From: Branchiostoma floridae
Taxonomy: Eukaryota; Chordata; Leptocardii; Amphioxiformes; Branchiostomatidae
Assembly: GCF_000003815.2 (NCBI RefSeq)
Contig: NC_049986.1
Span: 15,269,811-15,333,810, forward strand
Length of the DNA: 64,000 bases
Direction: 5' to 3'
Shown: one piece after another, positions 1-64,000 of the stretch
Layout: each line of letters starts with the position of its first letter
Position numbering within the stretch: the stretch's first letter is position 1
Program-made: the position numbers and the translations under genes
The notes under the pieces: generated by a model
The model's input: the letters and a program-made list of their open reading frames with translations, nothing else
Told to the model about the DNA's origin: nothing
The model's database searches: none

Positions 1-2025
1 CTGTTTGGACTAAATGTTATCTCCTGTTGGTATTTTAATACTTTTCCCACTGATAAGAGAGCGTCAGAACATGGGAAAAAAATAAAGGGATGTCAGAACA
101 AATTAGGGATTTAGAAAAGAGAAGCAACAGTCTTATTCTTCTGCAAAACAGGTGTCACAAAACATGGTATATAAAACAGTATGATGTAACAGTTTCGAAA
201 TATTTACCTTTCACAACAGGTATCTATCCAATTAAGCTCAAAGCCAGTAATTTTCGGATCATTTGATACTCATCTGGCTAGTGTATATAATGTTACACTG
301 ACATAAATTTATGTATCTGATTCTACTGCTTCTGGACAGAGTACAAAAATGTATGTTGGAGCCTGATAGCTAAGTTTGTAACCCAAAGCCTAACCTTTTC
401 CACTCTTTGTAGACTATCAACATATGAAATATACATTTGTACTGTGTAACATCAATCCATCTAGCCACTTTTTAAAATTTTCTTGGTGGCAAACAGATAA
501 ATAAACAGACAAATACAACCAAAACTTTAACCTTCATGCAAGGGTAGTAAGCCTTACTTTTAATAACAATAGTACATATAATCATAGTATTTGTGAGATT
601 GACTGAATACACTGAGCAACAAAAAATGTAGACTGTGAGAAAGGATATTATCCCGATTTTCTAGCTACGGGGGAACGGTAGACATTACATGATAAATGAG
701 GTTGTGAAAGGTGGCACTATGATTAAGGTATGCAACCAAGAGCACACCTCGTTAGTGGACAGAGGAATTCCATTTATGACAATTAAGATTTGAGAGATAA
801 GATGTACAGTCACACCTGTGGAGCTGATAACCTGGACTCAAGACTTTTGTTCTTTGGAACCATCCTTGATATTGTCTTACAAAAGGCCCAAGCACTGAAA
901 GAGAGTCGTGAAGAAATCTCCATTGCAAGGAACTTCATATGGCAGTGATGTGCCCCCACTGCTTACCCTTTGACATAAAATTTGTAATATCTTAATTTGT
1001 GTGTGTTTGTGTAACATTATCATTGAGGGCCAATTGCCAAGTCTTGGCAATACCAATGTACATGTAGTACATGCTCTTTCTCTCAAATGTATTTTATTAA
1101 TTTATTCATAAATACTGTATCAATGATTTAGTTTGCAGAATATGATACAATGAAGTTTCAGAATCAATGAGTTGTCAGGAAGTTGTAGATATTCAGGATA
1201 TCCATTCTACTACATAGTCTTAGGACAGTTTTTCTTTCAACTCTGCATACAGCAAGTATGTATCCTCTTCAGTTTTGGTGAAGTAGGGAAAAAGTACATG
1301 ACAGTTTTGTGAAGAAAAAATACTTTCATGCAGACTTGCTCAGCACCATATGGCACCATATTTAGTACTTAATCATCACGTATCGATGAATTGTTATTAC
1401 CCAGAATGTCTTGCCTATGACTATCTGTGTCATCAGTAGTTATTTTAATCTCCGGTGCTTGTTCGTTAACCTACAATTATCTATATTAACCTGTCACAGA
1501 GTCCAGTGAAATTCTATCAACCCTGATATGGGGAGCAGGAAAAACCAGGTGTTGTCATCAATCTGTCATTGCTATCTGGTGGAAAATGGAGCGGACATAC
1601 AGATGACTGGTGTGGGACAGAATCGTCTTCTTTTGTTTCTTAAAGTTTCGTGTCTGAAGCTATATTCAGACAGTATCGGGGAAGAGAATAAGCCACCTTA
1701 GTATCCCAGGGGACTAATGGGTCTCAAATTCTTGAAATGCATTGATAGATCTATGTGCAAGTTACATTTTTTTAACCACTACATGTATGATACATTAGTT
1801 TCTATGACCTGTGTTGTTTGAAATGTAGTCCTAGAGCCTAAAGATTTGGGATTTATTCAAACACTTGACATATGTTCACCAATGACTGCAGATTCTGTAC
1901 AGACTTACCTAATCTGATATGTAATGAATATTAGTTTTTCTGTAAAGAGAAAGAAAGTACTTGGTGGTTAAGTACAATTGGAGGGACCTCAAGATCCATA
2001 GGAGATATCCTTTAGCTCAGCTTAC
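1..2025. other. AT-rich stretch without recognised exon
   Basis: I see no exon with a recognisable protein match on either strand. The neighbouring DDX31 gene still lacks its C-terminal exons, so this stretch is probably part of a long DDX31 intron. The only longer open frame (877-1086, minus) shows no conserved features. Confidence 0.4.
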
Positions 2026-5000
2026 CTTGGTGTTTTCTTCTTGTCTGAGTCCTTGGAGTTGATGAAAAGTGTCTTCAGTACTTCATCCATTGCCATCTCT
2101 TCCATACTGGATAAAAGATAGAAATAAAATGAAGAAACCAACAACTTAGAGATAAATGTATTCCATAGTAAACCTTGGGAGTGGGCTATGGGAAACGTTC
2201 AAATCAGTGCCTTTTATGTCAGACTCTATGTCTTGTTTTTCCCTATGCCTGGATAGAAGTTTGAGTTCAATGCAAGGCTGTCTCCTGAACCTATCCCTAC
2301 ATCCCGGGATGGAAATTTCTTTGTTGGGACGGAAAAAATTTCACCGTCTGTCCCCAAAAATTTGAACTTCATGACATGGGCTCCCAAACAACTAGTAAGA
2401 CAGAAAAAACTCAAATTCAAAACTGGAGACAGTCCATTGTTGGATGTTCAAAGAGCCATGTTTATACATGTATTATCTCATCTCTGTACTACCTGATGTT
2501 GTTTGTTGCCAGGACCTTCACAAACTCGACCTCCGACGGCAGGAGGAACAGGAGCGCCTGACCCTGCCTGCCGATCCTCGCCGTGCGCCCTGCACGGTGG
2601 ATGTAGTCTGTTGCAGACCCCGGCGTGTTGTACTGTCAAGAGGAAATAAACATCGAGTAAAATAAAATTCAATGTCTTGAAAATGTGTGTGTGCCATTCA
2701 GTTTATGTGCCGCTTACTGCAATCATAATCTTCCACTGGTGGTGAAAAAATATTGTGTAATACTGAACTTGAATTAAGTCAGTTGAAGGCCCTTTTGTGT
2801 TGTACCAATGACCCTAAAATGTTGGAAAAACACTAAGTAAGAGATTCAAGACTTTAACCTCTGGCCGGTTTAATTCTAGAGTATATCATATAAAGAGCTG
2901 CACAATGTAAATATCACACACATATTGATTATTCTTCACGAATCATATCTCCATGTTTATAACAAGCTTAATTTTACATGTTACAGCAGTTAGGAGACAG
3001 CAGGCATGAACTAGGCATGATTTGCAAACAAAGGCATCCAACAGAAGAAACAGCGCCCCCTAGCAGCCCACTGAGGAAGCACATGATGGAAACTTCCGCT
3101 GTTTATACATGTACATGCACCGCAGTCCACTTACCTGAAGAATCCAGCTGACTTTGGGTAAATGGAGACCCCTAGCAGCAACATCCTAAAGTGCAAGTTA
3201 GTGAGAAATAGGAAAATTATTCCTCACACAATTTACACAGTGTGGAACAACTTTCATACATGTATTATGATTGCTTTACATTTATAGTATCGATGCTAGT
3301 GTATCAAGTCTGAAAAGGTGCAAAAAAAGAGAACCAAACCATATTCTTGAACAAAGAGACATACTAGGGTACATAAATATGAGAAACAGTTGGAAATTTG
3401 ATAAACTTGAGTGGGGATAGACTTACTGTACAAAGTAGTACTCCACTTCGAGCCTCTCGAAACTGCTGAAACACTTCTGTTCTCTCCTGAAACATTTCAC
3501 AACAAATACTTAGGGTATGTTGTTTCTTTGACACACAGACACATGCTATTCAGTGTTGTCCTCATACATCTGTCATATATTTATGCTGATGACATGTATA
3601 CAGCACTTTTTGGCATCTAAGGAGTCAAAGACATTTCAAGCACTGTCTTGTTCTCCAACAGATACTTGAACTTTCTTGAAGATTACATGTACAGTCACGC
3701 TTGCGTAATAGTATTCAACTCTGACAAACCCAAACGCGATAGGAACGTGTCAATGTCACATGCATATCGCATTACAGTTTAGCGCCGCCAACAACCAGAA
3801 CGCGTCAAAGTTTCTGGTCTTACCTGCTGTGTCATGTTACCATGAAGCCTGGAGAATGTGATGTCATGTCCACCAAACTCTGCCTCATCATCCTCATCGT
3901 TCAGGACATTCTTCAGTAGATGGTGGTGGAAGTCTACCGAGTCTTGGGTAGACAGAAACACTAACATCTTCTCATGGCTGCCAAACTGGGGATGGAGAAA
4001 AACAATGGTCATTGTTTGATTCTCTTCAAATCCTAAAAGAAAATCTTAATAGTAATTGCATACTAGATGAAATTTTCAAACTCTTATACTTGTCACACTT
4101 TTGCCATAATAACCTGTGTGAATGCATATTTGTACCCTTATATCATAGCCAAAATACTGTTTTTAAACAGAGCATGCTTTCAATCAGACTTTCCACTGTG
4201 CTGCTGGAAAGGATTGCAAAACTTTGGATTAAGCCATAGATGAGAGCTAACTTTACTGGGTTACAGTCATGTCTAGTGGTAAGATAAGCTTTTAAGGAAG
4301 TTAAACTAGATCAGAATACACTTCTATGTACCTTGCATTTCCACAGGATGAAAGCAGCCAGTGTGACCAGTCGTAACTTGCTGGGGACCAGAATGAAGTG
4401 CTGCTTCAGTTCAGCCGGTGTAACAAACCTCTCCTCTGCACTCTTGTCTTCCTCTGAGTTTGTCTGTTGTTTCTCAGAGGGAAGGTCTTTGGTAACAGTG
4501 ATCTTGACTGGATTGTTTAAACTCATGCCTGCAAGTCTCTCCACTCCTGCAAGGGGGCATGACATGTGCGGTGTTAATCATAAAGTTACCCAAGGAGAGA
4601 GATATTTTTGTTCAGAACATGGTGTGATTCATAATGTTACACAGTAAATACAGAGCACAACACATCATAAAATTGGCCAAAGCTATTGACATCATGAAAT
4701 TTCTTATCTCTAAACCCTTACATGTTGGGAAATTACCTTTTCTCAGGTCTACGCTGTACTCTAAGACTTCAAATTATTTTTTTTCTGTATTAATCCAATT
4801 TTCTGGGAAGATGTCCCCCAAACAACTCTGAAAATAAATTTTAAAGTGATATGGTCTGGGAAAGCTTAACAAAAAAAATCCCCCTCACCTTCAGACAGTG
4901 TAGCAGAGAGCAGGACGTTCTGTCTGTCAGTGGAACCTCTCCTATCATTCAGGCCGCTCAGGATGGCACGGATATCCTTCTCAAACCCCATGTCCAGAAG

Positions 5001-8000
5001 TCTGGTGAGAAAAGTGTCAAATCATTAAGTTCAGTATAGTTCTCTTTCACTGGCCAACATCCTGTTATTGAGGCCATACATTTGTGATTATCAAGATGAT
5101 TGCAGGACTGCAACCTCTGTGTAACATATAACCTGGTTACTACTGGTCACACCTTATAAACCTTCTTCCTGATGCCTAATTTTGTAAAATGTTGGTAAAA
5201 AGCAAGACTGTCACTTAAGAAACAGTTCATAACAATAAAACATGATAAACTGATGCAGAAGTTGGCAATAATAACAGCCTGTTGGGTAAGTACAAATACT
5301 ACATGTACATGTACTTTGTGAGCAAACAGAAAACTAAGTTGGGTAGGATACAACATCCAGTACCTTTAGAATTCTTCAAGTTTCTTTTCTATATAAAAAA
5401 GAGCCATTCCCACCTATCTGCTTCATCCAGAATGAGCCATTCCACCCTCCCCAGCTGAAGAGACTGGGTGTTTTGGGTGTGGTCCACTAGTCGGCCGGGG
5501 GTGGCCACGATGATGTTTATGCCCTTCCTTAGTCTGGCCTTCTCAGCTTTCCTCCTCTCTCCTCCTATGATGCAGCCTGGTACGATCCAACAAAATGGCT
5601 GCAAGTTTCACAAAACAAGTGATGTAAAATTTGCACGACATGGAATTGACCTTGAACATGCCAATGAAGATTTCTAACTGATGGCAGCAGCTTTTAAAAG
5701 TATTAGTTACTTATTGGAATTGATGGTTTTGAGTCAACATACACTGCGTTAACAATTCACTGGAAACTTAAAATGCAGTGCATGGTGCTACCGCGAAATT
5801 AAAACTGCCGCAAACAGTTCTTTTTCCCACTACCACGAAATTAAGTCCCTGCAAACTTGCATTTTACAGTATCATATTATTTTTGAATGACATTGTATAA
5901 AGTGAGAGGACTGGTCTTGGTAAGGTTGTAACTTGTACAGGTTTCTTCTTACCTTCACTAGTTTCTGGATAACATCATGTGTCTGAATGGCCAGCTACAA
6001 AGTAAGAAAAACAACTTCTGAATATGATTTGACAGATAATCAATTTCCAAATTGGAAAAAAAACATGGAAACAAACAAGTCATACAAGATGTTATATTCA
6101 TGTAATAGCTACAATCTGTCAATTAATAGATATTAGAAGGTCAATCCATACACAGTGAATAAACATATTTGCTGCTTTATTTGCCTTTTTTATGTTTTGT
6201 GTATCAACTATCATTTACCAATAAATATGAAACAACACAAAACATGAACCCTTATTACCTCTCTTGTTGGCACCAGGACTATTGCATATGGACCATCAGA
6301 CCTCTACAAAGATGGAAGAGAAAAAGGATTACTTTGTGACAAACAGTAAGATTAAGATTTGATAGGACATAGGTTCACTTGATAACCACGAGTATGTCAA
6401 ACTTATTGTCTTCTTACAAAGGTTTAACTTACATGTGTATCACACTATGCACATGTATGCAGGATGTACTGTCTACTACCCAAACAGCTTGGTCCAGAAT
6501 ATTTTCTAAGCGCTGATTGCTGGACAGGAATATGCAGCTGCTATTGTCTTCTTTCATATTGCTTGTTAACACTATTACAATTTTTTCTCATTCTCACTCA
6601 CCACTCATCTTTATTACAATTCTTTACAGAAAGAGACTTAAATGAATTTCTCAGAGCAAGGAAATCTTGCTAACACTAACAGACACTAGCCCTGTGACAG
6701 TTATATAAGCTCTAAAGTCAAGAGAATCATTACCTGAATTTTCTGCTTCTTTGCTTGTAGACAGTGCACTACTGGAATGCTATAGGCAAGGGTTTTTCCT
6801 GAGAAAAGCATGTACAAGACAAAAGATAAATAGTGCAATGTGCTTAATTCTTAATTCCAATTGCAGTGTTGCTCAAACTGAAAAAAAAGTGCAAAACGTC
6901 ATTGGCAGTAGAAAATGCTGATAAATAAATGAAATCTCCTTACCTGACCCTGTCTGAGATTTTACCAGTGCATCTTTTCCCTGCAGCAACACAGGAATGG
7001 CCTCCTTCTGTACACTAGGAGGGAGAATATACATGTACATCATCAGGATTCTGAAACAGTGTGCAGGAGTGGTTGCCATAATTAGTATTTTCTTCAATCA
7101 TTCTCTACTTTAGCATTGTGCTTTTCTATTGGTGNNNNNNNNNNNNNNNNNNNNNNNNNNNNNNNNNNNNNNNNNNNNNNNNNNNNNNNNNNNNNNNNNN
7201 NNNNNNNNNNNNNNNNNNNNNNNNNNNNNNNNNNTATAGACAGGTACATACACTATATATAGACTTGGATCTCTAAACAATGTCTTACCTGGTTGTCTTG
7301 GTAACCATCAAGTTTTCCTCAAGGTTTTTGATCTGAGGAAAAAGCACAGAGAACAATATTTCTGGGCTCACAGTTCAATCATAAAGTTGTCAATCACTAC
7401 AATTTGTAAAAATACACCTCTTCCAATGTTAAGCATATTGAAAGACATGAAATAAATGAAATAGAATCTATGCAGTGACTAGTGTAACTCACCATGAACG
7501 GATGTAAGTTGAGGTCCCCAAACTTTTCCGCAGAGAAAACTTCTTCTTTGTTCTCTTGTACAGTTTCCCTGTGGGCAAAAAATGCAAGAAGATTCATTGT
7601 TGTTTTAACTTTTATATATATATATGTACTAGTAGATAACACAACTTCTATCAGTCGGTAGGACAAAATTGGGTAAATAATAATCTTGCAAGTAATATGT
7701 CGATATTTCAAATACAAATACAAATCTGCATAAGAAAACACCGATAAACTTACTGTGCCACCACTGGTATCTCTGGGTTGTATCTGAAAAGTGAGGAGAT
7801 GACTCCTTTTCCCTGGGGAAACTTGCCTCCATGTTCTGTGATCGAGTCAGGTTTACTTGGAGAAAGTTTCGCCTCCTTTCTCTTAGATGGAGACAACTGC
7901 ACTTCCTTTTTCTTGGACTTGGGAGAAGGTAGAGAAGTTCTCTGTGTCTGAACCGTTTTGCTATCTTTAACCGATGATTTGACATCTTGGTTAGATTGTA

Positions 8001-11000
8001 ACAAGTCTGGTGGTGCTTCATCGTCTGAGTCTGCCTCTACTTTACGCCATTTTGAGGGACTGGTGTGAGCATGTGCACCTGTGTAGGTTCTTTTCTGGTT
8101 TCTCCTCTTCTTTTTCTGGGTGGAAGGTAATATCATTAGGGTGGTAATAAATGTACATCTGTTAGGAGCTTCTGCACTGCCCATAAATTACTAACTTTAA
8201 CAAGGCAATCAGAGTTTGCAGAGTTCACCCCGTTTCCCATACTAATACATGTACAGAATCACAGAAACACTCATCGCACGCATGCACACGCACACGCACA
8301 GATTCACACATGCACACACACACACACATGCACACACACATGCGCACACACAGATACATACACACACACACAGAAACCCACAAAACACAATCAGACACAC
8401 AAACAAACTGATGACAGACAAACAATCCACAAACAGTACACTTTACTCCCTGGGTGAAGTTGTGACAACCCAGTTCCTGTTCTTAGCCGTTATCATCATC
8501 ATCACCATCCATCTGTCCATAGGGTCGGAGCCAGCCTCTACACTACTGGTTCTGTCCACCATGGCTATAAACTATATAACACTGCATTCTGCATTCTTAT
8601 GCACAGTTTATCATACACATATACAAAAAAGTTGCAAACACTGAGACAGAGGCATTACAACCGACATAGCTTTATGTTATAAATCATATAATAAACATAT
8701 CAACTACACTGACAGGTGTACTTAGTTAATAATCAGACTGTGCTTTTGCCAAAGCTACCAAAACAGACTGCATCTATTCTATCTGACCCAACCTGGCTTT
8801 TAAAGCCTCACTCCTCACACTAGCGACACTCACAAACTCATACAAACTTGCAGGGCATCAAAAGCAATCTCCATCCACTTTGTTTCTGACTCAGACCAGC
8901 CAATCGTAACTTGTATCCCTGACAATGTTTGTCTCTAACTGAATAAAACATGTCATGGATACAAAATTGTAATTATACAACACAAGAAGTTGCAGGGTAA
9001 CTTACCTCATTACTTAGTCAAATCATAGATTTTGCTCATTATAAAATCCACCATTCATATACATGGTATTCAGACACGAAGAAAACTAGAGCAACCCTAT
9101 CTGAGGAAAAAAACGGGACCCTGAAAGTGAAGAAGGCAGCACCACCCCATCTCTGCCGGCCAACAAACGTCCCTGATACTGACCTGACTCCAACCTCTGG
9201 GGTGATTCTTGTGCAGACCTACCCGTCACAACTGAGCTGGAAGTGAACTACCTGTTCATACCCCAAACAGCTGATCTGCTTTCTGTTCCCTGTTGTAGAC
9301 TGTAGACAGGGATGGAGTCCTGTAACCCATTTCATGATGTCCTAAGCTCAGGCCATTACAAGGTTGCCAGAATGAAATGTCAAGACTGTGTAGGAATTTG
9401 AGAAGAAGAAAACACTTTCTATCAGTCTTAGACCACAGGTTCTGCTTACATGGCAGAGTTGTCGGGTCCCGTCTTTAGTACACATCACTCTCTGGGTACA
9501 AAGGGTAACACCATACATTCCCAGTGACTACTCTCCTATGAGCCTCATGGCAACAGTGTCACACAGACACAATCATTCTCAGCAACTGAGCTGTGGGGGG
9601 AAGGAGAGGGGAGCTTAACTCCAGTCAACCGGCCCCATGGCTACAGTGTCACTCAGACTCAATCAGCGACGAACATATGGGGAGAAGGAGAGGGGTCTTA
9701 ACCCCAGTCCACCGGCCCCATGGCTATGTAGTCGCACAGACACAATCATTCCCAGCGACTGAGCTGTGGGGGGTAGGAGAGGGGGGTTAACCCCAGTCCA
9801 CTGGCCCCATGGCTATGGAGTCGCACAGACACAATCATTCCCAGCGACTGAGCTGTGGGGGGTAGGAGAGGGGGGTTAACCCCAGTCCACTGGCCCCATG
9901 GCTATGGAGTCGCACAGACACAATCATTCCCAGCGACTGAGCTGTGGGGAGAAGGAGAGGGGGGTAACCCCAGACCACCGGCCCCATGGCTATGTAGTCG
10001 CACAGACACAATCATTCCCAGCGACTGAGCTGTGGGGGGTAGGAGAGGGGGGTTAACCCCAGTCCACTGGCCCCATGGCTATGGAGTCGCACAGACACAA
10101 TCATTCCCAGCGACTGAGCTGTGGGGGGTAGGAGAGGGGGGGGTAACCCCAGTCCACCGGCCCCATGGCTATGGTATCGCAAAGACACAATCATTCCCAG
10201 CAACTGAGCTATGGGGGGAAGGATGGGGGGTAACCCCAGTCCACCGGCCCCATGGCTATGGTGTGCAATCATTCCCAACGACTGAGCTGTGGGGGGAAGG
10301 ACAGGGGGGGTAACCCCAGTCCACCGGCCCCATGGCTACAGTGTCGCACAAACACAATCATTCCCAGCGACTGAGCTGTGGGGGGAAGGAGAGGGGTCTT
10401 AACCCCAGTCCACCGGCCCCATGGCAATGGAGTCGCACAGACACAATCATTCCCAACGACTGAGTTGTGGGGGGTAGGAGAGGGGGGTTAACCCCAGTCC
10501 ACCGGCCCCATGGCTATGGTGTCACACAGACACAATCATTCCCAACAACTGGGCTGTGGGGGGAAGGAGAGGGGGGTTAACCCCAGTCCACCGGCCCCAT
10601 GGCTACAGTGTTGCAATGACACAATCATTCCCAACAACTGAGCTGTGGGGGGAAGGAGAGGGGGCGTAACCCCAGTCCACCGGCCCCATGATTGGGGGAG
10701 GAGGAGATGGGCTCCTGTCTCCATAGAGAACAAGGACTAGGTAATGGTGGAGGTTACCCTTTGTACCCTGAGAGTGATGTGTACCAAAGACATGAGACCC
10801 AACAACTCTGCCTTGTAAGTAGCCTGTGACCTAAAGACTCATAGAAAGTGTGGTCTTCTTCTCGAATTCCTACCCAGTCTTGACATTTCCTCCTGGTGAC
10901 CTTGCAAAGACCCGAGCTAAGGATATCATGAGGTGGGTAACTAGACTCTACCCGTCTCCAATCTACAGCAGGTGACAGAAAACAGATCAGCTGTTTGGGG

Positions 11001-12231
11001 CAGGAACAGGTAGTTCACTTCCAGCTCAGTTGTGACGGGTAGGTCTGCACAAGAGTCACCCCAGAGGCTGGAGTCAGTTTGGTTTCAGGGATGTTTGCTG
11101 GCTGACAGAGATGGGGTGGTGCTGCCTTCTTCACTTTCAGGGACGCGTTCCTTTCTTCAGTGACGGTTGCTTTCGTTTTCCTTGTGCCTGATTACCACAT
11201 ACATGAATGATGCATTTGGTGAAGTGCAAAGTCGATGATTTGAATAAGAAATGAGGCCCAGCAATTCCTACTAGTAAATGCATGATATACTAGTAATTAC
11301 AGTTCCCTATCCATGATAGACATTTAACTCAGTTAGAGACATACATTATCAGATAAAAGTTAAGATACAAATTATAGCAGCTGTAGTCATCTTATATATT
11401 CATTTTCAAACTGCTCTGGGAGCAGCAAATGGTTGCCTGGCTAGCAGATTATTATCATTAGTTACGGGAGATACTAGAAGACGGAATACCAAGTAATACC
11501 AAGTAATACCACGTAATACCAGGTTAAACATCACGGAACTCAAATATTTTGTGTGCATATGTGTTCCCCACACATATAAACCAAACATTTTGTGGTTTAT
11601 GGGCTTTAAAATTATATTTTTGCCTAAGAATTCCGCTAACAAAACGCCGCTGCCCCAAGCGGCATGATAGCGCTGGCGGGCCGGGTCAATCAACAACACG
11701 GTTCTTCTTCTTCCGGTAATGTCCAACTGCCATGACTGCCGATGAGTCGGCAATGATTGACTAGTGTTTCAAACACTTATGTTTTATTCTTGAAAAAAAA
11801 AAAAACAACCTTATACACGTAGTTGGAACATTCAACAACATAATTGTACCAGTGTTGTCGTCGTGTTGCATGTTGTAACTTGTAAGGGCAAAGATTCCAG
11901 AATGTTTAACTTTAAGGCTCTACCTATACAGTCAGCTGTATTCAACTACAAACTAATAATTGGCTGAATTATGTGTCATACTTGAGTTTTGCTCCCAAAC
12001 GTTTACTGCCCCCCTCCCCCTCCGCTCCCAGCTGCAGGCCGTGCATGTACCCACCTCTCTCCAGCCCCGGCCCTGTTTCGTCGCTTTACCGGGAGCCCCG
12101 ACGTAAGTGTCTGAAACCAGGTTTAGCTCCAAACTACTTTCGTTGTCCATATTTGTCATATTTTCCTCCGACGCATGTGTAATCGTGTTCGCACATGTGC
12201 AAATTTCCAACGTCGCGCGTCGGTCTTTCAC
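2026..12231 (-). CDS. DDX31: ATP-dependent RNA helicase DDX31 (3' end missing)
   Basis: DEAD-box RNA helicase of the DDX31/Dbp7 type, a nucleolar factor of large ribosomal subunit assembly. Exons in coding order: 12055-12231, 7754-8115, 7493-7568, 7289-7332, 6944-7014, 6734-6798, 6259-6303, 5953-5994, 5414-5598, 4889-5001, 4332-4546, 3824-3985, 3427-3486, 3135-3185, 2493-2632, 2026-2106. All junctions keep phase. Visible motifs in order: the N-terminal [11 protein letters not shown] block typical of DDX31, Q-motif SVQKEAIP, motif I SQTGSGKT, Ia VPTRELA, Ib TPGRL, II DEAD, III SAT, V DVAARGL, and [10 protein letters not shown] (Ala where Ile/Val is usual). The C-terminal domain after the helicase core (DUF4217 region) is not found, so the gene runs past the left edge. 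The first exon is the least certain: it rests on an open frame from an ATG at 12231 ending in a phase-0 donor that fits exon 2. Confidence 0.9.
2273..2395 (+). repeat. Dispersed repeat family A, copy 1
   Basis: About 120 bp in a DDX31 intron. It resembles segments at 39692-39800 (same strand) and 49740-49835 and 61437-61545 (opposite strand). Shared blocks are GGCTGTCTCC, a CATCCC-GGA segment, GGAAATTT and TTGGGACGGA. Confidence 0.55.
7135..7234. other. Assembly gap (100 N)
   Basis: Exactly 100 unknown bases, the usual placeholder for a gap of unknown size. It falls in the DDX31 intron between the exons at 7289-7332 and 6944-7014. The reading frame across that intron is complete, so no coding sequence appears to be lost. 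Confidence 0.98.
8263..8405. repeat. CA-rich microsatellite
   Basis: Interrupted (CA)n tract with ACAC, ATGC and GCAC variants in DDX31 intron 1. It makes spurious open frames on both strands (His-Thr-rich on plus, Cys-Val-rich on minus). Confidence 0.9.
8902..11370. mobile_element. 2.5-kb fold-back element with minisatellite core
   Basis: The left arm (about 8902-9540) is the reverse complement of the right arm (about 10735-11370), with an estimated 15-25% divergence and small indels. Matching landmarks include TGTCTCTAACTGA at 8930, GTGAAGAAGGCAGCACCACC at 9127 against its complement near 11125, and GGGTACAAAGGGTAAC near 9495 against its complement near 10760. The loop is an 89-bp tandem array. 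No coding capacity is seen. It lies in DDX31 intron 1. It could be a non-autonomous fold-back DNA element or an old inverted duplication. Arm divergence argues against an assembly artefact. Confidence 0.75.
9548..10690. repeat. 89-bp minisatellite, about 13 units
   Basis: The landmark GAGCTGTGGGG recurs at 9588, 9761, 9850, 9939, 10027, 10116, 10206, 10284, 10373, 10462, 10551 and 10640, a spacing of 88-90 bp with one 78-bp unit. Units carry the block CCACCGGCCCCATGGCTA and many carry the perfect palindrome GGGGTTAACCCC. It occupies the loop of the surrounding inverted repeat. Confidence 0.92.
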
Positions 12232-12658
12232 CCTCAGCTGTAACCCTTGACCTTTCAGCTGTTGCGCGAACGCATCAATGATCCTAATATTGTCGCAGTA
12301 TAATCGTTTGTCGATCGATCTCCGACACCACAGAAATCAGTAAGGACTCAGTAATGGGGCTAACAAGATTTGTGTTTGATGTAACCAATGATTGTCATGA
12401 ACAGAAAGACAGAAAGCTACAATGATTTCTGTAATGAATATTTTTCAGTCACATCTCACGCTGTGACAGCTAAAAACACTTTTATTCGGGATATCATTTA
12501 ATCATAAGGACGATGACGGTGACTGTGAGTGTTCCTGTAACGTTACATTCAACAATATAACGAAACATATAACATTATCACTGCAAGTTAACTGCTTAAT
12601 TGTATAATGGAATAGTAACAGGCTACTTTCACTTCATTACAATTTTGCAATGTTCACT

Positions 12659-13630
12659 TCACGGGTCTTCACATGCCGTCACAGTGTCGAGGAACAACTT
12701 GAGCAGTCCCGGGTGGAATACAGCTAACTGGTGACCCGCTGGCACGACTATGTCCCTATCTTCATCTTCAACGTACTCTGGTAACATCATGGTGTTCAGG
12801 AAAGGTCCCTCAACGAAGTCGTAGTGATGGTCGTTCCGTCCCGCATGAGCTAGCGTCACAAAACGTTGCCACTCGACGAACTTTCCGTCCCGAAACACCT
12901 TCCCGTTGTAGGAGTCTCGCCACCCGGGCGGTAGCGTGTGGGCCACCACGGCCACCTGATACTTCCCAAACACTTCTTCTAATTCCAAAGCCCACTTCTT
13001 GGCGACGGAAATCAACTTGGTAGCATAAAATCCTTCCCTGCTCTTGGGTGTAAAGTCTCTCTTTGAGACATCAGGTTGAAATAGTTCTTCTATATTCTGT
13101 GAAAGGGGTACCACGGCGTAATACGTTTCCTTGTCATCTCGCATTGGCCTGTACCGTTTCAGTAGATCGTTGAATGTGAGAAGGTCAGCTGACCTTAAAT
13201 GCAAATCAAGTTCTAACTGCAAGCATTCTTTCGCCTCTTTTGAAAGTCTAAACGGCATTTCACGGGAATAAGTTTCCTTCGTGATGTCCACACCGGAGCC
13301 GGCATCTCTCAAGTCTTCTTTCAAGGCACTAATGATGAGTTCTGCGTACTCAAATGGTTCATTGCTGGTAAAAATGTCTACTTGGTCGGCAGTCATCTCA
13401 AAGGAAAAGAATCCTGACCTGTCCACGACGGCCCTGGCCTCACGATGTGTGAGTGTGGTTCTGTCCGCTATCGAGGCGCGTATGTCAAAGTAGTAAGCCA
13501 GGAGAGAGTAGTCGTTGAGGAAGGTACGACCGTTCGAATCAGATCCATTCTTCGTAGTGAAGGAGGCTGACGCCTTGAACTTGTTCACCTTGAAGACCGT
13601 CGAGAGTTTGTGCCACGCCTTACGGAACAT
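12659..13630 (-). CDS. Intronless protein with DUF3990/ART-like C-terminal half
   Basis: Single uninterrupted 323-residue frame; the ATG at 13630 is the first in frame. No signal peptide or membrane segment. The N-terminal half is unrecognised. From about residue 195 the pattern resembles DUF3990 proteins, which belong to the ADP-ribosyltransferase-like fold: a REGFYATK block followed by an amphipathic AKKWALELEE helix, then WQRFV with HAGRN, then HHYDFVEGP, and finally a GHQLAVFHP block near the C-terminus. This match is by eye and the activity is unproven. The gene lies 427 bp upstream of the DDX31 start codon on the same strand. Lack of introns among intron-rich neighbours fits retroposition or horizontal transfer, but neither is shown. 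Confidence 0.8.
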   Translation of the reverse strand: MFRKAWHKLSTVFKVNKFKASASFTTKNGSDSNGRTFLNDYSLLAYYFDIRASIADRTTLTHREARAVVDRSGFFSFEMTADQVDIFTSNEPFEYAELIISALKEDLRDAGSGVDITKETYSREMPFRLSKEAKECLQLELDLHLRSADLLTFNDLLKRYRPMRDDKETYYAVVPLSQNIEELFQPDVSKRDFTPKSREGFYATKLISVAKKWALELEEVFGKYQVAVVAHTLPPGWRDSYNGKVFRDGKFVEWQRFVTLAHAGRNDHHYDFVEGPFLNTMMLPEYVEDEDRDIVVPAGHQLAVFHPGLLKLFLDTVTACEDP

Positions 13631-14560
13631 TATTTGTTTTGTGTTGCTTCCGACTCCAGTTACCAGACCATTATGACGTTACATAATGACAACGATTCAC
13701 AGAAATCAACTGAGACTTTATATCTTGGAAAAACATGATTGTTACGCAGCAAAGCCCTTTCATAAAGAGTCCAACAAAGCATTCCAGAACACTCCCCATT
13801 GTTGAAGTGTGTACCACTTGGATACCATGTTGTCGATTCACTGTGATACAGACAGTGTGCCATGCAGGGAATCAAGTCTACTATACGCCACAAATGTACC
13901 CGTTTGCGCTCAGACCATTATACACGGAAACTTTGTAAAGAAGTTATGTCAATGGGCTACTTTATGAACGATATAACGTTACTGTTTTGAGTCAAATATT
14001 CTGTCAGTTAGACGAACGGTCTCGAAAAAAATGCGTGGATCTTTAAATTTCGATGCAGTAAGAGCCTCAAATATCAAACATCTCATCCCAAGTCGTTTGT
14101 GACTCAAAGATCCTTACATGCATGCATTGAATTCAATTTCTTGATCACCTGTAGCTGTGCTAGAGAACGTGTGACAATCCGTTTGAAAGATAGAGTAACA
14201 CCTGTCTGCGCACCCACGTTCTTGTAGCGTTGTTTCCTCACAGCACCCTGGTAATGGCACAACTTCCGTATAATCCGGGGAGAATTTGATAACAACGCAA
14301 ACATTCCGTCTTGATGAGGTGAGTCACAGGTGAATCATCGTTTGTGCGATCGTTGGTCAAAGGTCACAAACGTCCTTAAAAGCTAACACTACACACGGTC
14401 GCTAGCAGCGATAGGCAAGTAACCATGTGACCATGAGTATGTTAGGCGGTAGGTGGGAGGATGTTGTTAATAAGTTATTTAACTAAAGGTGTGGCAATTT
14501 AGCTTTCCCTCCACTTGCAAGCCTGGACGGCAGTCAGCTGTACCTCTGGACGTGTTCGAC

Positions 14561-15636
14561 ATGAAGATTCTTCTGCTAGTAGCTGCTGTTGCGTGGCTCA
14601 TCTGTGAAGGTACCTTAGGTGTATTATTCTTACCAAAATAACCGACGTAACGTTACGTACCAGTCACCTCGTATTCCGACTGAGGTTGCAAAACACCGTA
14701 ACGTTAGATACACATTACTCACACTCAGTCCAACCCCTCTCAATGTAGAGTTCCGTTTTACTCTCTATACATTGTATAGGCTAATATTAGAGACACGTAT
14801 TGTTCTACACAGTATCACCTAGGCTATTTTTAAAGGCAGTAGAAAGCTATCCTGTGACATACGGGTCCCCAATATGGACCAAAGAATCGCCACATGCGCA
14901 CGTTTGTTTGTGTACGCAGGTGAGGCGCTGTCCTGCTACTCCTGCCCCGCAGTCGACACAGACGACATCTGTAACAAGAGCGGGGAGGTGAAGTGTCCGG
15001 AGAGTACAGACACCTGCTACGCCATCAAGGGAGGTAAGAGAGCAGTACCTGGACAAATGCTGGATGAAGTGGCCAAAATAGTACTAATTTCCAGTGTGGC
15101 TGAATTTTCTTAGTCAGAAGCCTTCAATATTGTGTACCATACGTATTTTAACGGTAAAAAAATAGATAACACCGAACATATTTAGTATGCAAAAAGTATT
15201 AAACAAGATAAAGGTTTATCTTACTGCCTGGATGTCTCTGTCTCAGATTATCAACTTCCGCTCTAGTTTCACTTAATTCCTGGTTAACCTTGTTCAACTT
15301 CTCGTTCAGTTTGTATCAAAAGGGGTTCAACTGTAATGCTCACCAACTTGCAAGATTAAACTTGACCTTTCAAGAGAAATAGATTAGTGAAGCATTTGAG
15401 TTTAATGTACAATTGTGCAAATAACAGGTTCTTCTCCATTCACTAGTGTTAATGACATTTATCATACAGGCCTAAAGGGTGGTCAGTTCGTCGCAGTTCG
15501 GAAGGGCTGCACGAGTCTCGAGCAGTGCCGCAAGGTCAAGGACGAACAGCCATGTGACGTCACACAGCTTCACTGGGCATGCGTGGAATGCTGTCAGACG
15601 GATAGCTGTAACAGAGTGGCACCGAGCCCTCCCTGA
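14561..15636 (+). CDS. Secreted three-finger (Ly6/uPAR-like) protein
   Basis: Three exons: 14561-14609, 14920-15033 and 15470-15636, with phase-1 junctions as is usual in Ly6 genes, giving 109 residues. Exon 1 encodes a signal peptide (MKILLLVAAVAWLICEG). The mature chain starts EALSCYSCP and has 12 cysteines, ending with ECCQTDSCNR, the CC-x4-CN signature of three-finger domains. There is no hydrophobic tail for a GPI anchor, so a secreted form is predicted. The ligand or receptor is unknown. Alternative: a GPI-anchored isoform through an unseen 3' exon. Confidence 0.88.
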
Positions 15637-17365
15637 TGTGACGTCACATTCAACGTTCTCGGTCATGGTTGTTGTTTCCTAAACTTGAGGTTGAATACAA
15701 TCAACACGATACCAATCAGTCCACCTCTCTCCTGCCAATTCATGAGTGTCGACATGGTATTATTTTACCTATTTCCCAGAGGACATAGATATTGTAGTCT
15801 ATAGCTAGTCTCAAAGCAGATGTTGGATGGAATATCTAACGTTTGCGAGCTGTCGGGCTTTCCTTGCATCCACCCACCTCAACATCTGCTTGACGATTCA
15901 CCTATAACCTGCTATATCATACTTGGTCAGTAGGTAGCGCACTTAGAAGTTCGATAATGTCAATGACGTTATCATATAACGTCCTTGGTAATATTAATGA
16001 AATTCTTAAAGAAATGTATCACATAACCGTTTATTTGTTCCTCTAGCAATTCCTGGTCACTTTTGTTTTTGCGATGAATGTTGCTTGCCGTTCACCTTAT
16101 GTTGCAGTTGAAATGATTGTTAGAACAGTCGTTAGAAAGTGGCAACCTTCTAACCTTCAAGATACCTATGATCTCATCAAGCCGAGACCAAACCACGAGG
16201 AACATTAGCTGGTGTTATCACCCAGTCCATTATCGGCTCCAGATTAATGGAATTCCGTGTTTAGAGTAAAAATGGACGAAATATTTCCTCTATTTGTTCT
16301 AGTTTTATGCTTTTATCATTTTCATATGGCTAAAAGGAAAATTAATTAAATCAAGCAGCTTTTCTTAAATCTACTGGGCAATGTGGCCAGGCTATTTCAG
16401 ATATTATGAAATATTGATAAATCATAAATGCTTTATGGAGCAATTTGTTAACGCTTGCGACAGCCAGGAATCACGAGATGACATCCGAATTTCTTGACGC
16501 ACACACTTCCGACACAACACTAACGATAAACTCTTTTTTGGCGTTTTGGAAATCCCACCCCACTCACTGGTGAAACGGCCTCCCCCTGTGACATTGGGAA
16601 GTGGGCGGGGCCATGAGGCTGTATGTAGGTTATGCGAGACTTAAACAGTGACGTAAGGACTATGGACGGTTCCAATTCAACGACAGGAGGCACATATAAT
16701 TGGAACTTTACAAAAGTGTTTTTCGTAGAAAATGTTTTATATAATCAACGCTATTTTTAATTGCCAGTAGTAGGGCTTATTCACTCGTTTTGATATGATA
16801 TTGTAAAGACGATCTATACATTTACATGCAATACATTTTCTCTACTGATAACCAATATACATGTACATCATTGTACATGTGTCAACTTGCGTAGAAACCG
16901 CGAATAATTCCACTTTGCGTGACACATTTTCTTTGTCGTAAACGGGTTTGAGAATCATTCATGCAAACTGGTAGATGGAAGAAAATTATATCGCCGTACG
17001 TATAACTGTGAACAGGGAGCTTTTATCAGGCTGTGAAATATCAAGATGGAATGTATCAAGGAGCTTTTGTCGATAAAAGATTCTGATGTTTGATATAAAT
17101 TTGGCTGTACTATAACTGTCTTTAGTTCAAGGGAATGACTAACATGGGTTGTTTTTCTTCCACTTGTGTTATGTCAAGAGTTCTGAAATACAGTACCAGT
17201 AAACTACTAGTCAAGGAGGTTGAAAGTAGTCAAGGGCATATAGGTCAAACAGCCTTAATTTAAGGCTGTCCCACGTGACCCCTCTCCACCAACCAGAGGC
17301 TGTTTGTTTAGACACGGGAGAGTTCCCTTGGGAGAAGCGCCATCAATAGAAGCGAGCTAGGAGCA
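15637..17365. other. Intergenic region, no gene seen
   Basis: Probable 3' UTR of the Ly6-like gene followed by AT-rich spacer. Around 15815-15900 a short inverted pair (AAGCAGATGTTG against CAACATCTGCTT) suggests a tiny fold-back relic. Nothing else was recognised. Confidence 0.4.
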
Positions 17366-19042
17366 ATGGCGGCGTCCATGTATTTTCGCGTTTTTACGCT
17401 GTTTTTCGCAGTCTTTGTGCTAGGTAAGCCTATTCGTGCCTCTTTTCTATACTTTTACATTACCTTGCCGTCATAGATTCAGCTAGTTTGTCATTAGGGC
17501 GTATAGAAAGTGCTTGCGACTCAAATTTGCGATCAGAACTGGGCGAAATGCTGTTCCGCCTTTCTTTCTGTCCTTCCTACCGCTGGACATCAACCTCTCT
17601 AATTTTTACGCCACAAATCCCAGTATTGCCATCTTTCAGTTTAATTGACTTGACTTCAATTAGTAACGTGTATTTTCTACGACGACTTATGTATATTTTT
17701 CATCCCTTTAGCCCTGTTTGCCGGTTGTGAAGGACGAAGCGTGGATCTCCATAATGAGGTACATGACATGGCCGCTGTGGGGACAAACCACGACACACAC
17801 TAGTGTGGTTCGGCTGTTTTACCAGTTTTGCTTTCTCATTGCACGCCGGATGTAACGCTATGATAAGGAAACTAAGACTTGTTCTTTGTACATAATGCAC
17901 GGACAATTTTGTCGCTAGATCGAATAGAAGAAATATCTCGAATTTGTTAATTCTGTCTTCTTCGTGGCAATAATAATTTTGCCGGTGCCTCCCGAGCTCC
18001 CCCCACTCCCATATGTATTCAGTTGTCTTAGCGCTTTGACCTGAAACAATACAGGCCAGAAATAGGACACCCGTTGGGAGTATAGGCAGTTACTAATGCT
18101 TTATTTGTTGCCAGGTTTCTAGTCTTTTTTATCAGTAATGCTAGAAAGCTGTGCGTTGTAACGCGCTCTAAAACTGAATAAAAGCCATCACCATTTTAAC
18201 GCACACATGCCCTTGCCGCGCCCCCTGCTTGGGAATAGCTTTTCATGCATGCGTGATTATGAATCGGTATGACCTCTTGGGAATGCAATTATCCAACTTC
18301 TTCCGGGGCAACATTTAGGCATAGGCATATGGGAATTTAGTAGGAAACAATTTAGTTTTCTTTTTAACCGATTGCTTCCGCCAAAGATTTCCTTAAAATG
18401 ATAGATACCTGGACTAGTTTCGCACGCAGTGGATGTCACCAAACCTGCAAAAATGGCTTGTAAACCATGCAAGGATATGTAATTGCCTTAGATATTATTT
18501 GGGCCTGTAAATTGAGCTAGAATTTGACACCTACCATTCTTATATTGTAACACCTACCATTTCCATGTTGTAGGATGAATTAGAAGCTGATCTTGCCCGT
18601 GTACGGCGACAGGCTGTCACTGACAGTGGTACAGGTAAACAAGTTTTCAATTATCTTTATAACAATTATGTTCAATGATCCTGCATGTACCAAGTATATC
18701 AATGGGATGAAAATGTGTTATTTTCTTTCATCATGTTCATCAAAATTACTTGCATGTTTTGCGCATGTATATGTTAGAATCTTTTTTATCTCTTTTATAC
18801 CTATTTTTGTGTTATCTCCTGTGGTACCTACAGCAGCGCCTCCTGTCGGAGCTAAGGGGAAGAACAGGACGGTTCTCCAAGTGATCTTCGCCCGCGGATA
18901 TGCCGGTCCATTCTTCGGTGTCCTGGCCTGGTGCATCATCGTCGTCATCGCCTTTGTCGCCGCCTACGTCGTCTACCAGAAGGTCCTCCGGAAACCCGAA
19001 GACGAGGAGGCCAGAAGGCAGAGGCTGGCCGTGGCTTACTAG
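17366..19042 (+). CDS. Small single-pass type I membrane protein
   Basis: Four exons: 17366-17423, 17712-17758, 18574-18634 and 18834-19042, all in phase, about 124 residues. Residues 1 to about 28 form a signal peptide ending near LFAGCEG. A short acidic luminal stretch follows and ends in RVRR before QAVTD, a match to the furin consensus R-x-K/R-R. Then come an N-glycosylation sequon (NRT), one membrane segment (about residues 78-102, rich in V, I, A and F) and a charged cytosolic tail (KPEDEEARRQR). Exon 4 has a CAGCAG (NAGNAG) acceptor at 18831-18836, so two forms differing by one residue are possible. I do not recognise the family. Confidence 0.82.
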
Positions 19043-19096
19043 TCAAACACCCGACACATGTTCAACACCTATTCTCTGTTGTGTTCCTGCACGTGT

Positions 19097-19495
19097 CTAG
19101 CTCAGACCATAGGGGATGGGGTACTGGAACTAGTATGATATTGTCTCCTCTTTGCCAAACAGTAACACATGTTGTATGTAATATTCAGCATGTGTATAAG
19201 AAGAAGTCATCAGAAACATGAATTGGGTATAGAAACTAATCCAACAGTATCTTCATAGAATTGAACATGCACTCTCTGTGATTTTGGCTGGTGTATAGAC
19301 AAAATTATTTGAAACATGGATGGGGTGTAGAAACTAATCTAACAGTGTCTTCATAATCATAGAATGGAATATTCACTCTGTGATTTTTTTGCTCGTGTAT
19401 AGAGGAAACGATAGGGATAAGGTACAAGAACTAGTCTAACATTGTCTTTAAAAACATTACCCATGTTCTCAATATTTGGCATGTGTAAATGTGAA
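19097..19495 (+). repeat. Degenerate ~100-bp tandem repeat in a probable 3' UTR
   Basis: About four diverged units follow the stop codon of the small membrane protein. Recurrent blocks are GAAACTAAT-AACAGT-TCTTCATA, CACTCT-TGTGATTTT and GTGTATAGA. Confidence 0.6.
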
Positions 19496-21428
19496 CTAGG
19501 GGTGGCCCGTATAAGTAGTCTTCTCTTTAACAAATTACTTTAGGAGTGAGGAAGGTGTCTTAGAAATCGTATACACAATTTTAAAGTAATGACTCTTTAA
19601 GTGCAAGTGTGTTGTGTGAGTTATTGTTATGCAATCTTATGAAAATTTTTAGATGTGTTTGTTTGTTATGCACTGGCTTTAATCATGCACATGTAAATTT
19701 CCTGAGAATGTAGATATCAGTAATTAAATAATCTCACTAGTTGCTGTTAACACTATCTAGGATGTAGTTTAGAGATGGCTCTAATGTGGGGAAATATTAC
19801 ATTGGTGTCTAGACTTTATATATAAAGACATAGATAAGTAGCAAAGAAAAGGAACTAAAAGAAAGCAAATCATGTTGAACTAGTATCTAAAGCTGTAGTA
19901 GGAAAATGTCCCTTTTTCTCCTGTATCCACAACAAAATATAAACTGAAACCTCCAAAAATGACATGGCATTATTGTAGCTAACCCTTGACCCAAGGATTA
20001 CTTTACAGCAATTCTAAAGAATAATTGTGATGAAAATGATTTAATTTTGTCCCATTGGACAATTGGTTTCTTTCCTCTTATGTCATGCCCTCTTTCTGAC
20101 TGTTACCGTAAGTTTGTATTGCGTTTTGCTTTCGTTCATTGCACATTGATATTTTTTATTATTTTGTGTCAAAATCCACAAAAATGCTTGTTCCAGGTTG
20201 AGTGGATATTGTAACAAGTTCATTCACAAACATTTTATTTCAGTGCATTCATTCACAAAAACACAGTTCAATTTATTACCCTGTTATTGTTAACTCGATA
20301 GCTCTTCAATACATCATGTATCTGTTGAGGACTGCAAATACACAATATTAGAGATGTATGCACATTTATCTAGAAACGTTTGTATTTAGAACCACTTGTT
20401 TGTTTTGCAATAAAACCAAGGATTGTTAAGATACCTTTCAAATTGAGATGATTTGTATGAATACGGAACGTAGGTTCGGAAATATATTACATGTACTACA
20501 CATTAACTATTGAAATCTTTAATATGCTATCACTGTGTGAAATTTAAAGAAAATGAAAAGTCACATTAGCTTTTAGAGTGTCGCTCCTCGAATAGCTTGT
20601 TCCTAAGCTTGTTCGAATAGCTTGTTGTCATGTACAGAAGCTCTACTTCTAGCCAACAGCTTTGAGAGTTGCACAATAATCCTAGCCGAGTGCCACCCTC
20701 GGTAGTGACCGCTCAGGATACAATAATTCGCAGATATAAGATACAATGTACATGTAAAATCATACTCACATAACTCGCCACCCAAAGTCTATGTGTAGCC
20801 CGTTTACCATTTGATCTGGCAACAATCACAGTTCCATGTAAAATGTACTTCAAACGCTTCAGTTGACACTGAGATGTGCTAAAGTGGTCGGCGCTCCACC
20901 AATTGCACTTTTGAGTGCTGCAAACAACAACAGGTCTTTATTGGTTTGAAAACTTAAGCTCAACAGAACGGTAGAGAAACGCTAAAGGCTGTTTGTATAA
21001 GTTGGTTTTCATTCAAATTATGTGACCAGGCACAAAGTACACAACTGAAGTTGCGTCTACTAGTATTAGACTATACCATTGTACGTTCCACACAAATATG
21101 GGAGTGTTGATATATGGCAGAAGAATATGATAAGCTTTGCAAGAAAACAGGAAAAAGAATGCTTTAATAAAAGGATTCGTTTGAAGTAAACGAAAGTCAA
21201 GTTAAGGGATTAAAAGCAGATAAACTTTCCGTCACCCGAAAGTGAACATAGAATAACCTACTCCTGCAAGCTGCTCGGTTGTTTCAGTCGCTTGAAACAA
21301 GTTGTCAACAAAGTCCTGAATCGTGGGAACTTAGATACCTTGTCTTCCCAAGACAGTGCGTGGCTTTACCCATCTGTCTTCTATGCGTTGATCATCCGCA
21401 AGGCCAGTGTAGAGTGAAGGAACCAGGC
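19496..21428. other. AT-rich 3' flank and spacer
   Basis: No exon recognised. An AATAAA at about 20409 could be the distal poly(A) signal of the plus-strand membrane-protein gene. A short inverted or direct repeat (CGAATAGCTTGTT) sits near 20588-20625. Confidence 0.4.
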
Positions 21429-23871
21429 ATGGCTCTCCTGACTGCCGTTTTGATGGGCTGTGTGTTTTTCCCGATGTCGTACGTTTGTGTGCGGTCCTGG
21501 CTGGCTCGGACCTGGCCCCGCCTGACGGAGGCTGACAGGGCGGTACTCACGGGAAGGTAAACATTCTATGACTTAGAATCTCTCTTCGATGCGCTTATTT
21601 AGGCTGGAATAAGGGGGAGGGGGTTACAATATGATAGCCATATGGTTTTGAAGATGACATTTGCTGACGATCTTATGTTCTGACAGTAATACCCCCCTCA
21701 CATTAGGCGGGATTCGATCGAACGACGAGTCTGCGAGCTCTAAATCACGAGGAGGCATGACCCTGACGGGAAGGGGGAACTCTGCCATTTCTTCGTCGGC
21801 ATCAGGGTCATGCCTCCTCGTAAATTAGAGTTCGCAGACTCGTCGTCCGATCGAATCGCGCCTAATGTGAGGGGGGTATTAGGGCACGATCACATACGTC
21901 GTGCGACCGTCGTGCGACGAGGGCATCCCTCATGCGTTCTGGAAAATTCAGCCCTCTTTTAGCGAAGAAAGCTGTCTTTCATCCTTGTGATTATAGCACG
22001 ACGATCTACGACGAACCTGCGTTACAATAGCTGAACATGTACAATTGCTATCGCTAAATTTCTGTTTAGACATGTTTCTCAATACCAAGGACGTTACATC
22101 AGGCGGAATCACCCACCTATACTCACACATGTTCTTGTGTTTGTGTTGCACACACACAGCGCAGTGTCGGCTCTGCAGGGTCTGCTGGCTAGTTTGGCAG
22201 GTGCTACTATTGTCTCACACTGCAATGATGTCATGTACGACAGGCAAGTGGATTTCGACTCTGAACTTTGATTTTTTATGTATCCATGACTAGCGTAACA
22301 TCTCTGATAGCTAATCTTCCTATGGTCGAGGGATGATGTACATGTACGTAGACTCTGGTCATGGCCGTGGATAGCGCATTGAATGACTTGCCAATCCTAC
22401 CTTGGCTTGGTCGTCCTGAGCACAGTACATTATAGAGTCACGTAACTTACAGGGATTTCAGAACAATAATACATACGATGCTTTAGATACGTTATATTGC
22501 ATGTGCTAATTGATAAGTTGCATTCATGGCCAAATGATAGGTGACATATTTCACTCATATTTACATCTGTTGACTTCTGCTGTACTTGATTTAGAGATAA
22601 AACTTTTGATCACTGCTGAAACAAGAAACGACTTACTACAGATGTACGGGCTTAAGGGCACCAGACCAAAACGTGATTTTTCAGGTACCTTTGTCAACAA
22701 CAGAGAAGCTTTCATGTTTTACCGTGACGTGTCGTACTCATACTCACAAGCGTCCTTTAATTCTGTAAGATCTGTTATTGCCAAATGATACATTTTTGCA
22801 AAGGGTGGTCCTTATATCCAGTATATTTCAGACACTGGCTTGCTGACTGGTACGGTGGTTTCTGTTTGCCGTATTTCGGGTTCGACATCTGGGCGATGTA
22901 CCAAAGCACGAGTTTTCTGGCTTCATCCCAGGGACGGTTGCCATGGACAACATTCCTGGCCAATCGTGGGTCGATGGTCGCTCATCACGTGATCTTACCC
23001 ACAATCTTCTTCCCAGCAACGGTACAAACTTTGTTATGTATCATACACATTGATGTATACGTATTGACTAATATTCATGTGATTTGAACTTTCACTGACA
23101 ATAGTCTTTTTGACAGCTCTAAGCAGCAAGTCATGTCTTCTTTTTCAAGTATGTCGGACTCCTGAGCAATTCGGTTAAAAGCTTTTAAGGTCTAACGTTT
23201 AGAAAATATCAATTCTCCTTCTAGCTCTTACGCCGTGGGATCGGAGACTTCTTTGTTGGGTGCTTCTTCCTGTACGAGTTTTCTGCTCCCTTCACCAACC
23301 TCAGACATGCTCTTATTCAGGTAACGAAAAACACCTTGTTGTAAAGATTGTGTAGCGGAGGATACACTTGGACAAGAGTAACAGATGTTTCAACGAAAGT
23401 TGAAGTCCAAATAAGACATGGTTGGGGGAGGATTTTTTACAGCATTTAGACATCGTGTATTGTTTGAAAAGAAAGCATCTCAGAAAAAAATGCGATTTTA
23501 AGAAAAAAAGTATCTAACTTTATTTTTGGCACATAGAAATGTGACTTTAACATTTGTGTAAGATATAGACATCAATATTTACGTTAATGTTGTTCTTGCC
23601 CAAGCTAAACATGAAGGATACCGGTCTGTACTACATGAACGGATTTGTGATACTTGTGACGTTTTTCCTGTGCCGCATCGCTATTCTACCCTACATGCTG
23701 TGGGCCTATGGGCAACAATACGGTCTCCCGCTGTCGGACGTCCTCTACCGGCTCCCGTGGAAGTGCAGGACGGGGTGTGCTGTAGTGATGACTTTTCAAT
23801 GTTACTGGTTCACAAAAATGCTTCAACTGGTACACAGAACCATCAGAAATAAAGTTCTCAAACAGATGTAA
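21429..23871 (+). CDS. TLCD3: TLC-domain protein, TLCD3/FAM57 family
   Basis: Five exons: 21429-21556, 22160-22243, 22832-23021, 23225-23320 and 23605-23871, 254 residues. The sequence follows vertebrate TLCD3A/B (FAM57A/B) along its length: N-terminal GCVFFPMSYVCVRSW, the SHCNDVMYDRHWLA block, the AHHVILP histidine pair, GIGDFFVGCFF, and CRIAILPYMLWAYGQQYGL. These are multi-pass ER/Golgi membrane proteins of the TLC fold, linked to ceramide and lipid metabolism. The intron after exon 2 uses a GC donor (GACAG followed by gcaagt), supported by the conserved frame across it. Intron 1 carries a palindromic MITE. Whether it corresponds to TLCD3A or TLCD3B is not resolved; a pre-duplication gene is expected. 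Confidence 0.92.
21687..21881. mobile_element. Palindromic MITE, 195 bp
   Basis: Nearly the whole element folds back on itself: arms of about 80 bp around a ~35-bp loop. The outer 23 bases of the two ends (starting TAATACCCCCC) are perfect reverse complements. It lies in intron 1 of the TLCD3-like gene. The target duplication is probably TA or TTA but cannot be separated from the terminal repeat. Confidence 0.88.
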
Positions 23872-24513
23872 TTTAGATTTAACGTTATACATATTCCTCA
23901 CAAAGGTTGTCGAGTTTCCGTCTAACCTAAATAACATTGTTGCAGAACTAGAACGGTTGAAATGCATCTCTGCAGTACTTTTCAGATCTTCTAACATTAA
24001 AAGGAAGCCTACTTGAAGTCCAGTTAACACCTGCTTTGTATACACTTTATTACCAGTCTGATGTGAAAGATAAAACATTATTCAAACACAAAAAGTCTGA
24101 CGCTGCCTTTTTACACTTCCGGGTCCAAGGCTTCCACGACCTCGTAAACGTAACACAGAAAGAATGCTGTCCAACAAGTACTTGAAGTAGGGTGCTCTGC
24201 GAGGGCACTCATATTGAGGTCACATCGATAGTTGATCACCACAAACGTATGAGGCTAGGGAACAATTCATAAAACATGAAGCTTAAATTTTCAGCCCGAC
24301 AGAGTCTCAGACTTAAGGTAAACAAGCCAGTGTGTGAAAGGTTATTCGCGGTCAACTTTTGTTGTGTCTGACGCAACCTCTTTCTGGGACAGTTACACAG
24401 TTGCAGGTCACGTACAGAACGTAACGGTCTACGTGGCACATAAAAACAAGTAGCAGGTAAGCTTATATTGCCCTTCTGTGAATATATATCGCCCGTCCAT
24501 ATCTACTGTGACC
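23872..24513. other. Intergenic spacer, nothing recognised
   Basis: About 640 bp between two plus-strand genes. It should hold the TLCD3 3' UTR and the promoter of the histidine-rich gene. No clear TATA element, poly(A) signal or repeat was identified. Confidence 0.35.
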
Positions 24514-25500
24514 ATGGACATGGTCATGTACTCAAGTGATTTGGCGGAGATCTTCGAGAAGTCCGGGGAACACAAGCACAAGGAGAAGAGGCACAGGCGT
24601 ACAGGTAGCTACGAGCCAGCTGTGCAGGAGAAGGCGGCGACTGGACACCGCCATCTGCAGCACATCCAGCGGGAGAGAGCGTACACAGACCCGTCCCACC
24701 ACCGAGGGGCTCACGGGCCGCACCACCACCACCGGCACGGACCGACCAAGGATTCGGGAACCGAAGCGGCGTCGGGGGCTGGGGGGGAGGGGGAGAAAGG
24801 GACGGGAGCCGAGGGCGCGGAGGGTGCCGAGGGCGGGGCGACCTCGGGGGAGAAACACCACCACAAACATCACCACGGACTGCACCTGCCACATCCACAC
24901 CTGCCACATGTTCATCTTCCACATCCGCACCTGCCACACATGCATCTGCCACATCCGCACATGCCTCAGTGCCTCCAACCAATGGATGGTAAGTTTAACG
25001 TTATATCTAAGTTTACTCTTGCCCACATTTCAGTAGTCTATGTAGCTTTGCCAAGCGTTATCGGGGTGGGTTCGTGTGGATGTCTTTTAACATAGATATA
25101 CATGTTGTATTGCCCCCCACCCCCTTTCCCAAGTGTCCTTGAACATGACCTTTGGTATCGGATATCATACCTAGAAAAACGCTTACTTACGAGACAATAG
25201 AACTCCAACATTACCATCAATAATGTATGCAGCTGCAGCTTTCTGTAGCAATTTATTTTATAGCCTGGCTACTTTTGATATGATAACATTGAAGCGCAAG
25301 ATATCTTTTTCTATGTGAAAATAGCACAACAACTTCGAGAACGTTGACTTTGCACTATGCTATCTGATGCTCAGGAATTCATATCAGACGCTTTCTGATG
25401 AGATGTTTTCTTTCATTTTACAGACGAAACGGAAGAAAACAAGGAACGAAGGAAAGTGGAAACAACACTACAGGCAGAATATTTCCCCTTTCCCTTCTAG
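24514..25500 (+). CDS. Histidine-rich protein with LPHPH repeats
   Basis: Two exons: 24514-24988 and 25424-25500, 183 residues, starting at an ATG in good context (accATGG). Residues 20-80 are basic and His-rich, including a PHHHHRHG run. Residues 80-110 are a Gly/Glu/Ala-rich acidic linker. Residues 112-155 hold a KHHHKHHH cluster and tandem 5-residue repeats of the type HLPHP/HMHLP. The C-terminus is charged and ends in FPFPF. There is no signal peptide. Dense histidine suggests metal or heme binding, but no family is recognised and this is inference. The first coding exon is GC-rich with long open frames on the antisense strand, which I treat as shadows. Confidence 0.75.
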
Positions 25501-27109
25501 GTGGGGAAAATATATCCTGGTAAGACGTACACAACAGTGTGATATTTAGCTTCAGTATATTATGATATCGAATATTCAATATTATAAATTTTTAGTAAAT
25601 AGTATAGTCAATACATTTTCAGGTCGTGCATAGGTTAGAGTTCCGTTCTTATTCTTCGCAGGTAAGCTGCTGTAAATATTATGCTGGCCTGACATTGTTG
25701 TTTATTCAACACATTTCAGAGGTGACTGACCGACAGCACAGGAGCGCTAAGGCCATGCATTGGGTGACGGCGTCACTCTGCATATATGGCTTGGCAAGGG
25801 GACCAATAGGGAATATCATTACTTATATAAGGGGAAAATCTACATGAAGGAACCATAGTTATCGTTGTTGGTATCCTTTGTTGAATACATGTAGTTATGA
25901 ACAATTGTGACATCATGTTTTTTTGTCGGAAGAGGCTTTTGGCGAAGGAGTATCTCTTTGTACTTTTGATACAATTAACAATAATGTCACATTGGTGTAA
26001 TATACATAAAAAGCTCATTCTGTACGTTTACAATTTGCAGATCTTGTATCATACTTAGGATTGGATCCATTCACTGATATAAACTACGGCAACGTTACCA
26101 TTTTTGTAACTAGGCTTTGATATGATTTACAATTATACCACATTTAATACGAAGCAATACACATTTCTTGATGTGTGTATGACCTTTCGTAGATCATGTG
26201 TTTTACCTCATTACAATTGTAAAGTGTTGCAAAATAGTTATAAATAGATAGGGTACTATGACTTTTACTTGGCTATGGCCGAATGAGGTATCTCTTTGAA
26301 TCTTTGATACGATCAACAATCATTTCATGTTGAATATCTGATTGCTCGCGTGTTATGTACAGATTTATCAATGTACTAATGAACGTTAAAAAATATGTAT
26401 TATACTTTATTTTAAAGGCTTGTGAAATAGATATGACTGTAACAATGATATGTCAGCTGACTAACAAGCGCATAAATCCAACTAGTAATTTTGTCAAGGA
26501 CAATGATGTAATGAACTTGACATAGTATAGGGTATGTACAAATGATTGTATCTAAACTAATTTTGAAAAAATGTTAAGACAGTGTTTACTGAAGTGGTAA
26601 ATCAAGTGTTTTGTTTGTACATAAGTGTATGTAATATATAAAGTCTGCAAGCCATTTGGTCTCTTGTTGATATCATACGACGCACAATACTACTAATTGT
26701 GATACGGAATTTTTCATATATAATAATGGCAAAATCCCTCTGATATATACACATGTACGTGGTTATCATTAAACTACATGAAAGCAATGAATGACACTTA
26801 AATAAAACATGCACAAAGTTACTCTATATCTACATTACGTTAGTACTCACAAACTTAACGTCCAATCCTCACTAGTACAGTACTGTAAACTTGTATCGTT
26901 ATGATTCCTTAACGGATTAGTACCTTCGAGACATGCCATAGTATACATCTGATTCAATATAACGGGAAGTGTCTTTGGTATCCTTTCTTTTGCAGTCGAT
27001 TGATAATTTCCTTATACCGCATACCGCAATCATCCGTGTATATAGCTTATGAACAGCACTGGAGCCGCATATATGGAGACATTCTTGACTATGATGTACT
27101 GATATCTAT
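25501..27109. other. AT-rich spacer
   Basis: 3' flank of the histidine-rich gene and 3' flank of the convergent NHL gene. No exon or clear mobile element recognised. The motif ATCTCTTTG-A-CTTTTGATAC occurs at about 25951 and again near 26289. Confidence 0.4.
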
Positions 27110-28927
27110 CTAGCTTCGCTGTGACTCTGCTTTCCCTGAGTAGTTGGACTCAGACGGCGCAAACCTGACTTGTTGGGTGGAAGAAGCCCTGTCTTCCTCC
27201 TCAGCCGGAGCCGGTGGTGCTGTGTACTGTATTATCGTCACTTCGTCCACGCCACATTTCCCCACATTGGTGACCACCACAAAGTCCGGCCCGACTGCCA
27301 CAGCCCACGGGTCCGCCATGTCCTCGGCGATGTGTCGGATGAAGTTCCCATTCCTGTCGAACAACTCCACCCTCTTGTTGCCCCTGTCCACCACGATGAC
27401 GTTGTCCTCGCTGTCGGTACAGACGCCGTGCGGCGTGTCCAGGCATCCGTTCTCGGTGCCCTGAGTCCCGAACCTTGACGGTTTGTCTTCGTCCTTAAAC
27501 GTGTGGACTCTGTGGGTCCAACAGTCGCTCACGAGGATGTTGCCTTTGCTGTTGACCGCGGCGTACCGTGCCTTCCTGGTCCGACCTCCCACCGTTCTGT
27601 ACATCGTGCCGTTGGGCAGGAACACCTTGGCACAACTTTCAACATACCATTTTCCCTCCCACGGCCTGACGCGTTGTTCTGTGACGATGATTTCCATGTC
27701 AGGTTTGGGAGGAAGGTCGTCATCTTCCTCCGTCCGAATCTTCTCCCTGTTCCAGAGGTTGTTCGGTCTCGCTGCGATGCCGTGCCACGATTCCTTGCCT
27801 GTATGGGGGATGTCGATCTTGCTGATAAAGAGACCCTCTTTGGTGAACTGGACTACAAAGTCCGTCGGAAAACGTTTCTTCGGGATTGCCAGTGAACCCA
27901 CAACCCAGACTTTCTCGTACTTGTCTATCGTGACATCCTGTGGTTGAAACGGCACGGGTTTGAGCAATCCTTTTATGGTGGTTTGAAACTCGCGTATGAA
28001 CTTTCCCTCTGTACTGTAGATAACGATCCTCTCGTTGTAGCAGTCTGCGATGTATATCTCGGAGTCTTTAGACACGGCAAGACCGGAGACACAGCGAAAC
28101 TTGTCTTTGACACGCGTGCTTCTGCCCCCAAATGTGATCGGTGGAGGCTCCTCCGGTTCTGGTGGTACATCTTCTGGTATTTCTTTGAGCGAAGCCAAGC
28201 TTCCTCTTTTAGACCCAGTTAAGCTTCTAATCGAGCCTATTATGCTCTGGGTCAGACTTTTCTTTCGGCCTGTGGTTCCTACTGCTGCGTTTGAGACCCC
28301 CTCTGCTTTGATCGACTCCGCTTTGCTTCCTCTTCTTGAACCAGCTACAGATCCCTTGACAGACCCAGATATGCTCTGTGTCAGACTTTGCCTTCGTTCT
28401 GTGTTCGCTTCTTCTGTGTTTGCATGTAGCTCTGCTGTAACCGTGTTTGCCTCGGCCTCTAGTGTTTCTCGGGATACCGCCTTGCTTCCTCTTCTCGATC
28501 CTGCTAGGCTGCCTCGGATAGACCCTGCTATGCTCTGAGTCAGACTTTTCCTCCGGTCTTTACCCCCATCTTGCGATGCTGCATCTACCTCTGCTGTTTG
28601 TCTGTCTCCCTTTTCTTGTGTTGTTGTGTTCCCTTCTGCCGTCCCCGCGTTAGCCTCCTCTGCTTTCGCGTCCGCCGCTGTAGTTTCTCCAGTGACCGAC
28701 CCTGCCACACTCAGTCCTCTGACGGACCCAGACAGGCTCCCTCTCCTCGACCCTGCCAAGCTTTCCCTGATGCTGTTGGTCAGACTTTTCTTCCGGACTT
28801 TTTCCGCCATTTTGTCCCGGTTTTGTGTCTTTAGCTGTGTCTTCACTCGATGAAAAGTTGTAAGACCGGTCTGACAGCTAGCAAGTGGCCCACACGTAGG
28901 CCCCTGTTTATGTTTAGGGCTACTCAA
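27110..28927 (-). CDS. NHL-repeat protein with four basic Ser-rich repeats, no RING
   Basis: Single open frame of 605 residues, or 566 if translation starts at the better-placed ATG at 28810 (MAEKVRKKS). The N-terminal third has four copies of a motif close to RRKSLTQSI-x-GSIRGS-x-AGSRRGS, spaced by Ala/Glu/Thr-rich linkers; the many R-R-x-S sites match basophilic kinase consensus. From about residue 265 to 590 there is a six-bladed NHL-type propeller with blades such as SGLAVSKDSEIYIADCYNERI and HGVCTDSEDNVIVVDRGNKRVELF. The propeller resembles that of the RING-NHL gene at 35055-36788, so this is probably a TRIM-NHL paralogue without RING, B-box or coiled coil. It is intronless. Function unknown. 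Confidence 0.88.
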   Translation of the reverse strand: MSSPKHKQGPTCGPLASCQTGLTTFHRVKTQLKTQNRDKMAEKVRKKSLTNSIRESLAGSRRGSLSGSVRGLSVAGSVTGETTAADAKAEEANAGTAEGNTTTQEKGDRQTAEVDAASQDGGKDRRKSLTQSIAGSIRGSLAGSRRGSKAVSRETLEAEANTVTAELHANTEEANTERRQSLTQSISGSVKGSVAGSRRGSKAESIKAEGVSNAAVGTTGRKKSLTQSIIGSIRSLTGSKRGSLASLKEIPEDVPPEPEEPPPITFGGRSTRVKDKFRCVSGLAVSKDSEIYIADCYNERIVIYSTEGKFIREFQTTIKGLLKPVPFQPQDVTIDKYEKVWVVGSLAIPKKRFPTDFVVQFTKEGLFISKIDIPHTGKESWHGIAARPNNLWNREKIRTEEDDDLPPKPDMEIIVTEQRVRPWEGKWYVESCAKVFLPNGTMYRTVGGRTRKARYAAVNSKGNILVSDCWTHRVHTFKDEDKPSRFGTQGTENGCLDTPHGVCTDSEDNVIVVDRGNKRVELFDRNGNFIRHIAEDMADPWAVAVGPDFVVVTNVGKCGVDEVTIIQYTAPPAPAEEEDRASSTQQVRFAPSESNYSGKAESQRS

Positions 28928-29473
28928 TGATTTCGAATGCCATAAAAGAAAGGGCTAACAAAACTCCAATACGATTATTTCACGTTACTTCGAGCTAAAG
29001 TCATGAAAAATTAGCTAAAAACTATGCTCATTTTACATCAAGGGCCTTTATCGATAGTATTCATGGCAATCATTTAAGATAACATCACCTGCACGTGGTG
29101 ACCCCGCCCCTTTCTTTAAGCCCAAGGGGATATAGACAACATCTAGATTTGTCCTGTTTCAAGCTTCTTGGTCATTTCTGGATTGACTACGGATGAAAAT
29201 TTGATCGCAAGATCGACGTTACTCTTCGCTGCAAATGTTTGTTGTGATTTTATCAGATTAAAAGGGGAAAAGGCACCAACCAATTGTTATTGGAATGATT
29301 GAGTATCAATGTAGATAACATATCTTACAAATATCCGAGGTCGTATGTTATGGATATTCTTAACCTTAACCTTAGTGGCGAAACTGCCTAAACAAAGTAT
29401 TCTCCCTAGTCAGCGCAGTTAGTCTGGTAGATAAACTGAAAGCCGCTAGCTGTACTTTCTTCATAATAATGAA

Positions 29474-29492
29474 GGGGGGGGGGGGGGGGGGC
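29474..29492. repeat. Poly-G tract (19 G)
   Basis: Uninterrupted run of 19 guanines about 550 bp upstream of the NHL gene. The length may be inexact because homopolymers are error-prone. Confidence 0.85.
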
Positions 29493-30299
29493 TGAAGTTC
29501 TCATTACACAGGGTGGTAGTGGTGGTATCATCAACAATAGGGCCGTAGAAACTTAAGTTAACAGCAAAAGAGCTGTTAATTACGAGAAACGAATGCTCGG
29601 CCAAATTGTGCGCTACCGACTCAGTTCAGATGATGGCGTTTCAGCACTAGTATGCGGCAGAACTGCTCAAAACACGATATTAGTTCCAAAGAATGGTTAA
29701 AAGTTAAAAGGGCCTAAATGATTTTTAGTAGGTTGTTTCCTTACCAAGTTCAAAGTGAATCTCTTCATGCTCAGCACAGCAGACATTGTTATAACACTGT
29801 GCAACTCATGGGAAAGTTTTTTTTTCAGCAGAGAGAAACTCAAGTTAAGTAAAACTGACCTCTTAATGATGTCCATTGGTCACAAGTCAAGTGTTCAAAA
29901 CAAAACATTTAGAAAACCAGGCATCTCTTTTATTCAAAGTTATTGAACCATTCCCATCAATACTGTAGCAAATACAAATTCATAGCAAAATTGAAAATAC
30001 AAACTTAAGTACATTGGTCCCTAAGCTCCAACTATATATAATTTTGAACTTCCTATTAAGTAATCTACCCATTATCCACTATATGTAAACCCATTATCCA
30101 TAATCTATCCATTACACATTACACAGTTATACCCAGCATTTCCTTTGTCATTTATGAGATCCAATCTAACATTGGTCTAACATTTACCTTTCCCCCAAAT
30201 AAACAAAAAGAGTGATGATGTTTTTGTTTTCAAAGACAAAATTCCAATTTACCCAATAAAAGATGCAGTTCACAATTTTTTATTCACCCTACATACACT

Positions 30300-30459
30300 T
30301 AGCTCGGGTACCATCTGGGTAGCAGTTTGCTCCTATGTTTCCTTCTGCTACCCAGAGAAGCAACTGTATATAGTGCATAATAAAAGTCAGAGTGAGAAGC
30401 ATGGATATAGTGTATAATAAATGTCAGAGTGTACTACTATCCAGATGGTACCCAGGCTA
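30300..30459. mobile_element. MITE, 160 bp, TAGC...GGTACCATCTGG ends
   Basis: Both ends carry the inverted motif TAGC-NN-GGGTACCATCTGG (left 30300-30318, right 30441-30459). The interior has a direct repeat around ATATAGTG-ATAATAAA-GTCAGAGTG. No coding capacity. Confidence 0.75.
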
Positions 30460-30925
30460 ATATACATTAGAATATCCTTTGCAAAATCTTCTGCATGGAA
30501 ACAAGGACAAAAGTAGACATTGTACGCAGCAACTCCTTAATAAATCCTACCTGAGAAGTTACACAGAAAAAAGGAAGAAGCTACAAATATCAGCATATTT
30601 TAACACAATTAAAGATGTAATTGATTTGAAAATATATACAGTCAGCAAAGGCTTGGCCTCATGAACCATATATTACAGATATTTTTTTTTCATTATTGCA
30701 CCAACCTCCCTACATCCACCCTACCTCATACACACTATATCCATTATCCATAATCATTGTTAGTTCTGTATAGCAGCAATTTAAATAGCAGCCTGCTTGC
30801 TGGAATTCTCATAAAAGTTTCTTTCTCATCACACAATGTTTCCAACTGCAACTTCTCATGACATCAAATTAGGGCAACTTCTGATGACATCATGTGAGAG
30901 CGACTTGTCATGACATCACAGAAGG

Positions 30926-33900
30926 TTAAAGTTCATCATGCATCTCCAGATGCTTGTACATGAGCCGTTCCAAGGTGGGGTCATGAAACCTGGCCGAGTC
31001 AAAAGGCTGTAATGCGGCCTTAATGTTCTCCTTCAGCAAAGCAATTGTCAGGATACCACCATCATTTGGGACCAGCTTTGACACAATCTGGGTGTGTCAG
31101 AACAACATAATAGGTTAAAAGTTCTTCTGTGTTGGAAGGTATCATTCTGAAAATCTAATCAAGGAATGAAAAATCCACGTCTTCCGAATGATGTCACATT
31201 ATGCAGATGACACACATGACTTAGTGAGTAAACTTTATTCTGTTCACCAAGTCATGTGTTTGTTCTTCTGCATAACATCACAGAAGCTACGGGGAGACAA
31301 CGTGCAGAGGTGACCTGTCACCTGTTTTGTCTCGCCCTCCATTGATATGGAAAGTTCAATAAACAAATAAACAAAGCGGTGGATTGCTCATTTCCTTGAC
31401 AATTATTGAAGTTGAATTTTTGTGTAGGAAATTAAAGTTCAATCTTGCTTCAGAAAGTTAAACAGAACAATATTTCACAAATTGGAGCAAACTTTATCTT
31501 ATCATACGCTAGCATAGCCTGATTAAATCTCGCTTATAGCAGCCCGCCAAACATCCGCCGGCAGGGAGGGGCCAGTTAGAGCCCTGGACAGCGGAGTTTG
31601 TGTTACACAGACTAACGCTAGCACTGTAAAGCCGTTGTGTGACTATATTTTGCTATCAAGTGAATCTTTTTTGGGTTGAGATAAAGTCTCACCTCCTCTG
31701 CCACCTGTGAAGTACCCCCGAGTGTATCCACATACTCCTTCACAAACAGGTCTGTAGGTATCTTCCCGTTATGCTGATGCACCAAAGTCACAAGTAGTGC
31801 CCTATTAGAATGAAAAAGGACAGTTGACACATGATAGAAAGGATAAGAAAGTTAATTTATCTTACTAGTATATGCCAGTGTCATCTATGAGGATATAGAT
31901 ACTGTATATAACGTTACATGTAGTTATCATGATTACACGTAGTGCGGATCACGGCAAGCTGCCGGATCACGGCAAGCTGCCGGATCACGGCAAGCTGCCG
32001 GATCACGGCAAGCTGCCGGATCACGGCAAGCTGCCGGATCACGGCAAGCTGCCGGATCACGGCAAGCTGCCGGATCACGGCAAGCTGCCGGATCACGGCA
32101 AGCTGCCGGATCACGGCAAGCTGCCGGATCACGGCAAGCTGCCGGATCACGGCAAGCTGCCGGATCACGCCGGATCACATTTTCCATTCTAGTCAAATTT
32201 TTCATCAAATGAATGCATTCCTCTTTCTTTCCATCGGATCAATATCAATTCATACATTATTCAGCAAAATCTAGTTTTAATTCTAAAAATGTGAATGATT
32301 GGAACAAGTTCATTTCTGTTATTCTGAAGTTGTTTATGAAGCATCCTGACATAAATTAATCCATAACATAATTATGTTGACAAACACAATGAGAAAATCA
32401 CGATGATAGAAACATTGTGTCTGCCAATGTTTTCATCTTCAATGTTGATGCTAATAGTTAACAGATCTCAGTTCCTCCTTGTGAAGGCCTCACCTTATTC
32501 GCTCCGCCTCTATGTGGCTGTACTCGAACGATTCCATGTCAGACACATCTGTGGGGTCGATGACCAGCATGAGCTCCTTCATCTCCTCTACTGTCAGCGC
32601 CTTCACCTCATCCTTGGTGATGTAACCTCTTCCTTCTGGGTCCACCTTCTTAGCAAACTATATGAACAAACATTTTACACTCTTTACACACCTACAGGGG
32701 GTCTTGTAGACATATCAACGTTACATTCAGATTCTTTACACTCTCACAAGGATTTTTGTAAAGAAACATTCCATCTGGTTGAGAGGGAGTGGAGCAATGG
32801 AGCAGGCATATGCAGTAGATTTCTCCCTTTCCACAGTTTAGGCTTTTAGAGAATCTTAAATTAAGATGTATAGTACCTTAAGATCCTCTGAACCTGAACC
32901 GTACCTTTACCTGATTTTTTGTACCGGTACCCACCCCTAGTGAGTAGCAATTGTTTGATGTAACAACTAGTGACTGCTCAGTGCCTGCAAAGCTGATGTA
33001 TATTCACATAATTATGTGGGTTAATTGCAGTAAGGGAAACACTTTTTTGACATCACTGTATCCTGTTAAGATGACTCGTAAACTGACCTCGCTCCTCATG
33101 TTACTGTAGAGCTCATCCATGGTGTTTATCTGTTCCTGTGTCATTTGAAAGTTCTCTTCAATCTCATCTTTTGCTTCATGTTGACCCTGCGTAAAAAGAA
33201 GACACAACAAGAAATAATGTGGATGTAAACTTCAGTTGAGATTGGTACATATATCCAACACTTTTGTTTGGTCTTTTGCATACTTGACCTGCGAATGTAT
33301 GATGGGTCATTGTTGTCACTGTAGGTGTGATCATACCCCTGTCACATCCACGATCTTCGGGCGTATCGATGGAAGGTTGGCCATAATCAAGATCGACTGA
33401 GGGTTGTGCATATATTTCACCTGAAAACCGTCCCTGTCACATATAAGCCATACTTTGTATCTTGTACAATTGTTGTGCAATAAAGTTATTAGTATAAACG
33501 AGGCTCGGGCGATTGTTGCAGAGTGGTCGTCCGATCGATTTTCACCAAATGTGACAGGGACTACATATAATACAACTTACTGTACATTGACTCACCTTGA
33601 TAAAGTTGTGCACGAAATGTTTGACTGAAATCTTCCCTTCAGAGTCGGCCAGGAGCAACAGGAGCCTCCTGTAGATAATGACACTGGTTGATCATAACAG
33701 ACTACTTTTCGTGATATCAATTCTTCATTCAACAATCACAAAAAATAGAGCAGTTCCTCTATTGATTCAGATTGTTTTTCTCACATGCTCATGTTTTTTT
33801 CAGAGCACACCAGAGCACTGATCCTCACTCTAGTTGATGTGATGCGTACATAATGCTTCTGCAAAGTAACATGGACAATGTGTAGTCCCTGCCAGTAACA

Positions 33901-36900
33901 TTGTTTTATCAATTGGGGTTCATTGGAGCCTCTAATCTCTAGGTTTGTAGAATTTGTATGTGAGGTAAAAGCTTTCCCCTCAAATGTATACATACATGAA
34001 AAATGTAATATATCTATTTCTATATTATGTACTGCAAATAGTACACAACCAAGAGTAAGGTAGTGGCCAACAGATGTTTATTTCATTTTTCATGTTACAA
34101 TTCCTAATGTTCAAAATGCTTAAAACAAGACACTTAATGAAATGTACAATGTGCAAATACAGCATAACAGAAAACTTGACAACAGACATCATCAAAGACA
34201 ATTACATTCGAACATCCTCAAGAACATTCATATTACTGGCTGCTTATTACTGAGAATATAGCTATTCATTGTTGACAATATTTACTCAGTCTAAAGACAT
34301 CAAAAGGTAACAAAGAATAATAATTCTCTATCAAGGTCAGGGTTTTCCCATTCCATGACCAGTTATTTTCTTCCTTCATCTCAACAAATCCATGCAGGAT
34401 TGGACCTTATTTTAATTTTTTTCCTATTCAGACCAATTTTGTATTTCAAGATGACAGATTGTCCATACTTTTGTCGTCACTTGCAACAAGATTTCCCTGA
34501 AATGATGGTATGGCAGATAATGGAGGAAACCCTTGAGAAGAAGATTAAGAAGACAGAAACACAATACTGATTACAATTTTACAGAGGGACCGTTGCTGTG
34601 GGCAGTACTTCTCATCATCAATCACCAGCTAGTTTTCATTAATGTGACAAACATGAAAAACTAAAAAGGGATGATATTTAACATATAGATATGATTATAC
34701 ATTGAGTTAGAAACTGGACTGGAGGGTCCGGAACTTCTTACAGCGATGTATGACTGACTGTACTGGAAGTGAAACTTCACTTGATGCACCTCATAGAGGA
34801 TGACAAATGATGATGATATCATACATTGTATTGAATTAGAAAGTGTGGCACTAATTCAATGTGTTAGGTGTGCACAGTATTAATAAATTGTTCTAGCTAA
34901 ATATTATTCTAAAAACTTTAAGTACAGCTTTAAATACTGCTAACAGAGTACCAAAGGGCAAAGTTTTCTCTAGTCACGCCAAAAAGTAGTTACTCAAGCA
35001 ACTGGATATGGTTTTGGAAACGGTCAAACGTTTCAACTTCTACTCTAGTCAGATTCAGGCATAGAAGTTAAATTTGAGTATAGTGATGGTGCAACTTGTA
35101 GAGACTAACACTAACTGTCCCTGCGCGGTCATGGCAACAGCATGTGGTGACACTATATCTGTAGCGATGTGCCTGATGAATCTGCCAGTCTTGTCAAACA
35201 GCTCCACTCGGTTATACTCTCTGTTTGCCACAATGATGTTACCTGAATGGTCTGCACAGATACCACAGGGAAGCTTCAGGTGACCATCATCTCTGGTCTT
35301 GCATGTCACTCCAGACCGCAGCAGTAACTGTCCATCCTGGCTGAATGCATAGAAACAGTTATTGGCCCAGTCTGAAACGAGAATGTGCCTTCCCGATCCC
35401 TTGTCCACATCGACATACCGCAGGTATTTAGACATCCCTCCCTGCTTTTCACCCAAGGTTCTCACGAATGTCCCATCTGCCCTGAACACCAACACCACCC
35501 CATACGGTTTGGATGGACTTCCTGTGGTTTCTGTAATGAAGACTTGATTTTTCCTGGTGTCCACGGCAACTCCTCTGCCCTGCGTAGTGTACCGTAGGTT
35601 AAGCTTGTTGATCATACCACCCTGTTCGGTGTACAGTACAGCATACTCAGCAGAGTCTGTCCTCCCCACCACCCACACATACCCCATCCCATCAATGGCA
35701 ACATCACCAGGGCACATCTTCTCTCTGTCCGACACGATTGTTGGGAACTGGCGCATGAATATTCCCTCTACAGTGAAGACTTGGATTCTCTGGTTGCAGT
35801 AGTCGGCCACAAAGATACATCCATCATCGGACACTGCAACACCGCTTGGGTCCCTAAACTTCCCTGGTTCTCGTCCCTCTCCACCAAAAGTTATCCTCTG
35901 AGACTGAAGCTCTGACCTGTTGACATGATGACCTGTTGTGCAATGTCTTGCATTGTTTCTCAATGTAACAACAGGCAATGGTGATGGTGAACACTCATGA
36001 TTGGTGACAGCTGCTGTGGCTGGTGTAGAAGAAAGAGACTGGACTGTCACACGTCCCAATAATGGCCTTACGATGTCTGTGGGCTGGAAGAGAGTATGCT
36101 GGGTTTGTACAGGCGTAGGCTCTGATTTTCTTCTGTGCCTTCCTACCACCTCTGTCAAAATGGTTTCCTCACTAAAAGGCCCATCCCCACCCTGCCCCAG
36201 TTCTTTTTCTGCTTGATTACAGGCATCAGACAGTTCTTTTATATCTCCCAATACCCTGTCTCTCTCAGCATTTATCTTCTCAAAGTTTTTCTTGTGATTT
36301 TGTCCAACTTCAGCCAAAAGAAAGCCTTTTCTTAGTTCGAGTTCCTCGTCCAGTTGGTTGTAGGAATCGATGATTCTGCTCCTTGTTTGCTGTTTCTGTG
36401 TATTCAGGGTTCTCTCTGTCTCTCCCAAAATTCTCAGGAAGTTGCAGTAACTCTCCAGAATGTTTCTTCCCTCATTAATCAAGGCTTGGACAGTGGACCT
36501 CCTTTCAGGCTGTATGGTCACCCTGTGAAGCCTTTCACACAGACTTGTAACCAAGTAGTTGTCTGGCAAACCTGCTATCCCCTTGGGCGCCAGCATGACC
36601 TGCTGACGGCAGTTTGGGCACTTGAACGCCCACACTTTCTTTGAATTCCCCACATGGTCCAGGAGGCAACCCTGACAGAAGGTGTGTCCGCATGGCAGCA
36701 CCTTCGGCCTGGTGAACAGCTCCAGGCAGATGCTACAGGACAGTTCTTCACGAATCTGCTCCCCTAAGCTTGACGGTGCAGCTGCCATTTTGTTGTCCCT
36801 TTTAAGCCTGTGACGTGTTCTGCTGTTCCTCCCTGGAAGGCAACATTAGTGACGCAAGCCCTGACCTATTATTGGCAGGTGTGTCCACTCACTTATGACT

Positions 36901-39900
36901 CACATATACCGCACGTCCAATGTTCCTGCCTGTCTACAGCGCAATGGCACATAGTGTGTCCACAGCTGGGCCAGAATTCAATAGATTTTTTGTTAGAACT
37001 TTGCAAGTGTGTCCACCTGTAAATGGTGGTTTTATGCTATGCTTAGTGGCTCCTTCATTTTAGGCATAACTTCAGGAAGTGATTTTACAATTACAGTGCT
37101 GAAAACAGGTTTACTTACATGTACAGTAACTAGTAATGTCATGTGAGGTCAGTGACATCTAGAGACTGTTTACAGAAAGTAACAATAGTGATGTAAGCCC
37201 GCCTATCAGCACCAGGTGTGCCTACTGGCTTGTGATTCACACATACCAGATGTCCAACTTTTCTGCATGTCTGTGATAGCAATGGCACTGTTGGGCCACA
37301 ATAAAACATTCACTGTGCTAAGCCAGAATAAAACGTAATACTCATTTTTTAGAACTTTTATCCTTATTGAGTCTACCTGTGAATGCTCCAGATCTATCAT
37401 GTATATGGTCTCTCTTGTTTAAGACAAAATGCCATGGCATGGCTAGGTAAATACCTTGAGAAACTAATGATGCCTGCAGGGCATTTGGGGCTTGAATACC
37501 CAGCTGCAACCTGTGATTTGCAGACTAAGAGCTTTGCAATATTCAGACTACAGGTTACAAGGTTGTAAGAAATGCACAACAATGTATCATGATGTACAAC
37601 TTTGTGCAGTTTTCTGATGATGTGGTTAATCACCAAATCCAAAGATCAGTTACTTTTTGACCATTTAGTCTTTAATGATGTCAAGGACAAATGGGTGGGA
37701 CCTTCAGTTTGGACAATGAAGCAAACCAGTTTTCAAGGAGACTGTCAATTTTTCTTACCGCAAGGCATGGTCACAATGAAATTGAGGTCAATGACCCTCT
37801 AGCCAAGTAACAGGTGGTCTATCCAAGGAGGTCAAAGTTCAAAAGGTTCCACTGGATTGGATGTGTACTTTGTTTGTTTATTACAATTTACCTCAAATGT
37901 GGATGGGTTGAGAGAACTGGTGTGTCATTAAGTTTAACTGGTGCGCTATGCTACGTGGTAGTATATCAGGCATGCAATACATACAAACAAACTAACTAAA
38001 AACAATCAAAGTGCCTTTTTTGCTCCACCCAGGAAGGAATTATAATGACCTCTGACCTGAGGATGTGAATGTCCATGTGACCTTGGGGGAGGTCACCATG
38101 GCCGCTGTAACGCCACAGCACGTCCACCTGGTCCATGGGCGTGAAGTCGAACTCTTGGTCGCACCCGGTGTTGTCGAACTCCTTCAGACGAGAGATCCAG
38201 ATGGACACAGCGGTGTTGAGGTGGCCGTTCACTCTCACCTGGTGGGGATAGCCTACAGGAAGGAGGGGCAACACTTGCAGTTAGAAATGCAAGGCTTAGG
38301 CTGTAATAACTTACTGAAATGACTCATGTTGTCATCTTGATCATGTAAATAAGAATTATTCATCTTAAAAGCTGAGAACCAAATATGAGCAAATTTGGTA
38401 ATTTCTGACAGGACTAAAGTTTGGTCAAAATTGAAAAGTATAAACTAGAAGATCCTCTTCGAAAGTTTAAAAAAGATGAGTACTGAAGTTAAAAAGGCAA
38501 CCAGGGAGCCCATTAATCTTCACCACTTACTGTCTGCTCCATGCCAGTCTGTAAGTCCTGCTACAGTACCTAGAAACCCACTAGGAGGCTCATTATCTCT
38601 CTTAATCTTTCTGACAGGTATACCCACCCACCTATCATGAAGATCCTACAACAGCTTCTTGAGTTATACTGCTTACATAAACAAACAAAAGCACCTTGCC
38701 TGCTGGCCTCAAACAAACAGCACCAGGAACATAAAACAGCGAGCAGATCATATGATTGAACTGGGCAGAGCACTTTGGAGCCTTTTGCAGTTTAAACTTA
38801 CATAAATGATATTTTGTGAGAAACTTCTCTGGTACTCAACGGATCAAAATGACTACCAGCAGGGTTCTTCATAATTTGTGGAAATAAAAAAATCTTGAGA
38901 TGTATAACAAAGATCTTGAGACTTAATGTTAAATCTTGAGATATTTTGACTTGATCTTGAAATGCTTTGACTTGATCTTGAGATGTTTTGACTTGATCTT
39001 GAAATGCCTTAGAAAAATACAGAAGATGCTTTGCAAAAATCTTAAGATAGTTTGAAAGTTGCTTTGAAAAAGTCCCATGTCTTGAGATGTATAAGAAAAA
39101 ATCTTGAGATCATTAAAAAAATCTCAAGATTATTGTGAAAAATCTCAAGATTGTCTCAAAACATCTGGAGATTGACCACAAAATCTTGAGTTAAAAAAAA
39201 ATTTCAATGAGGTGTGAAGACTCCCACTAGGGGATATTATGATCTACTGTGTAACTGAGGAAAGGATTTTGAAAAATATTAGATGTTTATCTTTAAGCTG
39301 TAAACAGTCACAAGCATTAGTCCAAAATGTCCTGAAAGTCCAACAATGATCTGCTTGCTGTTATAACCTTATTGGCAATGGTGATAACATGAGGTAAAAC
39401 TTTAAGGACTTGCCTCCAGGTACAAAGATACAGTCTCCCTTGTCCATGGTGATGCGAGCAAAGCGGACATCCTGGACCTTGGGGAACTCTAACATGTCCA
39501 CGCGGTCAACATCGATCTCCGAGAACCCTCCCCACTCGTACCTCGACTCTTCCGCAAAGTACAGCAAGTCACTCTGGAGAATAGAGAGAAATGGATGGAA
39601 CACTACAATGCAGAATCCGAACTTCCATTAATAAACCTTCAAGTTTTCCTATCTGTGGAGTCATTCAAAAATGAACAGCTATGGCAATGACAGCAGGGCT
39701 GTCTCCAGGACCCATTCCTCCATCCCAGGACAGAAATTTGCTTCTTGGAACGGACTAAGATGTCATCTTTTCCTCCCGAAATGATGAACTCCATAGCATG
39801 AAACTGCTTAAAATACATTTTTCTAAGTATAAATTGACAGTTTACACAACGAAATTCAAAGTGGCAGGAATGATGGTCAGTACCTGGCTGGGATCTATCA

Positions 39901-41312
39901 GAATCCAGTCCTTGGTACCATTAAACAGACAGTGGAAGGTGCTGTATGGGTCCCTGTGCACCTTGGTCATTCCTCCTGCTGCTGTCAGGAACAGATGAGT
40001 CTCCTAAAAAAAGTTGTTCAATAATAAAACACAGCTCTGACAAAATTAATTGGGTCTGTTATAATTTGCTATATAGGCCAATACAGCACTACTTATGTAC
40101 ATACTAGCCTTACTAATAGTAACTCATAAAGTAAGACTTATGGTGTTCTTTAATCACTCACTCACTCACTTGCTCACTGTCATTCATTCACTCACTCACT
40201 CTTTTACTCACTCACATGCTCCCTTGCTCACACATACTCATCGAACACTTAACGTTATACAGAAATATTTATTGACACGACAAAAGTACAGCGACTTTTG
40301 TAAGGTCTTATAATAGCAACTACTTAAAGTACATATAAACAGACATATATGAATACATGTATCTATAGAAATGAATAAGTCAACATGTTGAGTTACATAA
40401 GACAGATAGAAAGAAAGAAGAAACATGGCTTCACCTGGATGCCCTGTGCGATACTGCCACACCTGAGGCAGGGTGGGACAGCGACATCCCTCTCCATGGG
40501 ACGGGGGATCTGTGAGATCACGTACGCGTCCATCGTCTCGAAGTTCTGCATGAAGTGAGCGACCGTGTCCCTTCCAAGGCCCCCCTCCCCTGCAGGGATC
40601 TTGCCGTTACCCTCGCTTCGTGCCTCCAGTCGTACGGTGAGGTTGCCGTACTCGCGGATGAGGTACTCTGGCGTCCACAGAGAGTACGCACGTGAGGGCT
40701 TCGCTGCTCCCCTCAGCAGGACAGGCTTGTTTGGTTTGACGAATTTGTCGAAAAACTCCTGGGGTTGCGGGACTGTCATAGTGGTGGATGGCAAGAAAAG
40801 ACAATTTGTTTATGAACAATTGTGGAAAGTATCAATTTACAGAAGAGGTTTCGGGTCGTGGAACTCAACACTAAATTATCTACTGTTTCTTCCAATTTTG
40901 CCCTCCCCATGACCTACATGTAACGTTAGATAATTATTCTTTTTCGTGGACTAAAACTTGGTTAGCACAAAGTATGGTATCCAGTGTCCACAATGTGATA
41001 TCATGTTGGCTTCATGGATAAAACTAAAAGTTACTTTGCTTGTTATCCAAAACACTAGTTTAGCTGTCATCTTTTTATAAAGATCCTAGAGAGTGACTAT
41101 TAAAGAAGCCTGGTCACGAAGAAAAATCTAGTCCAACCTGTGAACATCTCGTCGATGGTTTCTGTCGCTTCTGCGTGAGATCCGAAGATTTCTAAGTGTC
41201 CCCTGGGACTTCCACAAGGGACATCTTTAGAGCATGAGTTCTGCTGTACAGCTGATGAAGAAATGGTCACCAAAGCTGTCAAGAAAAGCGCTACGCTGCA
41301 AGAACCCTTCAT
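30926..41312 (-). CDS. ER-luminal JmjC oxygenase with EF-hand region and HDEL tail
   Basis: Ten in-phase exons: 41138-41312, 40435-40772, 39884-40003, 39414-39573, 38057-38252, 33596-33668, 33088-33186, 32494-32657, 31693-31801, 30926-31087; 531 residues. Exon 1 gives a signal peptide (MKGSCSVALFLTALVTISSS). Residues 60-300 form a JmjC/cupin domain: the iron ligands look like H187-R-D189 in exon 3 (TKVHRD) and H268 in exon 5 (GGYPHQV); a 2-oxoglutarate-type block FNGTKDWILIDP is present. After it come EF-hand-like helices with one canonical 12-residue loop at about 393-404 (DPEGRGYITKDE). The chain ends MHDEL, an HDEL-type ER-retrieval signal. Predicted role: Fe(II)/2-oxoglutarate hydroxylase in the ER lumen, possibly Ca-responsive; substrate unknown. 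The intron after exon 4 uses a GC donor. Intron 5 contains a complete intronless RING-NHL gene. Without that long splice, exon 5 would run to a stop near 37996. Confidence 0.85.
31505..31614 (-). repeat. Dispersed repeat family B, copy 1
   Basis: About 110 bp in an intron of the JmjC gene. Its reverse complement matches 59747-59857, sharing CTGCTGTCCAGGGCT, AACTGGCCCC, GGCTGCTATAAG and GAGATTTAATCAGGCTA. Ends resemble inverted TAGYCTG termini, so it may be a short MITE. Confidence 0.7.
31945..32169. repeat. Perfect 18-bp minisatellite, 12.5 copies
   Basis: Twelve identical tandem copies of CGGATCACGGCAAGCTGC (31945-32160) plus a half copy, in the intron between JmjC exons 8 and 9. As 18 is divisible by 3 and the unit lacks stops, several frames on both strands stay open and give spurious repeat proteins. 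Confidence 0.97.
33337..33559. mobile_element. Possible MITE with CCCTGTCACAT ends
   Basis: CCCTGTCACAT at 33337-33347 and its exact complement at 33549-33559 bracket about 220 bp, with a third internal copy of the motif near 33426. It lies in an intron of the JmjC gene. The evidence is limited to the short terminal repeat. Confidence 0.4.
35055..36788 (-). CDS. Intronless RING-NHL (TRIM-like) E3 ligase candidate, nested gene
   Basis: 577 residues in one frame, ATG at 36788. Residues 18-61 form a C3HC4 RING: CSIC, then CGHTFCQGC, then CPNC, with the usual TRIM-type start EELSCSICLELFTRPKVLPCGH. There is no B-box. A coiled coil follows at about 110-205 (Glu/Lys/Leu-rich). A low-complexity linker leads to a six-bladed NHL propeller from about 300 to 575 (SGVAVSDDGCIFVADYCNQRI, PHAVAMTAQGQLVLVS). 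Expected role: ubiquitin ligase using the propeller for RNA or protein binding, as in TRIM2/3/71-type proteins. It sits entirely inside intron 5 of the JmjC gene, on the same strand, and lacks introns, which fits insertion by retroposition. It is a paralogue of the NHL gene at 27110-28927. Confidence 0.92.
   Translation of the reverse strand: MAAAPSSLGEQIREELSCSICLELFTRPKVLPCGHTFCQGCLLDHVGNSKKVWAFKCPNCRQQVMLAPKGIAGLPDNYLVTSLCERLHRVTIQPERRSTVQALINEGRNILESYCNFLRILGETERTLNTQKQQTRSRIIDSYNQLDEELELRKGFLLAEVGQNHKKNFEKINAERDRVLGDIKELSDACNQAEKELGQGGDGPFSEETILTEVVGRHRRKSEPTPVQTQHTLFQPTDIVRPLLGRVTVQSLSSTPATAAVTNHECSPSPLPVVTLRNNARHCTTGHHVNRSELQSQRITFGGEGREPGKFRDPSGVAVSDDGCIFVADYCNQRIQVFTVEGIFMRQFPTIVSDREKMCPGDVAIDGMGYVWVVGRTDSAEYAVLYTEQGGMINKLNLRYTTQGRGVAVDTRKNQVFITETTGSPSKPYGVVLVFRADGTFVRTLGEKQGGMSKYLRYVDVDKGSGRHILVSDWANNCFYAFSQDGQLLLRSGVTCKTRDDGHLKLPCGICADHSGNIIVANREYNRVELFDKTGRFIRHIATDIVSPHAVAMTAQGQLVLVSTSCTITILKFNFYA
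38885..39195. repeat. Array of ATCTTGAGAT decamers switching orientation
   Basis: Between JmjC exons 4 and 5. From 38892 to about 39105 the motif ATCTTGAGAT and variants recur about every 20-40 bp (unit TTTGACTTGATCTTGAGATG). From about 39115 the reverse complement ATCTCAAGAT appears instead. The region can fold into a long hairpin. Confidence 0.7.
39692..39800 (+). repeat. Dispersed repeat family A, copy 2
   Basis: Matches the segment at 2273-2395 (GGGCTGTCTCC, CATCCCAGGACAGAAATTTG, TTGGAACGGA, GAACTCCATAGCATG). It lies in a JmjC intron. Confidence 0.55.
40153..40232. repeat. CACT/TCAC microsatellite
   Basis: Interrupted tetranucleotide run (CACTCACTCACT with TTGCTCACTG interruptions) in a JmjC intron. 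Confidence 0.85.
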
Positions 41313-42231
41313 GGTGATCTTTCCAAAACGACCTCCGACCAAGCTCCTTGTAATTTCATATAGTAGTGACGAAGTCTGATACTGTCCAGCTACAGCCAGA
41401 GGCTGTTATTAGATAGACAGTTGTCTGTGCAATGTCCAGATCTAGAAAACTAGTTGAAGCAGGAGTTGAAGATTACCGCGAAACAACCCGGAAGTAAAAG
41501 GGCGACCTCTGTTGATGTTGCATCAAAGTGCAGCAATAATAATGTTTGCTTTTCACTTTCATAGAGCAACGACCAAGTTAAAATTATTTGCTAAGCATTT
41601 CAGCTAACAGAAAAACAACGGTTAGACAAGAGAAAATTTCAACTTTAGTTGTATTTTCTAGGTTTTGTGTTTCCCTAGTGCGCCTCTTGCGATATTGTTC
41701 TGAAATGCAGTGGAAAAATCCTGGTGTTTATGTCTTGTGATCAGCTGACACGGAAGTGACCGCAGCTCTGAGTCCTGATCATGCCTACGTGAGGCGATGC
41801 TCACTGGTTGGCCGTCATCGCCCTGATCGCCCTGTAAGATTCCCTATTTAGAAGAGCAGTTTGGAGCTGGAATCGACGGTAAGGCGACCAGATGTCCTTT
41901 AGAGCATTCCCAGTCGCTAGATCGCGACAAATCCTGCGTTTTCGTGCCTTATGACGCCTGCGTAGGTAGGCTTCGTGGTGGTGAGTCAGCCATTGTGCAA
42001 TATGTACAACCAGAATGAATGACGAAAGGTTTGATGGTGCTGTATTAAATCGTATCTGTTCTTCTAGCCTTCCATCTTGGAAAATTGGTGGACATCTGGG
42101 TCACATCAAGGTCGTACCCACGGCATCGGGAATGTAAGGATCATCTCACATCACATGATTCTTTGTTATCTATATTATGTACATGTTGGACTAAGTGTAA
42201 AGTGGTTCATTCATTATAATGATGCAGCCAT

Positions 42232-43462
42232 ATATATGAGGGTCTGCATGGGGGGTCCTGACAACGCTTTACGCTAAATTATTCGGGACGGTCGACAACG
42301 CTTTACGTTAAATTCACGAAGGCAGGCAACGTTTTACGCTAAATTCAGACAGGCTGACAACGGTTTACGCTAAATTCTGGAAGGCTGGCAACACTCGACA
42401 GAGGCGGGGTCGTGCTCCGCAAGAAAGATTGAAATTTTGGCTCTGAAACACTACTCCCTGCATTTTGAAGGGAAATTTTCGCTGGCACACAAAGCTAAGT
42501 TAAATGGCATTTCTAATTAAAGAGTCCCAGGGGTTCAGCGTAAGCTTATGAGGGTGACGCCAGCCAACTTATTTTTGCCACGTCGAGCGCTGAAGGAAAG
42601 TCCGGGAAAATTTTGAAATCCTGCCCCCCTGAAACGCCAGTTTTTTTGGCTATTATAGAAAACTAATTATAAGTGAAATTACATTTCTATCAGTAAAAAA
42701 TGTGTTTGAGGTTGACACGTCACATCCCCCAGCCATGATGCATATTTTTTACGAAGTCGATGACCGAAGGTGAATAGAGTGGCAAAGGAGATCCGGCTAA
42801 ATTTTGAAATCTTGACCCTCTATAAAACGATATTTTGTGCATTTTGATTGGCAAATTTCTATTAGCAAAACAGATCTTTGAGGTTGACATACATCCCCAA
42901 CATATTTTCAGAATTTCGAGCTCCAAAGGCGCGAGGCGGCACAAGGAGGACCATGGAAATTTTGAAATCTTGACCCTCTAAAATGATATTTCCTGCATTC
43001 TGATGGGCAAATTTTGCTGGCAGACTAAGCTAACTTCAATGACATTTCTATTTGCAAAAAAAGAAGATTTTTGAGGGTATATACCATATTTTTACCATGT
43101 CGATGACCGAAGGTGAAAGGAGTCGCAAGTGAAGTGAAGTCCGGCGAAATTTTGAAATCTTGATCCTCTGAAACGCAATTTCCTGTGTTTTGAAGGACTA
43201 AATTAACTGGTAGACTACGTTTCGACTTACGAAATTTGGGAGGCCAGCTACGCTTTACGGGTAATTTTTAGGCTTAATTACGCTTTACGTGAAATTTTTA
43301 GGCTAGATTACGCCTTACGTGAAATACACTGGCTACGCTTTACGGTAAATTTTCCATCCTCACTACGAATTACGTGAAATAAAATAGCTTACCCTACGAA
43401 TTACGGGAATTAAAAAGGCCTGCCTACGCCTTACGGAAAAGAGCATGCAGACCCTCATATAT
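42232..43462. mobile_element. 1.2-kb non-autonomous DNA transposon with subterminal repeats
   Basis: A perfect 19-bp terminal inverted repeat (ATATATGAGGGTCTGCATG) occurs at 42232-42250 and, inverted, at 43444-43462; the ATATAT part may be target site. Inside the left end are four copies of a CAACGCTTTACG-TAAATT motif (42265-42385); inside the right end are about seven variants of TACGCTTTACG-TAAATTT (43230-43435). The middle (42420-43215) is about five diverged ~170-bp units beginning AAATTTTGAAATCTTGACCCTCT. No transposase frame. Superfamily unassigned. Confidence 0.85.
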
Positions 43463-44695
43463 GCTCTGTTTCATAATTGTCTTGTCTGATGAATGTTGTT
43501 GTCGCCCATAGGATCAGATTAAATTTAGATAAGATTCCCACAGGGCCAGTGTTTTCCTGGACTGAGTAGGGTGCATGTGTACACATTTTTGCCCCAAGGG
43601 AGGTGATTTGTAATTGGACTGGTTTGTCTATGAGTCTCTATCTGTATTTAACAGTGTGTCTCTTGGAACATTAAAATGTATTTGTAATTATTTCTTATCA
43701 CTAGTTGGCACAAATCCTCAGTGCTACAAATTTGTCTATGAGATTGAAAGCATCACAAAGCAGTTGTAACGTTATGGGTATGATGAAGGGGATGGCGTCT
43801 GCCATCTTAGCTCTGCTTGTAATATAACACATGCAATGCCATATATTTCTTTTCAAAGTTATGTCTTCTATAATGATTCCCATGTGAAAAGTCATAGGGG
43901 AAGATATAAATGCTGGTGTAGGGTCTACACAATTGATTTCCGGAGAGGGTGGGGTACAAAAAATCTGTGGTCTTTGTTTGCCTCCACATCCCAGGGACCC
44001 TGCATGGGGGGTTACCATCTGAGTGCTCTAAATTTGGGAATGATGTACTTTCTTTGCTGTTATGTTAAATTCAGGAATCCATTATGCTATGGTGTATCAA
44101 GATCATATTGGAGAAGCTCTGGGAGCAGCAGAATTAGGATTTGCAAGAGTGTCAAGACTTCGAATTCCACAGGCCTGAATGCTTCTTTCCCAAGTTTTTA
44201 GATGATAGAATCTGATTTATTCAGGTAGTACTTTGGACCTCCTTAGCTATATCTGCTTGGTAGAATGCACTGACCTGGATCAAGGTGGTTATTCAGAATG
44301 GCTGATTATACTTTGCATAATGTAAAGTGTATGCAGACCCCATCCCAGGGAGGGCCCATTGTTAGCAGACGTTTGATAGCCAAAGAGAAACATCCCATTG
44401 TTTGCATGTAAATCATTGCCAGACATAAGTCTTAGCTGCTGTAAGTTTAAGCTTTAATTTGTTTTCTCAAGGGACAAGGCAGGGATTTGGAGTGGTATTT
44501 CCATAAAGGCTCTATTTATCTCTGAACAGGTGTGCCAAGGGTCTGCAGAAAAAAATCTTGTAGTTGCAGTTCAACATCTGCTTGATAATTGATCACTCAC
44601 ATACAGCACCTTGAATTGCTCTGTCTTACTTCATGTCCCCAAGGTATGCAATCTAACAGTGTACAAAGTACATGTCAAGATGACACAGTGATTTC

Positions 44696-44896
44696 TAGCC
44701 TGGATGCCAGCCTTTTCAGCTGTAGTATGCTCTCTTCATGATCCATAAAAAAAGGCTGGACCTGCGCAGATTCTATCTATCTCGTGATCATGTCCATCTG
44801 GTAATGTCACAAAATGAGCTCTTTTAACTTGCACCCATTGGGTGCAGAAGCGTCCGAGAGAGCGGACTAAAGCTAGACTGGCTGGCATCCATGCTA
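44696..44896. mobile_element. MITE, 201 bp, TAGCCTGGATGCCAGCC ends
   Basis: The left end TAGCCTGGATGCCAGCC (44697-44713, one flanking T) is matched in inverted orientation by GGCTGGCATCCATGCTA at the right end, with one mismatch. It lies upstream of the RING-CH gene. The TAGCCTGG start resembles the element at 30300-30459. Confidence 0.75.
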
Positions 44897-46686
44897 TTAC
44901 TAATAGTATTAGTGATTTCTATTGGACATTTGGACCCGTGCCATAAACTGATATAAAACTTTGAAAACAGCCGAAGTTTGGATGACCGGTCAAACGTTGA
45001 ACATTTGATAGCCATGAACTTTGAACCAAACTTTCTACTCTTATGTAAGTCAAAGGTACAATGTACTCTGATGACCCAGTAACCAGATTACAACACTTCT
45101 GTACACACATGTGACATTACCCTGTGACTGGGCAATGCGCAGTTAAGTTTAGACTTAGATTGGTTTCTAGTCGACTTGTATGTCAACTTACAAGTTACAT
45201 GTACATCACAAGGTTTAAAGGGATCTGCATGGAGGATAAGACAAACTTCTCAGACGCCTCCTTTAAAGTTAAACAATAACATGACGCAATAGTCCAATGT
45301 CCAAGGATATGGTTTGGCGCCTGATCCTTTAGAAACAGGTGTGGTCAAGTTGATAAAGAGTGAGGCAACCATACTTTTTACTACATGTAACTACACTTAA
45401 GTATGTTACTGTGTCATCAATTGTTAGAGACTTTCAACTGTGATGATCATGAAGTAGACTATGTATGAAAACATTCCTGGGAGAAGTGTTTTGTCTGTCT
45501 GTTATATTTTTTTCATCATTTGCTTTGGTATGTTCCCAAAAGTTGTTTTTCACACTTCATTTGTAGGTTATGTCGTTTGATAGGTTGTCACTATTGTAAA
45601 CACCTCCTTTCAGCTAGAGACTGTGACCGTGCTGTGACTGCTGAGTGACCAAAAATTTGTCAGATTGCTCAACAAATGTCACAGATAAAAAGCACTTTTT
45701 TTTTTACCTTTCTTATGTTTTGCTGTCTTTTGAATCATACTTTCACATCATGGTCCAATCATGAAATAAAAGGTCAAACAAATCTAATTTTGGTCACTGT
45801 TTGATCGCGCAATTGCTGTCTAGTGGAATTTCGAGCCTAATATAATATCTGTTTGGGCATCTTTGTTAGTTTTGGCACTTTTCCAAAAGTTGTTTTTTTC
45901 TCCCAGAGGATTTCGGCACTGCGTCATTGTTAACAAAGTTCCCAGTGCATGTACACGTGTACAAAGGTTCAGTGATCCTGGTCACGCCTTTGTTTGGTAA
46001 TGATACATGGTCATGTGAATGTAGGCATGCATTACAAGGTATGTGTTGAAGACAGTGCTTAGTTTCAAATTGTGATTTGGACTGTTGTTTGTGTTGTATT
46101 GATGAAAAACTATTTGTAGAGTTCCAACAAAAGCAGGTGTGTGCATATATGTGTGAGGGAGTTTTGTACAGCCAACGTTGATTTCTTCTTGATTGAGTTA
46201 CCATGTCTACTAGTGTGGTGATAGAGATTTTGCATAGGATGCTCTGGCCCCCATGCCTGGAACGTCATAAACTTGGATCATTTCTAACGAAACTGTAAGA
46301 GTTTATTTTTATCCTTAAGAGGCAGAAAAGATGGCCTTTTGATTTCTTAGTGTACAGACACATGTACAACTTGATGTTTTCTGTTAGAGATCTGGCAAGT
46401 ATTTTGATAACTTCTCACAGCGATGAAAGACAGACTGTTCCGGTATATTCATTGGTATAAAGTATTCTTCTCAATTGTGAGATATGGCCTTAGCATAAAG
46501 TGTATGATATCCAAATTTGGTCTAATTTTACCCTTTTTCTTCCAGATGTGCAGTTTTTCAAAATGTGAAGAATAAAGAACCAGCAGCAGTCAGCAAAAAC
46601 TGGGACCACCATTAAGACACTGCAGCTGCAATAGTTCTCACACATTTTAGACGAATGAACATTGTAAGAAAAGCCAAGAGTAACTG

Positions 46687-49600
46687 ATGGAGAGTATCCT
46701 GGGGAAGTTGTTGAACTTGACTACTTTGATGATGGGACTTACCGAGGCAGAGGAGTGCAGGGACAACTGCTCTGAACATGGCGTCTGCTATGAGGGGAGG
46801 TGTATCTGTGATGTAAGCAAAACTGATTTGATATTGTTACAGTGTTGGTGTATCAATGCTTGCCTCCACCAGCTTTCTGAGGGGTGATTGATGATTTAGA
46901 CAATGGCAAGAGTAAATCTGAGTGAATAATGTGGCTAGGGCTGAGACTGAAAGTGAGACCATAGTAGGGGAACGGATTCCTCTTGGAACTGCACGGGCAA
47001 ATGATACCCAATGGTGGTTAAACTCGTCTTGACAATTATTCTCACTGTCGCTATTTTTCAGCCAGCACAATTAGTCTATGGGGATTGTAACAACCTCAAG
47101 TGTGGGAGAAGCAATTGTCTTTCATTTGAATGTGAATTGAGAAAAACAGAGATTAAAGTTTTACAGGACAGTAGCACACTTTTCAAGGATATTAGAATTA
47201 TACTTGACCAAAACTAAGAAAAAGCACAATGTATGGTAAATGGTATAACGTTACCTGTCTGTACATGTATGCCATATTTAAGTCATTCAACATTCTTTTC
47301 CTGCATGAAACGAAATTGTATGAATTTTATCCACTGTTATTAGGTACAGTTTACAGGGGAGGCCTGTGATGAGAGTAACATGAGTTACTTCATTGGCTTC
47401 GGCTTCGTCTTCTACTTTCTCGTCCTGGTGTCAAGTACACAGCTGGTAAGACTTCTTCATTTGTCAGATATATACTAGTCCTTACCTGAGACCTTAGGTC
47501 CTCCCGTGCCGTAAGGCATATTGGGCAGCAAGTTTGCATTGACCTCTGTTGGTTGCAGTGAACTCTGCCTGTCCCCAAGTGATGTTGGCTCTTTTCAGGT
47601 CTTCATATACTAGTAGCATGTCTTATAAATGACTTGATGTCCTGCCTTCCAACTCACAAAAATTTAAAAGCCCCACCACATTTCAACCTGTTACCAGATA
47701 CACAGTTAAGTTTGAAATGTGTTATGAACATGTATGCCAAGTGGAAAGCAGTGTGTGTAATGGGGTGAAGTCTGCCATCTCTGATTGCCTTGTTTGATGT
47801 TGTTTTTAAGGTCCTGTGTGTGCGGTCGGAGTTCCAGCGTCAGAAGGAGCCGTCCCTGTTTAAAGCCTGTAAGATGACCACACAGAAGATGCTGTACTTA
47901 CTCACACTGCTGGCAGCCGCCTCCAGGGCTGCATACTTTACTGCACAGGTATTTGTGAAGAAAATTTGTGTTTGGCTCAAACAAAATTAGTTTGCCTAAT
48001 GAGACTGAGAGCCTCGTTCCCTAACTACACTTTTTTACTACAAGTACAAAGATTGGGCTCATGTTACAAAGAAAAGTGCTTTTAATTAATCTTATTAGCC
48101 TTGGACAATTCAATAAGTTTGTTATTGTCCTGCCTTTTCCTCCATTACCAGTAGGTAATGACATTGTTGACTGGAGTCTTTTAAATGTTTTCATTGTAGT
48201 TGGAATTTTCCTACACATTCCTGCAATGCTAGGGATTTCAAAGGGTTGATTTTGTGTTGATACCCAAAATGAGTAACCCAAAATGAAAGGGTTTATTTCA
48301 ACCGTATACTATAAGTAACTCTTAGATAGATCACATCAAGAAAGGAAGACAAACATTATGTAATTTATGTAAAGTATTACAAAAAGTCACAAGTTTAGAT
48401 CACAGGGAAAAATTGCAGTACTGTATTTGTTATAGTTCTTATAAGACAGTAGCCCGCAGTTTACAATGTCCAATTGCAAGGAATACAAGCCTTTGTAGTA
48501 GGGTACCATTAAACATTAATCATGTGTCGCAATCGGCAGAGTGTTGGGCTCAGGCCCAAGAGGTCCTGAGGTCGAGCCCTGCTTTGCCACCGATCTTGTG
48601 TCCTTGGGAAAGGCACTTTACACGACTTTCCTCACTTCACTCAGGTGAAAAAGTAGTTTGTACCTAGCTTCAGCTAGGGCCGTCCCTTGGATAGGACATT
48701 AAATGGAGGTCCTGTGTTTGGGAAGAACCACACCGCAAGCACGAAAAAGAACCCACCACACTTATTGAAAAGAGTAGAGGACCTTCAATAAGTGTGGTGT
48801 GAGTGGATCAAACCTTACAGTCGGTATATAGGCTACAAAGTCTTTAGCAAGTTGAAGTTGGTAGCCTCAAACAAAAGATGAAGAAGAAGAACTGTTACAT
48901 TAGGTGCATCAATAATATTAGAAAGGTGGGATTGAAACCCTTAACTTTCTGGTTCAGGAATGGATCACTAGCTGCTCAAAGTTCGATGTTGTTTACATTT
49001 GCCCCGTAATCCAGACAGTCAGAAAATATTTATCCTTACCTCGTGATATCTGCTGCAGGCAAAGTCAACAAACCTAAGTTTAAACAAGGAGGTTAAGATA
49101 CTTTTGATTTGAACATAGTTGCTTCAAGTTGGTAGAATAATATTCTGCATAGGGTGCATCATGTTTGTTCAGGGCTAGCAGAGTTTGCAGAAAAAATATC
49201 AACAACCTTCAATCTGACCAACTTAAAGATACAGTCTCTGAGTCACAAATCACATATTGCAGAACACACTCACAGAATTTTAATGGCATGTATATCTGTA
49301 TGCTAAAATTTAGTTTTGTGTGAAAGTTTGAGTTTGCCTCCATCTTTAACCATCTCCCTGTTACCTAACCCTGTAACTACAGATTTGGTTCAAAAGGCTA
49401 CCTCAATAGTGTGCAGCTTTTAAGGAAGTGGAAAATCTGTACACCTTTTAGGCAAACAAGTTTGTTCCTAAGTAGTAACATGCCATTACACATACTTGGT
49501 TTTCACTGAACCAAATCTCTTGTAAATTGTTCTTACTGGTGCTGTTTTAACAAACTTAAGTAGGATTACAAGTGATGAAGTGCAATGTCAAGAAAAATGT

Positions 49601-52600
49601 TCGTAGGAAGGCTTTCTCCAGTTTTAATGAACATTTTTTTGTGCCATTTTATCTTTGTTTGCAAGCCAATGTTGTTAATTTTTGCTGATAAATCTGTCGG
49701 TTTGAGCTTTACAAAAATAATTTAATTTCGTGTCTTGAAGTTGATTTTTTTTCAGTTGGACAAGATGAAAGTTTTGTCCCAACAAAAGAAATTCCATCAT
49801 AAGATGGAAGGACAGGTCCAAGAGACATCCTTGGTTTTCACTTCTTTAAAATCAGAAATGGACATGTAAAATAAATGTTTGCCATGACTGACATTTTTGT
49901 TTTTGTGTTTCAGGAGTACATTCCCATCCAGTGGGCCCTGAACCTCATGAGTGCGTACTACCCACTTCTCATCACCGGGAGTTCACTGGTCGTCTGTGTC
50001 TGGGCTGAGGTCAGTAGAACATGCACTAAGGTTTTTTTAACACACTTGAATGTCATTATCTTTTGGAGTCTTCTAGGACTTTGGAAGTGTTGCATTCACT
50101 GTGCAACGTATTGATCTCTGTCTCGTTTGTGCTTCTGTATAGCCAGCTACATGTATGTGTGTAATTAGTACCTTTCACCTCGCAGAGGATAGCTCGTACT
50201 TAAACTCGGGAGGGTGTAAATGGTGATAAAATAACACTTTTTAGATACGTTTAGACAGCAGATCCCTTTCACAAAAACGGCTGTCAACATTTATTGTCTA
50301 TAGAATGACCAGAAATGGCTACTGTCTAAAACATGTGATTTTATCCCCTACTTACATAATACTGATTCTGCATCAGATTCTGTCCGTAGCAGCACTTGTG
50401 AACATGTTACAAGTCAACCTTAGGTACTCAAAAATCACTGTTTTAAAGTTGATGTTTGTATGCAACAGTACAAAGTATCTAATGTTGATGTTTTTATTTA
50501 ATTTTACAGACATTCCATGTGAAGGATGTTCCATGCGACCGCCCACGGTTCCTGACCAAGTCCTTCGCAGCCTTTGTCGTGTTCAACGCCTTCGTGTACA
50601 TTCTTCTCATCATGCAGTTTGTGCTGTCAGAAGTTGTGGACCATTCTATGGAGGTACATGTAGGGGCTCGTAATGCTAGTTCACCTTTATTCATGTAGTA
50701 ACCAATTTCCATTGTTTTGAAATGCAGGGTGTTAAGGGATAGCTGCTATATTTTAAAATTTTACAATTTGAAACCATTGCCTATCAACCTCATATCCCTA
50801 AATACTCCATTTTTTAAAACAATGGATATAGGTTACCCTGCGGATAAAGGTGAACTAGCGTTGCATTTGATGTGTTGGTATGCATGGAGTCAAATAAGTA
50901 CTGATACATTTTGATTAAGGAGGTCTTGTTAGCCATTTTCGAAAAAAATTTTTTTTGCCTTCCTCTTATTGAAATTTTTTAAAGAGGCTTACCTTTAATA
51001 TGTGAATGCCACTAACTCTTTGCAGGACTAGGAGACTGCAAATCTTTGCCAAAACTATGTAGTTTTTGTTCTCAGATCTTTACCCCTTTCGTTCTTGTAA
51101 CTTAAAGTTCTGGTTGGTGTTTTTCATGTTGTCAGTAGCTTGTAATATGCAAAGGAATAAAGGAATTTGATCCATCTTTTGATTTGAAGAATCTGTATAA
51201 AATTCTTAGAATTTCGTAGAATGCATACAGTCATCTACTGTATTACTATTGATAGTCTGTTGTTCTTTCACAACAGGAGTACCTGGTCAGCATATTCCAG
51301 TGCTGTTTTGGCATGCTGATGATTCTGGTCCTCATCTTCTTCCTCATCTATGGTGTGGAGATGTTTTTCAAGGTGAGACAATCTCACATGATATAAGCCC
51401 AAATCACCTTATGCTGTTATTAGTAGACACCAAGTACAGTATGGCCTTCAATAGAAAAGTATTGGTTTGCTATGCTGCTGTACTGACAGCTGCTATTAGG
51501 GGGCGCTAATTAGTGCTGAAGTTTTCATGTACATGTATCTCGCAGTTACATGTACTTGCAATTGATTAAAAGTCTAAATTCCAAAATATCGACAGATAAA
51601 ACAAAGTAAGATGTGATATTGGATTTCAATTTTTACAATACCTAGAATTTTGAATGGGTGATTTGAACATCTTTTGCTTTAATAAAAACATCTTGCAATT
51701 TGCCACTGGAGACTTTTCTGCATTTTTTTTTCACTTGATCGTTGTTCTGTATCGCAGGTGCATGGTGCTGATAGTATCACCCTTTGTTACAATACACTAG
51801 CTTCTCTTTCTGTATCTGTATAGCCTATAGTTATAACTGCCCTTCCGTCCAACACATCGGCTTCTCAGGTATGCAGTGCAACAGCAGGTGGTTACTACTA
51901 TATTACACTGATCATGACTTGCTCGTTGTTCTGGTAGGTGCATGGTGCGTTTGCGAGCCGTAACAACTCCCTGAACCTGACCCAGCTGCACATGTCTCGC
52001 CTGGGGCTGGTGTTCCAGGCCGGCCTGCAGCTCTTCACAGCCCTGCTGCTCATCATGGACATGATGGGCAAGATATGGAAGGACAGGTGGGAGGCAGACT
52101 TCTCTGTAATAGCCCTGTCTACATGCACGTAGCTGGTATATGTATCAGCCTTTGGCGCAACACACCAGCTTCTGTATCTGTATCTGTGTAGCCACTGTAA
52201 TTGCCCTTCAGCGTACATGTGTAACATACCGGCTTCTCAGGTATGTAGTGCAGCAGCAGCTGGTTAGATTACCCTGATTCGAATGACTTGTCACACCTAA
52301 CCTTTTGGCTTCACGTGCCCAGCAAGAGACTGCGACATTAGGTTTATATTATAACATTTTGAGCTTTTATCCATAACCCTGTTGTGTCCTCCTCTTCCTG
52401 CGCCCAGTGTTCCCCTGGTGAGTAACAACTACTACACCCTGACATTCCGCATTGTGGAGCTGGGGGTGGTGCTGTGGTTCCCCTGTGTGCTCTGGAACGT
52501 CACCAGGTAAGGACCCCAGCCCTTCTTATTGCAATCATGGCTAATATAATAAAACAAAAACCTTTCTCAGGTTTTTCATTCATTCCTAGACTTAAGAATA

Positions 52601-54676
52601 CTAAGTTTAGTGCCCTGGATATCTGTGTGACCAAATCCATACACAAAGCAAAAATATCTTAAAAGTACTTAAAGTAGATGAAACCCTAGTTTTCTTTCCT
52701 GGTCAAGGTTATGATTAGAAATGATTGAATGTTTATAAAGCAGAGCACAATGAATTTAAGCTAAAGTGCTTTACAGAAAGGCAGTATAATTCTATAAGTG
52801 TTTGTCATCTGAACCATTGTCTTTGTTGAATTGAAAGCCTTAATGCCAAATATAATATTAAAAAAAATCAACTTTTTGTCCACCTCTAGCCCTGAGCAGC
52901 TCTGGATCCTGAACCCAAAACAACTGCTGAAGAAACGGGACTTGGAGCAAGTTGAGGTAATGAAATGTCCTCCCTGAAAATGTCTTTATCCAATTTCTTG
53001 GTTCTCAAATTTCAATCTAAGATTCGTTTTCCTTGAACTTTTTTCCTATCATTCTCCTCATGTAGCCCACTGAGACAGACAGCCTCCTACACCACCGTAA
53101 CATCCCCAAATACCACGCCACCGACGATAGCGCCCAGAATGAGGAAACCGAGGAGTCCGAGCCTCGCGAGTGTTGGATCTGCTATGATCCGGACAAAACA
53201 GACGCTGGTGAGATGATCCAGCCATGTAACTGTAAGGGAGATGTGTCTGCTGTTCACCATGACTGTCTGAAGAGATGGCTCGCTGAGGTGAGTCAACAAA
53301 CTGTACATTTTATTTATTTATTTACCGTATTAAGGTTCTCCAATACAATGGAAGGTATAGTGGAACAGGTGTTTCTTGTTAGAAGACATCTTTTCAAGGC
53401 TATCATACCGAATTTGTGTGTAGTATGTTTGTTATCAAGAAATTGGAATGTATTACTCACATATTCATTCGTCATCTGCAATGACTTAATGCAATATAGA
53501 GACTTGGTCATGTTCTATAGACGTGTGAAAAGCATCATTATATGCCCGGTTGCAAGTTGCAAGGCCAAATGTTTGTTGCTGTAATTTTACATTTTCCCCC
53601 ACTTTCTCCAGTCTATGGGCAGTGGGTCTGCACCAAGATGCAAGGTTTGCAAAGAGAAGGTAAGAGCAATAAAGGTTACATAATAAAGTTACCCCTGGTT
53701 CTAGCTCAAGCCATCATCAGACACCAATAACTTTTACAATTACAATGTAAGTGTAAAAAGTAAAGTTGACACACTGTAATTTCAGCATCCTTGAAAAAAG
53801 ATGAGATGAGTTATGAATGAATAAAAAGAGACACAACCACAGCTTTATTTTGAAGTCTCTTTATTCAGTGACATACCAACCTGATGAAACTATTCACAGA
53901 TGAGTCATGAATGTACATAATCTCTGTGTCAAACCTGTCATTTTGTCCTGTAACAGTACCAGCTGCGGGAGGGCAGTGTGTGGCTCCCCTCCGCGGTGAC
54001 AGTCCGCCAGTGGCTCATCTTCAGCTTCATCCTGGTGGTCATGTCCGCTGGACCGTTCATTGTGTACCTGATTTTCCGAAGCTTTGCGTCTCCCGTGCCA
54101 AAGATTCTCGGGATTGGAGGAGTTGTACTTCTGGAGTACATCTGTTTGAAGTAAGTAGTCTTAATGAAGGTTACTTTGAGGTGCTTTGAGTAATTGATGT
54201 AGACTATAGATTGTGATAAAGATGAAAAGCAGATTGAAATTCTAAGACTACACTAGGGAAATGTCAGCTCTATGGTGAAGTACACTTTTTGAGTTTTGAT
54301 TCCACAGGTTATGAAAGAATCATCTTGTTTAAAAAAATGGTCTTTGTGTGTTTTTTTACATGCTTAATTAGAAATACCATTGGGTCATACTGTCTGGCAA
54401 TTTATCAGTGTTACTAGAGACAAAATTTAATGAATCCAAAGAAAAAATGACTGCTTTTAAATGAAAGTTTGTTTCTGTGTGCTCTTTAGGCTGCTTGGGT
54501 TCAACTGCCTGACTGTGTACCAGCAAGCCAGACTGTCAGCCCTGAGGATTCTGGGAAGGCCTGTTCCTGCCCACAGTTGTGTTCCACGGAGGGAGAATTC
54601 TGAAGACAGAAGCTCAGAACCACATCAGAACATTGTGGTGGTGGAGGCAGAGGTGCATGTCGGAAACCATGTCTGA
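46687..54676 (+). CDS. Multi-pass membrane RING-CH protein with EGF-like module
   Basis: Thirteen in-phase exons: 46687-46812, 47344-47445, 47811-47948, 49914-50009, 50510-50653, 51277-51372, 51938-52086, 52408-52506, 52890-52956, 53066-53287, 53612-53659, 53957-54150, 54490-54676; 555 residues. Residues 20-55 form a six-cysteine EGF-like module (CSEHGVCYEGRCICD then FTGEACD). About six to seven membrane segments span 55-320. Residues 375-426 are a RING-CH (C4HC3) finger: CWIC, CNC, HHDC, then CKVC. One or two membrane segments follow, then a polar tail. RING-CH proteins (MARCH family) are membrane E3 ligases that ubiquitinate other membrane proteins. The many N-terminal membrane spans plus an extracellular EGF module are not the usual MARCH layout; the first spans loosely resemble the TOM1/GPR137 type. 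The ATG choice is moderate: a 5' UTR exon probably starts near 46546. Confidence 0.88.
48523..48890 (+). mobile_element. tRNA-derived SINE
   Basis: About 370 bp in an intron of the RING-CH gene. The head (48523-48590) resembles a tRNA, with a B-box-like GAGGTCGAGCCC. The body holds a 14-bp perfect hairpin (48754-48767 with 48784-48797), and the 3' end is a simple GAAGAAGAAGAA tail. No coding capacity. Confidence 0.7.
49740..49835 (-). repeat. Dispersed repeat family A, copy 3
   Basis: Read on the minus strand it gives GGATGTCTCTTGGACC, CCATCTTATGATGGAATTTC and TTGTTGGGACAAAAC, matching the copies at 2273 and 39692. Confidence 0.5.
50672..50862. mobile_element. Fold-back MITE, 190 bp
   Basis: In an intron of the RING-CH gene. 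GCTAGTTCACCTTTAT (50675-50690) is inverted at 50844-50859, and the similarity continues inward for about 45 bp (GTAACC-ATATCCATTGTTTT). The centre has a second inverted pair (AGGGATA against TATCCCT). Confidence 0.8.
51733..51900 (+). other. Relic of a duplicated exon 7 unit
   Basis: CTTGATCGTTGTTCTG-ATCGCAG-GTGCATGGTGC (51733-51768) repeats the acceptor and first 11 coding bases of RING-CH exon 7 (51916-51948). The sequence after it (TTCTGTATCTGTATAGCC, GGCTTCTCAGGTATG-AGTGCA-CAGCAG) repeats that downstream of exon 7 (52165-52260). This suggests a tandem duplication in which the upstream exon body was lost. Confidence 0.65.
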
Positions 54677-57428
54677 GAGTTTCATGTGTCATCATATTGA
54701 ATCAATTACAAAAGCACAGTAACGCTAGTTACATGTACCATAATATGTGTGAAGCATAACAAAACTCCTCCCCTTTGAATATCAATTTTAATGTGCCACT
54801 CTATCGTATGATCACGCATCAGCGTAAAGCATATTTTGTGCAAGAAGCAATCTCTGTAAACAAAAAAGGTGCAATCTGGTGTGGTTGATTAACAGTGCAC
54901 CCAGTATATGAATTGAGCAATTGGGAAACACCACTTCAGTTCTAGATTTTATATGCTTGCGTTTTCTCTTTCAAGAGCAGCTTTTTTAACTATTGTTCAA
55001 GTTTTTTGTCATAATCATTTGAAGCTTTTAAAAAAAATCTTATATTTGTGCAGCTAGTAGAGAGTTTACTAAGTGAGTGAGTTAGCTGATGAGCAAGCTA
55101 TTTTATTAAAGGTAATTTAAGATGAGTAGGAAGATGAATGAAGAAATGATTACTGCGTTGTTGCAAACTTTCTAGATTTTCTACTTTGCTATGGACATTT
55201 GGTTTGGTGTAGCTGCATGCTTATGTCCGATGTTGAATGATTGCTGCTCTTTACTTGCAAGATTTGTTGGTTGACATCATTGTCAACTTCTTAGGTTAGT
55301 ATCATATCTTATTTCTTCAGGGATCCAAATTCTTATTACATTCTTTGGTAGATGAGACCAAATTTCAAATTTGCTGCTGAGCCTAATAGATGTATAAACA
55401 ACCATTCCATTTGTTTGGATGTGCGCAGTTTAATTTAAAGCAATGCAGTACCAATGCAATACCTGATATGTTGCTACTCCAGTATGGCAATAGCACTTCA
55501 GATTGTACAGTGTAGATTTGTAGATACATGTGAATACTTGGTAAAAATATGAGAAAGAAAGAAAAGCAGCACAGAAAAGTTGTGTCAATATTTAAGATGA
55601 TTCAACCAGATTTTTGATAGAAGATAGAATGATTAAAGCTTGTACATGAGTGATACTAACTAGCAAGACATGCTAATGATTTAATGTGAGGTTGATTCAA
55701 GAATCTTGAGGGAGTGAAACTAGTATCAATTGAGGAGCAGATGTTTGACTTTTACAATGAGTCTTAAGAAAAATACATCTGATTGTTAGACATGACAACC
55801 TTTATATAGGAAAGTCAAAACTTCAATACACTTAATTCTTTAAAGAAATGATACAACAGTGTATGATATGTTAAGCTGCAGTTGATGTTAGCTGCACTGC
55901 CGTTACATTATAGAGTTAAGTTACTTCTCTTCTTGTTGCACAGGACTTTCCGAGTGTGTTTATCTCAGGCACACACTACTCTGTAGACTGACTGTATGTT
56001 GCAGATTTGCACTATTTCTTGAAGGAATGATGTATTAACAGAATCATTCAGATTGTATTCATATCTTCCTACCGCATCATATGTGCACTTCATTCATAGA
56101 TGATTATTGTCAGAATGATAATGACATACTAGATGTAGTGAAAATTTGCTGAAAATAGTTTAAATTTTCATACATAAGATGTTGTTTTCTATGTTTAGAC
56201 ATTAGTTGAGGACTATCAAATGATACTTAATGTCTTGATTTTTTGAACAAGGTGCAATGTCACATGAAGTCGACGGAATTCTTAGCTGCTCTTTAGAGGT
56301 AAAAGGAAAGGATAGTTTTTAAGGTGGTATGAAGTCCACTTGCTTTTTTTCTGTTTAGATTTTGATGATTTTGGGTAGAGAAAATGAATGTATTTGGTAA
56401 CAGAAATATGTCTCAGTACTTCATGATCAAAAATATCATCAACGAAAATTGATCAACTGTAAGGAAATCTCAATGTATAGATAACTAGCAATGGAACAAA
56501 GGAGGGAACAAAGATGTTGCTATTCTGATGATTATTTTCATTTTGAACGCGAGATATATAAGAGAGATTTACATACATTATAAGTGACCACACAATTCTA
56601 GTTGCCAACTGTAACAAAAGGGAAAGAATGTACATGTAGTCAGAAACATTACATGATTCTGAACTACAAGTGCTTAATGTTTTAACCTGGTAAAATCTAA
56701 TGTCAACAGGGCCTTCTATCTAAAAATGTATGGAAGAAAGTTAGATGGCTAAAGACTAGGCACTTACACTTTTGGTGTTGTACAAGCTGTACCGTGATGA
56801 TGCCAAGACAATGTGAAGATGGGTGTAGATTATCTAAATTGTGCTGCTACGTATGAACTCTATTCAACTGTCAGTATTTTGGAATCAATACAGGAACTAC
56901 TGATGTGTTACTGTAACGAACAGATTCTTAGGTCTGTTGCAATATCTAGGATTTGGGAAGAAAAGCTGCTCCATACGAAAGGTTTATGATATATCCAAAT
57001 ATTGCTTTAAGATTTTAATTATTTTATTGATTTTGAATTGGTCACGTAACATAATAAGTTGCAGTCCTTTTGTGATTATCAATGGAAAGGTAATATACTT
57101 GTAATTTATCAAAATGTTGCTTTGAAAATCATTCATTCAACCATTTATTGATGCAGAATTGATCATGTAATGTAATTCAAAGTATGCTGCAGCATATGAT
57201 TAACTAATGATAGTACTTAAGGATTGATTATTACAAAAATAAGCAATGTCAGTATCCACAACATGGACTTAACGTAAAACCTATCTCTCAGTCTTTTAAT
57301 AGACGAGTTCATGTTCATGTAATTTAAGGAGATCCTCAGTCTGTACTTGCTACCAGGGCTAGCCTTTTTAGCAGCCTTTGAGTGATGTCTGGCTACCCTG
57401 GCCTGGTCAATCAAACCCATGAAATAAA
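54677..57428 (+). other. Long 3' UTR of the RING-CH gene
   Basis: About 2.7 kb of AT-rich sequence without exons or clear mobile elements, ending at an AATAAA (57423-57428) shortly before the convergent TTC16 3' end. Assigned as 3' UTR by position only; earlier poly(A) sites are possible. Confidence 0.45.
57423..57428 (+). promoter_or_regulatory. Poly(A) signal AATAAA, RING-CH gene
   Basis: Canonical hexamer, last plausible one on the plus strand before the opposing TTC16 signal. Confidence 0.5.
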
Positions 57429-57551
57429 GCTATGGTGATTTTAGGAATGTTTTGTAAAATGTGTCTCTGGAAAGACTGTGAGATGACTTTACAAAGTAAG
57501 TAATTGTCTAATGTTAAAACAGAATACTCGTAGTATAGGGAAAGTTAGAGT

Positions 57552-57557
57552 TTTATT
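57552..57557 (-). promoter_or_regulatory. Poly(A) signal AATAAA, TTC16
   Basis: TTTATT on plus, AATAAA on minus, about 590 bp after the TTC16 stop codon. Confidence 0.45.
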
Positions 57558-58147
57558 CAATGAAAGCAACAGCCAGTGGCCATTTGAAAGTATCTGACAA
57601 TGACAACATGGTAGCTAATATCAGACATACACAATATATAACAATATACAGTCATACATGTATGTTACATGCTGTAACTTAAAATTCTTACCAGCACAAG
57701 GCTTAAAGCCAGAAATATTCACATCATAAAAGATAATTGGACACTTAGTGCTATTCAACAGTCATGTACATAATATTAGTTACATCAACAAAATGATATG
57801 TCAATTTTGTGTCCCACTAATTGTGATAGTTGAGGTATTAATGGCATACCACATATATGATTAGGAAAGTGCAAAAATTATTCTACATTTTCAAACACTC
57901 AAATAATCTGTCTTCTGCTTGTTGGAAATTATAAGTAGCAGGGAAACACTAGTATATATTATTGTTCATCAGAATATTGAATGCTAATAGTGCCCTCATC
58001 CTTTACTGTAGCAGCTCTGGAGGACCTAACAATTGCCATTCAAATTATGGCACTACTGGCATTTGTTTGTAGTTTTGGGCCTATACAACTGTACAAAACC
58101 AATCTCTTTAAAACAACTTTTAAGTCAATTAGCTGTTCTTGTGTTTT

Positions 58148-61100
58148 TTATCCATCTAGTAGACCCAGGCCGACTTTGGGCTGGATATTTCTCCACTGGG
58201 ACACGGAAGGTTCATCGCTCTCTGCACTCTTGGTCCTTGTTGGAGGGGGAAGACGTCTTAAACGGGCACCCTTGTACTTCAGGGGCTTCCTTTCCTTCAA
58301 GACTTTCTTCAGTCCAATAGTTATCTGGAAAAAAGAAAACAGTCCAATATGATATTTTTACATTGTATTGTACATTACAGTTATGTACCGATCAAGGAAG
58401 TTTACATCAATATACTAGTAAGACAGTTGTACGTGTGTACCTAAAATCTCAAATCTACTCTAAATTTTGAGATGTTCATTTATTTTATTTCTGTCATTAT
58501 TACCCAGGGTTGTCCAACTCAGTGCTATTGCACTGCTTTGCATGGTGGTTCAATTTTCAGAGTGACCTCAGAAATGATGACGCTGTGAAGACTGTATTAC
58601 TCCCATTTTAATTGTAAACTTAGCACAATGTCAAAACATCCTTTTACCTTAAAGATTCAAAATGAAATTACAAAAAAAAATTTACAGCTTTCTGTACATC
58701 GTAAAACCATGAATATGATATCATACCTTCTTCTTGCCCTTTGCAATCTGCAAGTGAAAGTCTCTCTCTTCCATGCACATTTTCAGGTCTGGAAGGATGG
58801 GGGGCCTCTTGGCTTTTGATGCAGGGAAGGGGCCTTTGATGGTGGCCTTCTTCTTCTTTGGCATATCTTTTATCACATAAGGTTCTTCAGACACCTGTGT
58901 ACCCTTGTCTGTCATGTCTTCTGAGGAGTCCACAGCCAGAGACAGCTCAGGAGCAGAGTGGCTTCTGTTGAAGGGAACCAAAACAACACGTCAAAGGATG
59001 AAGGTCAACGAGATTGACCAAAAATTCATGTTGAGTGTTTTCCTTGTGTTGGAACAACTTAGCTCAAAACTGTTCAAATATGGATTCTACCAACACAGAT
59101 GAGTCTTCACTTGTCAAAAGGATGTTATCAGACAATTTCTTTTATGATTATGTAGCTGAACATGTCTGTGTCAAGATGGCTTCCTTTTTTGATTGAAATG
59201 ACAATTTCAGAAAAAAGCAAAATCTTAAAATATTTATTTTAAATTTCAGATTTGCTCCAACATATGTCTGAGACATCTTTGTTTGCAACTGTTCGCGTTT
59301 TACTTGCAAGTGCAACTACTACTAATCTATTTGAAAGGTAGACTTTACATTGATTGATTGCTTTACCTATTTTTGAAAGCACAACTGCTGGTAATCCTTG
59401 TATAAGGGGCTAAGAAGTAAACAAAGTGAGATGAAAGAAAGATCTACCTGTCCACAGGAGGCAGTCTGTGTGACGGAGCTGCAGCCATGTACAGCATCTG
59501 GTCCAGCGTCAGCTTGGCGGCTTTCGCAGCTTTGCTCTTCATCACCTCCCCCACGCTCTTCCCCGGGAACAGGCGTGACAGGATGGACAGTATCTCGTCG
59601 CTGCTGGGATCCAGGTGCAGCGACATCAGGATGTCTTCTCGCGCCCCGCGTATGTTCTGATGGAATGGACCAGCAGAGTACACAATTAGTATTTGTGTAT
59701 TGAATCTTGGCAAGACCATATCAAAGATAGCAGAGATGCCCTATAGTCTGTGTCTGCTGTCCAGGGCTGTAACTGGCCCCTTCTCAAAGGCCAGTCAGAT
59801 GTTGGGCAGGCTGCTATAAGAGGCTGGCTATAAGTGAGATTTAATCAGGCTAACTTTGCCCCCTCTGCCAGAACGTACAGAAAATGCACTGCAGAAACAT
59901 ACACAGACAGACAGATATTCCAAAAACAGGGCTTCACTTCCTTAGGAAGCCAGAGAGATGCAAAGTTCTCACCTCCATCATGTACCTGGCCCGTGCCCTG
60001 TAGACGTAGAAACGGGCGACCTTCGGGTTGTTCTGAATGGCAAGACTGAAACGGGTCTCTGACTCCTGCAGGGCAATGAAAGAAACATAGTCAAACAAAT
60101 CTAGCTTGTTTTGCAACAGCACTTTCCAGAATGTAATGTCATATTCTCATCTTTTTCAGAATAATAATGGTATAGAATATTCTTTTATCTTATAAAAGGC
60201 TCAGAGTGATATAGAACTTAACATTGTATGTCAAAGTCAGTTGTCTATATGTTAAAAGGAAAAACCTTGATTTTACTTTTTAAGAATGGAAACAAACCAT
60301 TCACAGACTGAAGAAGGTGATATGCGGTCACTGTAACTCCTTGGTTGTGAATGAAAATCTTTGTCATACAGTCATTTATTACCAGCCTAGTACTAGTACA
60401 TGTAGTAGTTATTCACATACCTGGTAGTTCCTTTCTTCATAGTCCAGCACACCAAACTCGCTGTGAACCACGGCTATCCTGGACCTGACTGCCCAGTCCT
60501 CAGGGTCCAGCTCCAGGGCCTGGTGATAGTCGGCCAAGGCAAAATGGAGATCCCCTTGTCTGAAGAAACAATCTAGAACAAAAGAGACAAAGCAACAACT
60601 TTTGAAATAGCACAGAAGAAATAAATAGCAACAACCTCCATTCAGGATTGAAGTCTAATGGCTGTATTGTCACAGGCAAGTGAAATCGGGCAAGCACATG
60701 TCCTACCCCGCTTGCCCTACCGGGCAAGTAAGATGTTTCAATAAATGAGATTTTCATATTCATATGCTTGTTACTTTTCACAGTCATGGCATCAAGCAGT
60801 GGTCAACACAGAAAAATAGAGCCACTGATTAAAGAATTCCATTGCTGGAAGTGAAAATGCATAGAAAAAAGTCATTTAAACTTTGGGCAAATGAAACATA
60901 AACTTTTGTCTATTTGTCTCACCTCCTCTGTTGATATACAGGCCTTTCTCCCTCTTTTCTCCTTTGATAGCCTTGTTCAACAGAATTATAGCCTCGTCAT
61001 AGAACCCCTTCTGGAAACACTCCACAGCAAAGTCATTGTACGTCAGGAGCAGTTGTCGCTGGCCCTCCATGTACGTGGGGTCCTGCTCATTGTGGTCAGT

Positions 61101-64000
61101 CTTGTCCAGTGCCAGGAGGTAGTCATCGATGGCGGAGTTGAAGTCTCCCAGACGACGATGAGTCGCACCTCTGGAGTTGTAATAGTGAAACAGGTAAGGA
61201 AAAAAGAGAATGGCTAAGGTAAAAGGAATTTTAGGTATAGAATCAGGACTGGGACCATGTTCTAGTTCTACGCAATCAGGTGAAATACAGACTGAGATGA
61301 AGGAAACAAAAGAATATCTTGAAATATGTGTTGAGGGCTGCTTCCAGCTTTCATTTTTTTCTGTTTCACTCATTGTTTGGGAGGTCATCTTGTCAGTTTG
61401 CTATGTTAAATCTGTCATTTTAAGCCTAGGCAAAATAACTTTTCATCAATTTTGTGTCACGAAGGTCAGATTTTTTCGATGGACTCAGTGAAATTTATTT
61501 CAACAAGCAAAATTCCATCCTGAGACGGAAGGTCCTGGAGACAGCACTGCACTTGTTTGAAGACACAAACCTTAGGACATGGAACTCTGGGATGGACGGG
61601 TTAGTCTCAATCGCCATGGAGATTTTCTGCAGGGCCTCGTTGCTCTTGCCGTTGATTGACAGCTGACAGGCGTGGTTGTGATAGTCCTCAGCCTTCCTTT
61701 CCAGCTTTGCCAACATAGCCTGGGCCTCAGGCTGCTCCGGATCCAGAGACAGGGCATCCTTCACATCATAGTAACACAGTGTGGACTGCAGGATGGAAAA
61801 GGTGTTGAAAAGATGATGTGGTATATGTAAGAGAGAATAAGCTAACACAATACTAATGAAACATAATATGTGTCTACCTATTTCAAAAGTGGAATCTATT
61901 TAATAAAAGTTATGGAACGCACTATGCTGCTATATTTTGTATTAAGTAATAATGTTAGATTAGTACACTACTAGTGTAGATAGCTTGTGGTTGTTAGTAA
62001 TGAGTGTTATTTGCCATACATTGTACCTGATGCAATCGTAGAGCAATAAAGTTGCCTTGACTTGACTATCATATAAAGTTTTTTAAAAGGCACAAAATTA
62101 AGTGTATGTATTGATTTCAATCACCTCTTAATACCTGGCTTACACAGCAATTTAAGGTGACAGAAAGTCAGCCACAAATTGTATTGCCAGTTACAATTAC
62201 TGCTTACCTGGTTAGCTTAGTAACTGTTACTCAAGCAGCATGAATAAGGAAACATTGGCTTGCATTACCAGTAATTTGCATAGTATGTACAAGTACATGA
62301 GTGAAAGTGAGTTGGTGATCACATGTGACACAAGCAGACACCACAAGTTTGCAGGGTACAAACTTTGCTGGTCTAACTTAATGTTGATACTTCCAACCTG
62401 CAGTTTTAAAGGAAAGTACTAGAGGCATTACTCTATCTCAAAAGGAGAAGAAAGAGAAAAGAATTTTCCTTAAGTCTTACATTTCTGAAGAGCTCGTGCA
62501 GCCTTGCTCTCATGATGTACAGGTCAGCATTGTCACGTTCCTCCTCCAGTCTTTGATTGACAAGTGCCAAACACTCCCCATAGCGATGCAGGGCAGCCAG
62601 ACATGCAACACTGACATGGGGTTAGGAGCAAGGGTTATTATCAACAAAAATTTAAAAATCTGTAATAACTACTAATTGTACTGTCAATCTAAATGTTCAA
62701 AAGTTACACAGTTCAAAAATATTAAGGCTATTCCAAATCAATCCATTTCTTCATAGTCCAGCCCACCAAACTCTCTGCGAACCACGGATAAGTGTATGAG
62801 GGGGCATACATGTTCTTACATGTAAGCAAAACTTTTTTTACCATCACCCCCTTTCATTTCCTCAAGATTCCATTTCTTGAAGACAAAATCAAAGCACCTG
62901 TGAATGTTATCCAACACTATGAGACAGGAATGATGATATTTTGTCTGTACCTTCTGGTGTGGTAGCCTATGACATCTGGTCTGATCTCAGCTGCTCTGGT
63001 GAAAGATTCCAGTGCCTCTGCATACAACTGTTGGTCGAAAAATGTCTGACCCTGCAAAAATTCACAGCATTACTTAACAGTGATACAATAGTAGTGTAAT
63101 CCAAATCCAAAACAGAACATCATAAGGGATTCTGCTATAGTTCTGGGAGACATGTACACATTAGCTTACCTGGAAATAGTAAATAAAGGCAAGCCTGGAG
63201 TATAGCTCTGAAGAGTTAATTCTGATGGTGCAGGCTTTCTTGTAGTTTAAGATGGCGGACTGGAAGTCGCACATCCATAAGTAGATTTCACCCCGCTGTA
63301 CGTAAGCATCTGCATCTTGTGGTCGGAGGTTAATGGCTTTGGAAAAATCCACGAGAGCGTCTTCAAACTTCCCGTCCTTGGCACATTGGATTCCCCGGTA
63401 GTAACTGAAAGGGTAAGAATTTTAAGATTTCAGCACTCAGAGTTGTCAAAACCACCTGTTTATGTCACACATGATTGAACCTACATGTATAAATAAAAAT
63501 TCCCAAGCTGAGGTAAAATTACATTATTCTTCAACAGACTATTCTCCAGGCAGAGGTTAATAGTCAAGGGCTAGTACTGTGGCTGTGATGTTTTGCCTTT
63601 TTGAGCCACTACTATTACCAGCCCCCAGACTGAGTTTCCTTTGAAAAAGGCTTTGCCTTTGAATAAAAGAGCATACTTATCAGCTAATGTAACTTGCTGA
63701 TTACAACTTGAAAAACCCATTTTCCATCTAAACACATTTTGACGTCAAATCAAGAATGATTCAATCTTGAGTACATGTACTGATATTTGCATTGCTAAGC
63801 GAAAAACCACCATACATTCCCTTCAGGTCTAGAGATGGAGTACCCTGGAACTGGAAGCCTGATTATTGGTGAGAGTAAATGAACTTACTGCTCCAGAGAC
63901 TTGGTCCCGATAACGTCTCCAAACGGTTCTTTCGACAGGTGTCCCCACATGCCCAGCACCCCCTCCCCCACCTGCTGGTGCTGCCTCCCCATGGCTTCCT
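58148..64000 (-). CDS. TTC16: Tetratricopeptide repeat protein 16 (5' end missing)
   Basis: Exons in coding order: 63889 to beyond 64000, 63170-63404, 62951-63051, 62481-62610, 61571-61785, 60923-61170, 60421-60572, 59973-60065, 59448-59656, 58727-58964, 58148-58324, all in phase. The encoded chain is a run of TPR units (such as YYRGIQCAKDGKFEDALVDF and AEALESFTRAAEIRPD). It follows human TTC16 closely, including QRQLLLTYNDFAVECFQKG, LLNKAI and EKGLYINRGDCFF. After the repeats comes FPGKSVGEVM, as in TTC16, then a Lys/Pro-rich low-complexity C-terminus ending GLGLLDG. TPRs bind partner proteins; the role of TTC16 is poorly known. The start codon and first TPR exons lie past the right edge. 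The human low-complexity tail is much longer. Confidence 0.93.
59747..59857 (+). repeat. Dispersed repeat family B, copy 2
   Basis: In a TTC16 intron; matches the reverse complement of 31505-31614 (TAGTCTGTGT, CTGTCCAGGGCTGTAACTGG, GGCTGCTATAAG, AGATTTAATCAGGCTA), with a small extra direct repeat of GGCTGGCTATAAG. Confidence 0.7.
61437..61545 (-). repeat. Dispersed repeat family A, copy 4
   Basis: Read on minus: GCTGTCTCCAGGACC, CAGGATGGAATTTTGCTTGTTG, then ACCTTCGTGACAC. It lies in a TTC16 intron just left of the exon at 61571-61785. Confidence 0.55.

Follow-up and report, generated by a model that had tools for sequence, protein, structure and literature searches.

The window is the whole stretch of 64,000 nucleotides analyzed here (C8:15269811-15333810). 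On its minus strand, from 41312 to 30926, it contains a gene of 10 exons, whose coding sequence of 1596 nt encodes 531 amino acids followed by a stop codon (Table 1). The gene model was rebuilt from the minus strand, and its reading frame is open across all nine junctions. Acceptors are AG in 9 of 9 cases. Eight of the nine donors are GT, and the remaining one, after exon 4 at 39413, is GC. A sequence-only reading of this DNA had given the same ten exons, with exon 5 joined to exon 6 (38057/33668), and had located HRD at residues 187-189, a histidine at 268 and HDEL at the C-terminus. The rebuild in phase showed the exon coordinates and this junction to be correct, and a check of the residues found the motifs at those positions.

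Table 1. Exons of the JmjC gene and neighboring features of the window.
Feature	Position	Strand	Content
Exon 1	41312-41138	-	Start codon and signal-like peptide, residues 1 to ~21 (41312-41250)
Exon 2	40772-40435	-	N-terminal portion, Cupin_8/JmjC domain (Pfam)
Exon 3	40003-39884	-	H187-R-D189 (39958-39950); 2OG-lysine candidate K202 (39913-39911)
Exon 4	39573-39414	-	JmjC domain; GC donor after
Exon 5	38252-38057	-	Distal metal ligand H268 (38244-38242); JmjC domain end and linker
Intron 5 ORF	36845-35055	-	TRIM-like uninterrupted ORF of 596 codons from stop to stop, with a RING finger and an NHL repeat
Exon 6	33668-33596	-	Degenerate EF-like loop no. 1, LADSEGKIS (inspection)
Exon 7	33186-33088	-	Acidic linker before EF-hand (alignment with C14 paralog)
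Exon 8	32657-32494	-	Best EF-hand loop, residues 393-404, DPEGRGYITKDE (32642-32607)
Intron 8 repeat	31945-32169		Perfect 18-bp tandem repeat, 12.5 units; the repetition keeps three forward frames open
Exon 9	31801-31693	-	Degenerate EF-like loop VHQHNGKIP; C14 counterpart keeps DADSD
Exon 10	31087-30926	-	Degenerate EF-like loop LVPNDGGIL; HDEL (30940-30929); stop
Downstream ORF	28954-27110	-	Uninterrupted ORF just downstream of the JmjC gene, 614 codons stop to stop; NHL repeat, and Ser/Arg-rich repeats near its N-terminus

Three long ORFs of the window, of which two encode NHL proteins, served to train a codon score, and this score placed the intended frame at the top of the three forward frames in all ten exons. 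A reverse-strand frame scored above the intended frame in exon 1 (9.5 vs 5.6) and exon 5 (19.8 vs 19.2), and thus the codon-score test alone is modest for these two. Judged from its sequence, the window locus is a real gene. A second copy inside the window was not found by tblastn, where the remaining matches have E > 2. Rfam at gathering thresholds returned no match in the window, and ARAGORN found no tRNA genes in it.

Predicted catalytic domain

The Pfam search of the 531-residue model, which the sequence-only reading had suggested as a check, found a JmjC-type domain. Residues 62-283 match Cupin_8 (PF13621) with an E-value of 3.4e-35 (122.6 bits vs cut-off 27.4), and weaker JmjC models overlap this match. 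For the window protein, Pfam returned Cupin_8/JmjC models and no prolyl-hydroxylase families. H187, D189 and H268, which we take from JMJD5 and FIH to be the metal triad, and K202, presumably the lysine that binds 2OG, are conserved in all five aligned family members, whose pairwise identity ranges from 29 to 77%. The intact residues and the JmjC/Cupin_8 domain support the claim of an Fe(II)/2OG oxygenase.

Among solved structures, phmmer with the window protein found JMJD5/KDM8 as the best match (E 7e-15), and the next matches were a GH14974p chain (4.7e-11), JMJD7, and FIH. A profile built from five family members (A2) also placed JMJD5 at the top of the list (E 4e-25), with JMJD7 at 1e-15. 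In PHROGs, one weak match to a family of unknown function was observed (residues 164-270, E 2.4e-4), and the search of viral contigs confirmed no relative. A 59-aa query against prokaryote genomes did not confirm any relative, and a two-row query found two distant Cupin_8 proteins, from Winogradskyella and a Planctomycetales MAG, at 23-24%.

Related loci in the same genome

The genome searched comprises 513,431,437 bases in 431 contigs, and the search for Cupin_8 gave 41 matches. By sequence match, the family considered here comprises nine loci of the window type and, besides these, sister loci with EF-like loops; a -EL tail is readable at seven of the nine.

Three paralogous loci contain uninterrupted ORFs: 435 aa on C3, 434 aa on C4, and 479 aa from TTG, or 438 aa from the first ATG, on C1. 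In each of them, a hydrophobic N-terminus, the JmjC domain and the EF-hand region share one frame, and the tails of C3, C4 and C1 are RDEL, RDEL and HDEL, respectively. By tblastn, these ORFs are 30-31% identical to residues 34-423 of the window model. Overall, pairwise dN/dS among the three is 0.16-0.19; by region, it amounts to 0.31-0.42 for the N-terminal part, 0.09-0.13 for the JmjC domain and 0.16-0.18 for the C-terminal part. These ratios are rough due to the high dS (0.85-1.58 overall). On these ratios, both halves of the proteins look maintained under purifying selection. The three ORFs look like processed copies of a spliced message, and if so, they would be evidence for the splicing of JmjC and EF exons into one mRNA. 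On C11, a relative with several exons matches the C3 ORF at 55-69% in six of eight exon matches and at 42-46% in the two C-terminal ones. Its coding sequence ends with ...KDHDHSHDEL-stop.

Another multi-exon relative was modeled on C14 (C14:9047838-9056663). It has nine exons and encodes 552 aa, with a hydrophobic start, the same JmjC residues and an HGEL end. Its identity to the window protein is 45% in one JmjC exon and 36% across the full alignment. Where its junctions correspond to those of window exons 5-10, the intron phases are 2,0,0,2,0, the same as those of the window gene, with the exon boundaries chosen by hand and the window gene as guide. The upstream structure differs; exon 2 of the C14 model spans the counterpart of window exons 2 to 4. 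A tandem array of 49-bp units in 11 copies is present at C14:9051805-9052336 (L032 3506-4037). It begins in the end of the sixth exon and repeats the splice-donor region of that exon.

On C12, at least three JmjC copies related to the window gene lie on both strands of C12:12638663-12704408, with exon matches 30-59% identical. The copy at 12.70 Mb has a signal-like start (MDPVWKFVVLLAVCGSVTG) and an ORF ending with HTEL. The window gene is a member of a same-genome family rather than a single odd gene, and the finding is somewhat bigger than the sequence-only reading saw.

Signal-like start and C-terminal tail

In the window protein, the hydropathy over 10 residues reaches its maximum, 2.51, at residue 8, and inspection places a putative signal cleavage between SSSA and VQQ. 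Hydropathy and inspection indicated a signal-like N-terminal segment in the window protein and four paralogs. All six frames of the window together contain 6707 stop codons, and HDEL is the sole [HKRQ][DE]E[LIF] tail before any of them. Occurrence of HDEL by chance is rejected. Four relatives end with HDEL or RDEL. The two N-x-S/T sites (102 and 199) and the eight cysteines, seven of them past the likely signal peptide, are compatible with a luminal protein and no proof of it.

The C-terminus was checked at eight loci of the window type: the window, C1, C3, C4, C11, C12 at 12.70 Mb, C12 at 12.66 Mb, and C14. A readable -EL tail is present at seven of the eight: HDEL in three, RDEL in two, HTEL in one and HGEL in one. 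The C12 copy at 12.66 Mb has no readable -EL end within the 2.5 kb examined. HGEL is outside the usual [KRHQ][DE]EL, and the C14 tail was found with a widened pattern only. Tails that are otherwise unalignable yet end with -DEL are most simply explained by selection for the tail itself. As a prediction, ER-lumen residence is supported by the signal-like peptide and HDEL, and by the repetition of this layout in paralogs of the same genome.

Tails were also searched in 15 stretches around other JmjC matches. Six candidates were found in five of them, and none in the other ten. Two of the six, at 8.39 Mb on C8 and 14.83 Mb on C9, end with HQEL and have no internal stops. The other four were taken for chance, and three of these run through stops. 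The HQEL-ending ORF at 8.39 Mb (L027 7761-7946, +) lies downstream of the JmjC locus on the same strand. The one at 14.83 Mb (L026 ~2559-3836, -) is also downstream on the same strand and contains a long KETKDDASKSKVS-type repeat; an EF-like stretch, FDGLDDSGNFVFDYDD, is present between the JmjC locus and this ORF. At the sister copy near 7.55 Mb on C8, an ORF ending with HDDL was observed.

EF-hand region

By inspection, the C-terminal ~200 residues of the window protein contain four loops of EF-hand shape. The loop at 393-404 is the only one with acidic ligands at positions 1, 3 and 12; Arg occupies position 5 in it. The EF-hand signals of the window protein alone are sub-threshold, with the best Pfam E-value at 0.04, and the C-terminal half alone returned nothing significant against PDB sequences (best E 0.17). 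The paralogs on C1 and C14 do not have Glu at position 12 in the loop aligned to DPEGRGYITKDE.

In the C4 paralog, Pfam EF-hand_7 is matched with an E-value of 2.9e-6 (28.0 bits vs cut-off 30), and the five-member A2 profile matches calmodulin EF-hands at ~7e-4. The C14 protein has four EF-like loops, of which DADSDRLELEAF and DPENKGYANKDD are richer in acidic ligands than those of the window protein. Downstream of sister JmjC loci (C8 near 7.55 Mb, C18 and C19), there are exons with EF loops, for example DTNGDGQLSVEE. Two sister-locus fragments were scanned; one is over the Pfam EF-hand_5 cut-off (E 4.4e-7) and one is below. Loops with canonical residues in the sister group are located at L015 7414-8381, L023 4299-4463, and L013 (minus strand).

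These matches support, at the family level, that the C-terminal region is EF-hand-derived. Judging from its loops, calcium binding by the window copy is doubtful, and probably either weak or confined to a single loop. The sequence-only reading described an EF-hand loop and predicted a calcium-linked enzyme. The derivation from EF-hands holds on the paralogs and the A2 profile, whereas the link to calcium is not established because three of the four loops are degenerate. Of what was claimed there, regulation by calcium is the weakest point.

Proposed function and alternative explanations

The best explanation for the whole is that one gene encodes a protein that is imported into the ER, hydroxylates with 2OG, carries an EF module and is retrieved by HDEL, and that it belongs to a JMJD5-like family of the secretory pathway. 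We consider this explanation likely. The predicted signal peptide would bring the protein into the ER. The double-stranded beta-helix would bind Fe(II) via H187, D189 and H268, and 2OG via K202, and side chains of proteins passing the ER may be hydroxylated. Arg or Lys is the best guess for the substrate residue, given that JMJD5 and JMJD7 are the closest relatives of solved structure. The EF-hand-type domain after the catalytic domain may be a structural or regulatory module. From what is established for this signal, HDEL would be recognized by the KDEL receptor, and the protein would be returned to the ER.

Two alternatives concern the gene itself. Intron 5 is 4388 bp and contains the independent RING/NHL ORF on the same strand, and the frame of exon 5 stays open shortly past the donor, to a stop at 37996. 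The model could be a paper fusion of two genes, one for a secreted JmjC protein with its end near 37996, the other for the EF-hand region and HDEL. This is extremely unlikely. Upstream of exon 6, there is no in-frame ATG before a stop. None of the 27 ATG frames of 25 codons or more in intron 5 has a signal-like start and a phase-2 donor for exons 6-10, and with these thresholds HDEL would thus be pointless on a separate EF gene. The C1, C3 and C4 ORFs keep both halves in one frame, and the C14 model has equal intron phases through the JmjC/EF boundary. The three one-frame paralogs and the C14 phases answer the worry, and two separate genes are rejected; with the missing alternative start, they bear out the single gene proposed by the sequence-only reading. 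It is also very unlikely that the window gene is a decaying or untranscribed duplicate. Its EF loops are degenerate relative to those of C14 and its introns contain tandem repeats, but the 531 codons have neither stop nor frameshift, and the splice sites, active-site residues and HDEL are intact.

The other alternatives concern what the protein does. Inactive members occur in ER enzyme families, and the JmjC fold could serve as a chaperone or binding module of a pseudo-enzyme in the ER. This is improbable, as all five aligned members retain both His, the Asp and the lysine for 2OG despite their divergence, and dN/dS of the JmjC domain is 0.09-0.13 in the uninterrupted C1/C3/C4 trio. The EF-hand domain could instead be a true luminal calcium sensor which switches hydroxylase activity, as suggested for P4H-TM. 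The EF-hand homology of the family (the C4 paralog and the A2 profile), the single near-complete loop in the window protein, the canonical loop over the EF-hand_5 cut-off at a sister locus, and the precedent of P4H-TM, with its Kd of 23 uM in the available text of PMC7948501, all point to this. On the other side, ligand 1 is missing from three of the four window loops, Arg occupies position 5 of the best one, and its counterparts on C1 and C14 have no Glu at position 12. A calcium switch is possible but rather doubtful. Beyond the likely explanation of a JMJD5-like, ER-retrieved hydroxylase, these loci may represent a hitherto undescribed family, in animals, of JmjC hydroxylases that are retained in the ER, act on secretory or matrix proteins and have their activity tuned by luminal calcium; this wider proposal is tentative. 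If true, it would mean an oxygen-, 2OG- and calcium-sensing step with a JmjC fold in the secretory pathway. The paralogs with uninterrupted ORFs should be simple to express, and the activity, substrate and calcium dependence are thus directly testable.

Comparison with known systems

JmjC oxygenases have been studied mostly as nuclear or cytosolic enzymes, and JMJD8 was the single ER-lumen example found in the literature searched. JMJD5/KDM8 is 26% identical to the window protein over the domain, and the HxD...K...H positions of the two align. With the solved JMJD5 constructs, the match is confined to the JmjC domain, and neither a signal peptide nor EF-hands or HDEL are known to us in JMJD5. 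The CREC proteins (reticulocalbin and calumenin), as far as the available source text describes them, are like the window protein in that they are EF-hand proteins of the secretory pathway. CREC proteins have HDEL tails, and to our knowledge they contain no oxygenase domain.

According to the available text, JMJD8 is the first JmjC protein reported in the ER lumen, via a signal peptide (PMC5684140), and its JmjC domain is accompanied by no other recognizable domain (PMC9434538). ER-lumen residence of a JmjC protein therefore has a precedent in the available account of JMJD8 (PMC5684140). Both proteins have the JmjC domain; JMJD8 is in the ER lumen, and the window protein is predicted there. 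Unlike JMJD8 as so described, the window protein has the EF-hand-type C-terminal region and the HDEL tail, and the words KDEL and EF-hand are absent from the available text of PMC5684140. The identity of the window gene as the lancelet JMJD8 was rejected on domain content, not on a tree.

P4H-TM is a vertebrate Fe(II)/2OG hydroxylase of the ER lumen with a calcium-binding EF domain, in the available text of PMC7948501. Like the window protein as predicted, it combines a 2OG hydroxylase of the ER lumen with an EF domain, and an ER-retention signal stands at its C-terminus (PMC7948501). As that text describes it, P4H-TM differs in its catalytic family, which is of the prolyl-4-hydroxylase type, and in its membrane anchor. 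The EF domain is inserted in the catalytic domain in P4H-TM, whereas it is C-terminal in the window protein.

In the literature searched, to which subscription papers mostly do not belong, no JmjC protein with EF-hands or a KDEL-type tail was recognized. Orthologs may well exist in database records. In the window protein, known parts are combined in a new way, and it does not represent a new type of system. A multi-gene JmjC family whose members carry retrieval signals and EF-hands would bring JmjC chemistry to the secretory pathway, and would form a parallel to P4H-TM, whose catalytic family is unrelated.
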